Below, one piece after another: positions 1 to 64,000 of a DNA stretch of 64,000 nt. A program made the position numbers and the translations under genes. Position 1 is the first letter of the stretch; each line of letters opens with the position of its first letter. This DNA is from Acidobacteriota bacterium (GTDB lineage Bacteria > Acidobacteriota > Terriglobia > Acidiferrales > UBA7541). The stretch is taken from NCBI GenBank assembly GCA_003225295.1, contig QHYZ01000074.1, positions 1 through 64,000 of the forward strand, written 5' to 3'. Under the pieces are notes generated by a model, which was not told the DNA's origin, did not search any database, and saw only the letters and a list, made by a program, of their open reading frames with translations.

Positions 1-54
1 CTCCTCCAGGAGCTTGGATCTTTTGGTTTCCAAAGTATCGACATCGTCAGGCAT
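1..54 (-). CDS. N-terminal fragment of an unidentified protein, cut by the window edge
   Basis: A reading frame starts at the ATG complementary to 52-54 and runs off the left edge, giving MPDDVDTLETKRSKLLEE. A purine-rich Shine-Dalgarno (AAGGA) lies about 8 bases upstream on the minus strand, supporting a real start. The 18 visible residues are charged and could begin a coiled coil, but no family can be named. It is divergent from valS, and the 230 bases between them hold the two promoters and no gene that I can see. Confidence 0.5.
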   Translation of the reverse strand, partial: MPDDVDTLETKRSKLLEE

Positions 55-284
55 AAGGGATTCCTTTCTGTACCGCAGATTGTCTGTACGTATATAGACG
101 TTCAGAACAATGTCACAAAAAAAGAAATCCCGCAAGATGGCACCTCCATGTCGCTCACCCGCCTGGGCCCCCCGAATTGACGCAGCCGCTTTTCCCCTCG
201 TATAGTCGAAGATTACTCTGAACGACAGGAGATGCGTCGAGAGCGGGCAGCCAAGCTAGCCCCTGCACTGGAGAAGCGCACCGC

Positions 285-2990
285 ATGGCTCGCGAAATAG
301 CCAAGGCGTACGAACCGCAGCAGATCGAACCGCGCTGGGCAGACTTCTGGGTAAAAGAAGAACTGTTCAAGGCGGATGCGAATGCGCCCGGGCCGGTGTT
401 TTCGATCGTCATTCCGCCGCCGAACGTGACCGGATCTCTGCACATCGGGCACATGCTGGACCATACGGAGATCGACATCCTCACACGCTGGCACCGGATG
501 AGGGGATTCAACACACTCTATTTGCCGGGAACGGACCACGCCTCGATCTCGACGCAACGGGTGGTTGTGCGGCAATTGGCGGAACAAGGAATCGATTATC
601 GAAACCTGGGACGCGAAGAATTCGTGAAGAGAGTGTGGAGGTGGAAAGAAGAGTCGGGGGGCATGATCACCCGGCAAATGAGACAGATTGGGGAGAGCTG
701 CGACTGGTCGCGCGAGAAGTTCACGCTTTCTCCGGAATTGTCACGCGTGGTCATTGAGGTGTTCGTCCGGCTCTATGAGGAAGGGCTGATCTACCGGGAG
801 AACCGGCTGTTGAATTGGTGTCCGGCATGCCTGACAGTGCTGAGCGATTTAGAAGTGGTGCACGAGGAGCGGCAGGGACACTTGTGGTATATCAAGTATC
901 CAGTCGTGGGGACGCCGGAGTTTCTCGTGGTGGCAACGACCCGGCCGGAGACGATGTTAGGCGATACGGCCGTGGCGGTAAATCCGGAAGATGAGCGGTA
1001 TGTGCACCTGGTTGGCAAGAAAGTGCTGTTGCCACTGATGAACCGCGAGATCCCCATCATTCCCGACGCGATGGTCGATCGCAAGTTCGGGACAGGTGCG
1101 GTAAAAATTACCCCGTCGCATGATCCCAATGACTTTGAGGTGGGACGACGGCACAAATTGCCCCAAATCGACGTGATGACCGACGATGGCAAAATGAATG
1201 CGGTGACGGGAGTCTACCGGGGGATGGACCGCTTCGAGGCGCGGGGAAAGATTGTTGAGGATTTGAAGGCGCTGGGATTGATGGAACGGGTCACCGATCA
1301 CACCAGCGCTATTGGGCTTTGCGAGCGGAGCAAGACGATTGTCGAGCCGCGCGCATCGACGCAATGGTTCTGCAGGATGAAGCCGATGGCGGAGCCGGCG
1401 ATTGCGGCGGTAGAACGAGGGGAGATCCTGATCGTGCCGGAGAACCGGCGCGAAGAATACTTCAACTGGATGAGGAATATCCGGGACTGGACGTTGTCGC
1501 GGCAGCTCTGGTGGGGACACCGGATCCCGGCATGGTATTGCAAGGAAAACAGGCACGTCACGGTGGTGCGCGAAGCGCCCGCGAAGTGTGCGACGTGCGG
1601 GTCGACAAACCTCGAACAGGATCCCGACGTTCTGGACACCTGGTTCAGCTCGGGGCTGTGGCCGTTTTCGACGCTGGGCTGGCCTGCAGACACGCGGGAT
1701 TACAAAACGTACTATCCAACGAGCCTGCTGATCACCGGATACGACATCCTGTTTTTCTGGGTGGCGCGGATGATCATGATGGGAATTCACTTTACGGGCA
1801 AGATCCCCTTCCGTGCCGTTTATCTGCACTCGCTGGTGCGTACCGGGAGCGGCGAGAAAATGTCCAAGTCCAAAGGGACGGGACTGGACCCGGTGACACT
1901 CAATCAGCAGTACGGAACAGATGCGATGCGCTTCTGCCTGGCGGCTATGGCCGCGCCGGGGACGGACATCGTGCTGACCGAGGACAAACTGGCAAGCGCA
2001 CGGAATTTTGCAAACAAGATATGGAATGCGGCGCGGTTCCTGTTCGTGAATCTGGACAAGTTCGAGGAGCGTGGGGCGAACTTGGAAGAGCTGGCGGCGC
2101 CGGAGGTGCGTGCAAAGGCGCCCTACGCCTATGGTGGCAGCGTTCCGCTGGTGGATGCGTGGATGTTTGCGCGGCTGGCGGCAACTGTGGAGTCAGTCAA
2201 TGAAGCGCTGGCGAATTACCGGTTTCACGAGGCTGCTCAAGGCGTGTATCAATTTTTCTGGGGTGACTTCTGCGACTGGTACATCGAATGGGTGAAACCG
2301 GAACTGCAGAGCGCGGATAGCGCGCGGGCAACTGCAGCATGGAAGAATTTGTTCGCTGCGTTCGATGCGGCGTTGCGTCTACTGCATCCTTTCATGCCGT
2401 TCCTAACCGAAGAGCTGTGGCATCAGTTGCCGCAGAAAGTGGGCGCCAAGTCGATCGCATTGGATCAATTTCCAGAAGCGCAGGGCCACTGGAAGAACAC
2501 AAAAGCGACGGCGGATGTGGCTGCCATCCAGGAAGTGGTCACGGCGCTGCGCAACATCCGAGCGGAACTGAAACTTGACCCCAAGAAGAAAGTGACGGCG
2601 GACTTCTCCACCGGCGATGCCGGTACGGGTGACCTGGCTCAGGCGAATCGCGGGGCGATTGAGAGATTCGCGGTGTTGTCAGAACTTCGCTTGATTCCGC
2701 GCCAGCAGTTGGAAACGAAAAGAGAGGCCGTGCGCTCCACGGCCACGTTTGACGTGCGCATCGCGTATTCCGACGCTGTGGATATCGCCGGGGAGAAGCC
2801 GCGCCTAAGCAAAGAGATCGAGAGTCTGCAGAAGGCCATCACGTCGAAGGAGCGGCAGCTCGGCGATCAGACGTTTCGGAGCCGCGCGCCCGAGAATATA
2901 GTCAAAGGGTTGGAAGTTACACTCGCGGAACAGCGCATCGCGCTTCGCAAATTGCAAGAACGCTTGTCGCAGCTCGACGGAGATTCATAG
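285..2990 (+). CDS. valS: Valyl-tRNA synthetase
   Basis: Charges tRNA-Val with valine in the cytoplasm, with an editing domain that hydrolyses mischarged Thr-tRNA. The 901-residue protein has the class I signatures HIGH at residues 53-56 and KMSKS at 525-529, the CP1 editing insertion between them, an anticodon-binding domain, and a C-terminal coiled-coil arm (about 835-900) that is typical of ValRS and absent from IleRS and LeuRS. Length fits the family. The ATG follows a GGAG about 10 bases upstream. It is the first gene of a tight run; nadC follows after 14 bases. Confidence 0.97.
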   Translation: MAREIAKAYEPQQIEPRWADFWVKEELFKADANAPGPVFSIVIPPPNVTGSLHIGHMLDHTEIDILTRWHRMRGFNTLYLPGTDHASISTQRVVVRQLAEQGIDYRNLGREEFVKRVWRWKEESGGMITRQMRQIGESCDWSREKFTLSPELSRVVIEVFVRLYEEGLIYRENRLLNWCPACLTVLSDLEVVHEERQGHLWYIKYPVVGTPEFLVVATTRPETMLGDTAVAVNPEDERYVHLVGKKVLLPLMNREIPIIPDAMVDRKFGTGAVKITPSHDPNDFEVGRRHKLPQIDVMTDDGKMNAVTGVYRGMDRFEARGKIVEDLKALGLMERVTDHTSAIGLCERSKTIVEPRASTQWFCRMKPMAEPAIAAVERGEILIVPENRREEYFNWMRNIRDWTLSRQLWWGHRIPAWYCKENRHVTVVREAPAKCATCGSTNLEQDPDVLDTWFSSGLWPFSTLGWPADTRDYKTYYPTSLLITGYDILFFWVARMIMMGIHFTGKIPFRAVYLHSLVRTGSGEKMSKSKGTGLDPVTLNQQYGTDAMRFCLAAMAAPGTDIVLTEDKLASARNFANKIWNAARFLFVNLDKFEERGANLEELAAPEVRAKAPYAYGGSVPLVDAWMFARLAATVESVNEALANYRFHEAAQGVYQFFWGDFCDWYIEWVKPELQSADSARATAAWKNLFAAFDAALRLLHPFMPFLTEELWHQLPQKVGAKSIALDQFPEAQGHWKNTKATADVAAIQEVVTALRNIRAELKLDPKKKVTADFSTGDAGTGDLAQANRGAIERFAVLSELRLIPRQQLETKREAVRSTATFDVRIAYSDAVDIAGEKPRLSKEIESLQKAITSKERQLGDQTFRSRAPENIVKGLEVTLAEQRIALRKLQERLSQLDGDS

Positions 2991-3004
2991 TTCTACGAGG
3001 TCTT

Positions 3005-3937
3005 ATGGATTGGAATTCTCCCTACATCGCTGACCTTGTACGGCGTGCGCTGGACGAAGATATCGGCACGGGAGACGCGACTACCGCGGCGACGATACCA
3101 CCGCGAGTATCGGCACGGGCTCATGTTCTCGCCAGGCAAACCCTGGTTTGCGCGGGACTTCCGATTGCCGAAAAGATCTTCCGTGAGCTGGATCCGGAGA
3201 TCCGCATCACCTGTCCGCACAACGATGGGTCGTTTGTAGAACCTGGCGCGGAGATCGTGCGGATGAACGGGAATGCCTGCGCCATCCTTACCGGCGAGCG
3301 GACCACGCTGAATTTTCTGGCACATCTTTGCGGCATCGCCACGCTGACACGGCGCTTCGTGGAACAACTGGCGGGCACGAGAACCCGTATTCGGGATACC
3401 CGGAAAACGACACCTGGTTTGCGAGCGCTCGAAAAATATGCAGTGAAGACGGGCGGCGGCTCCAACCACCGCTTCGGACTCTACGATGCAATTCTGTTGA
3501 AAGAGAATCACATCGCGCTGGCCGGCGGTATGAAAGAAGCGCTGGACAAAGCGCATACCCATACGTCTCCCAAGGTGCCGCCGCCGCGGGCTGCGAGCGC
3601 CTACGATGCGGCCGGGTTGGACCCCGAAGTCGTCGGCCCGGGACCGCTGGCCGTGCAGATCGAGGTTCGCGATCAGAAAGAATTGGTTGAAGCGCTCCGG
3701 GCTGGAGCGGAGGCGGTGCTGCTCGACAACATGACTCCGGAACGTGCGGCGGACTGCGTGAAGATTGCGCGCGGGATTCGCGCTGAGTGCGTGATCGAAA
3801 TCTCCGGCGGGATCACCCTCGATAACGCGCGAGCATACGCAGAGACTGGCGCCGATTTTCTTTCTTCCGGGATGCTCACACACTCGGCGCCTGCCGCAAA
3901 TCTCAGCCTGCTTGTAGACAACATCGAGGAAACGTAA
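3005..3937 (+). CDS. nadC: Quinolinate phosphoribosyltransferase (decarboxylating)
   Basis: Converts quinolinate and PRPP to nicotinate mononucleotide, CO2 and pyrophosphate, the last step of de novo pyridine-ring synthesis for NAD. The 310-residue protein carries the family signature RDTRKTTPG (130-138), a following H-R-F-G-L-Y-D stretch with KENH, the LLDNM strand and the C-terminal SGGI phosphate-binding motif of this alpha/beta-barrel. Length is slightly above the usual 280-300. It sits 14 bases after valS and 35 before birA, so it is probably cotranscribed with them. Confidence 0.96.
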   Translation: MDWNSPYIADLVRRALDEDIGTGDATTAATIPPRVSARAHVLARQTLVCAGLPIAEKIFRELDPEIRITCPHNDGSFVEPGAEIVRMNGNACAILTGERTTLNFLAHLCGIATLTRRFVEQLAGTRTRIRDTRKTTPGLRALEKYAVKTGGGSNHRFGLYDAILLKENHIALAGGMKEALDKAHTHTSPKVPPPRAASAYDAAGLDPEVVGPGPLAVQIEVRDQKELVEALRAGAEAVLLDNMTPERAADCVKIARGIRAECVIEISGGITLDNARAYAETGADFLSSGMLTHSAPAANLSLLVDNIEET

Positions 3938-3972
3938 GCTTAGGCGGCGCCCAGGGGCGCGGTGAGACCCCC

Positions 3973-4977
3973 ATGACTCAGGAATCCCTACCTGGCACAA
4001 CCGACCGGAGGCTGGCGGGACTGCTTACCTTGCTGGCGGAAAATGCCACCATGGTGACCAGCGGCACGCGAATCGCCAAAGAGGTTGGCGTCTCGCGTTC
4101 TATGGTGTGGCAGTGGGTGGAACGACTGCGCGAATTGGGCGTGAAAGTAAAGAGCCAACCGGGCACCGGATACTTCCTGGAGCAAATCCCCGATATCCTG
4201 ACTCCGGACATGCTGAAGCACCGGCTGAAAGGCAGTCTTTTTGGGAAGCGCATCTTTCATTTTTTTAGGACGGATTCGACGAATCGAGTAGCACTGGAAT
4301 TGGGGCATGCTGGCGAACCGGAGGGCGCGGTCGTCCTGGCGGAAGAGCAAACTGCGGGGCGCGGCCGAGGGGGACGCGCGTGGCATTCCGAACGCGCGAC
4401 GGGCATTTATGTAACTTTGCTTCTCAGGCCAAAACTCGCCCCCGTACAAGCTCCCTTGCTAACCATGATGGCGGGACTTTCCGCGCATTCTGCGGTGCAA
4501 GCGCTGACCGGGCTGGAAGTTGACCTGAAGTGGCCGAACGATCTGCTCGTTCGAGGAAGAAAACTGGGCGGGATCTTAACGGAGATGCACGCGGAACCAG
4601 GTCAAATTCGATTTGTGATTGTGGGAATCGGTCTGAACGTGAATCAGGAGAAGTTTCCCGGCGAGCTTGCCAATCTAGCGACTTCCCTTCGCGCGGAGAC
4701 GGGCAAACCGCAATCGCGCATGGAGCTGCTGGTCCGGTTGCTCCACGAATTCGAGACCGATTACAATCGTTTCTTGCGGGAAGGAGTGGCCACCGTGGTG
4801 GCGCGCTTCGAATCGGTGTCTAGTTATGCGCGAGGCAAGCGCGTGCGCGTAACAAACGGAACAGAAAGCTATGTGGGAACAACGGCAGGCCTCGGGCCGG
4901 AGGGATTGCTGCAAGTGGAACGTGACGGCGGACAGCTGATGACGGTGATCGCGGGCGACGTCGCGGAGGCACGCTAG
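3973..4977 (+). CDS. birA: Bifunctional biotin-protein ligase / biotin repressor
   Basis: Activates biotin to biotinyl-AMP and transfers it to the lysine of biotin carboxyl carrier domains. The N-terminal 60 or so residues form a winged helix-turn-helix (IAKEVGVSRSMVWQWVERL), so a repressor function like E. coli BirA is plausible. The catalytic part shows GRGRGGR (129-135, the biotinyl-AMP loop), KWPND (186-190) and GIGLNVN, then a small SH3-like C-terminal domain. One likely substrate in this window is the biotin-dependent carboxylase at 52205-55807. The stop codon directly abuts the coaX start. Confidence 0.96.
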   Translation: MTQESLPGTTDRRLAGLLTLLAENATMVTSGTRIAKEVGVSRSMVWQWVERLRELGVKVKSQPGTGYFLEQIPDILTPDMLKHRLKGSLFGKRIFHFFRTDSTNRVALELGHAGEPEGAVVLAEEQTAGRGRGGRAWHSERATGIYVTLLLRPKLAPVQAPLLTMMAGLSAHSAVQALTGLEVDLKWPNDLLVRGRKLGGILTEMHAEPGQIRFVIVGIGLNVNQEKFPGELANLATSLRAETGKPQSRMELLVRLLHEFETDYNRFLREGVATVVARFESVSSYARGKRVRVTNGTESYVGTTAGLGPEGLLQVERDGGQLMTVIAGDVAEAR

Positions 4978-5796
4978 ATGCTGCTGACCATTGACGTGGG
5001 GAACACCAACTCGGTGCTGGGCGTTTTTCGCGGCGAAGAGCTGATCGCGAATTGGCGTTTGACGACGGCTCGTGAGCAAACCATCGACGAATATGGCGTG
5101 CTGACGAGAAATCTGTTCACTCTGGCGGGCCTCGACCGGGACACCATCACGGGAGTGATCATCAGCTCGGTGGTGCCTCCGGTCAATCGGACACTTGCAG
5201 AAATGTCGCGAATTTATTTTGGGAAGAAGGCGCTCTTCGTGGAACTGGGTGTCAAGACCGGGATGGCTGTCCTGGTGGACAATCCCTCCGAGGTGGGCGC
5301 GGACCGCATTGTGAACGGCGTGGCAGCGTTTCACCAGTACGGCGGGCCGTGCATCGTAGTGGACTTTGGCACGGCGATCACCTTTGATGCGATTTCCGGG
5401 AAGGGCGAATACCTCGGCGGGGTGATCGCGCCCGGACTGGGGATTTCGTCGGAGGCGTTGTTTGCGCGTACGGCGCGGCTGCCGCGCGTGGAGATCAAGG
5501 ACCCCGGCAAGGTGATCGGAACAAACACGGTCACGCACATGCAGGCGGGTTTGTACTACGGCGTGGTGGACATGGTGGACGGGATGCTCACGCGCATGAA
5601 GAAAGAACTCGGCGAAGATGCCAAGGTTGTTGCGACCGGCGGGCAGGCGAAGCTCGTGTCGAAAGGCTCGAAGCACATCCAACACACCGATGAATTCCTA
5701 ACCCTGACCGGCTTGCGATTGATCTGGGCGAAAAATCAGCCGGCAGAACACGGCAAGAGCGCGACAGCGGCGCCGGCCAAGAAGGCGCAGAACTAA
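4978..5796 (+). CDS. coaX: Type III pantothenate kinase
   Basis: Phosphorylates pantothenate to 4'-phosphopantothenate, the first committed step of coenzyme A synthesis, in the cytoplasm. The 272-residue protein opens with the ASKHA phosphate motif DVGNTN (residues 6-11) and continues with the type III signatures around GADRI and DFGTAITFD. This form differs from CoaA in being insensitive to CoA feedback (family knowledge). The start codon follows the birA stop with no gap, indicating translational coupling. The last 15 residues are a Lys/Ala-rich tail not needed for the fold. Confidence 0.96.
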
Positions 5797-5866
5797 CCCG
5801 CGGCACTGGCGGCGCGTACGGAATCGCGGCCCGCGTCCGGGTATCCGGCGGCGCCCCACCAACGAA

Positions 5867-6589
5867 ATGGACGGCTGGAACTACTTCAATTATTTTACGG
5901 AAATAGAAGAATACTTTTGGAAGAAACGCGGGGCGCATCTGCTGGTGTCGCCGCTGGATTGGGCGATTATGGAGGCGTGGCACAAAGCCGGGGTGCCGCT
6001 GGAAGCTGCGCTGAAAGGCATCGACAGAGCATTTGAGAGCTATCAGAGGTCGCGAAGGGGAGCGGCCAAGCCGCTGAAAAACCTGGCTTATTGCACGGAC
6101 GCAGTGCTGGAAGCAGCCGAAGAACAGCAGGAAGCGGCTGCGGGGAGCGCGCCGAAAACTGCGCCCGCGACGGCCAGCGAGGCGTTTTCGCGAGATGAAT
6201 TGAAATCGTATTTTGCAAGGAATGTGGTGCATTTGAATCGTGCGGCAGAAGAGAGTTTCGAACGACAGCTAAAGATCGCCGGCGGGTTGACGGAAATTGC
6301 AGAATCTCTGAAGTCCTGCGGCCAGTTCCTCGATGCGCCGGGGGCGCTGGACCTGGAAGATCTAGAGCGCCGGCTGACAATTCTGGATGAGAGGATACAA
6401 GCGTTGCTGACTTGTCATGCACCAGGAGAACTCATGCTCAAGATCCGGCGCGAAGTGGATGGGCAACTGGCGATGTACCGGCGAAAGATGAGGGCCGAGC
6501 AACTGGCGATGGTAGAGAAACAGTATGTGCAGAAACGACTGCTGGAAGAGTTTGGAATCCCGCGCCTAAGTCTTTTCTATTTGTCTTAG
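5867..6589 (+). CDS. Unknown conserved-looking protein between coaX and rlmD
   Basis: A 240-residue soluble protein that I do not recognise. The N-terminal 70 residues (aromatic-rich: NYFNYFTEIEEYFWKKRG) predict a compact helical domain including LLVSPLDW and a helix around GIDRAF. The middle is Ala/Glu-rich, probably a linker (residues 80-105). The C-terminal half is strongly helical with Arg/Glu/Gln heptad-like spacing. There is no signal peptide and no Cys-rich motif. Its place in the valS-rlmD run suggests cotranscription, 70 bases after coaX. Codon use and GC resemble the neighbours, so it is likely a real gene. Confidence 0.75.
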   Translation: MDGWNYFNYFTEIEEYFWKKRGAHLLVSPLDWAIMEAWHKAGVPLEAALKGIDRAFESYQRSRRGAAKPLKNLAYCTDAVLEAAEEQQEAAAGSAPKTAPATASEAFSRDELKSYFARNVVHLNRAAEESFERQLKIAGGLTEIAESLKSCGQFLDAPGALDLEDLERRLTILDERIQALLTCHAPGELMLKIRREVDGQLAMYRRKMRAEQLAMVEKQYVQKRLLEEFGIPRLSLFYLS

Positions 6590-6590
6590 C

Positions 6591-6651
6591 GTGAGCCGAC
6601 AAATTGGCTCTGTATCCGGAAACAAGACAGAGCGGTTTGAGTTGCGCTCAC
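6591..6651 (+). promoter_or_regulatory. Nested inverted repeat in the leader of rlmD
   Basis: In the 96-base gap before rlmD, an outer stem GTGAGC (6591-6596) pairs with GCTCAC (6646-6651) and encloses a perfect inner stem GCTCTGT (6607-6613) with ACAGAGC (6627-6633). There is no immediate U-run, so it is not a classical terminator. It could be an attenuator, a processing site or an RNA-binding target for the neighbouring rRNA methyltransferase. Function is not established. Confidence 0.35.
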
Positions 6652-6685
6652 AAGGGCGCCTTTTCTTAAGACAGGACACCTAATT

Positions 6686-7993
6686 ATGGCTGATGAACTA
6701 AAAGTCTCGATTGAAAAACTCATTTACGGCGGTAACGGTTTGGCGCATGCCGATGGAAATACCGTTTTCGTGCCGTATGTTTTGCCTGGCGAGGAGGTGC
6801 GGGCAACCACGAAATCGAAAAAGAAGAGATTGATCTGGGCCGAACTGCTGGAGGTCACTTCCCCGGCCAAAGATCGCGAAAAAGCAAAGTGCGCTCATTT
6901 TCAAAAATGCGGCGGCTGCCACTACCAGCACATTCCGGCAACGGAGCAGTTGAGACTCAAAAAGGACATTCTGCGCGAAACGCTCTTGCGGCTTGGCGGA
7001 ATTGCCTGGGATGGCGCGATCGTGGAGCATTCGGCGGAGCCCTATGGCTATCGAAACCGCGCGCAATGGGCAGTGCGAAGCGGGATGCCTCGGGCGCTGG
7101 GATATTTCCTGCCGGAGAGCTCCATAATCGTGCCGATTGATGACTGCCCCGTGCTCTCGCCGCGCCTCGCGAGCACGTTCGCCCAGCTTCAGGAAATGGC
7201 CCGCTCCGGCAGGTTGCCAGAAGGTATCCAGGAAATCGAAGCCTTTGCCGACTCGCTGGACGAAAAGATTGCGCTGAACGTGGCGTTTGAGAAATTCCCG
7301 AAGCCCGCCACGGAGCTTGCATCTACCTTCCGGGACGTTTTGCCCCAGATCGAAAGTTTGCTTTTGCTGGACAAAAAGAAGAATCGCTTTGAATTGACGG
7401 GACCGGGTTACTTGACGCACGAAGCCGGCGGATACAAATACCGGGTCAGCCATCTTTCATTCTTTCAGGTGAACCGATTCCTGATCGAGGATTTGCTGAA
7501 GACGGTGACGGCGGATGCGCATGGCGCGCTGGCGCTGGATTTGTATTCGGGAGTTGGTTTCTTTGCGTTGCCGCTGGCAAAGACGTTCCAGAACGTGGTG
7601 AGCGTGGATGCTAACCTCGCCGCGACACGAGATCTTTACGCCAACGCGGAGGTTGCCGGTGTCACGATCGTATCGCACAACGAACATGCGGAAGAGTTTC
7701 TGAAAAAAACCGAAGAAAAACCAGACTTCGTGGTGTTGGATCCGCCCCGAGCAGGATTGGGAGCGGAACCCGCAGAGAAGCTCGCGGAGCTCGGCGCCAA
7801 AGAGATGGTGTACCTTTCCTGCGATCCATCCACACTGGCTCGTGATCTGGCGGTGCTGACGGGCTCACGCCGGAAACGGAAAGAAAACACCGGGCCAAAC
7901 ATCCGCTACGAAATCACGGAAATGCATCTGTTCGATCTGTTCCCGCAGACGTTTCATATCGAAACCCTCGCGAGGTTGCAAAGAGTGCCATGA
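6686..7993 (+). CDS. rlmD: 23S rRNA (uracil-C5)-methyltransferase, RlmD/TrmA family
   Basis: SAM-dependent methylation of a uridine at C5, most likely U1939 of 23S rRNA. An N-terminal TRAM (OB-fold) domain of about 60 residues precedes a [4Fe-4S] cluster site with Cys69, Cys75, Cys78 and Cys154, as in E. coli RlmD. The methyltransferase domain has the SAM motif LDLYSGVGFFALPLA, then LDPPRAGLG and the catalytic Cys379 in YLSCDPSTLARD. Length (435) matches. TrmA proper lacks the cluster; RlmCD-type enzymes are the alternative, so the exact target base is inferred. The stop overlaps the start of the decayed comEC (ATGA). Confidence 0.9.
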   Translation: MADELKVSIEKLIYGGNGLAHADGNTVFVPYVLPGEEVRATTKSKKKRLIWAELLEVTSPAKDREKAKCAHFQKCGGCHYQHIPATEQLRLKKDILRETLLRLGGIAWDGAIVEHSAEPYGYRNRAQWAVRSGMPRALGYFLPESSIIVPIDDCPVLSPRLASTFAQLQEMARSGRLPEGIQEIEAFADSLDEKIALNVAFEKFPKPATELASTFRDVLPQIESLLLLDKKKNRFELTGPGYLTHEAGGYKYRVSHLSFFQVNRFLIEDLLKTVTADAHGALALDLYSGVGFFALPLAKTFQNVVSVDANLAATRDLYANAEVAGVTIVSHNEHAEEFLKKTEEKPDFVVLDPPRAGLGAEPAEKLAELGAKEMVYLSCDPSTLARDLAVLTGSRRKRKENTGPNIRYEITEMHLFDLFPQTFHIETLARLQRVP

Positions 7994-8615
7994 GGCTGCC
8001 GGCCCCAGCGATGACCGCGGCATTTGCCTGCGGCATGGTGATAGACCTGCACCCCGCGGTGGTGCGAAATGGTGCGCCTCTTATTCTCCCTTCCTCTTCT
8101 TTGGTGACGATAGTTGTTCTCCTGCTGGCCGCCATCCTTCTCCTCAGGCTCGGGCATCGGGGCGGGCTTTCTCAAATCCGGGAACATGGTCCTGTTGCGA
8201 AACTCTGAATCGGGCGTGAACTGTCTTCCCCGGCCCCGCCGAGACGCGAAGAATTGGCGCGCACCGACAATCCGCATCGAACCCGAGCTGGGTGGCAATG
8301 CTTTTGGCTGGGATGGCTTCGAGGGAGACTTTTTTCTGGCCCGAGTTTCCTCCGGAAGGGGTCGCTTCTCGAGTGACGAGCAATGACTCGCTGGTGCCTA
8401 AGCCGCGCTCCAGGCGGACGGAGCATCCGAAAAACAAGTGGAACGCGAAGTTCTCTTCTAGAACAGCGCGGAAGCAATGCACTCGGGTGCGCTGAAGATC
8501 GGACATCACGGAGGCAAGAATTCAACTACGCCGGAATTCCTCGCGGCCGGCGCGGTATATATGTTGACGGATGGAAATCATCTGCTTCGTTGCGTGTCCA
8601 GGTACTGCAAACGCT
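7990..8615 (+). pseudogene. comEC: Decayed comEC (DNA-uptake channel) remnant
   Basis: The ATG at 7990 overlaps the rlmD stop and opens a hydrophobic N-terminus (MRLPAPAMTAAFACG, then LVTIVVLLLAAILLL) like that of ComEC/Rec2. The large competence domain is missing. From about 8200 the C-terminal metallo-beta-lactamase-like domain appears in pieces: GNAFGWDGFEGDF in one frame, FFWPEFPPEG plus SNDSLV after a slip in a T6 run near 8330, then SEKQVEREVLF, an in-frame TAG, and LKIGHHGGKNSTTPEFLAAG in another frame, ending in a shifted ICFVACP. Intact ComEC is usually 700-850 residues. Two or more frameshifts, a nonsense codon and a deletion of well over 1 kb make it non-functional. Confidence 0.8.
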
Positions 8616-8621
8616 ACCGCG

Positions 8622-9179
8622 TCAGTGCGGACGGAGACGCCAGATGGCCAGCAAGACCAAGAGTAGAAATAAGAAGCCAACGGGGGCCTGCCACTCATGG
8701 TTTTTCTTGTACTGGGTCAGAGAGAAGGACCCGGCCGAGTCTCGAGGCAGTCTCGCGGCGGTCAGACGAGGAATAAAAAGCGGGACGGCGCGTGCATACT
8801 CTTCGAAAGATGCCCGGTGGCGAAGGTGGAGTTCAGTCGTTTCCCTCCGCATCACGATGGAATAAAAAATCGCGAAGTAGAAAAAAAGGATGGAGACTGA
8901 GATCCACGAGCGCGTGGCAATTCCGGCTCCGAGAGCCAGGATGGCGCTGCCGAGATAGAGCGGATTTCGAGTGTAACCGTAAGGGCCGGTGACGGTGAGG
9001 ACTTCCTGCTTGTGAAGATAGCCGGCTGCGTACGCGCGTACCGACAGACCGACAGCTCCCGCCAGGGCCCCCAACAAGATGCTGCCAGGTGTGGGCCTGG
9101 AGAAACCGAGAACTGCTATCGCGAGCGGATAGCCCAGCCGTACACGCCAACGCACAAAAAAATTGCCGACCCCGCTCAT
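8622..9179 (-). CDS. Isoprenylcysteine carboxyl-methyltransferase-like membrane protein
   Basis: A 185-residue integral membrane protein of the ICMT/phospholipid-methyltransferase superfamily. It has hydrophobic segments near residues 15-50, 80-115 and 160-180, and the family core VTGPYGYTRNPLYLG (about 63-77) followed by R-R-E-T-T-E-L and F-x-x-Y (FEEYARAVPLFIPR), which shape the SAM pocket. Bacterial members methylate small lipophilic substrates; the substrate here is unknown. It overlaps the waaC stop by 4 bases as the last gene of the LPS-core operon, so an envelope-lipid substrate is a guess. Its 3' end meets the comEC remnant. Confidence 0.75.
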   Translation of the reverse strand: MSGVGNFFVRWRVRLGYPLAIAVLGFSRPTPGSILLGALAGAVGLSVRAYAAGYLHKQEVLTVTGPYGYTRNPLYLGSAILALGAGIATRSWISVSILFFYFAIFYSIVMRRETTELHLRHRASFEEYARAVPLFIPRLTAARLPRDSAGSFSLTQYKKNHEWQAPVGFLFLLLVLLAIWRLRPH

Positions 9180-10204
9180 CGGCGAATCTCAACCTGCCGG
9201 CGAACCGCGTCGAACACGTCGTCGACGGCGATTTCCAGAATGGAAGCAGCGGCTTGGTCGCCTCGTTTGTAGGTGGTCACCGCGTGCGGACTACGCAGAA
9301 CGATGTTGATGGGAGAAGCGTTGCCACAGCCGTCGCTCATTCGATAGGGACCATTTCGCGCCGGGTCTGTTGGACCAAAGATGGCGACGGCAGGCGTTCC
9401 TAGAGCGGCCGCCAGATGCAGCGACCCGGTATCACCACCGACGATGCAGACCGCATTGCGCAGAAGAGCCATGAGTTGGCCGATTGAACCATTGTAAGCG
9501 ATGGGGTCGGCTGCCCCGCTGGCGGCTTTGACCACGGAGACTACCCCATCTTCACCGGGGCCATAATTCAGAACCGAACGCAGTCCGAGCGTGCCGCGGA
9601 TTTTCTGGCAGAGAGCGCCGTAGCGATCCGGCGGCCAGCATTTCGAGCGCCAGCCCCCGGCGGGGCTCAATACGACGTACCGTTCGATAGCCATGCTTCG
9701 CAGGAGTTGCAAGACAAACACTTCCTGAATCGACGGCACCGAGAGGACGACGGACGCCACGCCCTTGCGAGCACCAGCGCGCTGCGACAATTCTCCATTC
9801 TGATCGGCGATGTGGGTCTGTGTGCAATGGACGCCATCGGTGTAGAGGATCGGTACGCCGAACTCGCGAACCGTTTGCGAGGAAAATCCGATTCGGTGTG
9901 AAACGCCGGCGAAGAACGGCAGTGCCGAAGACTTCCACAACCCTTGATAGTCGATCGCAGTCGTGAAGTGCGCCTTGCGGATTCGTCCGATGATTTCGCG
10001 CAAAGATTGGAAGGAGCGAGTCTCCGTCTCCCAGACGTCCGTTGCCAACTCGCTGCTTTCGACCAGCGCTTTCCAGCGGGGATGCGTCAGCCAAACGATT
10101 TCAGCTTCCGGAAACGATTCGCGCAGACCGGCGACGGCGGGAAAGGTGTGGACGATATCTCCGAGGGAACCAAGACGCACGACCAGGAGGCGCGGCTCAG
10201 GCAT
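9176..10204 (-). CDS. waaC: ADP-heptose:LPS heptosyltransferase I
   Basis: A family GT9 glycosyltransferase adding a heptose from ADP-heptose to the Kdo of the inner LPS core at the cytoplasmic face. The 342-residue protein begins LLVVRLGSLGDIVHTFPA, the GT9 acceptor-domain signature, and contains LSPAGGWRSKCWP, then GGDTGSLHLAAALGTP and IFGPTDP in the donor half. Assignment as HepI rather than HepII rests on the SLGDIVHT start and on a second GT9 gene at 12309-13355. It overlaps hldC by 8 bases and the downstream methyltransferase gene by 4. Confidence 0.88.
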   Translation of the reverse strand: MPEPRLLVVRLGSLGDIVHTFPAVAGLRESFPEAEIVWLTHPRWKALVESSELATDVWETETRSFQSLREIIGRIRKAHFTTAIDYQGLWKSSALPFFAGVSHRIGFSSQTVREFGVPILYTDGVHCTQTHIADQNGELSQRAGARKGVASVVLSVPSIQEVFVLQLLRSMAIERYVVLSPAGGWRSKCWPPDRYGALCQKIRGTLGLRSVLNYGPGEDGVVSVVKAASGAADPIAYNGSIGQLMALLRNAVCIVGGDTGSLHLAAALGTPAVAIFGPTDPARNGPYRMSDGCGNASPINIVLRSPHAVTTYKRGDQAAASILEIAVDDVFDAVRRQVEIRR

Positions 10205-10688
10205 GCGGCGCCTTACGAATAGACTCTAGCAGCTGTTGCGTGGAATGCTCCTTGGGGTCACCCACGATGGCCACGCGGATGCCAAGCCGTGCGGCGACGG
10301 CACGCTCCGGCACACTCTCGGCGGCGTAGTCGGTGCCTTTGGCGTGGACATCAGGGCGCAGTTCTTCCAGAAGAGCTTCGACGTTGGGTTCGCCGAATAG
10401 CACGACGTAATCCACGCAGCGAAGCGCGGCAACGAGTTGGGCACGCGCGTTTTCATCGAGGATGGGGCGGCCGGGCCCTTTGAGTGCGCAGACGCCGGAA
10501 TCAGCATTCACACCGACAACCAGAACGTCGCCTTCGCGCCGGGCACCTTCAAGATAACGAATATGTCCGACGTGCAGGGTATCAAAGCAGCCGTTGGCAA
10601 AAACAATACGCTGGCCGCGGCGCTGGTGTTTCTGAAGGCTCTCGCCCAGCGCAGCTCGCGCGATAATTTTGGAAGCGGCTTCACGCAT
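10197..10688 (-). CDS. hldC: Heptose 1-phosphate adenylyltransferase
   Basis: Transfers AMP from ATP to D-glycero-beta-D-manno-heptose 1-phosphate, giving ADP-heptose. The 163-residue nucleotidyltransferase has the cytidylyltransferase-like motif FANGCFDTLHVGH (HxGH catalytic) and the later ISSTxxx-type region as HSTQQLLESIR. It equals the C-terminal domain of E. coli HldE, here encoded separately. It lies 3 bases after hldA and overlaps waaC by 8 bases, within the eight-gene operon. Confidence 0.92.
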   Translation of the reverse strand: MREAASKIIARAALGESLQKHQRRGQRIVFANGCFDTLHVGHIRYLEGARREGDVLVVGVNADSGVCALKGPGRPILDENARAQLVAALRCVDYVVLFGEPNVEALLEELRPDVHAKGTDYAAESVPERAVAARLGIRVAIVGDPKEHSTQQLLESIRKAPHA

Positions 10689-10691
10689 AAC

Positions 10692-11771
10692 TTAAGAGCC
10701 AGCTCCGGATGCCTCGCCGCGGATGGCGTCGAGAAGCTCTTGGCGCGAAATGGTAGCCGTTCCGCGCTTCATGACCACCAAGCCGCCAGCGATGTTGGCG
10801 ATGTGCGCAGCCTCCAGAGGAGATGCCCCGCAGGCCAGAGCCAGAGTGTAGGCGGCAAGAACGGTGTCTCCGGCACCAGTGACATCCACGGCTTGATCGC
10901 TGCCGTGAACGGGGATCTGCGCGAGGCGATCGCCTGGTTCGAAAAGGGCCACACCGTGCCGTCCTCTGGTGACCAGGAGTGATTGCAATTTCATCTCCGA
11001 AAGAGTTTCGCGGCCTGCGCGCGTGAGCTCGCCGGTATCTTGACCGATGGCCGTGTGATGCTCCGCCTCCAGCTCGGATTCGTTGGGGGTAGCGGAAGTG
11101 ATGCCTGCCTTCGCATAACGGTGCAGCCGGTAACGAGCGTCAAGTGTGACCTGCAGCGAACTCTTGCGCTTCGCGGATGCCTGCTGCACAAGCTCCGGAG
11201 TCGCTATGTTAAAGCCGTAGTCGGACACCGCCAGTGCGTGCGCATGGCCGAGACTTGCCGAAAGCCGCTGCTGGAGCTTTTTTCGAACCACGTCCGGCAG
11301 AGGCCCTTTCGGTTCGTAATCGACGCGCAAGACCTGTTGTCCCACAGTGTGCGCCCAGCCCGCCAGAAAGCGGCTCTTGGTCGGCGTCGTCCAGCCCTTC
11401 ACACGGAAAATCCCGGAAATGTCGACTCCCTGGCGACGAAACTGAACGATCAGCGCGTCTCCGGCGAAGTCATCGCCCACCGCCGTGACAGGCAGGACGT
11501 GCGCGCCGAGAGACGCAAGGTTGTTGGCAGCGTTGGCGCCGCCTCCAGGAACAATTTTAGTTTCGCGATGCTTGAGGATCAGGACCGGTGCTTCACGAGA
11601 GACGCGAGAGATTTCGCCATATTGGAATTCATCGGCTACGAAATCGCCGAGGAGAACCACGGTCTTGCTGGTGAATTGCTCGACGCACTCGCGGAGGGCG
11701 AGAAGGTCGACGGAGGTTGAAGCTGGTTTTTGCGCGCGCGAACGCTTCATTTTTGTTGCCTCAGGATCCAA
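10692..11771 (-). CDS. hldA: Heptose 7-phosphate kinase (PfkB family)
   Basis: Phosphorylates D-glycero-D-manno-heptose 7-phosphate at C1. The 359-residue ribokinase-fold protein shows VLGDF-like and PGGGANAANNLASLGA motifs near residues 75-90 and the PfkB signature VDVTGAGDTVLAAYTLA (catalytic Asp within GAGD). It corresponds to the N-terminal half of E. coli HldE/RfaE. The first 25 or so residues are Lys/Arg-rich and overlap gmhB by 25 bases; a start a few codons inside is possible. Cotranscribed with hldC and gmhB. Confidence 0.92.
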   Translation of the reverse strand: MDPEATKMKRSRAQKPASTSVDLLALRECVEQFTSKTVVLLGDFVADEFQYGEISRVSREAPVLILKHRETKIVPGGGANAANNLASLGAHVLPVTAVGDDFAGDALIVQFRRQGVDISGIFRVKGWTTPTKSRFLAGWAHTVGQQVLRVDYEPKGPLPDVVRKKLQQRLSASLGHAHALAVSDYGFNIATPELVQQASAKRKSSLQVTLDARYRLHRYAKAGITSATPNESELEAEHHTAIGQDTGELTRAGRETLSEMKLQSLLVTRGRHGVALFEPGDRLAQIPVHGSDQAVDVTGAGDTVLAAYTLALACGASPLEAAHIANIAGGLVVMKRGTATISRQELLDAIRGEASGAGS

Positions 11772-12316
11772 TCCGCCGCTTGGGTGAGGTCATCGGCGAT
11801 AAAATCGGGCTGCCTGGACCACTTCACCGAATGCCAGGCAAGCTCGCCTTCACCGTAACCTGTGCGGACGAGCACGCCGCGCGCACGGGCGTTTCGCGCG
11901 AGTTCCACGTCGCCGTGACGATCTCCAACTACGAAGGAGCGTTGCAAATCGAGCGCGTGCTCCGACGCCGCGCGGTCCAGCATGCCGGTTCTTGGCTTGC
12001 GGCAGGTACAGTTATCTGCGGAGATGTGCGGACAATAATAGATCGCGTCGATATTCGCGCCCCCTTCGGCAAGTTGTTTCGTCATAAGCTCGTTCACGGT
12101 GTGCACGAGCGATTCCGGAAAGTAACCGCGCCCGACGCCAGACTGATTGGTGACCACAATGACAGGCAAGCCCGCTTCGTTGAGCCGGTGAATGGCGGCC
12201 GCGACAAAGGGAAACATACGAAAACGGCTGGCGTGATTCAAGTAGCCCACTTCCTCGGCGATGGTCCCGTCGCGATCGAGGAAAACGGCGGGTCGCAACG
12301 AGGATTGCTCAGGCAC
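11747..12316 (-). CDS. gmhB: Heptose 1,7-bisphosphate 7-phosphatase
   Basis: A HAD-superfamily phosphatase that removes the C7 phosphate between the HldA and HldC steps. The 189-residue protein has FLDRDGT (nucleophile and acid Asp), VVTNQSGVGRG, the zinc-binding cysteine cluster CPH-x6-CTCRKP and GDRHGDVELA with the late acidic residue. Size fits the family (about 185). Overlaps waaF by 8 bases. A GmhA isomerase is not in this window, so sedoheptulose 7-phosphate entry must be encoded elsewhere. Confidence 0.93.
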   Translation of the reverse strand: MPEQSSLRPAVFLDRDGTIAEEVGYLNHASRFRMFPFVAAAIHRLNEAGLPVIVVTNQSGVGRGYFPESLVHTVNELMTKQLAEGGANIDAIYYCPHISADNCTCRKPRTGMLDRAASEHALDLQRSFVVGDRHGDVELARNARARGVLVRTGYGEGELAWHSVKWSRQPDFIADDLTQAADWILRQQK

Positions 12317-13355
12317 GCCGCACCTGGATCGAGGACAGCCAGGGTTTTGCCGCGGCCTGCACCATGTCGGCGGTGATTGCGGTCATGCACCGATGATCGG
12401 TCGGGCAGCGGCGGAGAAAACATGGGCTGCAGTAAGGCTTTTGCTGAACAATGCTGCAGCGCGGCGTGACCGGGGCCGTTCCGTGCGGATCGGTGGGGCC
12501 AAACACGGCGACGATGGGCAGGCCAACAGCAGCAGCAATGTGCATCGCGCCGGAATCGTTGCCGATGAAGAGCTGGCACTGCGAGAGCAGCGCAGGCAGA
12601 TCGGCAATTGCGGTTTTCCCGGTGAGATCAATGGGCGGCCGGGGCATTTCGGCGGAGATGGCCGTCGAAACGTTGGCCTCGGCGGCAGTTCCAAAGAGGA
12701 TAATCTCGGCTTCCGTCTCCCACTGTAGCCGATTTGCCACCTCGGCAAAGCGCAAAGGCGGCCAGCACTTTGCTGATCCGTAGGACGCGCCGGCCGCGAC
12801 GGCAATCCGCATGGCACCCTGGCGCACGCCGGATTTCGAAAGAAATTCATCGGCACTCCGGCGCTTCTCGTCGGGAACGCGCAGGCCAATAAACGTGTCG
12901 TCCTTCACGGAGTGCCCCCATCCCGCGCGGCGCAGGAGTTCCAAATAATAATACGTTTCATGCGCAGGAATTTCCCCCTGCCGGGGGAGGGGTACGCTGT
13001 GGGTCAGCAGAAAGCTACGGGCGTGGCGCGCGTATCCGATACGCTCTGGAATTCTCGCGCGCCAGGCCAGCCACGCGGCATCGAACGCATTTTGCAGCAA
13101 CAACGCGACATCGAACTTCCGCGCGCGAAGTTCCGCTGCCAGCCGCTCACGGCCGGAAAACCCTGCGTGCAAGCCTTTCGGGTCGTAGGGGATGAGTTGA
13201 TCACATATCTCTTGATCGCGATATATATCCGCGACGTAGGGTCGCGCGACGATCATGATTTCCGCATCAGGAAAACGCTTGCGCACCGCGCGAAGCGCCG
13301 GAAGCGCCATGATGGCATCCCCGACCCAGTTCGTCGCGCGTATGAGAATCTTCAC
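12309..13355 (-). CDS. waaF: ADP-heptose:LPS heptosyltransferase II
   Basis: A GT9 enzyme adding the second heptose to the inner core. It is a 348-residue protein starting [20 protein letters not shown], a characteristic RfaF N-terminus, with YGSAKCWPPLRFAEVANRL, FIGNDSGAMHIAAAVGLP and VFGPTDP in the donor domain. The NWVGD start and the C-terminal run of conserved cysteines (CSPCFLRRCP) are typical of HepII. It overlaps lpxK by 4 bases and gmhB by 8 bases. Confidence 0.93.
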   Translation of the reverse strand: MKILIRATNWVGDAIMALPALRAVRKRFPDAEIMIVARPYVADIYRDQEICDQLIPYDPKGLHAGFSGRERLAAELRARKFDVALLLQNAFDAAWLAWRARIPERIGYARHARSFLLTHSVPLPRQGEIPAHETYYYLELLRRAGWGHSVKDDTFIGLRVPDEKRRSADEFLSKSGVRQGAMRIAVAAGASYGSAKCWPPLRFAEVANRLQWETEAEIILFGTAAEANVSTAISAEMPRPPIDLTGKTAIADLPALLSQCQLFIGNDSGAMHIAAAVGLPIVAVFGPTDPHGTAPVTPRCSIVQQKPYCSPCFLRRCPTDHRCMTAITADMVQAAAKPWLSSIQVRRA

Positions 13356-14359
13356 ACCGCCGCTCCCGCGCCGGCTGCGAGCGTTTGATCAAGAACGTTT
13401 CTGAAATCAGCCTCTGGAGTCACTGCCAGGTCGATCACCGCGATGTAGATCGGGACTTCTTCAAACTTGGGATCGTGCAAATTCTGTGCGTCCTTTTCGG
13501 TGGTCACAAACGCGTTTGCACCAGCCTGCTTCCCTACCCGCCTGACCTCCACGATGTCACGCTGTGTATAGCGGTGGTGATCGGGGAAGATTGCTTGGCC
13601 GCAAATGGCAAGCCCCCAATTTCCAAGATCGCGGAAGAACGCGTCGGGATTGCCGAGGCCGCAGAAGGCAAAAAACGGACCGGCACCGATTTCACTGGCA
13701 GAGAGAAGAGTGCTCTCACCTCCGAAGCGGCGGAATCCCAGCAGCCGCGTCGAGGCAGCGAAAACCGGATACTGATTGAGCTTCCCGATCGCCTCAAGCG
13801 TTCCCGATGCTGTTTCGGCGCGGGTAAAAACAATCAAATTTGCGCGGCTCATGGCCACCAGTGGTTCCCGAAGTCTGCCGGCCGGTAGTAAAGACTCCCC
13901 CGCAAGCGGTCGCGACGCATCCATCAAAAGAATATTAAGGTTGCGGGCAAGCTGGAGATGCTGAAAACCGTCATCCAAAAGAAAAACGTCGATGGACTGC
14001 TGCGATTCGAGCCGGCGCCCCTCGGCGAAGCGGTTTTTGCCAACTCCAAATGTGACGCGGCCCTGCAAACGGAACTTCATCAACTCGATTTCGTCGCTTG
14101 TCCCATTCGTGCCTCGGTAGCCGCGACTCAAAATCGCAACGCGCTTCCCGTCCCCCAGGAACTTCTCCGCGAGCCAGATAACCATAGGCGTCTTGCCGGT
14201 ACCACCAACGGTCAGATTCCCGACACTGATGACCGTCCCTTTCAGGCTCTTCTCTTTGAACCATCCGTTGGCATAGAACCAAACCCGCACGCGAACTCCG
14301 CCACCATAGAGCAGCGAGAAGGGCCACAGCAGTCGCCGCAATAGTGACGAAACATTCAT
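13352..14359 (-). CDS. lpxK: Tetraacyldisaccharide 4'-kinase
   Basis: Phosphorylates the 4' position of the lipid A disaccharide at the inner-membrane cytoplasmic face. The 335-residue protein carries the Walker A motif VGGTGKTP near residue 50, the downstream SRGYRG motif and [14 protein letters not shown] typical of LpxK. A membrane-associating N-terminal helix precedes the P-loop. Overlaps of 4 bases with both waaA and waaF couple lipid A completion with Kdo and heptose addition. Confidence 0.95.
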
Positions 14360-15723
14360 CGAACGGCACCATCCATCTGCTTGGCCAGTTCGGTCATGGC
14401 GCGATCGGTCGCGCCGCGAGAGTCCTCCACGAGCCGTCGCGCCGTCGCGCCCATCTCTTTCATCCGCGGTGGATCGCGGAACAACTCAATCCAGGCCACC
14501 CCGACATCTTCGGGGCTCTCTACTTGCACGGCGGCGCCCGCCGCAACAAAACGCGCGGCAATTTCCGCAAAGTTTTCCATCGACGGGCCAAACACGGGGA
14601 TCTTACCGAAGGCCGCCGGTTCGAGGATATTGTGACCGCCGGCAGAAACGAGCGAGCCTCCGACAAAGGCACCGTCGGCCAGTCCATAAAGCGAGGCCAG
14701 CTCACCAATACTGTCAAGCAGGAGAACGGTTACGTCGTCGGGGATGGTGGAGTGATCGGACGACTGAATGGCGTGCGGCTGTGCCGGCCCTGGGATTGGC
14801 AATCGCGACCGCCGGATGAACTTGCGATGCGATTCATCGATTAACTCCGCAGCTTCATCAAAACACTCGGGCTTGCGGGGCGCCAGCACAAGCAGCGCCT
14901 TTGGATACTCCCCTTGTAAAGTTCCAAACGCGATGAGCGCGTGCGGCTCTTCGGTGGCGACGACGCTTCCCGCAACGATGATCGGTGATCGGCCGCTGCG
15001 CTTGATCTCCGTTGCAAGCCAATTCGACAATGGCGTGGGCCGAGGAAGCTCCAGGTCGTATTTCAAATTTCCACTAACCCGGACACGCTCCGCCGGGGCG
15101 CCCAGGACCCGCACGCGCTCCGCGTCTTTCTCGCTCTGCATGAGGAAGGCGCTGGCGTTGGACAATGCGTTTCTCAGGAAGGGACGAAGAAAAAAAGCAA
15201 AAACACCGAGATAGCTCTGATAACGTGCAAACGAGCGGTCAGAAATGCGCCCGCTAACGAAAAGTACAGGAATCTTGCGCCGTCCGGCTTCTCGCAGGAA
15301 ATTCGGCCAGATCTCGGTCTCCAGCACCAGCACAACCGACGGTCGCACGGCACCGAGGGCGCGACGGACGCAGAAGGCCCAATCCAGCGGAAAATAGATG
15401 ATGGCATCGGCAAAGGGCATGCGTTCGCGCACCAGCTGCTGCCCCGTTTTGGTGGTCGTGGAGATAATGAGAGGCCGCTTGGGGTAGGCTTCTTTCAACC
15501 GCCGCGCAAGAGTAATGCTGGAAAGGGCTTCGCCGACACTCACGGCATGAATCCAGATCGCGCCCGTGGACTGCGCGGGCAGCTTGGCGAGCCCCGGAAA
15601 GGAGAATCCCAAGCGTTCTCCGAGGTTAGAGAAGTACTTTCCGTGGCGCATTCCCTCGACCAGCCAATAGGGAGCTAGCAGAAAGGCCGCTAGGCCCATG
15701 AGAAGGCTATAAATGAAATACAC
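14356..15723 (-). CDS. waaA: 3-deoxy-D-manno-octulosonic acid transferase
   Basis: Adds Kdo from CMP-Kdo to lipid IVA (GT30), the first inner-core step. The 455-residue protein has an N-terminal membrane anchor (residues 1-22), the acceptor-binding VSVGEALSSITLARRL segment containing the catalytic Glu, ETEIWPNFLREA, VSGNLKYD and the donor-side GHNILEPAAFGKIPVFGP. It is about 30 residues longer than E. coli WaaA. Being the most upstream minus-strand gene, it probably starts the LPS-core operon, with its promoter in the 118-base divergent gap before 15842. Whether it adds one or two Kdo units cannot be read from sequence. Confidence 0.94.
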   Translation of the reverse strand: MYFIYSLLMGLAAFLLAPYWLVEGMRHGKYFSNLGERLGFSFPGLAKLPAQSTGAIWIHAVSVGEALSSITLARRLKEAYPKRPLIISTTTKTGQQLVRERMPFADAIIYFPLDWAFCVRRALGAVRPSVVLVLETEIWPNFLREAGRRKIPVLFVSGRISDRSFARYQSYLGVFAFFLRPFLRNALSNASAFLMQSEKDAERVRVLGAPAERVRVSGNLKYDLELPRPTPLSNWLATEIKRSGRSPIIVAGSVVATEEPHALIAFGTLQGEYPKALLVLAPRKPECFDEAAELIDESHRKFIRRSRLPIPGPAQPHAIQSSDHSTIPDDVTVLLLDSIGELASLYGLADGAFVGGSLVSAGGHNILEPAAFGKIPVFGPSMENFAEIAARFVAAGAAVQVESPEDVGVAWIELFRDPPRMKEMGATARRLVEDSRGATDRAMTELAKQMDGAVR

Positions 15724-15841
15724 TAAGCGTGGCTCCGGTCTGTCCGCGCTCCGCCAGTAGCAGGCGGCGTGCGAGGCAGGGCAACCCTGGACAACCCCCA
15801 GGAATCGAAGGCCTCAAGATGAGAAAGTCTATTATAACCCG

Positions 15842-16483
15842 ATGCGAAAACTAACCCTCATCCTTCCCTTTGTTGCCGTCTCGCTGCTGGCGGCCAAACA
15901 GGGAGCCACGCAGCAACCGTCGTTGCTCAAGACCACTTCTCTGGAATCCCACGAAGGCATGACCATTACGGCCCGGCCATGGACCGACCCCGCGCTCTAC
16001 AAGGAGAAGTTCCCGAAGAAGTCGCCCGTGGCGGCAGGCATCATCGCCGTGCAGGTCGTTTTTCGAAATGATTCCGACGACAGCATGAAGGTCAACCTGG
16101 AGCGCATTCGACTAAACCTCATCCTGTCGGAAGAAGAACATCAGGCGCTGTACCCGCTGTCGCCGGAAGAAGCGGCCGACGTGATCACCCATCCCTCCAC
16201 GAAAAACGTAACCAGTAAGAGATTGCCCATCCCCTTGGGCGGCCCGAAGACCGGACGGGACAAGAAATGGACGGAAGTGGAACAGTCTATACGCGACGCG
16301 GGAGTGCAAGCGAGCGTGGTGGCGCCGCACGGCACGGTGCAGGGGCTTCTTTATTTCAACCTGCGAAGCCAATTCGAGCTTCTGAATAGCGCTCATCTAT
16401 ATGTGCCCGAGATCGTGGCCCTCGAAAAGAATCGCAGCCTCATGTACTTCGAAATTGACCTGAGCCGGTCCGCGGAACGTTGA
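15842..16483 (+). CDS. Exported protein of unknown function
   Basis: A 213-residue protein with a typical Sec signal peptide (MRKLTLILPFVAVSLLAA, cleavage probably before KQGATQ or QQPS). The mature part looks like a small beta-sandwich: VQVVFRNDSDDSMKVNLERI is typical of immunoglobulin-like extracytoplasmic domains, and the Pro/Lys-rich middle is probably loop. There are no cysteines after the signal peptide and no membrane anchor. A TATTAT/TATAAC -10 element at 15830-15838 ends 3-6 bases before the ATG, so the transcript may be leaderless. I do not recognise the family. Confidence 0.7.
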   Translation: MRKLTLILPFVAVSLLAAKQGATQQPSLLKTTSLESHEGMTITARPWTDPALYKEKFPKKSPVAAGIIAVQVVFRNDSDDSMKVNLERIRLNLILSEEEHQALYPLSPEEAADVITHPSTKNVTSKRLPIPLGGPKTGRDKKWTEVEQSIRDAGVQASVVAPHGTVQGLLYFNLRSQFELLNSAHLYVPEIVALEKNRSLMYFEIDLSRSAER

Positions 16484-16516
16484 ACGACCCGGGACTTACA
16501 GTTCAAACACACCGGT

Positions 16517-16545
16517 TTGCGCGCGTCGCCGCCGTCGGCTAACAT
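16517..16545 (+). promoter_or_regulatory. Sigma-70-like promoter for the UvrD/PcrA gene
   Basis: TTGCGC (16517-16522) and TAACAT (16540-16545) are separated by 17 bases. The -10 ends 5 bases before the GTG start at 16551, so transcription would begin at or within one or two bases of the start codon. Confidence 0.5.
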
Positions 16546-16550
16546 GACGT

Positions 16551-18842
16551 GTGCAAACTTTCTCCAACCACACTGGACAAATGCTCGCTCTTCTCGATGA
16601 TCTGAACCCCCAACAACGGCTGGCCGTCGAAACCATGGAAGGCCCGGTGCTGATCCTCGCCGGCGCCGGCACCGGCAAGACCCGTGCGGTCACGTATCGC
16701 ATGGCCAATCTGATTGCCAGCGGAGTCCCCGCCGAAGCCATTCTTGCGGTCACGTTCACCAACAAAGCCGCGGAAGAGATGCGCAATCGTGTCTCGGACC
16801 TCCTGTTGCGCGCCGGGGTCCCTCCTGGGGGGCCGTGGCTTTCCACGTTTCATTCGCTCTGCGCGCGGTTGCTGCGGCGCGAATCGGCTGCCGCCGATCT
16901 GCCGCGGGGTTTTGCGATATACGACGATGAAGACCAGCTTACGGCAGTCAAGCTGGCCATGGCCAAGCTGCAGATCGAAGACGAAAGTCTGACGCCGCGG
17001 AATGTTCTCAGCCGGATCAGCCATGCGAAAAATCATGGCCAGACATCCGAGCAGTTGCGCGCCGAAGCGTTCGACCAAAACGGGAGGCGCATCGCCGATA
17101 TTTTCGTGGGATACGAAAAGCTCCTTCACGACAGCAAAGCCTTGGACTTCGACGACCTGCTCCTGCGATCGGCGCGTTTGCTGCGCGAATCCACGGCGAC
17201 GCGGCAAAAGTGGCAAGCACGCTTCCAATACATTCACGTGGACGAATATCAGGACACTAATCGCGTGCAATATGAGCTGCTGCGGCTGCTGACCGGGCCG
17301 AAGCAAAACGTTTGTGTTGTGGGCGACGAAGATCAATCGATCTATCGCTGGCGAGGTGCGGACGTTTCCATTCTCCTGAGTTTCTCCCGGGATTTTCCCG
17401 CTGCTCGAATCGTCAAACTGGAGCGCAACTACCGTTCGACGCAGAATATTCTCGACGCCGCCGGCGCGGTGGTCGCGAACAATCCTGAGAGGCTGGGCAA
17501 GTCGCTGAGCGCGGAGAAAGGCCCGGGATCGAATCTGAAGTATCTGGAGGCGCGGGATGCGCAGGCTGAAGCAGAATTTGTGGCTGGTGAGCTCGAGCGC
17601 ATTCTCAACGACGATTCGGACCAAACGTGTGCGGTGGAATATCGCACTAATTTTCAGTCGCGCGCCTTCGAAGAGGTTTTCCGTCGCCGCGGCGTGCGTT
17701 ACAGACTCGTGGGCGGTTTCAGCTTCTACAATCGTGCGGAAGTGAAGGATGCGCTAGCCTACGTGCGCCTGGCAATGCATCCGGAGGATGACATTTCGCT
17801 ACTGCGGGTCATGAATGTGCCGCCGCGCGGCATCGGCAAGACCACCGTGGATGCGCTCCGCGAGTCCGCACGCGCTGACGGAACGCCGCTTTGGGCGGCC
17901 ATTGAGAAATTTATCTCCGGTGCATCGGCGGGTCGTGCGGTGACTCCCTTGCGGGCGTTCCAGGAGCTCATCCGCAAATTACAGGATGCGCTTGCCACCC
18001 AGGAACCGCCCGGATTCTTGCATGCCGTTCTTGAGGAATCCGGTTACCTGGCCATGATCAAGGACCGCAACACCCCGGAGGATGTGGCCAGGCTGGAAAA
18101 CCTGGAAGAGCTTGCTCGTGCCGTGGCCGAAGGCATGGAAGCTGGAGAGACCTTCGCCGACTTTCTCGATGCCGCCGCACTCGTAAGTGACGCGGATCAA
18201 TTTGAAGGCAAGCCCGGCGTGACGCTGATAACCTTGCACAGCACTAAGGGCCTGGAATTCGATCACGTCTTCCTCACGGGCATGGAAGAAGGCATCTGCC
18301 CTCACAGCCGATCCATAACTGAAGAAAAAGGAATCGAAGAGGAACGTCGTCTCGTTTACGTTGGGATGACTCGAGCCCGGCAGTCGCTCACGCTGACGCG
18401 CGCCGTGTACCGGCGCATCTTCGGCAATGAGCAGCAACTGCGCGCTTCCCTGCCGTCACGTTTCCTTGCCGAAATTCCAAGGGAACTGGTGGACACAGTT
18501 CGCGGATCAATGGCAGAAATTGGCGAGACCCGACGCTACGAACCCGACCCCGAGTATTCCTATTCGCCGGAAGAATTTCTCCGCCGTGTGCGCGGCGGGC
18601 CAAAGCAGGCAGAAGCCGCGCCGCGCCGCCAGCCGGCTCAAGGTTCCTCCGGGCGCCCCGCTGTAAAACGCGGCGGCAATTCGAATCCCATGCTGGGACG
18701 CAAAGTACGTCATCCGAGCTTCGGCGTGGGAACCATCGTGGGGGTGGAGGGCGACGACGAAGACCGCCGTGTATCCGTGAGCTTCCCCGGACGCGGCACG
18801 AAAAAGTTTATCGAGCGGTACGCACAACTCGAACAGGCATAA
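16551..18842 (+). CDS. pcrA: ATP-dependent DNA helicase, UvrD/PcrA type (SF1A)
   Basis: A 3'-5' helicase for nucleotide excision and mismatch repair and for removing obstacles at forks. The 763-residue protein has Walker A LAGAGTGKTRAV near residues 40-50, motif II VDEYQDTN, motif III QSIYRWRGAD, motif IV ERNYRS, then LITLHSTKGLEFDHVF and the VI motif RRLVYVGMTRA. The last 60 residues hold a KVRHPSFGVGTIVG Tudor-like module typical of PcrA/UvrD. The GTG at 16551 fits a leaderless promoter; an ATG ten codons later (16581) is the alternative start. Confidence 0.95.
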   Translation: MQTFSNHTGQMLALLDDLNPQQRLAVETMEGPVLILAGAGTGKTRAVTYRMANLIASGVPAEAILAVTFTNKAAEEMRNRVSDLLLRAGVPPGGPWLSTFHSLCARLLRRESAAADLPRGFAIYDDEDQLTAVKLAMAKLQIEDESLTPRNVLSRISHAKNHGQTSEQLRAEAFDQNGRRIADIFVGYEKLLHDSKALDFDDLLLRSARLLRESTATRQKWQARFQYIHVDEYQDTNRVQYELLRLLTGPKQNVCVVGDEDQSIYRWRGADVSILLSFSRDFPAARIVKLERNYRSTQNILDAAGAVVANNPERLGKSLSAEKGPGSNLKYLEARDAQAEAEFVAGELERILNDDSDQTCAVEYRTNFQSRAFEEVFRRRGVRYRLVGGFSFYNRAEVKDALAYVRLAMHPEDDISLLRVMNVPPRGIGKTTVDALRESARADGTPLWAAIEKFISGASAGRAVTPLRAFQELIRKLQDALATQEPPGFLHAVLEESGYLAMIKDRNTPEDVARLENLEELARAVAEGMEAGETFADFLDAAALVSDADQFEGKPGVTLITLHSTKGLEFDHVFLTGMEEGICPHSRSITEEKGIEEERRLVYVGMTRARQSLTLTRAVYRRIFGNEQQLRASLPSRFLAEIPRELVDTVRGSMAEIGETRRYEPDPEYSYSPEEFLRRVRGGPKQAEAAPRRQPAQGSSGRPAVKRGGNSNPMLGRKVRHPSFGVGTIVGVEGDDEDRRVSVSFPGRGTKKFIERYAQLEQA

Positions 18843-19008
18843 CGTGCGGAACCTGCCCGTGAACACCAATGCGCCGGCAGATTGCGCAGATTGCGCCGGG
18901 CGGTTGCGTGATGGGGCGTCTCGGGGTACAGTGAGGCGCTTTCATTCCTTAAATGCGTAGCCAGTATTTTCAGCTTCCGGTTTGCCCGGATGCGATCGGA
19001 GAGCATGG

Positions 19009-20544
19009 GTGGGATCACACCTCTTCCGCTGCAAGAGTATCGATCAACTGCTGTCGGATTCGGAGAACGCTGAGGTCCGATTAAAAAAATCTCTGGGATG
19101 GCTGAGCCTAACCTCGCTCGGCATCGGCGCGGTCATCGGCTCGGGAATCTTCACCATCGTCGGCACGGCGATCGCCGGACAGAAGTTTCAAGCCTCGTCG
19201 ATTCTGAATGCTCCGCTCCTGGAATACCTCATTCACCGCTCGGCGTCGTTTGGACGACCTGGCGCGGGACCGGCGATCGCCCTATCCTTTATCCTGGTCG
19301 CTATCGCCTGTGGATTCGCATCGGTTTGCTATGCCGAGCTTGCCGCTATGATTCCTATTGCAGGCAGCGCGTACACCTACACCTACGCTACGATGGGCGA
19401 ACTCATCGCCTGGATTATCGGCTGGGACTTGATTCTGGAATACGCCGTGAGCAACATGGCCGTCAGCGTTGGGTTTTCGCAGCACTTGGTCAACTTGTTG
19501 GACTGGTTCGGCGTGCATCCGAATCCTCGCTGGATTTCGCCCGCCTACCTCCCCAGTGGACTCTTCGACCTCGAAGGCAACGTGCTCTATGGGCCCGGGT
19601 GGCATTTCGGCTTCAACTGGCCGGCGTTCATAATTGTGATGCTCCTGACGGTCATCCTAGTTCGTGGTATCCGCGAGTCGGCGGAGACCAACAACGTGAT
19701 GGTGATGATGAAGATCATTGCCATTCTTGTGTTTGTTTCGTTCGCCTCGCGCTTCATCCATACGTCCAATTGGCATCCCTTCGCTCCCAACGGTTGGCCT
19801 GGCATTCTGACGGGCGGATCGATCGTATTTTTCACTTACATCGGTTTCGATTCGGTTTCTACGGCGGCGGAAGAATGCAAGAAGCCGCAGCGCGATTTGC
19901 CAATCGGCATCATCGCCACACTAGTCGTCTGTACCCTGCTCTATATCTCGGTCGTCGTCGTGCTCACCGGACTCGTTCGCTGGGATACCCTCGTCGATGA
20001 TGCCGCTCCCGTCGTCAACACGCTCAAGAGGCTGCACATCTCCAGCATACGGCTGATAGTCCTGATCGGCGCACTAATGGGGATGACCTCTTCTCTGCTC
20101 GTGTTCCAGATTGGGCAAGCACGCGTATGGTTCGCCATGTCCCGTGACGGCCTTTTCCCCCGGATCTTTGGCCGCGTCCATCCGCGCTATCAAACGCCGG
20201 ATTTCTCCACTTGGATGGCCGGGTTTGTCGTGGGCATTCCCGCAGGTCTCCTCGATATCGGAACATTCGCTGATCTCTCGAACATCGGAACGCTCTTTGC
20301 TTTCGCGCTGGTGGCCGGAGGCGTGCTGATTCTCCGCTACCGCGAACCGAATCGCCATCGTGCTTTTCGTGCACCCGGAGGGCCCTTTGCTCCGATCTTG
20401 ACGATTCTTACTTGTCTCCTGCTAATGGCCGGCCTCCCCATCATGAATTGGATCCGCTTCTTCGCATGGATGGCCATTGGTCTTGTGATCTATTACAACT
20501 ACGGACGCAAACGCAGCACATTGCGTGCGGCCAACCGGGCATAG
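19009..20544 (+). CDS. APC-superfamily cationic amino acid permease
   Basis: An inner-membrane amino acid/proton symporter or exchanger with about 12 transmembrane helices. The first helix carries SLGIGAVIGSGIFTIVG, the unwound TM1 substrate site of APC transporters, and SAYTYTYATMGELIAWIIGWD marks TM3-TM4. Its layout resembles CAT/YfnA-type permeases. I prefer the GTG at 19009, which follows CGGAGAG by 6 bases and starts right before LFRCKSIDQLL; the frame remains open to a TTG at 18982. Substrate unknown. Confidence 0.85.
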   Translation: MGSHLFRCKSIDQLLSDSENAEVRLKKSLGWLSLTSLGIGAVIGSGIFTIVGTAIAGQKFQASSILNAPLLEYLIHRSASFGRPGAGPAIALSFILVAIACGFASVCYAELAAMIPIAGSAYTYTYATMGELIAWIIGWDLILEYAVSNMAVSVGFSQHLVNLLDWFGVHPNPRWISPAYLPSGLFDLEGNVLYGPGWHFGFNWPAFIIVMLLTVILVRGIRESAETNNVMVMMKIIAILVFVSFASRFIHTSNWHPFAPNGWPGILTGGSIVFFTYIGFDSVSTAAEECKKPQRDLPIGIIATLVVCTLLYISVVVVLTGLVRWDTLVDDAAPVVNTLKRLHISSIRLIVLIGALMGMTSSLLVFQIGQARVWFAMSRDGLFPRIFGRVHPRYQTPDFSTWMAGFVVGIPAGLLDIGTFADLSNIGTLFAFALVAGGVLILRYREPNRHRAFRAPGGPFAPILTILTCLLLMAGLPIMNWIRFFAWMAIGLVIYYNYGRKRSTLRAANRA

Positions 20545-20553
20545 GGGAATCGC

Positions 20554-21414
20554 GTGATGGGGCGAGCGGTCATTCGGCGGACGTGGCGACGGAAGAGCGC
20601 CTTAGCTCTCTGTGCCGCGCTCGGACTATCGCTCCCCGATCATGCATTCGCTTGGGGAAAGAATGGGCACAGGCTAGTCGTGAACAAAGCCATCGACACC
20701 TTGCCCCAGGACATTCGCCCGTTCTTCGAATCCAACCTCGCCTTGCTCTCGCAGCATGTTACCGATCCACTGGATGCCATCGCCAAGTCTCCCGCTGAGA
20801 GGCATAACCATTTCATTCTTCTCGACAAATATGGACGATTCCCGTTCGAAGCTCTGCCTCGCAACTACAAAGCCGCGGTAACCAAATTTGGCAAAGCGAA
20901 ACTCGATGCCAACGGACTTCTTCCCTGGCAAATCGGCGTGTATAGCGAGAAGCTGACAGAAGCGATGAAGGCCGGCAAGTGGGACGAAGCAAGACTGGAC
21001 GCGGCTATCCTCGCGAACTATGTCGCGGAAGCGCACGATCCGTTCAACACCACGGACAATTTCGACGGACATCTAAGCGCCCAACCGGGAGTCAACGAGC
21101 GCTTCGCGACTACGCTGATCGACCGCTATTCGTCATTTTTCCCCATGCGCCCCAACGACGCGATTTTCATCAACGACCCTACCGATCGCGCATTCGAAGC
21201 GTGCCTCAGCTCTCATAGCTGGCTGGAGACTATTCTTCTCGCTGACCGCAACGCGCGTCACGGGGAGAACTCCTTCACCGACGAGTATTACGATCGCTTC
21301 TATAACCAAGCAGCGGCAATATTGATTCGTCAACTCTCCGACGCGGCAACCGATGTGGGCTCTTTCTGGCTAACGGCGTGGGTAAACGCTGGCCGGCCGC
21401 AACTGCCGCGCTGA
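20554..21414 (+). CDS. Secreted zinc-dependent S1/P1-nuclease-fold hydrolase
   Basis: A 286-residue exported enzyme. The signal peptide ends in HAFA, leaving WGKNGH as mature N-terminus; in S1/P1 nucleases and zinc phospholipase C the N-terminal Trp itself ligates zinc. Later His/Asp motifs HNHF, EAHDPFNTTDNFDGH and SSHSW fit the remaining trinuclear zinc ligands. Family members cleave single-stranded nucleic acids or phospholipids; which applies here is not visible. The start may be the GTG at 20554 or the ATG at 20557. A phosphate- or nucleoside-scavenging role beside the next gene is an inference. Confidence 0.78.
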   Translation: MMGRAVIRRTWRRKSALALCAALGLSLPDHAFAWGKNGHRLVVNKAIDTLPQDIRPFFESNLALLSQHVTDPLDAIAKSPAERHNHFILLDKYGRFPFEALPRNYKAAVTKFGKAKLDANGLLPWQIGVYSEKLTEAMKAGKWDEARLDAAILANYVAEAHDPFNTTDNFDGHLSAQPGVNERFATTLIDRYSSFFPMRPNDAIFINDPTDRAFEACLSSHSWLETILLADRNARHGENSFTDEYYDRFYNQAAAILIRQLSDAATDVGSFWLTAWVNAGRPQLPR

Positions 21415-21424
21415 TCTTTCGCGG

Positions 21425-22423
21425 ATGACGCCGCCCTTGCTCTCCAACCGAATTGCCTTGCTGCCCAAAGCGGAGCTGCACCTCCATCTGGAAGGCTCCA
21501 TCCAGCCTGCCACCGTCTGCTTGCTGACGGCTCGTCACGGTCTCGTCATGACCGAGCAGGAAGTTCGCCAGCGCTACGCCTGCGCCAACTTTCCCGAATT
21601 CATTCAAGCCTTCAAGTGGGTCACTTCTTTCTTGCGCGAACCTGAGGACTATGCGCTCATCGCGCGCGACCTCGCCGAGCACTTGCTCACGCAACGGGTG
21701 GTCTATACGGAAGTAACCCTGTCCATCGGTGTGATGCTTTTGCGAAAACAGCGGCCGGAAGCAAATTTCGAAGCCCTTCTCCGCGCCACCGAGCCGTTCC
21801 AAAGCCGCGGACTCCGATTCCAGTGGGTATTCGATGCCGCCCGGCAATTTGGCGCAGACCGAGCGATGGAAGTCGTGGAATGCGCAAAGCGCTGCGATTC
21901 GAAAGCCATCGTGGCCTTCAGCATCGGCGGCGATGAGTTGAGCGTTCAGACAAGGGAATTCCGCCCCGTCTACAACCGGGCCGCTCAAGTAGGTCTGCAC
22001 CGATTGATGCACGCAGGCGAGGTTGGCGGGCCGGAGAAAATTCGCGAAGCCATCGAATTGCTGGGTGCGGAGCGCATTGGCCACGGAATAGCCGCGATCA
22101 ACGATCCCGAGCTAATGGACTTGCTCGCCGAGCGAAACATCCCGCTTGAGATATGCCCGACGAGTAACATGAAAACGGCGGCCCTGGCCCGGCAACTTCG
22201 TTGCCAAGAGGCAAGGATCGAAGATCATCCCCTTCCAAAATTCCTGCGCCACGGAATACCCATTGTGCTCTCCACCGATGACCCGGCCATGTTTCAGACG
22301 ACGCTTCACGAAGAGTACGTAAACGCCGCACGCATGGGATTACGAGAACACGAGCTGACGCAAATCGTCGCCATGGGTTTCGAATGCGCCTTTATGCCTG
22401 CGGGCGAAAGGCGTGGGGCATGA
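21425..22423 (+). CDS. Adenosine deaminase-family enzyme
   Basis: A metal-dependent amidohydrolase deaminating adenosine or a related 6-aminopurine compound. The 332-residue protein has the N-terminal metal-binding HLHLEGS, then HAGEVGGPEKI (catalytic metal His plus Glu region), ERIGHG and LSTDDPAMF (metal-binding Asp). Adenosine deaminase and aminodeoxyfutalosine deaminase (menaquinone route) share these motifs; no mqn genes are nearby, so the substrate is undecided. It starts 10 bases after the exported nuclease-like gene, which would suit nucleoside salvage. Confidence 0.85.
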   Translation: MTPPLLSNRIALLPKAELHLHLEGSIQPATVCLLTARHGLVMTEQEVRQRYACANFPEFIQAFKWVTSFLREPEDYALIARDLAEHLLTQRVVYTEVTLSIGVMLLRKQRPEANFEALLRATEPFQSRGLRFQWVFDAARQFGADRAMEVVECAKRCDSKAIVAFSIGGDELSVQTREFRPVYNRAAQVGLHRLMHAGEVGGPEKIREAIELLGAERIGHGIAAINDPELMDLLAERNIPLEICPTSNMKTAALARQLRCQEARIEDHPLPKFLRHGIPIVLSTDDPAMFQTTLHEEYVNAARMGLREHELTQIVAMGFECAFMPAGERRGA

Positions 22424-22441
22424 AGCGGGAGGAGGCAATGT

Positions 22442-22447
22442 TATACT
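22442..22447 (+). promoter_or_regulatory. -10 element directly before purS
   Basis: TATACT lies 6 bases before the purS ATG (22454), placing transcription initiation at about the start codon. No good -35 is seen. It lies just downstream of the deaminase stop. Confidence 0.4.
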
Positions 22448-22453
22448 GACGGC

Positions 22454-22696
22454 ATGAAAGCACACGTCTGGGTAATGCCAAAACGCACGGTACTTGATCC
22501 CCAGGGACAGACGATCCAGCACGCCCTCTCCGGGCTCGGCTACTCCGCGGTGCGCGACGTCCGGCAAGGGAAATTCTTCGTTTTGAATCTCGATGGCTGG
22601 AGCCGCGATGAAGCGCAGCAACAGCTCGAGCATATTTCAAAAGAAGTGCTCACCAACACGGTCATCGAGGAATATCGCTTTGAGATCGTGGACTGA
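22454..22696 (+). CDS. purS: Phosphoribosylformylglycinamidine synthase subunit PurS
   Basis: The small 80-residue PurS subunit bridges PurQ and PurL in the FGAR amidotransferase of purine synthesis. Features are MKAHVWVMPKRTVLDPQGQ, the conserved YSAVRDVRQGKF segment and a C-terminal ERYxFEI-like EEYRFEIVD. purQ and purL do not follow here, although they often do in other genomes. The next gene encodes a lipoprotein. Confidence 0.92.
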   Translation: MKAHVWVMPKRTVLDPQGQTIQHALSGLGYSAVRDVRQGKFFVLNLDGWSRDEAQQQLEHISKEVLTNTVIEEYRFEIVD

Positions 22697-22708
22697 GCCG
22701 CCGGTCTC

Positions 22709-23080
22709 ATGAAAAACCTGTGCCACCTACCAAGGAGTTCCGCCGGCTTCCTCTGGTTTGGCGTTTTCACCATCCTCGCGCTCGCCGGCTGCAAGCAGAA
22801 CGGGCACACTTCCGATCCGCGCTTGCGGCAGATCGACGAAATGCCGGACTCTCAGTTGCCCTCGGGCGCCGCCAGATCGCGAGTAACCTTTTACCTGAGT
22901 TCTCAGAATTTTCCCGTGGAAGACACCCGCGATCACCACGAAATCGTGGCCATCGTTCATCACGTGGACACGGACACGCTTCAGCCCGCCACCGCACGCG
23001 TCACGTTTCATTTTGATACCCGTAACAATCTGAAGTCCTACGAGCTTGTGACCGCGGCAGGCACTCTCTCCCAACCTTAA
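22709..23080 (+). CDS. Small putative lipoprotein of unknown function
   Basis: A 123-residue protein with a basic N-terminus, hydrophobic stretch and lipobox LAGC (Cys about residue 28), predicting acylation. The mature domain is about 95 residues with alternating beta-like segments (RVTFYLSS, EIVAIVHHVD, RVTFHFDT). It is 12 bases downstream of purS and likely cotranscribed, but no functional link is evident. Family not recognised. Confidence 0.6.
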   Translation: MKNLCHLPRSSAGFLWFGVFTILALAGCKQNGHTSDPRLRQIDEMPDSQLPSGAARSRVTFYLSSQNFPVEDTRDHHEIVAIVHHVDTDTLQPATARVTFHFDTRNNLKSYELVTAAGTLSQP

Positions 23081-23169
23081 TCTGATTCACGACGCGCTGC
23101 CTGGAATTCGTCTTGGTAAGACTGCCAGCATGTTACGCTGCTAGAAACTCTCTCTAGGAGACGCCGCGC

Positions 23170-25035
23170 ATGTGCGGAATAGTCGGCTACATCGGGCCCA
23201 GGAAGGTTGTTCCCGTTATCATCGAAGGTCTGCGTAAGCTGGAGTACCGTGGCTACGATTCCGCGGGCATCGCCGTCGTAACCCAGGACGGAAAAATGGA
23301 AATTCGCCGCGCTCCGGGCAAACTTCGTAATCTCGAAGAGGTTATCTCCAAGTCGCCGCTGGAAGGCACCTACGGCATCGGGCACACGCGCTGGGCCACC
23401 CACGGCCGCCCCACCGAAGAGAACGCCCACCCCCATCGCGACTGCACTGGCCAAATCGTCGTTGTACATAACGGAATCATCGAAAACTACCTCGAGCTGA
23501 AAGAGAAGCTGCAGAAGGATGGCCACAAGTTCGTCACCGAGACCGACACTGAGATCGTGGCCCACCTCGTGGAAACACATTCGCAAGGCGGCCTTCCTCT
23601 TGAGGAAGCGGTGCGTCGGTCGTTGAAGGAATTACGCGGCATCTACGCCTTGGTATTCGTCTCCGCGAAAGATCCTCAAAAGGTTGTTGCGGCGCGCCTG
23701 GGCCCGCCATCGGTAATTGGACTCGGCGATAAAGAATACTTCGTGGCCAGCGACATCCCTGCACTGCTCCAGCACACGCGTGAGATCTTTTTCCTCGTGG
23801 ACGGCGACATCGCCGTGCTGACAGCACAAGGCGTGCGCGTCATGGACCACGACGGCCGCCCCGTCGAGCGTCCCGCGCACCACGTAGCGTGGGATCCTAT
23901 CATGGCGGAAAAGGGCGGCTACAAGCACTTCATGCAAAAGGAAATTTTTGAGCAGCCCCGGGCCGTGCGCGATACCTTGCTCGGGCGGATCTCGCAGGAC
24001 ACGGGAAGAGTCTTTCTGGATGAAATGGCGATTACGGAAAAGCAGTTCCGCGAATTTCAGCAGGTTCGAATCGTCGCCTGCGGCACCAGCTGGCACGCCG
24101 GGTTGGCCGCAAAATTCATGGTTGAGCGTCTTGCCCGTCTTCCTGTCGAAGTCGATTACGGAAGCGAATTCCGCTATCGCGACCCCATTCTGGACTCGAA
24201 AACGCTGACCGTGTGCATCAGCCAATCTGGCGAAACCGCGGACACGCTGGCCGCCCAGCGCGAAGCAAAACTCAAGGGCTCGCCCTCACTGGCGATCTGC
24301 AATGTGATGGGGTCCATGATCACGCGCGAAGCGAATGGCACGATTCCAACGCACGCCGGGCCGGAGATCGGAGTGGCCTCCACCAAGGCTTTCACTTCGC
24401 AATTAACCGCGCTGCTCCTGCTCGCTTCCTATCTCGGCCAGGTTCGCGGCAGGTTAAGCGAAGGTGCCGCCAGAACGTTAATGCAGGAATTCACGCGCAT
24501 TCCCCACAAAATCGAGGCAGTTCTGCAAATGGATGAATCTGGATTTTACGAAAACCTGGCGCGGCAATTCTTTCGCTATACCGATTTTCTCTACCTTGGC
24601 AGAGGAATCCACTACCCGATCGCGCTCGAAGGCGCGCTGAAGCTCAAGGAAATCTCTTACATCCACGCTGAAGGCTACCCGGCCGGCGAAATGAAGCACG
24701 GCCCCAACGCGCTGATCGACGAGAATCTGCCGGTGGTGGTCTTGGCGACACGCGACGAATCCGACCCCGAAGCAATGACGCGCTACGAGAAGAGCGTTTC
24801 CAACATCAAGGAAGTCAAGGCGCGCGACGGTATCGTCATCTCTATTGTCACCAAGGGAGATCATCTCGCACGCGAGGCCTCCGATCACATCGTCGAACTT
24901 CCTCCCGCGCCGGAGTTGTTGGTGCCCTTACTGGAAATCATCCCGCTCCAATTGCTCGCGTATCACATCGCCGTGCGCCTCGGATGCGACGTCGACCAGC
25001 CGCGCAACCTGGCGAAATCCGTCACCGTGGAGTAG
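23170..25035 (+). CDS. glmS: Glutamine--fructose-6-phosphate aminotransferase (isomerizing)
   Basis: Makes glucosamine 6-phosphate from fructose 6-phosphate and glutamine, feeding peptidoglycan and lipid A. The 621-residue protein begins MCGIVGYIG with Cys2 as N-terminal nucleophile, HTRWATHG and HNGIIENY in the glutaminase domain, and two SIS domains containing ACGTSWHAG and SQSGETADT. It ends in LAKSVTVE as usual. A strong AGGAGA precedes the ATG. The 89-base upstream gap is too short to hold a glmS ribozyme, so control by that RNA is unlikely. Confidence 0.97.
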
Positions 25036-25063
25036 TCGGGGCCGTTTCCGTTACTATAGGAAT

Positions 25064-26371
25064 ATGCTTCGTTATTTTCGCCCGTGTCTCGGCGCTATCT
25101 CGTTCTTCTTGCTGCCGGCCGGATTTCCTACTCAGGCTCCGGACGCCGTCACCGCACCATTGCACGAAGTCCACGCCGACGGCGAAAAACTCTTGAACGA
25201 AGCACAGGTCATCGCGATAACCGGCTTGGTCACCGGCGCGCAGATCGGCCGGAATGATTTGCAAACCGGCGCCGACAGGCTCGTGCAAAGCGGGCTATTC
25301 GCCAAGGTAAGTTACAACTTCCAGACGAAGTACGCCGGCATCCTAGTGACCTATCACGTGCAGGAAGCCCCGCGAATCCCGGTGTACTTCGACAACATTC
25401 CGTGGTTTTTGGATTCAGAGCTGGGCAATGCCATCCGCAATAAATTTCCTTTCTTCGACGGAACCCTCCCGGAAGCCGGGGCCGTGGTGGATCAGGCCAG
25501 CGAAGCTGTGAAGGATTTACTCTCGACGCGCGGATTGCAAGTGACGCTCGCGCACACGGTAATCGCAAATCCGAGCGGTGAAGGTAACGTACAGGAAATC
25601 ATGGTCGAAGGCGCGGCACTCCAAATCGCGAAGCTGGAATTCGGCGACCCTTCCCTGGCCGCCTCCAAAGCCGTACAGCAACATCTATCCGAGATCCTTG
25701 GAAAGCCGTATTCGCGGGTAACCATCGATCTCTTTCTCTCCGAAGCAGTAAGGCCCATTTATCTGCAGCAGGGGTTTCTGCGCGCGAAGCTCGGTCCGCC
25801 GGAAGTTCGGCTCACGGGTGATCCCCATTCTAAGCTGCCCTCGCAGATTCCTGTCTATGTGCCGATAGCGTCGGGCGCGGTCTATCGCTGGAAAGACATC
25901 CATTGGACGGGAAACACGCTGGTATCGGAATTCACCCTGGACGGCCTGCTCGGGATCAAGCCAGGAGAGATCGCCGATGGCATGCAGATCGAAGCAGGCT
26001 GGGATCGCGCTCGCGAAGAATACGCTCATCGCGGCTATCTGGAAGCAAAGCTTGATGCGCTTCCGGCATATGACGATCAGGCGCATACCGTCTCCTACTC
26101 GGTGAGCATTCAAGAAGGACCGCAATTCCACTTTGGCAAAATGGTCCTCACTGGAATTTCCCCTGCTGCCGAGCGAAAGCTGCACGCCGCCTGGCCCATC
26201 GCTGCGGGTGAGATTTTCGACAAAGCAAAGTTCGAGGAACTGTTGGCGAAGCTGCAAACGCACCAAGAACAGGTCTTCGGCGAGTTACCGGTGCATTATG
26301 AGAACGTGGGCCATTGGCTGCAGACGGATGCGGGAAGCGGAACGGTTGATGTGCTGCTGGATTTCAAGTAA
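25064..26371 (+). CDS. Exported POTRA-repeat protein lacking an Omp85 barrel
   Basis: A 435-residue protein with a signal peptide (LGAISFFLLPAGFPTQA) followed by consecutive beta-alpha-alpha-beta-beta units resembling POTRA domains, clearest at about residues 275-350 (WTGNTLVSEFTLDGLLG) and 350-420 (FGKMVLTGIS). BamA and TamA carry POTRAs in front of a 16-strand barrel, but this protein stops right after the POTRAs. It could be a periplasmic partner of an Omp85 protein. I chose the ATG at 25064 because it starts the signal peptide; the frame is open further upstream inside glmS. A TACTAT -10 lies 6 bases before the ATG. Confidence 0.6.
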   Translation: MLRYFRPCLGAISFFLLPAGFPTQAPDAVTAPLHEVHADGEKLLNEAQVIAITGLVTGAQIGRNDLQTGADRLVQSGLFAKVSYNFQTKYAGILVTYHVQEAPRIPVYFDNIPWFLDSELGNAIRNKFPFFDGTLPEAGAVVDQASEAVKDLLSTRGLQVTLAHTVIANPSGEGNVQEIMVEGAALQIAKLEFGDPSLAASKAVQQHLSEILGKPYSRVTIDLFLSEAVRPIYLQQGFLRAKLGPPEVRLTGDPHSKLPSQIPVYVPIASGAVYRWKDIHWTGNTLVSEFTLDGLLGIKPGEIADGMQIEAGWDRAREEYAHRGYLEAKLDALPAYDDQAHTVSYSVSIQEGPQFHFGKMVLTGISPAAERKLHAAWPIAAGEIFDKAKFEELLAKLQTHQEQVFGELPVHYENVGHWLQTDAGSGTVDVLLDFK

Positions 26372-26430
26372 TTTCTGATGCGGTGCGAGCTGCGACGTGA
26401 GCGGCACTCTGAGATATACTCAGCACTGGA

Positions 26431-27309
26431 ATGAAGGAGCTTATTCACATTCGCCATCAGCAGGGCTCCACGGTGTCCGCGGAAGAAAAAGAAAATCTTC
26501 TTCTCGCTCGCTTCGCCAGCTTCCCTTCTCTTGTCGTCGCGCTCTCCGGTGGCGCGGATTCCGCTTACCTGGCCTGGGCAGCTCACCGGGCGCTAGGTGC
26601 CCAAGCCCTATGTGTCACGGCGCTCTCGCCGAGTTACTCCGCCCACGATCGCGCCGTTGTGGAAGAGTTTGTGAACAAGTTGGGCGTGCGCCACGAATTT
26701 ATCGAAACGCACGAAATGGATAATCCCGCGTACCGCGCGAATGCGGCTGACCGTTGTTATTTCTGCAAAGACGAACTGTTTTCCGCGTTGGACGAATTAG
26801 CGCATGCCCGTGGTTTTGCCATCGTCGCCTATGGCGTCAATGCCGATGACCCGCTCGATTTTCGTCCTGGCCATCGCGCCGCGCGAGAGCATCAGGTGCT
26901 TGCTCCTCTTCTCGATGCCGGCCTCAGCAAGGCCGAGATTCGGCTTCTCTCACACCGTGCCGGGTTACCCACCTGGGACCGGCCGGCCTCCGCTTGCCTG
27001 GCCTCGCGTTTGCCCTATGGCACGGAAGTAACGTTGGAGCGCCTGGCACTAGTGGAACGCGGCGAAGCAGCGCTGCGCGGGCTTGGATTCCGCCAATTCC
27101 GCGTACGGCTCCACGATCGGCTGGCGCGCGTGGAGATATCGCCCGAAGAAATGCCCCGCGCACTCGCACCGGAAATGGCGGTCGCCATGGCGGACCGGCT
27201 AAAAGCAGCAGGCTTTACTTATGTCGCCCTGGACCTGGAGGGATATCGCCAGGGCTCTCTGAACGAGACCCTTTCTCCCGCCGGCCCGCGTTCTGCCCGG
27301 GGAACATAA
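26431..27309 (+). CDS. larE: ATP-dependent sacrificial sulfur transferase LarE
   Basis: LarE adenylates and then sulfurates the nickel-pincer nucleotide precursor P2CMN, donating sulfur from its own cysteine in the Lactobacillus enzyme. The 292-residue protein has the PP-loop ALSGGADSAYL, RCYFCKDELF, and ASACLASRLPYG containing the cysteine equivalent to the sacrificial one. larC for the same pathway is at 34895-36073 on the other strand; no larA or larB is in the window. A TATACT (26415-26420) ends 10 bases before the ATG, giving a very short leader. Confidence 0.88.
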   Translation: MKELIHIRHQQGSTVSAEEKENLLLARFASFPSLVVALSGGADSAYLAWAAHRALGAQALCVTALSPSYSAHDRAVVEEFVNKLGVRHEFIETHEMDNPAYRANAADRCYFCKDELFSALDELAHARGFAIVAYGVNADDPLDFRPGHRAAREHQVLAPLLDAGLSKAEIRLLSHRAGLPTWDRPASACLASRLPYGTEVTLERLALVERGEAALRGLGFRQFRVRLHDRLARVEISPEEMPRALAPEMAVAMADRLKAAGFTYVALDLEGYRQGSLNETLSPAGPRSARGT

Positions 27310-27372
27310 TTCCCTGCTCGTGCGTAACTATAAGTGGGATGGCACACGTCTCTCGACCGTTACGGAGGATGA

Positions 27373-28356
27373 ATGGCGCGCCACGGCAACGTTTGCTTAC
27401 CGCTTGTGCTCTTTTCGGCCGCCGTGGTCCTGGCCGGCTGCAACAGCGGGGCTTCGGTTAGCGGCACCTTCGATCGCAACTATAAGGTGAGCGGTCCGAT
27501 TCGCCTGGAACTCACCAACGCCTCCGGTGACGTGGACATCACCGGCAGCGCCGATGGCAAGGTGCACGTGCGCGGCGAAGTCCGCGCATCGGGATTCGGC
27601 TTTGAAAATCCGCGGACGCGCCTGGACGATACGCTCGCGAATCCCCCGATCGAACAAAGAGGCGACACCATTCGCATCGGAAAAGAAATGTCTCGCATGC
27701 GCAATATCAGCATCGCTTACACCATTCAGGTGCCGCGGGACACGGAAGTCAGTTCCACCCTGGCATCCGGAGCTCAGACGATTCGTGGCGTGCGCGGCCC
27801 GGTGAAAGTGCAGGCCGCTTCAGGGGTCATCCGTGTGGAAAAAATAGAGCGCGACACCCAACTTACCACCCTCAGCGGGACCGTGTCGGCCACTGACATT
27901 GGCGACGATGTCCGCGTATCGTCCGCTTCGGGAAGTGTGACGGTGTCGAACGCCCGGGGCGACGTGCGCGTGAACGCCATTTCCGGCATCATTAGCGTAT
28001 CGAATCCCGGGGGGCGAATCGAAGCGGATACCGCCAGTGGCGAAGTCGAGATTCATGGGGCAGCAAAAGACGTGAAGGCACATGCAGCCTCGGGACGCGT
28101 TTTCGTGCAGGGAAATCCAGGCGCGGACAACTACTGGGAACTTAGGACAGTATCCGGTGCAGTTCAACTGGGCGTACCGGCCTCTGCGAATCTCCATCTC
28201 TCGGCGGAAGCGGTCTCCGGCGAGATTCGCACCGATATTCCGATCGTCATTGAAGAACAAGGCAAGCATTCTCTTCGGGCCCACATGGGCAGTGGTGGCG
28301 GCCGCGTGGACGTGCATACCGTCTCGGGCGAAATTCGCGTGAGCGGCACGAAATAG
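27373..28356 (+). CDS. DUF4097-type beta-helical lipoprotein
   Basis: A 327-residue putative lipoprotein with hydrophobic leader and lipobox LAGC (Cys about residue 23). The body consists of short repeated strands with SG-x-V, AS-G and VSGEIR motifs (SGDVDITG, ASGSVTVSNARGDVRVN, TASGEVEIHG), the right-handed helix pattern of the DUF4097 putative-adhesin family. Actual adhesion is not shown for most members. It follows larE by 64 bases and precedes a thioredoxin protein, with no evident pathway link. Confidence 0.75.
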   Translation: MARHGNVCLPLVLFSAAVVLAGCNSGASVSGTFDRNYKVSGPIRLELTNASGDVDITGSADGKVHVRGEVRASGFGFENPRTRLDDTLANPPIEQRGDTIRIGKEMSRMRNISIAYTIQVPRDTEVSSTLASGAQTIRGVRGPVKVQAASGVIRVEKIERDTQLTTLSGTVSATDIGDDVRVSSASGSVTVSNARGDVRVNAISGIISVSNPGGRIEADTASGEVEIHGAAKDVKAHAASGRVFVQGNPGADNYWELRTVSGAVQLGVPASANLHLSAEAVSGEIRTDIPIVIEEQGKHSLRAHMGSGGGRVDVHTVSGEIRVSGTK

Positions 28357-28441
28357 GCTTGTGTACCTGCAGGTCCTCGTTCTCGAAAAAACAGCTAAGA
28401 GCTAGCGACAATTCTTCCCGATACCCTTAGAATTCACCTGT

Positions 28442-29812
28442 ATGGCTCCTCAGCCCTTCTCCAGGTGCGCGATTTCGATTCTCTTTCTTTGCGCGGCGGC
28501 TTCTTCACTCTGCGGTCAGGCCCCAGCGCAAGATGAAAAGAATCAGAACCCATTGCCGCCATGGTCCAAAGCCGTCTCCTCCGGGCAGACCGCTCCCGCC
28601 AAGCAATCCTCGCCGGAAGTAGAATTGCAGCAAGCCATCAGCAGCTCCGGGAACGACCGCGCGGCACTGGTCCGGAATTTGGAGGCGTTCCTAAGAGAAT
28701 ATCCGGATTCGCAGCAGCGGCCACAGATTTACCGCGCTCTTGTGGAAGCCAGCATGCAATTGCAGGACAACGCGCGCGCCGCCGGCTACGCGGAACGCAT
28801 CGTCGCTCTCAGCCCTGACGACATCTCCATGACCATCTTGACAATTCAGCTGCTCGAACAGAACGGCGACGAAGCGGCTCTCCGCCGGGCCACAAACTAT
28901 GCCACCCGCGTGTTGGAATTTGTCGAACGCAGCTCGTCCGCGAAATCGCCAAAGGTTTCCCAGGAAGAGTGGACCGCGGAGAAGAACCGGGATCGCATGT
29001 CCGTGCTGACGATGCGCGGAAGACTCGAACTGAAATTGAAGGACACCGTTGCGGCTCAAAAAGATCTGGCGGCGAGTTACGCGGTCCTGCCCAGCGCGAC
29101 GGCCGCGGAGCAGCTCGGTGAAATCGCCGAATTGAAGAAGGATTCGAACGGCGCGATCCAGCAATACGCGCGCGCGTTCGCGCTGGCCGACGCAACGAAC
29201 GGAAACGCCAGCCGCCGCGAGATCCGGCAAAAACTGGGAAATGTCTGGCGGCTTGCCCACGGCTCGGACGATGGTCTGGGCGATTATTTGCTCCGCACTT
29301 ACGATGACGCCTCGCAGGCCTCCATGGCGGCCAAGCCGAGGAGAAATGCGGACGCCCACGAAATCGCCGATTTCACGCTCAGGAGAGCGCCCCAAGGGCC
29401 GGCTTTCCCGCTGAAAGACACCAGGGGGAAAGTCCTGGTCGTTAATTTCTGGGCCACCTGGTGCGGCCCTTGCCATGTGCTTGAACCTTCCTTCGCTCGT
29501 GTCGCTGCGGACTTCCAGCCGAATCCGGATGTGTTTTTTCTGGCCGCCAACTGTGACGAAGACGAGTCTCTGGTGGCTCCCTATCTGGCGGCGGACAAGC
29601 CTCTCACGGCGGTCGTATTCGCAGATGGTCTCGACCGGTTCTTCACCGTCAACTCTTTCCCGACGGTGATGGTGATCGATCGCGCCGGGAAAATTGCCTA
29701 TCGCTCGGATGGTTTCGAACCTGACACCTTTGAGGCCAACCTCGAAGCGGCCGTCCGCCGCGCGCTGGCTCTGCCCCGCGCGTCACCGCCTGCGGGAAAC
29801 CCCACCCCCTGA
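28442..29812 (+). CDS. Exported TPR protein with C-terminal thioredoxin (TlpA-like) domain
   Basis: A 456-residue protein: signal peptide (residues 1-25), a Pro/Gln-rich linker, a helical TPR-like region from about 60 to 290, and a thioredoxin fold at 310-440 with VVNFWATWCGPC, active-site Cys341 and Cys344, and the cis-Pro strand SFPTVMVID. The likely role is periplasmic thiol reduction, for example of cytochrome c apoproteins or envelope proteins. A TAGAAT -10 (28428-28433) ends 8 bases before the ATG. It converges with the minus-strand deacetylase gene 12 bases downstream. Confidence 0.82.
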   Translation: MAPQPFSRCAISILFLCAAASSLCGQAPAQDEKNQNPLPPWSKAVSSGQTAPAKQSSPEVELQQAISSSGNDRAALVRNLEAFLREYPDSQQRPQIYRALVEASMQLQDNARAAGYAERIVALSPDDISMTILTIQLLEQNGDEAALRRATNYATRVLEFVERSSSAKSPKVSQEEWTAEKNRDRMSVLTMRGRLELKLKDTVAAQKDLAASYAVLPSATAAEQLGEIAELKKDSNGAIQQYARAFALADATNGNASRREIRQKLGNVWRLAHGSDDGLGDYLLRTYDDASQASMAAKPRRNADAHEIADFTLRRAPQGPAFPLKDTRGKVLVVNFWATWCGPCHVLEPSFARVAADFQPNPDVFFLAANCDEDESLVAPYLAADKPLTAVVFADGLDRFFTVNSFPTVMVIDRAGKIAYRSDGFEPDTFEANLEAAVRRALALPRASPPAGNPTP

Positions 29813-29824
29813 GCGCGCCGAGCT

Positions 29825-30760
29825 CTAGCCGCGCATCGATGAACTTTGCGGATGTTTCTCGGCCACTTCCTGAGCGGCCAAGATGGTGTTGACGTGGATT
29901 CGAACGGTGTCTTCCACCCGTCGCGCGTAGCCGCCGGCAAGTGTGGTCACGACGGGAATCCTGCGGCGGCGCGCTTCCTCGAAAACCTGCCGATCGCGTT
30001 GTTTCAAACCTTCTTTCGTCAACGCCAGTCCTCCAAGCTGATCTTCGCAGTAGGGGTCGGCGCCGCCAACGTAAAAAAGAATATCCGGCCGAAAATCGTC
30101 CAGCGCCTGCCGCATCGCCGGAATCAGCACTCCCAAATACTCATCGTTATCGGCCCGGTCGGCCAGGTTGAGATCGATGCTTGATGGCGGCTTGTGCGCC
30201 GGATAGTTGTTCTCCTGATGAATGGAAAGCGTGAATACCGTAGGATCGTTTTGAAAGATGGCGGCGGTGCCGTTACCCTGGTGCACATCCGTATCGACAA
30301 CCATGGCCTTTTTCACCGCGCCGTCCGCCTGCAGTTTTCGAATCCCCACGGCCACGTCATGTATCGCGCAGAATCCTTCACCATGCTCGGGATGCGCATG
30401 ATGAAATCCCCCGCTCAAATTCGAACCGAAGCCGTCGCGTAGCGCTGACTGCGCGGCCAGGATGGTTCCACCAGCGGCAAGCCACACCGCTTCGACCAGT
30501 TCCAGCGAATACGGCACTTCCAGCAGCATCACTTCGCTGGCGGTAAGCGTGCCGGTTTTCAGTTTGCGCAGCCAGTCTGGCGTGTGAACACGTAGTATGT
30601 CTTCGTCTGTCGCAGGATTTGGACGCAAGAAATCTTTCTGCGTGGCCACGCCTTCGCGGAGAAGCATTTCATGGATGAGACGGAATTTCTGCGATGGAAA
30701 GACATGCGGACCGAGGTTCAGGTCGTAGCGTTCGTGATATACCAACTTAAATGGAAGCAT
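29825..30760 (-). CDS. Histone deacetylase-superfamily (AcuC/Hda-like) hydrolase
   Basis: A zinc-dependent amidohydrolase that removes acetyl groups from lysines or small amines. The 311-residue protein from the ATG at 30758-30760 (MLPFKLVYHERYDLNLG) has the twin His in GGFHHAHPEHGEGFC, the metal motif VDTDVHQGNGT, and YVGGADPYCEDQLGG with the second metal Asp, then AGGYAR. The frame is open 46 codons further upstream, but that part overlaps the polyprenyl synthase gene and lacks family similarity. Acetyl-CoA synthetase, acetylpolyamines or acetoin-related proteins are possible substrates. Confidence 0.85.
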   Translation of the reverse strand: MLPFKLVYHERYDLNLGPHVFPSQKFRLIHEMLLREGVATQKDFLRPNPATDEDILRVHTPDWLRKLKTGTLTASEVMLLEVPYSLELVEAVWLAAGGTILAAQSALRDGFGSNLSGGFHHAHPEHGEGFCAIHDVAVGIRKLQADGAVKKAMVVDTDVHQGNGTAAIFQNDPTVFTLSIHQENNYPAHKPPSSIDLNLADRADNDEYLGVLIPAMRQALDDFRPDILFYVGGADPYCEDQLGGLALTKEGLKQRDRQVFEEARRRRIPVVTTLAGGYARRVEDTVRIHVNTILAAQEVAEKHPQSSSMRG

Positions 30761-30816
30761 GTGGCAAGAAGCAATCGATTCTGGCGTCTGCGCCGCTAGT
30801 CGGAAACCCTTAGGAA

Positions 30817-31800
30817 CTAATTCTCGCGCTCCAGGATGAAGTCGGGGAGCGTGGCGAGAGCCCGGGCATACTCGGAGTCCAGATGGCCGTTGAGACACCC
30901 CTTGGCGCGATGCGCGAAGTCTTGCGCCAGATTGCGGGCACGGCCGAGCGCGCCGGATTCATGAACCAACGAAACGATGGTTTCCGGCCGCACGGAATTA
31001 AATTCTTTTTCTTCCAGCACGCGGGCGACAAGCTCGCGCGCGTCGCGGTGGCCGTTTTCCATCGCGTAAATCAGAGGCAACGTGACTTTACCCTCTTTCA
31101 AGTCGCTGAGAACAGGTTTGCCGAGTTGCTCCGCTGACGCCGTAAAATCAAGCAAGTCATCGACAAGTTGAAACGCTAGGCCCGCGTATCGCCCATAGTC
31201 GGCCAGGGCCTGCTCTTCTTTACCCTCCAGACCGCCCAGGACCGCGCCTAGCCGCGCGCAACCGCTGAAGAGACAGGCAGTCTTGTAAGTAGCGAGCCGC
31301 AGCGCGTCGTCTTCTGTCACGTCGATACGGCCGATTTTCGCGAGTTGGATCAGTTCGCCTTCGACCATTTTCCGAGTCAGGTCGATCAGAATGTCGAGAA
31401 TACGAAAATTGCGCTCTTCCATAGCCATCTGAAAGGATTGCATGTACAACCAGTCGCCGGTCAGCACGCTGCGATGATTGCCCCATCTGGAATTGGCGGA
31501 CGGGCGGCCGCGGCGTGTGTCGGCGCTGTCGATGACGTCGTCGTGGATCAACGTCGCGCTGTGAAGAAGCTCGACGACGGCGGCTAGGCGAATGGCGCTG
31601 CGGTCCCTGCGGCCCGCATAGCTCGCGGAAAGAAGCAAGAGCGCGGGACGCATGCGCTTCCCTCCCCCGCCCAGCAGATAGGCGACGATTTCAGAGACAG
31701 GTGGAAAGGCGGCATCACTCTGTCGCGCGAGCTCTTCCTCGACCAAAATGAGGTCGTCGCGGACGAGATCAAAAATCTCTTTAGCCGTGAGAACCGCGAT
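30817..31800 (-). CDS. Long-chain trans-polyprenyl diphosphate synthase
   Basis: Condenses isopentenyl diphosphate onto allylic diphosphates to make the C35-C45 side chain of menaquinone or ubiquinone. The first Asp-rich motif is LIHDDVIDSADTRRGRPS and the second is FQLVDDLLDF; GGGKRMRPALLLL is the IPP-binding region. No ATG, GTG or TTG starts the family N-terminus. The segment AKEIFDLVRDDLILVEEEL is in frame upstream of the first TTG (31746), and the best-placed initiator is an ATC at 31798-31800, 7 bases after AGGAG. The boundary is therefore uncertain. Chain length cannot be read reliably. Confidence 0.85.
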   Translation of the reverse strand: MAVLTAKEIFDLVRDDLILVEEELARQSDAAFPPVSEIVAYLLGGGGKRMRPALLLLSASYAGRRDRSAIRLAAVVELLHSATLIHDDVIDSADTRRGRPSANSRWGNHRSVLTGDWLYMQSFQMAMEERNFRILDILIDLTRKMVEGELIQLAKIGRIDVTEDDALRLATYKTACLFSGCARLGAVLGGLEGKEEQALADYGRYAGLAFQLVDDLLDFTASAEQLGKPVLSDLKEGKVTLPLIYAMENGHRDARELVARVLEEKEFNSVRPETIVSLVHESGALGRARNLAQDFAHRAKGCLNGHLDSEYARALATLPDFILEREN

Positions 31801-31815
31801 GGCAAATCTCCTGAT

Positions 31816-32649
31816 CTAACCCTTGTCCTTCAGACCTGGGGTCGCCAGAGTTGCTGGCCGAACAAGACCGAAGAAGCGGCGAAAATTCTCGGATGTGGCG
31901 GCGGCAACTTCATCCGGCGACAAGTTTCTCACACTCGCGAGCATGTGCGCTACCTCGGCAACGTAGGCGGGTTCGTTGCGCTTGCCACGTCGGGACTGCG
32001 GCGCAAGATAAGGAGCGTCCGTCTCAATCAAAATCTTCTCCAGCGGCAATTCCTTCGCTACGTCGCGAAGGTTCTGCGTTTTCGGATAAGTTGAATTGCC
32101 CGCAAAGGAAACCAGGAAACCTATCTCGATTCCGCGCCGCGCATCCTCGAGCGTGCTGGTGAAGCAGTGCAGAATGCCGCCGAGTCCAGTTGGTCGCCAG
32201 ACCTCTTCCAAGAGCTTCAGGCAATCGGGCCATGCGTCGCGGCAATGAATGACGATCGGCAGTTTTGCACGCTGTGCAAGATCCATCTGGTCGCGGAATA
32301 CGCGATGCTGGACTTCGCGCGGAGAATGATCGTGGTAGTAGTCGAGACCGATCTCGCCCCAGGCGATGACTTTGGGATGCTTGGCCAGTCGGGCCAGGTC
32401 ATGCAAATGTTGCGGCATTACCTCCTTCGCTTCGTGGGGATGTATGCCGACAGTGGCGTAAATCCAATCATGCTGCTCGGCAAATGGTAATGCGGAATCC
32501 AGTTTCTGCGGGCCGGGGCCGGTGCCAATGGCGAGCAGCGTCGAGACGCCAGCCAAACGCGCGCGATCGAGCACGGTTTCGCGGTCCTCGGCGAATTGCG
32601 GGAAGTCGATGTGCGCGTGTGAGTCGATCAGTTCCATGGAGGGCAACAT
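31816..32649 (-). CDS. tatD: TatD-family metal-dependent DNase
   Basis: A TIM-barrel hydrolase with 3'-5' exonuclease/DNA-repair activity in E. coli TatD. The 277-residue protein has ELIDSHAHID (metal-binding HxH), GEIGLDYY with the bridging Glu, PIVIHCRDAW, HCFTS and IETDAPYLAP (final metal Asp). The family normally starts at MELIDSHAH, four codons inside (32637); neither start has a clear Shine-Dalgarno. The stop codon lies in the same frame as, and 15 bases before, the putative ATC start of the polyprenyl synthase. It lies 35 bases downstream of metG. Confidence 0.92.
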   Translation of the reverse strand: MLPSMELIDSHAHIDFPQFAEDRETVLDRARLAGVSTLLAIGTGPGPQKLDSALPFAEQHDWIYATVGIHPHEAKEVMPQHLHDLARLAKHPKVIAWGEIGLDYYHDHSPREVQHRVFRDQMDLAQRAKLPIVIHCRDAWPDCLKLLEEVWRPTGLGGILHCFTSTLEDARRGIEIGFLVSFAGNSTYPKTQNLRDVAKELPLEKILIETDAPYLAPQSRRGKRNEPAYVAEVAHMLASVRNLSPDEVAAATSENFRRFFGLVRPATLATPGLKDKG

Positions 32650-32684
32650 GATTTTTGTGACCCCGGAGTGGCTGTGCCAAAAAC

Positions 32685-34706
32685 CTACTTGAGCCGGGCG
32701 CCGATTTCGACGTCTTCGTCGGGGAAACCTGCGAGGACAGGGCGGCCTTCGGGGCCGACGGAGGCGGCGATGATCATGCCGTTAGATTCGACGCCGCGAA
32801 GCTTGCGCGGCGCGAGGTTGACCACGACGGCGACTTTGCGGCCGATCAGTTTTTCCGGTTCGTAGTATTGCGCGATCCCGGCGCAAATCTGGCGAATCTC
32901 GGTGCCGATATCGACGGTGAGCTTGAGCAATTTATCCGCGCCAACGATGCGTTCGGCGGTTTTGATCTGCCCGACACGCATCTCGATCTTGGCGAAATCC
33001 TCGATGCCGATTTTCTCCGCCGCGCCTGGCGATGCGGCAGTGGTGCTGCCGGCGGCCAACGCGCTCGCGGGCGTGGGCGCGGTAACGGGCGACGGCTGCT
33101 TTTGTGCTTCGTTTTCCATGGATTCCATCCTCTCGATTGCTTCTGCTTTTTCGATGCGCGGGAAAAGCGCTTGAGACTTGCCAAGTGGCGTACCCGGCAT
33201 AAGCTGTCCCCAGCGGAGTTGGTCTATCGGCCAATCACCCAAAGTGGTTGGCTGGCCCAGCTGTTTCCAGAGTTTGGTTGTCGACTCCGGAAGAACGGGA
33301 TGAGCTAAAACTGCTACAAATCGCAAAGCTTCGGCGGCATTGTACAAAACCCTGGATAGACGACCGCGCCTGGTGTCATCCTCAGCCAGAGCCCAGGGCT
33401 TGTTGGTGGTCAAGTAGGTGTCGACTGCCGAGATCAAGGTCCAGATTGATTCCAAGGCCCGTGAAAAGTGAAAGTTTTCCATGCTCCAGACTGCCAGCCC
33501 CGCGCTGGGACTACTTACCGTCATGAGCTCAGCGATTTGCCGGATACTCTGCCCAGCTTGATCTTCGCTGTCTGAAAGTTTGTCCCCCAATAGCGGGTCA
33601 GGAATCTTGCCGTCGAAATACTTTTCAATCATGGTGAGCGTGCGGCTGGCGAGGTTTCCGAGGCCGTTGGCGAGGTCGCTGTTGTAGCGCTGGACGAGGG
33701 CCTCGTAACTGAAATTGCCGTCTTGGCCGAAGACCGTTTCGCGCAGAAGATAGTAGCGAAGAGCATCCATGCCAAGGACATGCACGATCGGCCGCGGACG
33801 AACAACGTTGCCGAGCGACTTGCTCATCTTGGTGCTGTCCATGAGCAGCCAGCCATGTGCCCAGATTTGTTTGGGCAATGGGAGGCCGGCCGCCATCAAA
33901 AATGCCGGCCAGTAGACGGCATGAAATCGAATAATTTCCTTGCCGACGAGATGAACATCCGCGGGCCAGAAACCAGTTTTCTCATACTGCGGCCCGCCGA
34001 CAGCACTGAGGTACGCGGTGAGCGCGTCGAACCAGACGTAAAAGACATGCGGTTCTTCGCCAGGGACGGGAATGCCCCAGCGAATCGTGGTGCGTGTGAT
34101 GCTGAGATCCCGGAGGCCCCCTTCGACAAAGCTGAGAACTTCATTACGGCGGGCTTCCGGTTGAATGAAGGCCGGATGCTTAGCATACCAGTCGAGAAGC
34201 GGTTTTTGAAATGCAGAGAGTTTGAAAAAATAATTTGCTTCCGTAACGGTTTCCGTTGGACGGCCGCAATCGGGACAGTTCTCGCCAGGCTTCACGTCCA
34301 CGTAGGCATTATCGTAGATGCAGTATTGCCCGGTGTAGTGTCCGGGGTAGACGAAACCGTTTTCGCGGCATTGCTTGAAAAGCCACTGCACGGTATGTGC
34401 GTGCTTTAAGTCAGTGGTGCGGATAAATTCGTCGCCTTGAACACCGAGTTCGTCCCAAAGGGCGCGCCACTCGGCGGCCATCTTTGCGACAAACTCCGAT
34501 TCGGGAACACCAGCCTTCTTGGCGGAGCGCTCGACGTTGACGCCGTGTTCGTCGGTGCCGGTGGTCAAGAGCACGTCGTAGCCCTGCATGCGTTTGTAGC
34601 GGCGGATGGTGTCACACACGACGGTCGAATAGGTGTGGCCGATATGCGGTAAGCCGTTCGTGTAATAGATCGGCGTGGTCAGATAATATTTTGGTTTTCC
34701 TGTCAT
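32685..34706 (-). CDS. metG: Methionyl-tRNA synthetase with C-terminal tRNA-binding domain
   Basis: Charges both elongator and initiator tRNA-Met (the initiator gene is at 44340). The 673-residue protein has HIGH at 21-24, a single CPDC zinc knuckle rather than two, KMSKS at 293-297, and an appended Trbp111/EMAP-II-like OB fold (about 570-673: FAKIEMRVGQIKTAE, then NLAPRKLRGVESNGM). A Pro/Ala/Thr-rich linker (about 535-565) joins them. This C-terminal fold promotes dimerisation and tRNA binding. Probably cotranscribed with tatD. Confidence 0.96.
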   Translation of the reverse strand: MTGKPKYYLTTPIYYTNGLPHIGHTYSTVVCDTIRRYKRMQGYDVLLTTGTDEHGVNVERSAKKAGVPESEFVAKMAAEWRALWDELGVQGDEFIRTTDLKHAHTVQWLFKQCRENGFVYPGHYTGQYCIYDNAYVDVKPGENCPDCGRPTETVTEANYFFKLSAFQKPLLDWYAKHPAFIQPEARRNEVLSFVEGGLRDLSITRTTIRWGIPVPGEEPHVFYVWFDALTAYLSAVGGPQYEKTGFWPADVHLVGKEIIRFHAVYWPAFLMAAGLPLPKQIWAHGWLLMDSTKMSKSLGNVVRPRPIVHVLGMDALRYYLLRETVFGQDGNFSYEALVQRYNSDLANGLGNLASRTLTMIEKYFDGKIPDPLLGDKLSDSEDQAGQSIRQIAELMTVSSPSAGLAVWSMENFHFSRALESIWTLISAVDTYLTTNKPWALAEDDTRRGRLSRVLYNAAEALRFVAVLAHPVLPESTTKLWKQLGQPTTLGDWPIDQLRWGQLMPGTPLGKSQALFPRIEKAEAIERMESMENEAQKQPSPVTAPTPASALAAGSTTAASPGAAEKIGIEDFAKIEMRVGQIKTAERIVGADKLLKLTVDIGTEIRQICAGIAQYYEPEKLIGRKVAVVVNLAPRKLRGVESNGMIIAASVGPEGRPVLAGFPDEDVEIGARLK

Positions 34707-34894
34707 TTTTTGAGTATTCAGTCTTCCGTTCTCAGCTCTAGGTAAGAAAAGCGGGCGGCCCCGCTACGACCCATGGCCTTCGCGACACCTTGCCAAGCTG
34801 GGGCGCAGCCTACCGCGGCCGGCTGCCTCGCGGCAAACCGAAATCAAATCGAAGAGGCTACGATGTATCGCGCCCCTGACGAAACCAAGCATCA

Positions 34895-36073
34895 TCACGA
34901 ATGCGCCTCATAGGCGCGGAGGGCTTCGCTGATCACGCGCTGCAGTGGCACGTTTTTTTCGACGGCCAGCTTGCGGCAGTCGTCGTATTCAGGCGCGACG
35001 TGCAGGATGCGGCCGTTCACGCGGGAAATCTTGATGCGCACGTCGCCGAAAGCTGTTGTGACATTCAGGAATTCGCGCGGCAGCGTGCGGCGTTGCGCCC
35101 GGTAGGTGCGCGCGCCGAAAGTCGTGGTTTCGGCAAAGATCAGCGAAATGAGCGTATTGGTATCCTGCGGCTTGCACAAAACCGTGAGCAGCGTGCCGGG
35201 ACGATTCTTTTTCATTTGCACCGGTGTGGTGTAAACGTCGAGCGCGCTTGCGGCCAAAGCCCTTTCCAGGAAGTAGCCGTAGATTTGAGGATTCATGTCA
35301 TCGAGGTTCGCTTCAATCACGGCAATTTCTTCGTCGAAGCCGGCGACCGATTTTCCCGAGGCTTCCCCGATCATGAGGCGGACAACGTTGGGCTGGCCTT
35401 CGAGATCAGCAGTGCCCGCTCCGTAGCCGATGGCGGTGACGCTCATCGGCGGCTGCGGACCGAACCACTCGCATAACGTGGCAACAATGGCCGCGCCGGT
35501 GGGGGTGACGAGTTCCTTTTGTACGCCGTTGGAATAGGTGGGCTTGCCTTGCAGCAAATTCGCAGTGGCGGGCGCGGGGACAGGCAAAATTCCGTGCGCC
35601 ATTTTTGCGGTTCCGCCGCCGACGTTCAAAGCGGAGCAAGCGAACTCTTCGATGCCCAGAGCGTGAAATCCGATGCACGCGCCAACAATGTCCACGATGG
35701 CATCAACGGCTCCCACTTCGTGAAAATGAATTTTCTCGAGAGGCACGTCGTGGACGCGGGCCTCGGCTTCGCCAAGTTTTGTGAAGATCGCGGCGGCACG
35801 GTCGCGCACACCAGGCGCGAGCTGCGATTTCTCTAGAATTTCAAGAATCGCGCTGAGCGAACGATGCTTCGACTGATCTTCTGTCTTCACCTTAACGTGG
35901 GTGGCGGCCATGCCGTTCTTCCAAACTCTTTCGGCCGTAAGTCCCCAGCCAGGGACCCGGAGGCCGCCCAGTTCAGTGCGAAGCTGTTCCTCGTCACAGC
36001 CGGCATCGACCAGCGCGCCAAGGGTCATGTCACCGCTAATGCCGGAAAAACAGTCGAAATAGGCGAGTTTCAT
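34895..36073 (-). CDS. larC: Nickel-pincer cofactor biosynthesis protein LarC
   Basis: Inserts nickel into the pincer nucleotide (P2TMN) to make the NPN cofactor of LarA-type racemases, using CTP in the Lactobacillus enzyme. The 392-residue protein starts MKLAYFDCFSGISGDMTLGAL, the diagnostic N-terminus, with HFHEVGAVDAIVDIVG and TPTGAAIVA further on. In Lactobacillus plantarum LarC needs a ribosomal frameshift (larC1/larC2), whereas here it is one continuous frame. The gene is separated from larE by 7.6 kb and lies on the opposite strand. The 188 bases between it and metG show no gene. Confidence 0.93.
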   Translation of the reverse strand: MKLAYFDCFSGISGDMTLGALVDAGCDEEQLRTELGGLRVPGWGLTAERVWKNGMAATHVKVKTEDQSKHRSLSAILEILEKSQLAPGVRDRAAAIFTKLGEAEARVHDVPLEKIHFHEVGAVDAIVDIVGACIGFHALGIEEFACSALNVGGGTAKMAHGILPVPAPATANLLQGKPTYSNGVQKELVTPTGAAIVATLCEWFGPQPPMSVTAIGYGAGTADLEGQPNVVRLMIGEASGKSVAGFDEEIAVIEANLDDMNPQIYGYFLERALAASALDVYTTPVQMKKNRPGTLLTVLCKPQDTNTLISLIFAETTTFGARTYRAQRRTLPREFLNVTTAFGDVRIKISRVNGRILHVAPEYDDCRKLAVEKNVPLQRVISEALRAYEAHS

Positions 36074-36235
36074 GGGATGCCGCCGTGCGGGTGGGATTGC
36101 TGCCTGAAACGGCTCTCCGCCAGGTGCAGATTGATACTATCGGCGGAGCGTGAGGGTGTCAAACGCTGGCGCTGACTTGTGATTGGTGATGGGACTGCGA
36201 CAGCGGGGGCTTTGAAACGTCATGATAGTGGGAGG

Positions 36236-36255
36236 AGCCGGGGTACACCCCGGCT
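36236..36255. repeat. 20-bp perfect palindrome in the larC/argS divergent region
   Basis: AGCCGGGGT and ACCCCGGCT are perfect 9-base arms around AC, followed by an A/T-rich stretch. The 322-base gap 36074-36395 between divergent larC and argS holds only this palindrome and the argS promoter; I see no gene in it. It may be a REP-like element or a transcription-factor site. Confidence 0.45.
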
Positions 36256-36325
36256 ATTTATTGGAATAGGTAGGGACCTGCTTCATTGCAAGAGGCCTTT
36301 CCACCACCGTCAGAAGAGTGATTCT

Positions 36326-36355
36326 TTGACCGCGAGCTGCAGGGCTCTCTATACT
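36326..36355 (+). promoter_or_regulatory. Promoter for argS
   Basis: TTGACC (36326-36331) and TATACT (36350-36355) are separated by 18 bases. The start codon of argS is about 40 bases downstream. A good match to the sigma-70 consensus. Confidence 0.6.
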
Positions 36356-36395
36356 AAGAAACCTTGAGGATGATCGCTGGGCGGAACGAGGACAT

Positions 36396-38525
36396 GTGTA
36401 TCAGAGACTGACGGACCGGTTGCGCGAGACGCTGGCGGCGCACATTCTGAAGCAATACGGCCTGGAGCTGGCGATTGTGCTGGAGCGGCCGCCGAAGATT
36501 GAGATGGGCGAGGCGGCTTCACCAGTTTGTTTTGAATTGGCGAAGCAGTTGAAGCGCGCGCCGCGGCAGATTGCGCAGGAGATTGCGAATGGTTTGGGCA
36601 GGATCGATGGGATCGCCAGAGTCGCAGTGGCGGGTGGAGGGTATTTGAATGCCTACTTCGACCGAGCGGGATTTTGGGAGAGCGCGCAGGCAGAGGCGGC
36701 CCGACTTCAGACCGCGGACCTTCACGGGCCAAAGCCTCGTTTGCCGGTAGGCGATGACGCCGCACCTGAAGGTACCCCCCACAAAGAAGCTACGCCGCGT
36801 GATTCAATCGGAAGAGGCAAAGAAGAGGGCGGCCAGGGCCGGCAGTCCCACAAAATCATCGTCGAGCATACCAGCATCAATCCGAACAAGGCAGCGCACA
36901 TCGGACACGTGCGGAATGCGGTGCTGGGCGACACGATGGTGCGGATCCTGCGGCACACAGGTAACAGGGTGCAGATTCAGAATTACATCGATAACACGGG
37001 CGTGCAGGTGGCGGATGTGGTGATCGGCCTGCTGCAAATGGAAAAGGTCACGCCGGTTTGGGTGCGGAACCGGGCAGCGGAACCAAAGTTCGATCACTAC
37101 TGCTGGGAGCTGTATGCAAAAGCGACGAGCTTCTTTGGGGCGGACAAGGCGCGCGCGGCGAAGTTGCGCGGGGAGACGCTGAAGTCGATCGAGGAAGGAC
37201 AAGGGGAGGGCGCCGAGGTTGCCCAAGTCGTGGCGGATGCGATTGTCGGATGCCACCTGCGGACGATGGCGCGGCTGGGTATCAGCTACGAGCTGTTGGC
37301 GCGGGAGAGCGAAATTCTGCATCTGAAGTTTTGGGATGCGGCGTTCGAGATGCTGAAGAAATCGGGCGCGATTCAATTGGCGACGAGCGGGAAGATGGCG
37401 GGTTGTTGGATCATGCCGTGGGAAGAAGAGGTAAAAGAGGTTCAGGAAGTAAAGACGGTCAAAGAGGTAAAGGAAAAGACTCCCGAGCAAGAGGAGGAGA
37501 ATTCGCAGGCCAAGATTATTGTGCGTTCGAATGGGACGGTGACCTACGTTGGGAAGGACATTGCCTACCAACTTTGGAAATTCGGATTGTTGGGGAAGGA
37601 TTTTCACTACCGGAAGTGGCCGAATGCGCCGCGGGGGCCAACGGTTTGGGCTACCACAAGTGGGTCGAATGATCCGGGCGCACCGCACTTTGGCGAGGCG
37701 GCATCGAGCGTTTACAACGTGATTGATGCACGGCAGTCGTATTTGCAACGGGTAGTGGCGGCGGGGTTGCGAGCGCTGGGGCATGGGAAAGAGGCGGAGC
37801 AGTCGATTCACTTGTCGTATGAAATAGTGGCGCTGACGCCGCGATGTGCCGCGGAAATGGGCTACGAGCTTACGCCCGAAGAGGCCAAGAAGCCGTATGT
37901 GGAAGTGAGCGGACGCAAAGGCTTTGGTGTCAAAGCGGACGATCTGCTGGACAAGCTGGTGGCAGCGACGCTGGCGGAAGTGCAGCAGCGGCACGCGGAG
38001 ATGAGAGCAGAAGAACAAGAGTTGACGGCCCAGGCAATCGCCGTGGGGGCGTTGCGGTTTTTTCTGCTGAAATTTACCCGGAATGCGATTATTGCGTTCG
38101 ACTTTAAAGATGCGTTGAGTTTTGAGGGAGAGACAGGGCCATATTGCCAATATGCGGTAGTGCGGATACGCGGGATCAGGCGAAAGGGTGCGGAAGCAGG
38201 GGCGACCAACGTTGACGTAACTAGGGAATCCGTTAGTCAACTACTTTCGGGTGCGGAGGGAGATTCTCTTTGGGAGTTACTGGTCGCCGGGGGTTCGCTC
38301 GACTACGCGGTGGATGCGGCGATTGCTACGCAAGAGCCATCGTTCCTGGCGAAATATGCATTTCAATTGGCGCAAGCGTTCAATAACTTCTATCACCAAC
38401 ATCATATCCTGTCGGAAGCGGACGGGCAGAAGCGGGCCTTTCTGCTGCGGCTGACGGAGTTGGTGGAGGCGCAGATGGTGCAGGCGCTGGGATTATTGGG
38501 GATTGCAGCGCCGGAGAAAATGTAG
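36396..38525 (+). CDS. argS: Arginyl-tRNA synthetase with two insertions
   Basis: Charges tRNA-Arg. The 709-residue protein is well above the usual 550-590. The class I motif INPNKAAHIGHVRN has HIGH at 168-171, displaced by about 40 residues because of a Gly/Lys/Glu-rich insertion at about 110-148. A second low-complexity insertion (KEVQEVKTVKEVKEKTPEQE, about 345-372) is encoded by near-repeated gaggta/aaag units. The KMSKS-equivalent loop reads GRKGFGVKADDLL, as in many bacterial ArgRS, and the DALR anticodon domain is at the C-terminus. The GTG start follows GAGG by 5 bases. Confidence 0.94.
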   Translation: MYQRLTDRLRETLAAHILKQYGLELAIVLERPPKIEMGEAASPVCFELAKQLKRAPRQIAQEIANGLGRIDGIARVAVAGGGYLNAYFDRAGFWESAQAEAARLQTADLHGPKPRLPVGDDAAPEGTPHKEATPRDSIGRGKEEGGQGRQSHKIIVEHTSINPNKAAHIGHVRNAVLGDTMVRILRHTGNRVQIQNYIDNTGVQVADVVIGLLQMEKVTPVWVRNRAAEPKFDHYCWELYAKATSFFGADKARAAKLRGETLKSIEEGQGEGAEVAQVVADAIVGCHLRTMARLGISYELLARESEILHLKFWDAAFEMLKKSGAIQLATSGKMAGCWIMPWEEEVKEVQEVKTVKEVKEKTPEQEEENSQAKIIVRSNGTVTYVGKDIAYQLWKFGLLGKDFHYRKWPNAPRGPTVWATTSGSNDPGAPHFGEAASSVYNVIDARQSYLQRVVAAGLRALGHGKEAEQSIHLSYEIVALTPRCAAEMGYELTPEEAKKPYVEVSGRKGFGVKADDLLDKLVAATLAEVQQRHAEMRAEEQELTAQAIAVGALRFFLLKFTRNAIIAFDFKDALSFEGETGPYCQYAVVRIRGIRRKGAEAGATNVDVTRESVSQLLSGAEGDSLWELLVAGGSLDYAVDAAIATQEPSFLAKYAFQLAQAFNNFYHQHHILSEADGQKRAFLLRLTELVEAQMVQALGLLGIAAPEKM

Positions 38526-38585
38526 CCAGAAGACAAGCGTGCGCTGCACTGAGGCAGGCCCCTACACCGAACTGACCTCGGGCAC

Positions 38586-40076
38586 CTAATACGACAACAC
38601 CAGGTGGACGAGGGTGCGGAGGGCCACGCCGGTGGGGCCTTTGGCCAGCCAGGGCTTGGCGTCGTCGTTCCAGGCGGTGCCCGCGATGTCGAGGTGAATC
38701 CACGGCGTGTCGCCGGTGAACTCCTTGATGAACATGGCGCCGGCAATGGCGCCGCCGCCTTTGCCGCTGCCGATGTTCTGGATATCGGCGACAGTCCCCT
38801 TGATGAATTCGCGATAGTCGTCGTCGATGGGCATTTGCCACATTTTTTCGCCGACGGCTTTCGAACTGGCGAGCAGTCGGTCGGTGAAGGGCTGGTCGGA
38901 GCCGAAGACACCGACGTTGACGTTGGCGAGCGCTACGACGATGGCACCGGTGAGAGTCGCAGCGTCTACGAGATACGTGGCGCCAAGCTGCTTGGCGTAG
39001 TGAACACCGTCGGCAAGGACGAGGCGGCCTTCCGCGTCCGTGTTGAGGACTTCGATGGTCTTTCCGGACATGGCGGTCTGGATGTCGCCGGGCTTCTGAG
39101 CTTTGCCGCCGGGCATGTTTTCAGAAGACGGGACGACGCAGATCACTTTGACACTGGGCTTGAGGGCAGCGAGTGCTCGCATCACGCCGAGCATGGTGGC
39201 GCCCCCGGCCATGTCGTATTTCATTTTTTCCATGCCGTCGGCGGGCTTGATGGAGATGCCGCCAGTATCGAAGGTGATGGCCTTGCCGACGAGACCGATC
39301 ACTGGTGCGCCAGGTTTCAAGTTCGCGGGAGTGTAGGTGACGACGATGACGCGGGGCGGTTCGGGACCACCCTGGGCGACGCTGAGCAAAGCGCCCATCT
39401 TGAGGTCAGCGATTTTCTTTTCATCTAGAATTTCTACGGAAAGTCCGGCTCCCTTGGCCATGGCTTCGGCTTTTTCGGCCAGGATGCGCGGCGTGAGCTT
39501 GTTGGACGGCTCGTTGACGAGGTCGCGAGTGAAGTTTTGCGCCTCGGCGATGATGCGGCCTTTCGAAAGGCCCTTCTCTGCCGACGCACGTTCGGCGTCT
39601 GAGGAACCAGCGAGCAGGACAGTTTCGATGTTCTTGTCGTTTTTCTTTTCGGTCTTGTATTTGTCCGTCTCGAAATTGCCAGCGAGCACGCCTTCGGCGA
39701 TGGCTTGGGCCGATTCTTCGGCGGCGTGGCCCTCTCGAACGAGGAAAGCGAGATTTTTGACGGAGCGCGCCTTCAGATGCCGCAAGGCGGCGCCGGCGAC
39801 TTTGCGAAGCGCTGCAATGCTGTATTGCTCGCGCTTTCCTACTCCGACTAGCAGTAAGCGTGCGGCCTTGAGGCCCGCGGGCGCATGGACCAGCGTGAAC
39901 TCCAACATTTTGCCGGTCAATTCCCCGCTTTTCGCCAGCTTGCGCAGGAGTCCTCCGGCCGCCTGGTCGATCTCGGCGATGCGGCCTTGAACAAGGTCGG
40001 TCTCTTCAAATACGTAGGAAACCAGGGCATCGGTTTCGATTGCTGCGAACGGCTGGGTAACGAGCGTGATCTGCAT
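38586..40076 (-). CDS. pepA: Cytosol (leucyl) aminopeptidase
   Basis: A hexameric M17 metallo-aminopeptidase releasing N-terminal residues in the cytoplasm. Length is 496 residues. The N-terminal macro-like domain begins MQITLVTQPFAAIETDALV; the catalytic domain contains VGKAITFDTGGISIKPADGM with the metal-binding Lys/Asp and NTDAEGRLVLADGV, the M17 signature, with catalytic Arg and Asp/Glu metal ligands. Some M17 proteins also bind DNA (E. coli PepA/XerA); this is not implied by sequence here. It converges with argS and is 6 bases from smpB. Confidence 0.96.
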   Translation of the reverse strand: MQITLVTQPFAAIETDALVSYVFEETDLVQGRIAEIDQAAGGLLRKLAKSGELTGKMLEFTLVHAPAGLKAARLLLVGVGKREQYSIAALRKVAGAALRHLKARSVKNLAFLVREGHAAEESAQAIAEGVLAGNFETDKYKTEKKNDKNIETVLLAGSSDAERASAEKGLSKGRIIAEAQNFTRDLVNEPSNKLTPRILAEKAEAMAKGAGLSVEILDEKKIADLKMGALLSVAQGGPEPPRVIVVTYTPANLKPGAPVIGLVGKAITFDTGGISIKPADGMEKMKYDMAGGATMLGVMRALAALKPSVKVICVVPSSENMPGGKAQKPGDIQTAMSGKTIEVLNTDAEGRLVLADGVHYAKQLGATYLVDAATLTGAIVVALANVNVGVFGSDQPFTDRLLASSKAVGEKMWQMPIDDDYREFIKGTVADIQNIGSGKGGGAIAGAMFIKEFTGDTPWIHLDIAGTAWNDDAKPWLAKGPTGVALRTLVHLVLSY

Positions 40077-40082
40077 GGTGCG

Positions 40083-40580
40083 CTATCGCCTCCGATTGCG
40101 ATACATGGATTGTTCAATTTCCCTGCGAGCTTCCTTGGTACGTTCGTCCTGGCGGCGATCCCACGACTTCTTGCCCTGTGCCAGAGCAATTTCGATCTTG
40201 GCGATGCCGTTACGAAAGTAGATCTTCAAGGGGATGACCGTCAGACCCTTGGACTCGGTGCGACCGGAAAGCCTGTCGATTTCCCTCTTGTGAAGCAGGA
40301 GCTTTCGCGAGCCCAATGGCTCATGATTCCAAGGCCCCCCGGGTAAGTACTGTGCAATGTGCGCGTTAACGAGCCATGCGCTGTTGGCCTTGAAATCGAC
40401 GTAGGCATCGCGAATGTTCGCTTTGCCCTCGCGGAGGGCCTTGACCTCGGTGCCATGAAGGACCAGGCCAGCCTCATGTTTCTCAAGAATTTGGTAGTTA
40501 TAGGAGGCGGAGCGGTTTTGTGCGACGATGTGCTCGCCGGACTTCGCTGAATTCTCTGTCTTATTGGCAGGCTTGGCCAC
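40083..40580 (-). CDS. smpB: SsrA-binding protein SmpB
   Basis: Binds tmRNA and enters the decoding centre of stalled ribosomes for trans-translation. The 165-residue protein has the core RSASYNYQILEKHEAGLVLHG-type start, GTEVKALREGKANIRDAYV and the Lys/Arg-rich C-terminal tail (KKSWDRRQDERTKEARREIE) that mimics mRNA. A tmRNA gene is not seen in this window. It is 6 bases upstream of pepA on the same strand. Confidence 0.96.
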   Translation of the reverse strand: MAKPANKTENSAKSGEHIVAQNRSASYNYQILEKHEAGLVLHGTEVKALREGKANIRDAYVDFKANSAWLVNAHIAQYLPGGPWNHEPLGSRKLLLHKREIDRLSGRTESKGLTVIPLKIYFRNGIAKIEIALAQGKKSWDRRQDERTKEARREIEQSMYRNRRR

Positions 40581-40666
40581 AACTTTCCATCATAACTTCA
40601 GTATTAAGACTTGTCACTCTCGACACAAGGCAAGGTTGTTTCATTTAGGCGGCCAACCCAGCATCC

Positions 40667-40696
40667 TTGCCGGGCCTCTAAATCGAATGTTAGACT
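40667..40696 (+). promoter_or_regulatory. Promoter for the secretin-pseudopilin genes
   Basis: TTGCCG (40667-40672) and TAGACT (40691-40696) are separated by 18 bases, about 38 bases upstream of the secretin ATG. GGAG precedes the ATG. Confidence 0.45.
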
Positions 40697-40733
40697 GCTT
40701 GTTTAGGCTTCATGTCGAGGCCTCGGAGAGTGC

Positions 40734-43025
40734 ATGCGCCGCTGGGGAAGCCTATTTCTGTGTGTTGGTCTCGGACTGCTCGCCGTGGGCTGTCCCAAGG
40801 GCCAACCCGATTACAACCAAGGTAGGAAAGCGGAGACGCTTCAGGATTACGACGCCGCGTTCGCCTTCTACCAAAAGGCCGCCAAGGCTGACCCGTACAA
40901 CGCCACTTACAAGATCAAGCTGAACCGGGTACGCTTTGAGGCCAGCGAATTGCACGTCAAGCGCGGTGTTGAACTACGGAAACAGGGCGACCTCCAGGGC
41001 GCCGCGGGCGAATTCCAAAGGGCGCAGGCCATGGATCCTTCGAGCCCTGTCGCGGACCAGGAATTACGCAAGACGGTCGAGATGATCGCGGAGAAAAACC
41101 GCGCGGCCGATGCGGCTGCTGAGCTGCCGACTGATCCGAACGAGCCACCCCTGGCTGCGATGCCGCCTGAAATCAAGCCGCTCTCGCGAGCTCCCATTAA
41201 TCTGAAAATGTCCAATGACGCAAAGATCGTCTTCGACACGATAGGGAAACTCGCGGGGCTGACGGTGATCTATGACCCGGACTTCCCTGCCCGGCGCATC
41301 ACGGTGGAATTGAACAATGTGACCATGGAGCAGGCGCTGGAAATCGTGTCGTTAGAGACCAAGGCTTTCGTGAAGCCGGTTACGGAAAATATTATTTTCG
41401 TGATTCCGGATCAGCCACAAAAACGCCGGGACTACGAAGAGCAAGTAGTCAAGACATTTTACGTTTCAAACACGGTTCAGCCGCAGGATCTGACCGAAAT
41501 TGTGACCGGATTGCGGCAATTGCTGGATCTGAAACGAATCCAGCAGCTCAACTCGCAGAACGCCATCATTGTCCGCGACACGCCGGACAAGCTGCTGCTG
41601 GCGGAGAAGATGATCCGGGACATCGACAAAGCCAAGCCTGAGGTGGTGGTGCAAGTCGAAGTGCTGGAGGCGCGCACGGATCGCCTGCGGGACCTGGGCA
41701 TTCTCCCCGGGCAGACGGCCAGCATTGCCATCAACCCGAACAGTAGCACGACGAGCAGCTCTTCAGGCACCACCTCCACGACGAGCAACAGCGGAATCAC
41801 TCTAAACCAACTTCGCCACCTGAATGGAAGTGATCTTGTCTTCACGCTGCCGAGCGCGACAGCAAACGCAATCCTCAGTGATACGAGCACGAGGATTATC
41901 CAAAATCCGGAAGTCCGCTCGGTGGACGGCCAGACCGCCAAACTGCGCATTGGCGACCGCATCCCTATTGCCACGGGCAGCTTTCAGGCGGGTGTAGGTG
42001 TCGGCTCGACCGGCGGCGCAGGTTTTGTAAACCCACTGGTGAATACGCAATTCACATATTTGGACGTCGGGGTGAATATAGACCTTACGCCCCGTGTGCA
42101 TCCGAATCGCGACGTCAGCCTGAAATTAAAAGTGGAAGTCTCTTCGCATACCGGCGATCAGGCGATTGGCGGAATCACGCAACCCATCATCAGCCAGCGG
42201 GTCATCGAGCATGACATCCGCTTGAAAGAGGGCGAGGTCAGTATACTTGGCGGCCTGGTCCAACGAACTAACAGCAAAACCCTGGAAGGCTGGCCGGGAC
42301 TCGCGAAGCTACCCCTGCTGAGATATCTCTTCTCACATGACAAGACGGACCACCAAGAAGATGAAGTGCTGATCGTCCTGACACCCCGGATCGTGCGTAT
42401 TCCCGAATGGACCAAAGCGAATCTGCGGACGATGTATGCTGGCTCTGACACAAACGTGCAAGTCAAGCGGGAGAGTGAGATTCGCGCACCTGCGCAGCAA
42501 CCAGCATCATCGCCACAACCTAAGACGAATCAAAATACGGGAGCGGGAACGCCGACTTCTGCGCCAAGTGCCACGGCCCCCGCGGCTGGCACTGCTCAGG
42601 GAGCTCCCGCGGCAAAGATTCGGTTTGAGCCGCAGAGCTTGTCGTTGAAGGCCGGGCAGACAGCAACAATCGGCGTTGTGGTTGACAACGTGAGCGACCT
42701 CTTCTCCATCCCGCTGTTGCTCCAGTACAACCCCGCGGTAATCAGCGTAGAAGAGGTGCAGCATGGCGGGTTCCTCTCAGGCGGAACCCAGGAAATCGCT
42801 ATCGTGCAGCAGGTCTTTAAGGAAAAAGGACAAGCGATAATTTCCGCAACGCGCCAGCCCAACACACCAGGAGTGAGCGGAAGCGGGACGCTGATCGGCA
42901 TCGTCGTCAAGGCGCTGGCGCCGGGCTCGTCAAACCTGTCGATCGTGCAAGTGAATGCGAAAGATTCAGAGCAGAAGCTGATACCGTTGATAACACAAGA
43001 GGCGACGCTGCAGGTCCAGCAGTAG
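40734..43025 (+). CDS. Secretin lipoprotein (PilQ/GspD type) with TPR and cohesin-like domains
   Basis: An outer-membrane multimeric channel for type IV pilus or type II secretion. The 763-residue protein has a lipobox-type signal (LGLLAVGC), a TPR-like N-terminus (residues 25-120), an STN-like and N-domain region (DTIGKLAGLTVIYDP, then DLTEIVTGLRQLLDLKR), and the secretin pore core with VPIATGSF-like RIPIATGSFQAGVGVG and VSILGGLVQR. A Pro/Ala/Thr linker leads to a cohesin-like beta-sandwich at about 628-763 (RFEPQSLSLKAGQTATIGVVV). Two pseudopilins follow. The pil/gsp assembly ATPase and platform genes are not in the window. Confidence 0.88.
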   Translation: MRRWGSLFLCVGLGLLAVGCPKGQPDYNQGRKAETLQDYDAAFAFYQKAAKADPYNATYKIKLNRVRFEASELHVKRGVELRKQGDLQGAAGEFQRAQAMDPSSPVADQELRKTVEMIAEKNRAADAAAELPTDPNEPPLAAMPPEIKPLSRAPINLKMSNDAKIVFDTIGKLAGLTVIYDPDFPARRITVELNNVTMEQALEIVSLETKAFVKPVTENIIFVIPDQPQKRRDYEEQVVKTFYVSNTVQPQDLTEIVTGLRQLLDLKRIQQLNSQNAIIVRDTPDKLLLAEKMIRDIDKAKPEVVVQVEVLEARTDRLRDLGILPGQTASIAINPNSSTTSSSSGTTSTTSNSGITLNQLRHLNGSDLVFTLPSATANAILSDTSTRIIQNPEVRSVDGQTAKLRIGDRIPIATGSFQAGVGVGSTGGAGFVNPLVNTQFTYLDVGVNIDLTPRVHPNRDVSLKLKVEVSSHTGDQAIGGITQPIISQRVIEHDIRLKEGEVSILGGLVQRTNSKTLEGWPGLAKLPLLRYLFSHDKTDHQEDEVLIVLTPRIVRIPEWTKANLRTMYAGSDTNVQVKRESEIRAPAQQPASSPQPKTNQNTGAGTPTSAPSATAPAAGTAQGAPAAKIRFEPQSLSLKAGQTATIGVVVDNVSDLFSIPLLLQYNPAVISVEEVQHGGFLSGGTQEIAIVQQVFKEKGQAIISATRQPNTPGVSGSGTLIGIVVKALAPGSSNLSIVQVNAKDSEQKLIPLITQEATLQVQQ

Positions 43026-43032
43026 TCGAATT

Positions 43033-43554
43033 ATGCGAACGATGTTACCCAAGATTTCATACCGCGGACGAAGCCGCAGAAGAGTCCACCGGAGGCCGTC
43101 TTTCTCCGAAGCTGGAATGACGCTGCTGGAGTTGATCATCGCCTGCGCCATTCTGCTGATTCTGTCATCCGCTGCCCTGCCGATCGCGAAGTACACTGTC
43201 ATTCGTCAGAAAGAAGCTGAGCTTCGGCGTGATCTCCGCGAAATGAAGGATGCCATCGACCGGTACAAAGACGCGGCCGACCGAAACCAGATCCGCGTGG
43301 AAATCGGGAGCGAAGGCTATCCCCCAGATCTGGAGACTTTGGTGAAGGGAGTGCAACTCGGCGCCAGCAGCGATCGGAAGATTCGTTTTCTGCGGAAGGT
43401 CCCGGTGGACCCCATGACGGGGCAGGCCGACTGGGGACTGCGTGCCGTTCAAGACGATCCCGATTCGACGAGCTGGGGCGGCAAGAACGTGTTTGACGTA
43501 TACTCGAAGTCGATGGGTACGGCGCTCGATGGCACCAAGTATTCCGATTGGTAG
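43033..43554 (+). CDS. GspG-like pseudopilin 1
   Basis: A 173-residue prepilin with a long basic leader ending EAG, cleavage before MTLLELIIACAILLIL (Glu at +5), and a single hydrophobic helix. The globular part ends with VDPMTGQADWG, a calcium-loop type motif of major pseudopilins. It begins 7 bases after the secretin. Unusual leader length (about 30 residues). Confidence 0.85.
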   Translation: MRTMLPKISYRGRSRRRVHRRPSFSEAGMTLLELIIACAILLILSSAALPIAKYTVIRQKEAELRRDLREMKDAIDRYKDAADRNQIRVEIGSEGYPPDLETLVKGVQLGASSDRKIRFLRKVPVDPMTGQADWGLRAVQDDPDSTSWGGKNVFDVYSKSMGTALDGTKYSDW

Positions 43555-43572
43555 ATCGAACGAGGATTTGAA

Positions 43573-44019
43573 ATGAAAATGCTGTCGCAAATTCGAACGG
43601 GCAGGCTGTCGTTGCGGACGCGTCGCATCGGGCTGTTCGAAGCGGGGTTTACGCTCATCGAATTGATGATCGTCATTACGATCATCCTTATCCTCATCGG
43701 CATGGCCGCACAGCGCTATGAGAAATCGGTGCAGCACGCACGCGAAGCAACCATGAAGCAGGATCTCTGGGTCATGCGGCAGGCGATCGATAATTACACG
43801 CTGGACAAACAGACCGCCCCGCAGTCCTTGGAAGATTTGGTGCAGGCGGGGTATCTGCGGAAGGTTCCCACAGACCCCATGACGGGGGCAGCAGACTGGG
43901 TGCCACAGTTCGATAGCGTGGTGTTAAGCGCAGAGCAATCGGGAACGGGCATGATTGATATTCATTCGAATTCCGACAGAGTTTCTCCCTTCGAGAACAC
44001 CCCCTACAACGAGTGGTAG
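43573..44019 (+). CDS. GspG-like pseudopilin 2
   Basis: A 148-residue class III prepilin: leader ends EAG, followed by FTLIELMIVITIILILIG with Glu5 of the mature protein. The globular part carries AIDNYTLDKQTAPQSLEDLV and TDPMTGAADWV, matching GspG. It follows pseudopilin 1 by 18 bases. Two related GspG-like genes in tandem suggest duplication and specialisation. It is the last gene before the accessory region. Confidence 0.88.
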   Translation: MKMLSQIRTGRLSLRTRRIGLFEAGFTLIELMIVITIILILIGMAAQRYEKSVQHAREATMKQDLWVMRQAIDNYTLDKQTAPQSLEDLVQAGYLRKVPTDPMTGAADWVPQFDSVVLSAEQSGTGMIDIHSNSDRVSPFENTPYNEW

Positions 44020-44242
44020 TTCCTTCTGACGGGTTTACAAAATCATTGCGCCAGCTGCCTGCACGTTGCACTGATTTTGACGGAAGCTTGCTCGTCCGAT
44101 ATAGGTTTCCGTTAGTGCTCGCCAATGATTCTGACCGGTAATAATCGGCAAACCGGAAGTAATACGCTGGTCGCTCGGAATTTTGGGCACTAAGCGGGCA
44201 CCTGAAAAGCGCAGAAGAGTGCCAAGTCACGTAATATCAACG

Positions 44243-44285
44243 CGCGGCTTGGAGCGGCCTAGTCGCTCGTCGGGCAACTATAACG
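44243..44285 (+). repeat. Degenerate 5'-half copy of the initiator tRNA-fMet
   Basis: The stretch matches the 5' half of the tRNA at 44340, from the acceptor strand (GCGG) through the D arm (GGAGCGGCCT) to TCGGGC of the anticodon stem, then fades after the anticodon loop. It lacks a 3' half and cannot fold. The remaining gap 44020-44242 shows no gene. Confidence 0.6.
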
Positions 44286-44303
44286 ACAGCTGCAAACGGG
44301 CAT

Positions 44304-44334
44304 TTGCAGAAAAATCTAAGTTGTGTGTTATGAT
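44304..44334 (+). promoter_or_regulatory. Candidate promoter for tRNA-fMet
   Basis: TTGCAG (44304-44309) and TATGAT (44329-44334) are separated by 19 bases, ending 5 bases before the tRNA. The -35 overlaps an inverted repeat CTGCAAA/TTTGCAG (44290-44309). Confidence 0.4.
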
Positions 44335-44339
44335 GCTTC

Positions 44340-44416
<77 letters not shown>

Positions 44417-44432
44417 ATTTTGAATGACTTGA

Positions 44433-44470
44433 AACGGCTTGGAGGATGCTCCCTCTGAGCCGTTGTTTTC
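44433..44470 (+). terminator. Rho-independent terminator of tRNA-fMet
   Basis: AACGGCT (44433-44439) pairs with AGCCGTT (44458-44464), with an inner GGAG/CTCC stem, followed by GTTTTC. Confidence 0.65.
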
Positions 44471-44506
44471 TTCGGTAGCGATTCGATTCCCAAAGATGTC
44501 CGTCTG

Positions 44507-44929
44507 TCAGGCAAAGGGGTTGGAGATCGTGACGCTTCCAATCTGCTGTCCATCCTGAAAGTCTTCACTGTAAAGAACTCCACACTGACCCTCGATGGCA
44601 GAAGCGACGATCAACGAATCGTACCAAGGCAATTGGAACCTCGCTCCAACCCGTAGCGCCTCTCCATACAAAGCTTGCGAAGAGTGCACTGACAGGAGCG
44701 GACGAAACGTGGTCGACAAATATTGTTCTGCGTCGACGGCACTCATAGGTTTTGAGAAACGGCGCAGTGCAACGTTAAAGAACTCTTGCACCACTTGATA
44801 GCTAACAATTCCGCCGCGCGTCTCAATTGCACTTCTGATCAGCTTTCTGGCTTGCGCAGCCTTCTTCGGCGAACTTGCGTCAAAGGAATACACGAAGATG
44901 TTTGTATCGAGAAAGAACCTACCGTTCAT
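44507..44929 (-). CDS. PIN-domain toxin (VapC-like ribonuclease)
   Basis: A 140-residue PIN protein with FLDTNIFVYSFD (first acidic residue Asp8), QEFFNVALRR with the second acidic Glu, and WYDSLIVASAIEGQCG with the third Asp, then YSEDFQDGQ. These are the four conserved acidic metal ligands of VapC endoribonucleases. It overlaps the antitoxin gene by 11 bases, the usual TA layout with the antitoxin first. It lies directly downstream of the tRNA, within the island. RNA target unknown; VapC toxins often cut initiator tRNA or 23S rRNA. Confidence 0.88.
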   Translation of the reverse strand: MNGRFFLDTNIFVYSFDASSPKKAAQARKLIRSAIETRGGIVSYQVVQEFFNVALRRFSKPMSAVDAEQYLSTTFRPLLSVHSSQALYGEALRVGARFQLPWYDSLIVASAIEGQCGVLYSEDFQDGQQIGSVTISNPFA

Positions 44930-45137
44930 TCATCTCGTCCCGATTGAAGCGCCGCCCCGCCTGTACATGCTTCAGTCGCTTCATCAGAGCGTCGAACTCC
45001 TGCGTGCCACCGCTTCGTGCTGTGAATTGCTCCAGCCATTCGCGGAACATAGCATTGAGCGTCTTATGCTGCGATTTGGCCAACAGGCGCGCTTGCTCAA
45101 TCAGTTGCTCATCTGCACTGAGGGTAATGTTTTTCAT
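44919..45137 (-). CDS. Ribbon-helix-helix antitoxin of the PIN toxin
   Basis: A 72-residue protein with MKNITLSADEQLIEQARLLA, a CopG/RHH-like beta strand and helix, and a basic C-terminal tail likely to wrap the toxin. It precedes and overlaps the PIN gene by 11 bases. A perfect palindrome (45149-45167) lies 11 bases upstream of the ATG and is the probable operator for autoregulation. Confidence 0.82.
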   Translation of the reverse strand: MKNITLSADEQLIEQARLLAKSQHKTLNAMFREWLEQFTARSGGTQEFDALMKRLKHVQAGRRFNRDEMNER

Positions 45138-45148
45138 ACGAAAGCAGT

Positions 45149-45167
45149 GTACACGAGTTTCGTGTAC
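45149..45167. promoter_or_regulatory. Palindromic operator of the toxin-antitoxin operon
   Basis: GTACACGA and TCGTGTAC are perfect 8-base arms around GTT, just upstream of the antitoxin start. Position and symmetry fit a ribbon-helix-helix antitoxin binding site. Confidence 0.65.
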
Positions 45168-45244
45168 CTGGCAAGCCTCCTCGCAAAGCTAAAGACCGTC
45201 GTGAACGCTTTAACAATGGTATAATATATGTTACCATCGAAACG

Positions 45245-45334
45245 ATGATTGATACCCGCGAGTATAAAGACCGTGGCGGTCGCAGTCCTTTTCGCGAGTG
45301 GTGCGGCGTCGGAATTCGATCCGTCGTACCCTAG
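45245..45334 (+). pseudogene. N-terminal stub of a RelE/HigB-like toxin
   Basis: A 29-residue ORF begins MIDTREYKDRGGRSPFREW, the typical first strand and GRSPFREW motif of phage-type RelE/ParE-family toxins (normally 95-110 residues), then stops. TATAAT (45220-45225) lies upstream inside an inverted repeat ATGGTA/TACCAT (45216-45237). The catalytic part is missing, so it is a relic. Confidence 0.6.
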
Positions 45335-45359
45335 GCATTCGAGATTTTAACTATTTCTC

Positions 45360-45443
45360 TTGACAATTCTGACCCTGGGTATACTGTCGTAATGTTCAGC
45401 CGAACCGCGCCGTTCCCTCCTTGCGCGCGGCGAAGTTCGGCTG
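45360..45443 (+). promoter_or_regulatory. Promoter-like sequence and long hairpin
   Basis: TTGACA (45360-45365) and TATACT (45380-45385) have a short 14-base spacer. About 11 bases on, CAGCCGAAC (45397-45405) pairs with GTTCGGCTG (45435-45443), with an inner CGCCG/CGGCG stem. This may be a structured leader of the broken gene downstream or a small RNA. No U-run follows. Confidence 0.35.
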
Positions 45444-45477
45444 ACTCGACTGACTCGGCTCTCGGCTCTGTTCCCCC

Positions 45478-45925
45478 GTGTCAATCTTGGCCGTCTTGGG
45501 GACGAGTGTGTATCTGATTCTTCTCACGATTGGACACCCAACCCTTTCTCAATCAGGAACCAGGCCAAGTCGAAGTTGAGCCCAGGATTACCGAAGAACG
45601 CCACAGTTGTGTACGAGGAATGAGAGACAACGTGAAAGTCACAGTGGATGGCACCCACGCCGACTGCAAGCCAGCCCATATCGAGGGGACGGGTAAGTTC
45701 GATCGCAAAGACTACTCGGTTACAGGCGACCTGAACGCGGATACGCGTTCGTGCAGGAAGGTCAACGACCATACGTTGACGTTTACGAACAAGAAGGGCG
45801 ACCAGGTTACCATGAGCGGTCGTGGCGTGGTGTCAGCCGACGGCAAGACCCGCACAGTCGCCCTCACCGGAACTGATTCAACAGGCAAGAAGAACACCAG
45901 CACTGCGGTGTACGACAAACAGTAG
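45478..45925 (+). pseudogene. Broken gene for a secreted acidobacterial-type domain protein
   Basis: Three frames each hold one consecutive part of a secreted protein. Frame 1 from the GTG at 45478 gives a signal-like LAVLGTSVYLILLTIG. Frame 2 (from 45528) gives QAKSKLSPGLPKNATVVYE. Frame 3 gives DNVKVTVDGTHADCKPAH through VVSADGKTRTVALTGTDSTG to AVYDKQ. In intact relatives known to me these parts are continuous, so two frameshifts have split the gene. The third-frame stretch alone remains open for 131 codons but lacks a signal peptide. Confidence 0.55.
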
Positions 45926-46056
45926 TGGGAGCACAGGCGCAGAAAATGGCGGCCCCGGCATGTAGAAGCGAGAGATCTGTAGCCCGGTATAGGTTCGCAC
46001 GGAGGAGCCTGCCCAAAGCGGAAAGATCGCTCCTCAGTGCAGAGCCTCGGTGGAGT

Positions 46057-46908
46057 ATGGTGTTCGCGGCCCCACTCTTTCTGCGGACACTGCTTCGTCT
46101 TGTTTTCCTGTGCCCCCATCGGCATAAGGGTCCTCCGCTAACACTGCGCCAGACAATGCCATCTAACCTATCCGGATGCCTATCTGCCTGTGGCCGAGAA
46201 ACCTACGTCACTTGCTTGGACTGCGGTCAGAGATTCGCTTTCGACCTCAAGACAAGGCGACTGGTAGATTTCTGGGGCGTCCGTGACGCAGAAGCACTGG
46301 CAGGAGTTCGTCGGAGGGTTAATAGGTTCTTTTTGCCTCTACGAAGGCTCGCTGCGAGGATCGACACGCTGAATATGACGGTTTCGATGAGCGGGCTTGG
46401 CAAGTCCATGCTCCGCATCATAATTTTGAAGAAGAGCCAGCAAGTTCGTTTCGGAAGAAGTGCCGCGCTAGCCTCTTCCGCGTCTCACATCGTTCCGGCT
46501 AGGAGGGCCTTTCACAGATCGCAAGCAACGCAGGCCGAGCAATCTCCGGTTCGTTCCTCAGTGGCTGTCGCATCCAGCTCCTCGAACAGAAGAGGCGCGT
46601 CACGGTTGGGCTCCATTCCAACGCTCAATTGGAGTCGTGGTTTGGACCTCTGGTGGTCCAAGAATTTCTCGCGGGTATTGCATTGGAAGACCTCCGTCTC
46701 CGCAGGATTTGTCGGAAGTATCCTGGTTGTCCTGGCCCAGCAAATGAGTGTGTCGGAGGATTTTGCCCGCTTTATATGCGGTTTTCTGGGATTTTTGTTC
46801 TGCGCGGTGGCTCTGGGCTGTGGAGCGTCGCTGCTCGTCTATTCGACTAGGACGCAATCGCAAATTCCTGCCAGGTGGTCGAAACGTTTTGCATCATTTC
46901 ATCGCTAA
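46057..46908 (+). CDS. Chimeric ORF: CxxC-type short domain plus two membrane segments
   Basis: From the ATG at 46057 the protein reads LLRLVFLCPHRHKGPPLTLR, then TYVTCLDCGQRFAFD, a Cys/His pattern like a small zinc ribbon followed by FWGVRDAEAL. After about residue 105 the sequence is Ser/Arg-rich with no recognisable fold. The end (about 215-265) has two hydrophobic segments (VGSILVVLAQQ and FICGFLGFLFCAVALGCGASLLVY). The frame is open from 45925. The pieces probably come from different genes; expression is doubtful. Not recognised as a known family. Confidence 0.35.
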   Translation: MVFAAPLFLRTLLRLVFLCPHRHKGPPLTLRQTMPSNLSGCLSACGRETYVTCLDCGQRFAFDLKTRRLVDFWGVRDAEALAGVRRRVNRFFLPLRRLAARIDTLNMTVSMSGLGKSMLRIIILKKSQQVRFGRSAALASSASHIVPARRAFHRSQATQAEQSPVRSSVAVASSSSNRRGASRLGSIPTLNWSRGLDLWWSKNFSRVLHWKTSVSAGFVGSILVVLAQQMSVSEDFARFICGFLGFLFCAVALGCGASLLVYSTRTQSQIPARWSKRFASFHR

Positions 46909-46990
46909 TTGCACCACCCATCCTGTGCCTCCCGAAAGTCTCGAAATGTCTGAGCGGAGTGGGGTTATATTTCTTTCATAATTCTCGGCG

Positions 46991-47140
46991 ATGCCCATTT
47001 CTCTCACGACACTCCTCGCCACTCTGTCCTCGATCTTCCGTTCGCGTGCTGCCCTCGGGCTCGAGAACCTGGCTCTGCGCCACCAAATCGGCGTACTTCA
47101 GAGGTCCGCAAGAAAACGCCCGAAATTGACCTCCCGGGGA
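46991..47140 (+). pseudogene. N-terminal fragment of an integrase-type transposase
   Basis: The first 50 codons read MPISLTTLLATLSSIFRSRA, then LENLALRHQIGVLQRSARKR, the familiar start of DDE transposases seen with IS3/IS481-like elements in Acidobacteria. After KLTSRG the frame leaves the family and continues into hydrolase-like sequence. The catalytic core and IS ends are absent. Confidence 0.6.
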
Positions 47141-47456
47141 CCGCCTGTTGTGCTCAGCAAGTCGACTGCGATAAAGAAAACGGCAGACGGTTTCACTTAC
47201 CTCGACCCCTCGCAATTTCATGAGTACTTCGCAGCCGACCTGTCTGCTGAGCGAGCCGCTTTCAGGCCGCGATCGCAGGTGCTCAACGCTGCTGAAAATT
47301 TCAGAGCATCACGTCGAACGCTGCTACGCAACACGAGCCAAAAGCCACAAGGTCGAAGTCTCCGGCGCCAGCCACTCGGTCTATGTCTCCAGGCCGAAGG
47401 AGGTTGCAGCTCTTATAGAAGAAGCTGCGGCGCACGGTCGGCAGAAAACTCTGTAG
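47141..47456 (+). pseudogene. C-terminal remnant of an alpha/beta hydrolase
   Basis: In the transposase frame, KKTADGFTYLDPSQFHEYFA through RSQVLNAAENF matches the cap/late region of signal-less alpha/beta hydrolases (chloroperoxidase-like). A frameshift near 47300 is followed in another frame by AKSHKVEVSGASHSVYVSRP and KEVAALIEEAA, with the catalytic His region GASH. The nucleophile half is missing. Confidence 0.55.
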
Positions 47457-47667
47457 CTCGCATCGCACTAAACTCTAATCGACGTGGTCAGTTGGGATCC
47501 GCGGCCTCTTGGTCGGAGAGCACAGATGCAAATCCGCAGAAGAAAGCTTTGGCTCCCCAGTATTGAGAGGCCAAAAAGAATTTGGGAGAGATTTGGGAAA
47601 GAACTCAAAATCTTAGAAGACCCGCTAAGTCGCACAGAATCAACAGGCCACATGTTTCTAGTACCTT

Positions 47668-47713
47668 CTCATAACCCGAAGGGTCGTCAGTTCAAATCTG
47701 ACCCCCGCAACCA
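47668..47713 (+). repeat. 3'-half copy of tRNA-fMet (attachment-site repeat)
   Basis: Forty-six bases identical to 44372-44416 except for one extra G after CCCGAAG. It begins with the anticodon-loop CTCAT and ends with the encoded CCA. No 5' half precedes it, so it is not a tRNA gene. Confidence 0.9.
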
Positions 47714-47726
47714 TTTCGCGATGCGC

Positions 47727-47755
47727 AAGGCCGGTACCAGGATTCCGGCCTTTTT
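47727..47755 (+). terminator. Terminator after the tRNA 3'-half copy
   Basis: AAGGCCGG (47727-47734) and CCGGCCTT (47745-47752) form a perfect 8-pair stem running into TTTTT. Probably the original terminator of the tRNA before the element inserted. The 241 bases from here to 47996 show no gene. Confidence 0.75.
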
Positions 47756-47996
47756 CGTGCGACCGCTGGTGGGCAAACAGGAGGTCACTCAGTGGCGAGG
47801 ATTTCGGGAACGTCCAGCCAGGGGGCGCAATCCGAATCCACTGTCACGCCTGTTCGACGAGTTCTGTTCATCCTCGGGAGCCATCGCGTCGAAGATAGCT
47901 GCCTGTCCGCCCGTGCTGGTTTGTTCTCTGCCTGAATGATTTCCAAAGTCCTGATTGGGGCTGCGAGCATGCTAGGATGGCCTGCTGATCGATTCC

Positions 47997-50093
47997 ATGA
48001 TTGGACAAACGCTAGATCACTACCGAGTCATTGCGCAGATTGGCGAAGGCGGCATGGGTGTCGTGTACCGCGCGCGGGATGAAGTTTTGAACCGCGATGT
48101 GGCACTAAAGCTGCTTGCCCACGGAGCAATCGACAAAGTTAGCCCCGGCCATTTGCTTCGCGAAGCTCAGACGGCGTCATCCCTAAGTCATCCGAATATT
48201 TGCACCATTCATCAGGTGGGAGAGACCAGCAACGACTTCTACGTGGTGATGGAACTGATTGAGGGGCGGTCGCTCAGCGATTTAATCACGGCGACGGGCC
48301 TCTCGATGGAAATAGTGACGCGCTACGGCACGCAAATCGCGGACGCATTGGCCCATGCCCATGACCGCGGCATTGTGCATCGCGACCTGAAGGGCTCGAA
48401 CGTGATGGTAACGCCCGAGGGACGTGTGAAGGTGCTGGATTTCGGGCTGGCCACGCGGCTCGACTGTGAGGAAATCAATGAGCTCACACTTTCTTATGCC
48501 TCCCTGGAAAGCAAGCTGGTGGGAACGCTTCCGTATATGGCACCAGAAGTTTTGCGCGGGCAAAAGGGTGATCACCTGAGCGATCTGTGGTCGCTGGGGG
48601 TGCTCCTCTATGAAGCAGCAGCGGGGAAGCTACCGTTTCGTGGGAACACCGGCTTCGAGGTGACCTCGGCGATCCTGCGCGAGCCGCCTCCCCCGCTGCC
48701 TTCAACCGTTCCTTACGGGCTGGCGGTGGTGATCCTGGGCTGCTTGATGAAGGAACGCGCCGGTCGTTACCAGCGCGCCAGTGAAGTCCGCGCGGCGCTC
48801 GAGGCGGTTCAGGGCGCGGTTCTGCAAAGCCGACATCCCTCGGAGGAGACGCGCGGGCCTCGAACGCTCGTACTCCGGGGGATGGAACACCTCTCTGTGA
48901 AGAACGGAGACGTGCTGTTGCTCGTAGGCACGAATAAGGGAGCGTTTTTTCTACGCTCGTCCCGCGACCGCTCGAGATGGGACGTGGCGGGGCCGTATTT
49001 TCATGGCCAAGGCATCTATGCGATGGCCTATGACGGACGAAGCGACCGGCACCGCTTGTGGGTTTCGGCAAACAACGTGATGTGGGGTGCGTTTCTGCGG
49101 TCCAGCGATGACTTTGGCAGAATTTGGACCAATCCTCTGGAGGCGAGCATCAGGTTTCCCACGGAGTCCGGTGCTTCACTGAGGAACATTTGGCAAATTT
49201 GCCTGGGCCGAAACGAGGACCCCGAGAAACTCTATTGTGGGGTGGAACCTGCGGCCCTGTTCGAATCGGGGGATGGGGGCGAATCATGGTCAATGGTCCG
49301 CGGGTTGTACGATCATCCGCATCGGCCACGTTGGATGCCCAGCAATGGCGGGCTGGTTCTGCATACAGTTGTGCCGGACCCCTGCCATAAGGAGCGGATG
49401 TACGTGGCTGTGTCTGCCGGCGGTGTTTACCGCACCGAGGATGCGGGAAGCACATGGCTGGCCCGCAACAATGGAGTACGCGTGATGTTTCTGCCAGAGA
49501 AGTATCCAGAGTTCGGGCAGTGCGTACATAAAATTGGGCTCCATGAATCGCGGCCTGAGCGATTGTTCTTGCAAAATCACTGGGGGCTGTACCGTTCCGA
49601 TAACCGTGGTGATTCGTGGCAGGACATCGCGCGTGGGGTGCCCTCGGATTTTGGTTTCGCGATGCTAATGCACCCGCACGATGCGGACTGCGTATACATA
49701 GTGCCAGTGGAATCGGATGAGTTTCGCTGCACTCCGGAGGGCCGTTTACGCGTTTACCGCACGCGAAATGCGGGCGGTTCCTGGGAGGCCCTGAGCCGGG
49801 GGTTGCCCCAAAAAGGAGCATACGAAACAGTATTACGAGATGCCTTGTCGTCCGACTCGCTTGATCCGGCGGGGATTTATTTTGGAACGCGGAGCGGAAA
49901 GCTCTACGGATCGAGAGACGAAGGAAAGAGCTGGAAGAAAATTGTCGAAGGATTACCGCAGATCTTGTGCGTGAAGGCCGCTGTCGTCCACATGGATGGG
50001 GCGCCGACAACGAAACCGAATCTGAAATCAAGAATCTCGAAAAAGCGGAAAACTGCGCGCACGAAAAGAATCAGGCGCGGGAGATCGGGCTGA
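47997..50093 (+). CDS. Ser/Thr protein kinase fused to a six-Asp-box beta-propeller
   Basis: A 698-residue protein. The kinase domain (about 9-275) has the Gly loop IGEGGMGVVY (15-24), catalytic Lys38, HRDLKGSN with Asp130 and DFG with Asp148, then APEVLRG, so it looks active. The C-terminal half is a BNR/sortilin-like propeller with six S-x-D-x-G-x-x-W type boxes (SSDDFGRIW, SGDGGESW, TEDAGSTW, SDNRGDSW, TRNAGGSW, SRDEGKSW). No transmembrane helix separates the two halves, unlike typical PknB-type receptors, so the protein appears cytoplasmic. The last 30 residues are Lys/Arg-rich. Its stop overlaps the MoaD-like start by one base. Confidence 0.88.
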   Translation: MIGQTLDHYRVIAQIGEGGMGVVYRARDEVLNRDVALKLLAHGAIDKVSPGHLLREAQTASSLSHPNICTIHQVGETSNDFYVVMELIEGRSLSDLITATGLSMEIVTRYGTQIADALAHAHDRGIVHRDLKGSNVMVTPEGRVKVLDFGLATRLDCEEINELTLSYASLESKLVGTLPYMAPEVLRGQKGDHLSDLWSLGVLLYEAAAGKLPFRGNTGFEVTSAILREPPPPLPSTVPYGLAVVILGCLMKERAGRYQRASEVRAALEAVQGAVLQSRHPSEETRGPRTLVLRGMEHLSVKNGDVLLLVGTNKGAFFLRSSRDRSRWDVAGPYFHGQGIYAMAYDGRSDRHRLWVSANNVMWGAFLRSSDDFGRIWTNPLEASIRFPTESGASLRNIWQICLGRNEDPEKLYCGVEPAALFESGDGGESWSMVRGLYDHPHRPRWMPSNGGLVLHTVVPDPCHKERMYVAVSAGGVYRTEDAGSTWLARNNGVRVMFLPEKYPEFGQCVHKIGLHESRPERLFLQNHWGLYRSDNRGDSWQDIARGVPSDFGFAMLMHPHDADCVYIVPVESDEFRCTPEGRLRVYRTRNAGGSWEALSRGLPQKGAYETVLRDALSSDSLDPAGIYFGTRSGKLYGSRDEGKSWKKIVEGLPQILCVKAAVVHMDGAPTTKPNLKSRISKKRKTARTKRIRRGRSG

Positions 50094-50377
50094 TGCAGGT
50101 CTTGTTCACAATTCCGGGTCCGCTTCGTGAGTTCACAGCGAATCAGAGCGCCGTGCGCGTGGAGGTGGAAGCAGGCGCCAATCTGCTCCAAGTTTTGCAA
50201 GCGCTATTCGTTGAATACCCGGGACTTCGCGACAGAGTTCTAACCGAAGCCGGCCAAACTCGACAACACGTGAATATTTTTGTGGCCAACGAGAACGTAC
50301 GTTACACCGGTGGACTTGCGACGGCTATTCCTGCCGGCGCAGAAGTTTCGATTGTGCCCGCGATTAGCGGCGGCTAA
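50093..50377 (+). CDS. MoaD/ThiS-family beta-grasp sulfur carrier-like protein
   Basis: A 94-residue ubiquitin-like protein starting MQVLFTIPGPLREFTANQ and ending AISGG. The Gly-Gly end is the site that E1-like enzymes adenylate and thiocarboxylate in MoaD and ThiS. The start at 50093 overlaps the kinase stop by one base (TGATG), implying translational coupling. No moaE, moeB, thiF, thiG or JAB-domain protease gene is nearby, so its activator must be elsewhere. Genes for BNR-propeller proteins are known beside such proteins in other bacteria; here the propeller carries a kinase. Function unknown. Confidence 0.85.
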   Translation: MQVLFTIPGPLREFTANQSAVRVEVEAGANLLQVLQALFVEYPGLRDRVLTEAGQTRQHVNIFVANENVRYTGGLATAIPAGAEVSIVPAISGG

Positions 50378-50815
50378 CGACATGGCCTAAAATGCTCGGT
50401 GAGTGTGGAGCTAGGCACAAAGCAGATGACGGAGCGCGTGCATGATGTAGTTCGTCAATAGGAAATCCCGGGAAGCGAGCCAGAATTGGTGACCGGGCTG
50501 ATCGCATTTCGTTATCATCGAGGAGGTTCGAAAATGCTGCTGCCTCTCAAGGCACCGAGGCGGTGACCTCGCATGCTTCCCAAAGCACGGTCAGCGAGCA
50601 GGGCGATGGCTGCGATGCTTTTCCTTGTATGCTTGAGCCGGGTGTGCGAGACTACGCGCAATGATATCCAGTTACTCAGGCCGTGATCCTCGAGCGCTCA
50701 TTTCGATAACAGTGTACCTGCGGCTGACGAGAATGGATGTCTGCTGCGGTCCGCCTCCCTCGCTTTGATTCATCCCATCAGCAAAGTACGCAGGGGCAGA
50801 AGAGGGGAAGTGTAA
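50378..50815. other. 438-base intergenic region upstream of the DUF1989 operon
   Basis: No full gene or RNA family is recognised. An ATG at 50534 follows a perfect AGGAGG (50521-50526) and encodes only MLLPLKAPRR before a stop. A second short frame (50573-50686, 37 codons) has a hydrophobic core MAAMLFLVC. I looked for a guanidine-I riboswitch core (CTAGGG and GGTCCGAGAG type elements) and did not find one by eye. Confidence 0.4.
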
Positions 50816-51532
50816 ATGGAGGAGAATTCCGTTTTCTGGGAGGAGACCATTCAGCCGGGAGCGGCGTGGTCGCACGTGTTGAAGCGCGGAACAGCGCTAC
50901 GCCTTGTGGATTTGGAAGGCGGAGCGAATGTTGGCGCGATTTTCTATAACTTCGACTGTCCGGTGGAACGATACAACATGCCGGATACGCTAAAGGCGCA
51001 GCATATAGCGCGGCTCACCAAAGGTTTCGTGTTGTATTCCGACATGGGACGCATTCTATGTTCCATTGTTGAGGACAAGGTTGGCTGGCACGACCCGATC
51101 GGCGGAACTTCCAACGCCAAACTGGTGAAAGCGAGGTACGGGTCTTCGCGTTACCAGGAACAACGCAACGACTATCACAAGAACGGCCGGGACAGTTTCC
51201 TGATCGAGATGGGCAAGTGGGGGCTCGGCCCGCGCGACCTCACGGCCAATGTGAATTTCTTCACCCGTGTTGACGTCGCGGAGGATGGCAGCGTGAGCTT
51301 TGGTCCGGACAACTCCAAGGCTGGCGATTTTGTTGAGCTTCGCGCAGAGATGAACATTCTCGTGATTCTCAACACCTGCCCACATCCGCTCGATCCAAAT
51401 CCACGGTACGAACCAAAACCAGTGCGCTTGTCAGTCCGGCGGGCTCCGGTGCCAGGAGCGGATGATCCGTGCCGTGTTTCGCGGGCGGAAAACGGACGGG
51501 GCTTCACGCTGACGGAGAGATATTTTCTATGA
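50816..51532 (+). CDS. DUF1989 protein, probable carboxyguanidine deiminase subunit
   Basis: A 238-residue member of the urea-carboxylase-associated (DUF1989) family. Known pairs of these proteins form carboxyguanidine deiminase (CgdAB), converting carboxyguanidine to allophanate plus ammonia (literature on guanidine assimilation). Visible conserved features are [12 protein letters not shown], the VGWHDPIGG block and [14 protein letters not shown], ending with NTCPHPLDP. It is the first gene of the cluster and lies 13 bases before its paralogue. The assignment to one of the two subunits is not made. A purine-rich AGAGGGGAAG lies upstream of the ATG. Confidence 0.85.
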
Positions 51533-51545
51533 GGATACAACGTTT

Positions 51546-52205
51546 ATGGTCGGATTAGATCTAGTTGAAAGCAAACTTGAGCCAACAAGGGCCGTCTATA
51601 GCCAGGAGATTCCAGCAGGAGAGCCTTGGATCCATCCCCTGAGGAAGGGGCAGTATTTCCGCATCGTTGATCTGCACGGAAACCAGGCCGTGGATACTCT
51701 CTTTTACAATGAACATGATTACTCCGACCGTTACAGCGCGCAAGACACAATCCAGCAGCAAGGCAATATCTATCTCACGACCGGCACAAAGTTGATGTCA
51801 ACCGGTGGCACCGTGTTGCTGACGATCGTGGCGGACACCTGCGGCCGCCACGACACGCTGGGCGGAGCGTGCGCAACCGAGAGCAACATGGTACGGTACG
51901 CTCTCGAAAAGCGGCATATGCACGCGTGCCGCAACAGTTTCATGAAAGCGGTAATTGAGTGGGACCACGGCATGAGCAAGCGCGACATCGTCAGCAACAT
52001 TAATTTCTTTATGAACGTGCCGGTGACGCGGGAGGGCAAGCTCACGTTTGAAGACGGCATTTCCGAGCCCGGCAAGTACGTCGAGATGCGAGCGGAAATC
52101 GATGTGCTCGTTTTGATCAGCAATTGCCCGCAGTTGAATAACCCTTGCAATGCCTACAACCCGACTCCGGTCCAAGTGCTGATCTGGAATGTGCCCGAGA
52201 CGTGA
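51546..52205 (+). CDS. DUF1989 protein, second carboxyguanidine deiminase subunit
   Basis: A 219-residue paralogue of the preceding gene with the better preserved metal/active-site block: [13 protein letters not shown] and [23 protein letters not shown] and [18 protein letters not shown]. The pair probably forms a heteromer. Its stop codon shares one base with the carboxylase ATG (TGATG at 52203-52207), indicating coupled translation. The pairing with a carboxylase and allophanate hydrolase is the classic UAAP arrangement, formerly labelled urea-related. Confidence 0.86.
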
Positions 52206-55200
52206 TGTTTGGTAAAGTCCTGATCGCCAATCGCGGCGCGATTGCATGCCGCATTATTCGAACACTTCGTAAGATGGGAGTCTGCTCGGTTGCCGTGTAT
52301 TCCGAAGCTGACCGCCACTCGATTCATGTGGATCAGGCCGACGAAGCGGTTTGCATCGGTCCGCCAAAGCCCTCGCATAGCTATCTCTCTATACCGGTCT
52401 TGCTTGAGGCTGCGCGCAAAGCACAAGCAGACGCTGTTCATCCTGGATACGGTTTTTTGAGCGAGAATGCGGGCTTCGCAGAGGCTTGCGCGGCGGACGG
52501 AGTTGTGTTCATTGGGCCGACTCCGCAACAGATGCGCGACTTTGGTTTGAAACATGTGGCGCGTAGGATTGCCGCCGAGAACAACGTGCCGCTCCTGCCG
52601 GGCAGCGAACTGCTCGAAGACGTACCAACCGCGATCGAAGCCGCCGAACGCATCGGTTACCCGGTGATGCTGAAGAGTACCGCTGGAGGCGGTGGGATCG
52701 GGATCCGTTTGTGCCGTTGTGGTGAGGAATTGCGCCAGGCGTTTGACGCGGTCGCGCACCTTAGCCAATCGCATTTTGGAAGCGGAGACGTGTACCTGGA
52801 GAGATTCGTCTCGCAAGCCCGACACCTCGAGGTGCAGGTCTTCGGGGACGGCCGCGGCTCGGTGGCCGCCCTGGGAGAGCGCGATTGCTCCGTGCAGCGG
52901 CGAAACCAGAAGGTTATTGAGGAAACGCCCGCACCCGGTTTGGGGAGCGCGGTCAGGGAACAACTTATCGGCGCGGCGGTGCGATTGGCGAAGGCGGTGA
53001 AATACCAGTCTGCGGGAACGGTGGAGTTTGTCTACGATATGGAGAGCGGCGATTTCTATTTCCTAGAGGTTAACACTCGCCTGCAAGTCGAGCATGGCGT
53101 CACGGAGGAAGTGACAGGTGTGGACCTAGTTGAGTGGATGGTCAGGCAGGCGGCGGGGCAAGAGCTCGCGCTTGAGGAATTCACGACTCGCCGCTTTGGA
53201 TGCTCCATCGAGGCGCGCGTGTACGCGGAAGACGCAGCAAAGAATTTCCAACCGAGCGTGGGGAGACTTTCGCACGTCAGCTGGCCTGAGAAAGTACGGG
53301 TGGAGACCTGGGTGGAAGCCGGGACTGAGGTGACGCCGTTCTACGATCCCATGCTGGCGAAAATAATCGTGCACGCGCCAAGCCGGGAGGCCGCATTTCA
53401 CAAGCTTCGCGTTGCCTTGCGTCAATCCGAGCTGTCGGGATTGGAGACGAACTTACCGTACTTGCGACAGATCTGCGAAGGTCCGGCTCTGGCTCGTGGA
53501 TGTGTCACTACTTCGTTCTTGCGCGATCTCGTTTATCTCCCCCTAACTATTGATGTGCTTGAGCCAGGCACGCAAACTACCATTCAGGATTTCCCCGGCC
53601 GGCTCGGTTATTGGCATGTTGGAGTTCCTCCCTCGGGTCCAATGGATTCGCTGGCATTTCGCTTTGCCAACCGTCTGGTGGGTAATGCACGTGACGCTGC
53701 CGGGTTAGAAATCACACTGACGGGGCCGACCTTGCGTTTTTCCTGCGACGCGACGGTGGCGCTGACGGGCGCGGATTTCGGTGCGCGGTTAGACGACCGA
53801 CCGATTCCACTATGGCAGGCCGTATTCGTTCGTCGAGGCTCGGTGCTCGAATTGGGAGCAGCAAAGGGCACAGGTACACGGGCTTACCTTGCGGTCGCGG
53901 GAGGCATTGAAGCTCCGCTGTATCTTGGCAGCCGCTCGACCTTTATTCTCGGTAAATTCGGAGGTCAATCTGGCCGCACCCTTCGGGCGGGAGATGTTCT
54001 ACACATAGGCAATGCTGCGAGCAGTTCGGGAGAAGCCGCCAAATTGCCGGAACAGCTGATCCCGCGATATGAAAATGAGTGGGAGATTGGCGCCCTCTAC
54101 GGCCCGCACGGCGCACCGGACTTCTTCACTCCCGAGGACATCGACACATTCTTTTCTACTGCGTGGAGGGTACATTATAACTCCGACCGCACAGGGGTGC
54201 GACTCATCGGTCCGAAGCCGCAATGGGCGCGTAGGGATGGAGGAGAAGCCGGCTTGCATCCCTCCAACATTCACGACAACGCGTATGCAGTGGGGACCAT
54301 CGACTTTACCGGCGATATGCCGGTGATCCTGGGTCAGGATGGTCCGAGCCTGGGAGGCTTCGTGTGTCCGGCGACCATCGCCGACGCCGAGCTTTGGAAG
54401 ATAGGGCAACTGAAGGCTGACGACGTGGTGCAGTTTCGCGCACTCTCGCTGGACCAGGCTTTAGAGTTGAGCCGCGCACAGCAAGTAAACCTCGAAACGC
54501 TTGCCGGAGAGGTGCCCGCACTGCCAACCACCATTTCTCGTGAGAGTCCCGTCTTGCGGCGATTCGAATCGAACGGTGCGCCGGCAGTGGTCTATAGAGC
54601 TGACGGCGACCGGTGCTTGCTCGTGGAGTACGGACCGAATGTGCTGGATCTGAATCTGCGCCTCCGCGTCCACACTCTGGAACAACAATTACGCGAACTA
54701 AAACTTCCGGGGATCATCGATATCACGCCGGGGGTTCGTTCACTGCACGTGCATTACGATTCGCGCCTTGGTCGCGAAGGTCTGCTCGAAGCTCTGGACG
54801 ATTGCGATCGCCGCATTCCAGACCTGGACGACATTGCAGTGAATTCGCGCGTGGTTCATCTGCCGCTGTCCTGGGACGATCCGGCTACCCAGCTGGCCAT
54901 CCGCAAGTACATGCAGGGCGTGCGGCCGGACGCGCCCTGGTGTCCCAGCAATATCGAGTTTATTCGCCGCATCAACGGCCTCGATTCGATCGATAAGGTG
55001 CGCCGCATCGTGTTCGGCGCCAGCTACCTGGTGCTTGGACTGGGCGACGTCTATCTGGGAGCGCCGGTAGCCACGCCGCTTGATCCGCGCCATCGTCTGG
55101 TTACCACGAAATACAATCCGGCGCGGACCTGGACGCCTGAGAATGCCGTGGGAATTGGCGGCGCTTACCTGTGCGTGTACGGCATGGAAGGGCCGGGCGG

Positions 55201-55807
55201 CTACCAATTCGTCGGCCGCACCGTGCAGATGTGGAACACTTTTCGATCTACCGCAGAGTTTGCGCCGGGGACGCCCTGGTTATTGCGTTTCTTCGATCAA
55301 GTTCGGTTTTTCCCGGCGAGCGCGGAGGAGTTGGTGGACATTCGCGACGAATTCCCTCGCGGACGCTATTCGCTACCCATCGAGGAATCGCAATTTCGCA
55401 TGCGCGAATACCGCGCGTTTTTGAAATCGATCGAGGCGGATACCGGCACATTCAAAGCATGCCAGCAAAGAGCATTTGAGGCCGAACGAGAGCGATGGGG
55501 TGCCGCTGGGCTGGTCGAAGTCGTCGGGCCGCCGGATCAGCTCAGAGTTTCACCTAGCGATTTGCAAACTCCTGAGGGCTGCAGGCCCGTGCGTTCTCCG
55601 ATTGGCGCAAGTGTCTGGACGATTGGGGTAGAAGCTGGTCAGAGGGTGGAAGCCGGGCAGAAATTGCTTGTGCTCGAAGCGATGAAAACGGAGATTGTGG
55701 TAGTGGCGCCGAGCGCAGGTACCGTTGAAAGACTGCACTGCGCGCAAGGTTCGTTGGTCTCCTCGGGGCAGATATTATTGGCATTTCGCCCGGAGGCAGC
55801 CGTATGA
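52205..55807 (+). CDS. Biotin-dependent urea/guanidine carboxylase
   Basis: A 1200-residue multidomain enzyme. Residues 1-450 are biotin carboxylase ([27 protein letters not shown] and EVNTRLQVEHGVTE); then KipA/AHS2-like (GVPPSGPMDSLAFRFANRLV) and KipI/AHS1-like carboxyltransferase parts; the C-terminus is a biotin carrier domain with EAMKTE, biotinylated Lys1161. ATP, bicarbonate and the amine substrate give allophanate (from urea) or carboxyguanidine (from guanidine). The linked DUF1989 pair favours guanidine; the key substrate-discriminating residue should be checked against solved structures. BirA encoded at 3973 could modify it. Confidence 0.88.
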   Translation: MFGKVLIANRGAIACRIIRTLRKMGVCSVAVYSEADRHSIHVDQADEAVCIGPPKPSHSYLSIPVLLEAARKAQADAVHPGYGFLSENAGFAEACAADGVVFIGPTPQQMRDFGLKHVARRIAAENNVPLLPGSELLEDVPTAIEAAERIGYPVMLKSTAGGGGIGIRLCRCGEELRQAFDAVAHLSQSHFGSGDVYLERFVSQARHLEVQVFGDGRGSVAALGERDCSVQRRNQKVIEETPAPGLGSAVREQLIGAAVRLAKAVKYQSAGTVEFVYDMESGDFYFLEVNTRLQVEHGVTEEVTGVDLVEWMVRQAAGQELALEEFTTRRFGCSIEARVYAEDAAKNFQPSVGRLSHVSWPEKVRVETWVEAGTEVTPFYDPMLAKIIVHAPSREAAFHKLRVALRQSELSGLETNLPYLRQICEGPALARGCVTTSFLRDLVYLPLTIDVLEPGTQTTIQDFPGRLGYWHVGVPPSGPMDSLAFRFANRLVGNARDAAGLEITLTGPTLRFSCDATVALTGADFGARLDDRPIPLWQAVFVRRGSVLELGAAKGTGTRAYLAVAGGIEAPLYLGSRSTFILGKFGGQSGRTLRAGDVLHIGNAASSSGEAAKLPEQLIPRYENEWEIGALYGPHGAPDFFTPEDIDTFFSTAWRVHYNSDRTGVRLIGPKPQWARRDGGEAGLHPSNIHDNAYAVGTIDFTGDMPVILGQDGPSLGGFVCPATIADAELWKIGQLKADDVVQFRALSLDQALELSRAQQVNLETLAGEVPALPTTISRESPVLRRFESNGAPAVVYRADGDRCLLVEYGPNVLDLNLRLRVHTLEQQLRELKLPGIIDITPGVRSLHVHYDSRLGREGLLEALDDCDRRIPDLDDIAVNSRVVHLPLSWDDPATQLAIRKYMQGVRPDAPWCPSNIEFIRRINGLDSIDKVRRIVFGASYLVLGLGDVYLGAPVATPLDPRHRLVTTKYNPARTWTPENAVGIGGAYLCVYGMEGPGGYQFVGRTVQMWNTFRSTAEFAPGTPWLLRFFDQVRFFPASAEELVDIRDEFPRGRYSLPIEESQFRMREYRAFLKSIEADTGTFKACQQRAFEAERERWGAAGLVEVVGPPDQLRVSPSDLQTPEGCRPVRSPIGASVWTIGVEAGQRVEAGQKLLVLEAMKTEIVVVAPSAGTVERLHCAQGSLVSSGQILLAFRPEAAV

Positions 55808-57507
55808 AGATCTCCAAAAGCGTCTCGGCGATATACGACCGTTTGGAAGCACAGCCGCTCAACCCGATTTGGATCTCTTTAGTGCCGCGCAAAAGTGCTC
55901 TGGAGCGGGCACATATCATTGAAAACTCTTCGCCAACGACTCTTGCCGGAATGACCTTCGCAGTCAAAGACAACATCGATGTTGCCGGTATGTCGACGAC
56001 CGCCGGCTGTCCGACCTATGCCTACACCCCAGCTTCAAGCGCGACGGTGGTAAAGCGACTGGAGGAAGCCGGTGCAATCTTGATCGGCAAGACCAACATG
56101 GACCAATTCGCTACAGGATTGGTGGGCACGCGCTCGCCGTTCGGAGCCTGCTCAAGCGTGTTCGACGAACGATTTATCTCTGGAGGATCAAGCTCCGGTT
56201 CGGCGATCGCTGTGGCGAAAGGCCATGTTACTTTCGCGCTCGGCACAGACACGGCAGGTTCGGGCCGTGTGCCTGCCGCATTCAACAATTTGATCGGCCT
56301 GAAACCGACCCGCGGGCTGCTGAGCACGGCAGGCGTGGTTCCAGCTTGCCGCACGCTCGATTGCGTCTCCATCTTTGCAACTACCTGCCGGGACGCGCAT
56401 AGAGTCTGGAGCGCCGCCAAGGGCTTAGATGCCGCCGATCCATTTTCACGCGAACCTCGCACTAGCGAAGATGCCGCGCCGTGGTTGAACGCCCCTTTCC
56501 GGTTCGGTGTGCCCCGATCTGAACAACTCGAGTTTTTCGGCGATGAAGAAGCCCGGGCCCTGTACGCGGAAGCGGTGCGGAAACTCGAGCAGGTGGGCGG
56601 CGAAAGGGTGCAGATTGATTTTTCGGTATTTCGCGGCGCGGCCGAATTACTTTACGAAGGACCGTGGGTAGCTGAGCGCCTCGCGGCGATCCAATCCTTC
56701 ATGCAGAATCACTCCGATGAGATGAACCCGGTCGTGCGAGGCATTATCGCTGGCGGAAGGAGCTTTACGGCGGTCGATGCGTTCCAGGCCGAGTACCGCC
56801 TGCTGGAGTTGCGCCGCTCCGCCGTCAGAGAGTGGACCGCAATGGACGTCCTTGTTCTGCCTACCACTGGAACTATCTACACTCACGAGCAAGTGGCTGC
56901 AAACCCAGTGAAGATGAACACGAATCTCGGCTACTACACGAATTTCGTGAACCTCATGGACCTTACGGCGGTCGCAGCTCCGGCCGGCTTTCGTTCGAAC
57001 GGCCTGCCATTTGGAATTTCGTTGATAGGACTGGCTTTTTCCGACGAAGGTCTTCTCTCACTCGCGCATCGCTATCTCGGCGCGCAGACTCCCCTGCTCG
57101 AGAGAACTCCCGGCTGCATGGATCTAGCCGTCGTTGGCGCGCATCTCAGCGGCCAACCGCTCAATTGCAAATTAACCCAGCGCGGCGCGCGCCTGAAAAA
57201 GACCTGCCGCACTGCACCTGGTTACCGGCTCTATGCGCTGGCAGGTACAAAGCCACCCAAGCCGGGCCTAGTGCGCGATGACCAATTCCAGGGACCGGGG
57301 ATTGAAGTGGAAGTTTGGACGATACCGGAAGACAAGTTCGGCAGTTTTGCGGCGGAAGTCCCCGCGCCGCTCGGCCTCGGCAACCTCTCGCTGGATTCCG
57401 GCGAATTGGTCATAGGCTTTAGCTGCGAGTCTTATGCACTTGCCAGCGCCACTGAAATCACGCAGTTCGGGGGCTGGCGCGCCTACCTAGCATCATCGAA
57501 AATGTGA
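55804..57507 (+). CDS. atzF: Allophanate hydrolase
   Basis: Hydrolyses allophanate to two ammonia and CO2, completing the cluster's nitrogen release. The 567-residue protein has the amidase-signature core: FAVKDNIDVAG (catalytic Lys), ISGGSSSGSAIAVA and GTDTAGSGRVPAAF (cis-Ser and Ser nucleophile), and a C-terminal allophanate-hydrolase domain (about 440-567) found in AtzF but not in simple amidases. It overlaps the carboxylase gene by 4 bases. A gap of 111 bases separates it from the transporter genes. Confidence 0.92.
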   Translation: MKISKSVSAIYDRLEAQPLNPIWISLVPRKSALERAHIIENSSPTTLAGMTFAVKDNIDVAGMSTTAGCPTYAYTPASSATVVKRLEEAGAILIGKTNMDQFATGLVGTRSPFGACSSVFDERFISGGSSSGSAIAVAKGHVTFALGTDTAGSGRVPAAFNNLIGLKPTRGLLSTAGVVPACRTLDCVSIFATTCRDAHRVWSAAKGLDAADPFSREPRTSEDAAPWLNAPFRFGVPRSEQLEFFGDEEARALYAEAVRKLEQVGGERVQIDFSVFRGAAELLYEGPWVAERLAAIQSFMQNHSDEMNPVVRGIIAGGRSFTAVDAFQAEYRLLELRRSAVREWTAMDVLVLPTTGTIYTHEQVAANPVKMNTNLGYYTNFVNLMDLTAVAAPAGFRSNGLPFGISLIGLAFSDEGLLSLAHRYLGAQTPLLERTPGCMDLAVVGAHLSGQPLNCKLTQRGARLKKTCRTAPGYRLYALAGTKPPKPGLVRDDQFQGPGIEVEVWTIPEDKFGSFAAEVPAPLGLGNLSLDSGELVIGFSCESYALASATEITQFGGWRAYLASSKM

Positions 57508-57618
57508 ATCCCACCGATAGAAATAATGACTGAGGGTATAGCCGCGCCGTAGGACTAGAATTCCTCAGCATATGACGACCTTCATTCCCTGCGCGGAATA
57601 CGCGTCGCGGACGATTAA

Positions 57619-58680
57619 ATGACAGCGCGTTTTGTCTGTCTCTTCTTGCTGCTTACGACTTCGGCTGCCGCTCAGAAGCCGGCGTTCACGGTTGGGTGGT
57701 CCATCTACGCAGGATGGACGCCTTACCACTACCTGGTAAAGTCCGGAATCCTAAAGAAATGGGCGGACAAATACGGCGTCACAATCAAAGTTCAGCGGTT
57801 CGATTATGCACCGTCGCTCGATGCTTTCGTCGCTCGCAACATCGATGCCTGCGCCATGACCAACATGGAGGCATTGGATATGCCTGCCGCCTCCGGCGTC
57901 CCCACCACGGTGCTGATCATCGGAGACTATTCGAATGGGAATGACGCGCTGCTGGTGAGAAATGGCCTGCAGATCAAAGACCTCGCCGGTAAAAAGTTGC
58001 TGCTGGTGGAGAAAACGGTCTCGGAGTACCTGTTAGACCGCGCCTTTACTTTGAATGGGCAGACCGGTGAGATCAAGCAGGTGCGGAAAATCAACACTTC
58101 GGATTCGGATATTCAGTCGGCATTCATCAGCGATTCCAGCGCTTCTGCCGTGGTCACCTGGAAACCGATGCTTTCGCAGTTGTTGAAGCAGAAGGGCGTG
58201 ACGTCGTTGTTCAATTCCTCGCAAATACCGGGCGAGATTCTCGACCTCACCGTAGTGCGCACAGACGTGCTGGAGCGTGCAGACGGCTCCGGGCAGAAAT
58301 TCGCGAAAGCTCTTGCCGGCGCCTGGTACGAGATGATGGGACTGATGTCGCCGCAAGGCGCCGCGGCAGACAGCGTGCTGACGGCCGTCGCTGAAGGATC
58401 GGCAGATTCCCTAGCCTCGTACAAGGAGCAACTCAGTACAACTCGGATGTTCTACGAACCCAAGTCCGCGGCGGAATTCGGCAGTTCGCCAGTACTCAAG
58501 CAGAAGATGGCGCTAGTGAGGCAATTCTGTTTTGACCACGGCCTCTTGGGTGAGAAGACCGGCACAGCGGACGACGTAGCGATTCGCTATCCGGATGGTT
58601 CAATACAGGGAAAAACGGACCATGTCCGCTTGCGTTTCGAGAACCTCTATATGGAAATGGCAGCGCAAGGCAGACTTTGA
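57619..58680 (+). CDS. ABC transporter substrate-binding protein, NitT/TauT-like
   Basis: A 353-residue periplasmic binding protein with a signal peptide (FLLLTTSAAAQ). The mature start FTVGWSIYAGWTPYHYLVKSG and the SMBP motifs NMEALDMPAASGVPTT place it with nitrate/taurine/urea-type binding proteins that accompany DUF1989-carboxylase loci. Ligand probably guanidine, urea or a related small amidine; inferred from context only. The first of three transporter genes. Confidence 0.82.
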   Translation: MTARFVCLFLLLTTSAAAQKPAFTVGWSIYAGWTPYHYLVKSGILKKWADKYGVTIKVQRFDYAPSLDAFVARNIDACAMTNMEALDMPAASGVPTTVLIIGDYSNGNDALLVRNGLQIKDLAGKKLLLVEKTVSEYLLDRAFTLNGQTGEIKQVRKINTSDSDIQSAFISDSSASAVVTWKPMLSQLLKQKGVTSLFNSSQIPGEILDLTVVRTDVLERADGSGQKFAKALAGAWYEMMGLMSPQGAAADSVLTAVAEGSADSLASYKEQLSTTRMFYEPKSAAEFGSSPVLKQKMALVRQFCFDHGLLGEKTGTADDVAIRYPDGSIQGKTDHVRLRFENLYMEMAAQGRL

Positions 58681-58687
58681 AGAAAAA

Positions 58688-59548
58688 ATGGGCGGCAGAT
58701 TCCAACTCGTCCATGCCAAGCCCAGCCGGACGGCGGCGATCCTGCTCTCGTGGTTCTTGTTTGTGCTGGGAATCGGGCTCTACGTTCACGCCGCGCACAA
58801 GCGGCATCAGGAGAACGCCGAGGACCGTGTGGTGCCCACCATCCCGCACATGCTTCACAGCACCTACGAAGCGGCGTTCAGACCGGCGGAAGACGACGAA
58901 CCGACGATGGGGGAAAACGCGAACATGCCGCAACGCTTCTTGGCCAGCATGCTATGGAAGGACACCAAAGCTAGCGCGCGGCGTTTTTTCTACAGCCTGC
59001 TGCTGCTTATTCCGGCCATCTTCCTCGGGCTACACATGGGCCTGTTTCCGTACGTGGGGGTCTTTTTCTCGCGCTTCGTGCTCTTTTTCGATAAGATCAT
59101 TGCGCTTTCTCTATTACCGATTCTGTTCATCGCGGTCGGCATCGATGAGCTCTCCAAAATCATGCTGATCGTCATCGGCGTGACTCCAACAATTATTCTG
59201 GACACTTTTAACCTGACGCGCAGTGTGCCCCAAGAGCAGGTGGTGAAGGCGTTCACGCTTGGGGCAGGAGATTTCGACGTGGCCTATCGCGTCGTCTTGC
59301 GGCAGATTGCGCCGCGCGTGCTGAATAGCATCAGGCTTAATTTGAAGGCCGTCATGTTGTTCCTCTTTGCAGGAGAAATGATCGCCTCGACAGACGGGCT
59401 GGCCTACCGCATCGCACTGCTGCGCCGGCACATGGGAATGGACGTGATTATTCCTTACGTACTGTGGGTGGCCTTGTTGCTTTTCCTGGTAGACATGACG
59501 ATGCGGCTCATCAACCGCAAGCTCCACCCCTGGTTCCGAGAGGCATAG
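58688..59548 (+). CDS. ABC transporter permease, NitT/TauT-like
   Basis: A 286-residue inner-membrane permease with about six helices and the EAA-like loop ACQQVVKAFTLGAGDFDVAYRV (visible as VVKAFTLGAGDFDVAYR) that contacts the ATPase. An extra N-terminal helix and a soluble loop of about 60 residues (HMLHSTYEAAFRPAEDDEP) precede the transport core, unusual for the family. I chose the ATG at 58688, 8 bases after the binding-protein stop. Confidence 0.8.
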   Translation: MGGRFQLVHAKPSRTAAILLSWFLFVLGIGLYVHAAHKRHQENAEDRVVPTIPHMLHSTYEAAFRPAEDDEPTMGENANMPQRFLASMLWKDTKASARRFFYSLLLLIPAIFLGLHMGLFPYVGVFFSRFVLFFDKIIALSLLPILFIAVGIDELSKIMLIVIGVTPTIILDTFNLTRSVPQEQVVKAFTLGAGDFDVAYRVVLRQIAPRVLNSIRLNLKAVMLFLFAGEMIASTDGLAYRIALLRRHMGMDVIIPYVLWVALLLFLVDMTMRLINRKLHPWFREA

Positions 59549-59553
59549 CGGAT

Positions 59554-60420
59554 ATGGCTCTAATTCAGTTCGAAAAAGTTTCCGTGAGCTATGGTGCACC
59601 GTCGCACCCGGTGCTGAGCAGCATCGATCTGAGCATCGAAGAGGGTGAATTTGTTTGCCTGCTGGGCCAGACCGGTTGCGGAAAATCGACCTTGTTGCGG
59701 CTCGTGCTTGGTTCGGAACAACCCTGCGAGGGCCGCGTCCTGATCGATGGAACCGAACACGACCAGCCAGATCCCATCTGCGGCTATGTACCGCAAAAGT
59801 ATTCTCTCTTCCCAGACAAAACCGTGATGGGCAACATCACTTTTGGGCCGGAGGTCAGTGAATTCAACCTGTTAACCCGCCTGACTCCGCGCTATTTCCG
59901 CCAGCGCCGAGAATTCCGCCAGCAGGCTATGCAGTATATCCGCCGAATCGGTTTGCAAGACGCGGATGCCGGCAAATATCCGGACCAGCTTTCGGGTGGG
60001 ATGCAGCAGCGCGTCGCTATTGCGCAGGCCCTGGTCAATCGGCCAAGGATCTTGCTTTTGGACGAAGCCTTCAGCGCCCTTGACCCAGGTACGCGCAGAG
60101 ATATGCAAGTTTTGATTCGCCAGTTGTGGCAGGGCACAGGGGTGACATTAGTGTTTGTAACTCACAACACCCAGGAAGCTCTTCAGCTCGGAACTCGAGT
60201 CATCGTGCTGGCCCGGGAAACGCCGAACCACGGTTCGCGTGTTGTCTTGGACCTCGCCGTTTCGAGTTCTTGTGCCGCAGACGAGTTTTCCCGGCTCGTG
60301 GCTCGGCTGGACAGCGCTGCCGGCAGCACGCGCGAGTCCGAGGAACTCACCCCGACTATCGGGGGTGCCACTCCGCACGACCTAGCTGCCGCCCAGGATC
60401 TTCTGCCGAATGAGATTTAG
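59554..60420 (+). CDS. ABC transporter ATP-binding protein
   Basis: A 288-residue NitT/TauT-type ATPase with Walker A GQTGCGKST (about 40-48), signature LSGGMQQR, Walker B ILLLDEAFSALD and the H-loop FVTHNTQEAL. ATG at 59554, 6 bases after the permease stop. It is the last gene of the nitrogen cluster; 119 bases separate it from the converging TonB-dependent receptor. Confidence 0.92.
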   Translation: MALIQFEKVSVSYGAPSHPVLSSIDLSIEEGEFVCLLGQTGCGKSTLLRLVLGSEQPCEGRVLIDGTEHDQPDPICGYVPQKYSLFPDKTVMGNITFGPEVSEFNLLTRLTPRYFRQRREFRQQAMQYIRRIGLQDADAGKYPDQLSGGMQQRVAIAQALVNRPRILLLDEAFSALDPGTRRDMQVLIRQLWQGTGVTLVFVTHNTQEALQLGTRVIVLARETPNHGSRVVLDLAVSSSCAADEFSRLVARLDSAAGSTRESEELTPTIGGATPHDLAAAQDLLPNEI

Positions 60421-60539
60421 CTGCCGATGCTAGATGACCGTTGAAACCAACAATTTACGAAAAGATTTTCCGGAAGGCCCCTGGGATAGGCGTTGAAGCA
60501 AAGTGCTGCAACCGAATCGGGCAAGTTTCCAGGACGTGC

Positions 60540-63500
60540 TCAGAATTCGTAGCGTAGCGCGAACTGCATTACCCGCGGTTCCATTACGCCCTGGAATTCT
60601 CCAAAAGTGCCCGGCGAGGTTAAGCTCAGGCTGGGGTTCGTGAAATTGACATTATTGAATACATTGAAGGCTTCGGCACGGAAATGAATTCGCTGGCTTT
60701 CCCAAGGCAGCTTGAACACTTTTGTCACTCCCAGATCCGTGTTGAAAAAGGAGGGAAGGCGAACGGCGGCGCGTTTGCCGGTGTGGCCCGGTAGCTCGTC
60801 GGCGAAGGAGTTCGAGGTGCTGGTGCTCCCAAAAATGCTGGGGTTGCCGTTCTGATCGATGCGCACGCCCTGGTTGATGGGCCCAGTCACAATCGCGAGT
60901 GAGCTCAGCCAATAGTTGGCGTTGTACTCCAAGCCTCCCGCCACGGTGGTTGGCAAACCGGTGCGGAAGCGAGACAGCCCGGAAACCTGCCAGCCGCCAA
61001 CCATGAAGTCCAGCCAGCGCGAGGCGTCTCGCAAAAGAAGTTTCCCGCGCCCGACCGGCAGCTCGAATAGAGCATTACCAGAGATGTTGTGCCGCATGTC
61101 GAAATCCGACGAGCCGCGGAATTCCTTGGTGTTGTAAATATTTTGAATGGCGGCCCCTTGCTCCCCCGCTCCTGATTCAGCCGCCGAACCATCATCAACC
61201 GAGTGCGACCACGAGTAGTTGAAATCAAAGGAGAGTCCGCCGCTGAATCTCCTCCGCAAGGAAACGGTGAGGCCGTGGTAGGCGGCGGTGCCGGAATTCA
61301 TCCAAGTGGGCAGTGAGCTGCCCTGGATAGGAAAGAAGGTATAACATCCTGTGACCGTGAGACATTTCCCCGGGTGGTAGGAACTTGTCACGTTTCGATC
61401 GAGCGCATGCAAACAGTCAAGATAGCTGCCACCGTAATCCTGGTATACGCACATGAAATAGTTGGCTGAAGCGCTTCCAGGAACGTCGACATTCGCGAGA
61501 GTGGGCCATATGTCCTCGACAAATGGAAGCGTTGGCACCAAGCTCGGATTTGCCTTTACCTGGGCAGGGGTCAAACCAGAATCAAATAGCTTCCGCACGA
61601 TGCCGGCGTTTTGTTCCCAAGTGACTCCGGACTTGGGATCCTTGAAGTATTCGAGCGGTGTATAGACATCGCCTTCCATGAGCAGCCGGTGAGAGAGGCG
61701 ACCCGCATAACCGATCTCCAGAGTCATCTTGCCGGGAATTTCGCGCGCGAAGCTGGCGGTGAAAACGTAAGCGTACGGGGGCTTCAGATTTGGTGAAATG
61801 CCTTCGAAATCGCCGATGATGGCGGCAATGTCAGGAGGCTGATAGGGGAAGGTTTCCTGTGGAGGAGCGGGCAACGTGGGCGATGATCCGCCGTATCGCG
61901 GGCTGGTGCTGAAACTGTAGGAATCTGGGAAATTCGCCTTGTACGCGAGGCCGATCGAGCCGAATTGATCGTACTGCGTGATTAGGTCGCTACCGAATCG
62001 ATCGTACACCATGCTGGCACCGACTCGCAACGCTCCGCCTCTCCCGAACATCTTTGCAAGCCAGCCCCCGCGGCTCGAGGGAGAGTAGGCAAGTCCAAAG
62101 CGGGGTGCAAAATTTAGATTGGAAGGTTGCCACCAAGTCGGTTTGCCATTGACAGGGCCATCCAGAGTCCACTTCAGTCTGGCGTTCGGCAGCGCGTTCT
62201 GCGGCAGACCCTGGCTTTGTCCCGCATTGCGTTCCGCAAAATACTGATTGAGCGGGACAGTGGGCATCACCTGGTATCCGTTTGCTTCGTAAGGAGGCCT
62301 GAAGTTCTCCCACCGCAAACCAAAGCTCAAGGTCAACTCGCGCGAGACGCGGTACGTATCACCAACATAGAGGCCGTAATCTTGCTCGATAAACCTGCGG
62401 GCCTGCACCGTACCCTGCAACAAGGGAGTTCCATTTTTCGAAAACAGATCGGTATGAAAATCGTCGTTCACCAAACCGAGGATGGCGCCCATACCATTGG
62501 TTACTGAAACGGGATCTGCCAGCCCCACGTTTGGCCCGAAGCGCATCGGATTAGTGGACATGAAATTTGTGAGCGCACTGTCAATGTCTGCTCCGAGGCC
62601 GATTAATTCCGTTGCGCCGTACCCATAGCGAGCGAACGAATTGGCAAACGAGCGGGTGTTGTTGTGAATGAAGCGGGCGGAAAACCCTGCTGTGATGGTG
62701 TGCGCCCCTTTGGTCCAGGCGATGTCCTCATTGGGATTCAGGGTTGGCAGGCGCTGCGAGAGGGGACGCGCGTAGGGATTCTGGAGCGGGTCGAGACTGG
62801 TCTGAAACAGCACGGGACCGGCTACACCGGACAAGGCTTGACCAAATCGCGTGTAACTGAGATTCAGCACACTGACAAGGTTGGACCGCAAAATCGCTGT
62901 ATATTGCGCCGCAAAACCCTTGCTGTTGTCCCGAAGAGTGGACGCCGGCGCTTGCCCCGGGAACTGGGCGAGAATCTGGTCGTCGGTATTGTCAGCTAGG
63001 GTGCCACGCAGACTCACGGTATGCTTGCCCGCGCGGTCCAGATGAACATCGATCTTTCCGACGATGGCGTGATCGCTGCGATGACTCGGGGCATTGAACC
63101 GGAAACCACTGAAGTTTAGTCCGCCATCCTCACCAAAAGACGGAGCGTTGCCACTCGGATACTGGTTCAATATAGGAAGCATGCTGGTATTGACGCCTTT
63201 TCCGATGGGGTCCACCGCTTGAATGTCGCTCGCCGAGATGTCCTGCACAAAAATTTGGTCGTTCACTGGATCACAAACACCACCAGGACCTGTTGGATTG
63301 TTGCACATCCTGTACTTGAAGATTCCCTGGCGCAGCGAGTCGGATGGCACGGCCCGCACCTGGGCTACACCGCTGGCATCTTGGCGCTGCTCGTAGTTAA
63401 AGAAGTAAAAAGCCCGGTCGCGGACAATTTTGCCGCCCGTAGACGCACCGAACTGGTTGCGCACCAGCGGTTGCCTGGCAACACCAGCCTGATTGTTGAA

Positions 63501-64000
63501 CCAGGTATTCGCGGCGGTAGCGGAATTCCGGTTATATTCGTATAACGAGCCGTGGAGATTATTCGTACCGCTTTTGGTCACGAGTGCGACTTGTCCTCCC
63601 GAGGAGCGTCCCATGTTGGCTCCCTGGCCAGCCACGGTGACACGAAATTCCTCGACGGAATCCAGCGGAATCGGCAGCACCGCATTAAACCCGGAATTGA
63701 TATTTGCCCCGTTGGCATTTGATCCCTGATATCCGCCCAGGCCGGTGGTCGTGTTTTGCGCGATCAATCCGGAGTTCTGGTTGTTGTTTACGTCGGCGCC
63801 ATCTAGTGTGACGTTGTTCTGGTCGCGGCGCGCTCCAAGCACCTCTCCATTCGAAGTCACGCCAGGTTGCACACTGAGCAGCTCCACCACATTGCGCGTC
63901 TGTAAAGGGATTTGTCGCACCTGCATTTCGCTGAATGGGTTGCCAAGACTCGCGTCGGTAGTGTTGATCTGTGAAACCTCCGCTTGCACATTCACCACGT
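60540..64000 (-). CDS. TonB-dependent receptor, Oar-like (truncated at window edge)
   Basis: At least 1150 residues of an outer-membrane receptor; the N-terminus with the expected carboxypeptidase-regulatory-like domain lies outside the window. The plug carries QIPLQTRNVVELLSVQPGV and the NNVTLDGADVNN motif, typical of Acidobacteria Oar-like receptors, followed by a long 22-strand barrel ending in Phe (ALRYEF). Likely ligands are carbohydrates or peptides; unknown here. The reading frame continues past 64000, so the apparent ATG near the edge is not the start. It converges with the ABC ATPase gene. Confidence 0.9.
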   Translation of the reverse strand, partial: VVNVQAEVSQINTTDASLGNPFSEMQVRQIPLQTRNVVELLSVQPGVTSNGEVLGARRDQNNVTLDGADVNNNQNSGLIAQNTTTGLGGYQGSNANGANINSGFNAVLPIPLDSVEEFRVTVAGQGANMGRSSGGQVALVTKSGTNNLHGSLYEYNRNSATAANTWFNNQAGVARQPLVRNQFGASTGGKIVRDRAFYFFNYEQRQDASGVAQVRAVPSDSLRQGIFKYRMCNNPTGPGGVCDPVNDQIFVQDISASDIQAVDPIGKGVNTSMLPILNQYPSGNAPSFGEDGGLNFSGFRFNAPSHRSDHAIVGKIDVHLDRAGKHTVSLRGTLADNTDDQILAQFPGQAPASTLRDNSKGFAAQYTAILRSNLVSVLNLSYTRFGQALSGVAGPVLFQTSLDPLQNPYARPLSQRLPTLNPNEDIAWTKGAHTITAGFSARFIHNNTRSFANSFARYGYGATELIGLGADIDSALTNFMSTNPMRFGPNVGLADPVSVTNGMGAILGLVNDDFHTDLFSKNGTPLLQGTVQARRFIEQDYGLYVGDTYRVSRELTLSFGLRWENFRPPYEANGYQVMPTVPLNQYFAERNAGQSQGLPQNALPNARLKWTLDGPVNGKPTWWQPSNLNFAPRFGLAYSPSSRGGWLAKMFGRGGALRVGASMVYDRFGSDLITQYDQFGSIGLAYKANFPDSYSFSTSPRYGGSSPTLPAPPQETFPYQPPDIAAIIGDFEGISPNLKPPYAYVFTASFAREIPGKMTLEIGYAGRLSHRLLMEGDVYTPLEYFKDPKSGVTWEQNAGIVRKLFDSGLTPAQVKANPSLVPTLPFVEDIWPTLANVDVPGSASANYFMCVYQDYGGSYLDCLHALDRNVTSSYHPGKCLTVTGCYTFFPIQGSSLPTWMNSGTAAYHGLTVSLRRRFSGGLSFDFNYSWSHSVDDGSAAESGAGEQGAAIQNIYNTKEFRGSSDFDMRHNISGNALFELPVGRGKLLLRDASRWLDFMVGGWQVSGLSRFRTGLPTTVAGGLEYNANYWLSSLAIVTGPINQGVRIDQNGNPSIFGSTSTSNSFADELPGHTGKRAAVRLPSFFNTDLGVTKVFKLPWESQRIHFRAEAFNVFNNVNFTNPSLSLTSPGTFGEFQGVMEPRVMQFALRYEF

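Follow-up and report, generated by a model that had tools for sequence, protein, structure and literature searches.

A recurrent gene pair of a ThiS-fold carrier and a predicted BNR propeller, joined to a Ser/Thr kinase in one Acidobacteriota lineage

Introduction

To our knowledge, an acceptor has been described for each of the known ThiS-fold carriers, e.g. MoaE, ThiG or CysM. CysO of Mycobacterium tuberculosis belongs together with CysM, Mec and MoeZ; according to PMC3227635, MoeZ thiocarboxylates CysO and CysM serves as the carrier's acceptor. MoaX of the same organism unites carrier and partner in one chain and needs a cut after the Gly-Gly motif, according to PMC4326299.

Here, we describe a unit of two genes within a window of 64 kb, i.e. 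the whole stretch of Acidobacteriota DNA that was analysed. It encodes a Hanks-type Ser/Thr kinase fused to a BNR propeller and, directly downstream, a ThiS-fold carrier. This carrier is like CysO in sequence and in its Gly-Gly end, but its partner gene encodes the kinase-fused propeller instead of CysM, a JAB protein or an E1, and a thiocarboxylate is putative here. With SAMP1 (NF041918) it shares the profile, whereas it is bacterial and paired with a propeller, and conjugation is putative. The window kinase has every catalytic motif of the PknB-like Hanks kinases; unlike these, it lacks PASTA domains and a transmembrane segment (253 bits to the PASTA kinase model, 450 needed). The nearest solved propeller, PDB 3b7f (Reut_B4987, a putative BNR glycosyl hydrolase), is a structural-genomics entry without assigned function. 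It shares family and fold with the window propeller but comes without a kinase, and Cys220 of the window propeller is not retained in the 3b7f alignment. A possible analogy in the way of working is offered by Ycf48, a seven-bladed BNR propeller whose structure was determined together with a D1 peptide, as judged from the titles of entries 5ojr and 5ojp; Ycf48, however, is a photosystem protein of weak similarity to the window propeller (TM ~0.47/0.60).

The acceptor in this unit would be a propeller, a fold unpaired with such carriers in the literature searched, and the module occurs in many phyla. Should the kinase answer to the carrier, sulfur transfer or ubiquitin-like chemistry would be linked to phospho-signalling. 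The literature searched, with most subscription papers outside its scope, held no description of a propeller-ThiS/MoaD pair, nor did the parts examined of PMC1779556, PMC1949818 and PMC2948915. We regard the unit as real, conserved and undescribed as far as this search reaches, and as built of known parts.

Results

Architecture of the kinase-propeller-carrier unit

An earlier note on this DNA had described a kinase-propeller fusion whose stop codon overlaps the start of a protein ending in Gly-Gly, and open reading frames and profile matches confirmed all three elements (Table 1). The TGA at 50091-50093 and the ATG at 50093-50095 have one base in common, with the GGGAG ~9 bases upstream. Across the fused clade the gap between the two genes ranges from -1 to +161 bases, and the one-base overlap is not fixed. 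Chance is an unlikely source of this arrangement, since the same order is found at at least 18 other loci. A basic tail can be seen in each of the 19 fused proteins found. No transmembrane-like stretch is present in the fusion protein (the top 19-residue mean hydropathy of 1.58 lies within the kinase), which is predicted to be cytosolic.

Table 1 Features of the unit and carrier-enzyme chains at other loci
Feature	Position	Strand	Remarks
Kinase-propeller fusion gene	47997..50093	+	698 aa, ATG start; architecture repeated at at least 18 further loci
Hanks-type Ser/Thr kinase domain	48021..48761	+	residues 9-255; Pkinase PF00069 182.7 bits (Pfam cut-off 31.7)
Seven-bladed BNR/Asp-box propeller	48864..49991	+	residues 290-665; 3b7f profile match and model
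K/R-rich tail	49992..50090	+	residues 666-698; 13 K/R in 33; predicted disordered
GGGAG, ribosome-binding-site-like, for the carrier gene	50079..50083	+	inferred by reading the sequence
TGATG stop/start overlap	50091..50095	+	read from the sequence
ThiS-fold SAMP1/CysO-type carrier	50093..50377	+	94 aa, C-terminal Gly-Gly
L103, carrier followed by methyladenine glycosylase	7615-9141		
L115, carrier followed by low-molecular-weight phosphatase	9050-9829		
L181, carrier followed by EF-Tu-type GTPase	3-1466	-	
L058, carrier followed by HhH-GPD glycosylase	7170-8720	-	

The kinase domain contains the complete catalytic set (VALK, E, HRD, N, DFG, APE and DxW), and the earlier impression of an intact enzyme holds beyond the window, as the catalytic residues are kept at all 19 fused loci. 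K38, E56, D130, N135, D148, G150 and E184 are identical in 19/19, as are the 14 kinase positions inspected; the HRD arginine is kept in 17 loci and replaced by histidine in two, and the alanine of APE varies. Kinase, propeller and carrier are all under purifying selection. In the window subclade (n = 7), median dN/dS is lowest in the propeller (0.062), followed by the kinase (0.101) and the carrier (0.174); the values over 18 loci, with many pairs saturated, are 0.090 (propeller), 0.142 (kinase) and 0.173 (carrier).

The kinase fusion arose once

The possibility that the fusion is confined to this genome, raised in the same note, can be dismissed: at least 19 loci in all carry the fused kinase-propeller together with a carrier. 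Among the matches listed, at least 17 of 201 relatives have a long propeller frame (691-764 aa), a count that fusions with less similar propellers may escape, and a kinase domain (tblastn) and an adjoining carrier were found at each of these 17 loci. Within the genus, the fused unit occurs in at least 11 of 36 genomes. A phylum-wide search of 396 genomes (E ≤ 1e-120) returned 20 genomes, two of them with the kinase, namely the window genome and one of another class (G369). Named genomes add one fused locus, L094, on a 4.7-kb contig filed as Verrucomicrobia. Three loci (L095, L096, L097) are contigs of L046, L056 and L058, and each was counted once.

The 19 fused loci group into one clade when 69 propellers are placed in a quick maximum-likelihood tree (SH-aLRT 100, no bootstrap), and the kinase fusion amounts to one change. 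The kinase is thus a late addition of single origin, outside the general propeller-carrier module. DNA similarity between the window and its six nearest fused loci starts at 47949-48042 and ends at 50373-50384. The flanks differ among most fused loci, with L048 and L049 sharing theirs, and no flanking repeats or mobile-element ends of note were found around the window unit. That similarity stops at the unit borders between differing flanks free of such repeats suggests that the two genes moved or were kept as a unit.

Two side observations concern particular loci. In L094:169-2274, the first ~37 kinase residues look like those of a different kinase, and only the part after them is similar to the window, which may reflect recombination or misassembly. 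In L053, L054 and L055, fused and unfused propeller genes lie next to each other, and the unfused one in L055 has a carrier start of its own.

Propeller and carrier form a widespread pair without the kinase

That propellers and such carriers pair across phyla proved real and widespread. Among the best 80 of 586 relatives in named genomes, 44 have a carrier beside the propeller as judged by the carrier profile. Their record titles name nine phyla, led by Actinomycetota (21), Acidobacteriota (10) and Gemmatimonadota (6), and for two of these phyla the count depends on a single doubtful contig (L094 for one; for the other L112, near-identical to a Gemmatimonadota row). A second, partly overlapping set has a carrier in 73 of 122 loci; it includes genomes twice, e.g. 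the identical rows L108/L190 and L114/L189, and its negatives include L134, whose carrier was found in the 80-locus search, and L098, whose contig ends inside the carrier. Plasmid records contain Pseudomonadota pairs as well, in which the carrier lies upstream of the propeller, and the carrier is likewise upstream of relatives in Cupriavidus and Burkholderia. The window genome itself holds a second, unfused pair on another contig (C148). Streptomyces accounts for 31 of the 36 propellers without a nearby carrier among the best 80 of 586, which indicates that the propeller does not need a carrier next to it in order to act.

Clustering of the neighbours at 61 diverse loci left the carrier as the sole widely recurrent partner. 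Propeller and carrier make up a widespread two-gene module. Among 139 propeller loci, an E1-like gene joins one (L054, 5.5 kb away), and neither JAB nor MoaE was found near any (tblastn, 60 bits). Separate kinases lie near a few propeller loci; those of L064 and L065 are on the opposite strand, at distances of 259 and 277 bases. These two (L064:2476-3441; L065:8467-9408, minus strand) are divergent kinases by an unfused propeller and 37-38% identical to the window kinase. A LigD-like open reading frame was seen near three propeller loci (L070, L112 and L113).

The carrier is of the CysO/SAMP1 type

The carrier scores 42.6 bits against ThiS (PF02597, cut-off 22.5) and 67 bits against the NCBIfam SAMP1 model NF041918 (cut-off 60). 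Its closest solved structure by sequence is CysO (PDB 3dwg, E 3.8e-13), and its C terminus reads AISGG. The MoaD model TIGR01682 gives 13.5 bits where 66.15 are needed.

Gly-Gly is the exact end of the carrier at 11 of 19 fused-clade loci and at 55 of 73 others; in the remaining 8/19 and 18/73 it is non-terminal, and the motif itself is still kept. Four propeller-linked carriers continue in frame after Gly-Gly into unrelated enzymes (Table 1), each chain being Pfam-confirmed with ThiS above cut-off. By analogy, these chains resemble ubiquitin precursors. They also resemble MoaX in that the carrier is followed by another protein, although the MoaX partner, MoaE, is a functional one and the enzymes here are unrelated. 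In-frame GTG codons in L115 and L181 could provide a start for the enzyme, and none is present among the codons inspected in L103. Moreover, the stops may have been lost by error, because the loci are metagenome assemblies.

Two further carriers deserve mention. The one at L174 (G369) seems short by ~38 residues in its interior and extends beyond Gly-Gly, which may reflect decay or an assembly error. In the window genome, a ThiS-like gene follows a gene for a PLP-dependent enzyme (PF00291, perhaps threonine synthase; L090:6595-8386), and its product has SEL after Gly-Gly.

The propeller has a conserved face

The fusion protein matches Sortilin-Vps10 (PF15902) with 44.9 bits against a cut-off of 33. 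As to solved structures, 3b7f is both the best profile match (E 7.7e-108) and the top Foldseek match; the two propellers superpose with TM 0.83/0.92 at 36% identity, a match of full-length sequence and fold. The propeller did not fall into the BNR sialidase or GH74 families: short BNR models stay below cut-off, GH74 structures reach TM 0.57 at most, and the best structure is 3b7f. The predicted model is well defined (mean pLDDT 89.4, pTM 0.87) except for the tail, which lies below 50. The six Asp boxes reported earlier were recovered at residues 370, 424, 480, 534, 589 and 639; the blades number seven in the model, with strands assigned by hand.

The D>A and B>C loops lie on a common face of a propeller. 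With positions called conserved at ≥97% over 54 propeller rows and loops assigned by hand, conserved positions number 25/101 in D>A, 12/45 in B>C, 2/54 in A>B and 16/56 in C>D. The conserved D>A and B>C residues include His151, Arg154, His167, Glu216, Cys220, His222, His239, Arg288 and Arg325 (propeller residues such as Cys220, His222, His239 and His167 are numbered on the fragment counted from base 48864). In the model, the invariant residues concentrate on a single predicted face. The conserved C>D positions are mostly Asp-box residues, and mean conservation of these loops is 0.70 vs. 0.71-0.74 elsewhere. As the C>D loops are conserved too, the argument for a face hangs on the identity of the residues.

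To look at both partners in one model, the L097 propeller with its natural tail was joined to its carrier in a linked chain by reading through one stop (AlphaFold, single model, no control chain, judged by pTM and pLDDT). The model reached a pTM of 0.84; by our own estimate, pTM would be ~0.73 with the carrier unplaced and ~0.85 with it placed. The closeness to the latter value hints that the carrier docks in a set position relative to the propeller. The last three carrier residues, including Gly-Gly, have a pLDDT below 50, and an insertion of the tail into the propeller is thus unsupported.

Candidate partners lie elsewhere in the genome

The earlier note had seen no E1 or protease next to the unit. 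This is borne out for E1 and JAB: no E1, JAB or MoaE gene was found beside the window carrier gene, and E1 and JAB are encoded elsewhere in the genome. Genome-wide, PF02597 matches five places, PF00899 two, and PF02391 and PF14464 one each. On contig C223, a ThiS gene lies between JAB and E1 with a CysM-like open reading frame (named from its sequence) adjoining, and the E1 seems by eye to end in a rhodanese-like part. We name the C223 E1 the likely activator because MoeZ of mycobacteria thiocarboxylates CysO. The sole MoaE gene of the genome, on contig C329, is preceded by another ThiS gene at a distance of 48 bases. With this MoaD-MoaE pair elsewhere, the window carrier is not the obvious molybdopterin carrier; together with its TIGR01682 score, this led us to reject that role, and ordinary molybdopterin synthesis, the main alternative offered earlier, looks unlikely.

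JAB and ThiF matches are present in all of 20 genomes inspected (18 with the fusion; JAB matches in G012 and G160 are weak), and in 18 they share a contig within 1 kb. JAB was also found in 33/36 genomes of the genus, including 22/25 where no fusion was found. As JAB is near-universal in the genus, E1 and JAB in trans are no evidence of a link to the module, and JAB as the carrier-processing enzyme was set aside, its co-occurrence being uninformative.

A possible mechanism and its alternatives

Starting from the observed domains, pairing and spread, the single origin of the fusion, the constraint on all three parts, the separate MoaD-MoaE pair and the E1 and JAB genes in trans, our tentative main reading, to which we give a probability of about 0.4, is that a sulfur carrier has a dedicated propeller as partner or acceptor and that a kinase came to control the pair in a single lineage of Acidobacteriota. 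The core would consist of two proteins, a CysO/SAMP1-type carrier of the ThiS fold and a dedicated, seven-bladed cytosolic propeller. The MoeZ-like E1 from the CysM-JAB-ThiS-E1 cluster would activate the Gly-Gly end in trans, and the carrier, once charged, would dock on the propeller face where invariant His, Cys, Glu and Arg side chains lie. The propeller may act as acceptor or as enzyme of the sulfur transfer. In one Acidobacteriota lineage, the propeller acquired a probably active Hanks kinase at its N terminus, and carrier docking or charge state and phosphorylation might control each other in either direction. The gain of a kinase by the propeller hints that the pair came under signalling control. 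Against this reading count the carriers whose Gly-Gly is non-terminal and the mostly Streptomyces propellers with no carrier nearby. Of the interpretation given earlier, in which a kinase links carrier chemistry to phospho-signalling, the pairing, the spread of the fusion and a role apart from molybdopterin stand; the kinase does not belong to the general module.

The propeller could instead be a binding domain and no enzyme, with the fusion reading the level or charge of the carrier and reporting sulfur status. The genome is rich in kinases of such a build: 41 of 42 above-cut-off Pkinase matches have a long C-terminal part (frames varied, many of 750-1000 aa), and a propeller serving as sensor would follow this usual plan. 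The match list also contains Ycf48 with its D1 peptide (by entry title), and the linked-chain model appears to place the carrier. However, it is the propeller that holds the invariant residues and shows the lowest dN/dS, and both are older than the kinase; constraint that predates the kinase indicates that the propeller had a job without it. We hold a sensor kinase to be unlikely, and equally unlikely its wider consequence, a bacterial pathway in which the loading of the carrier leads to protein phosphorylation and which has a widespread module as its base. Attachment of the carrier to proteins, with the propeller as substrate adaptor and a kinase that marks or is marked, would suit the above-cut-off SAMP1 match, the tails and enzymes that, much like those of ubiquitin precursors, follow Gly-Gly at some loci, and a JAB protein in trans; yet an E1 is linked to the module in only one of 139 loci (L054) and JAB in none, and the CysO type of carrier is known from sulfur transfer, which leaves ubiquitin-like conjugation quite improbable.

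Slightly less credible still is a structural carrier-propeller complex in which the Gly-Gly chemistry is unused and the kinase is a passenger. Non-terminal Gly-Gly motifs (8/19 and 18/73 loci) and the variable intergenic gap are in line with it, but Gly-Gly is kept even when internal, and a kinase with a dN/dS of 0.10 and the full motif set in 19/19 loci does not look like a passenger. To an ordinary MoaD for molybdopterin, or a sialidase-like glycosidase beside an unrelated neighbour, we give very little credence: relatives do bear database names such as MoaD/ThiS and exo-alpha-sialidase, but the MoaD score and the dedicated ThiS-MoaE pair speak against the former, the recurrence of the pairing across phyla against an unrelated neighbour, and the weakness of GH74 and sialidase matches beside 3b7f against the latter. 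Our main reading remains a carrier served by its own propeller.

Neighbouring genes in the window

A link to urea carboxylase was considered and rejected, as no such genes occur in the clustered flanks of other fused loci and the six nearest loci resemble the window at the DNA level within 47949-50384 at most. The genes in question, UAAP1, UAAP2 and a urea-carboxylase-like open reading frame (so named by sequence; 50816-55807), start 439 bases downstream of the unit and are apparently unrelated to it. On the other side, at 44507-45137 of the minus strand, a PIN-domain gene (PF01850) follows a small open reading frame near the DUF6364 cut-off, an arrangement resembling a toxin-antitoxin pair.
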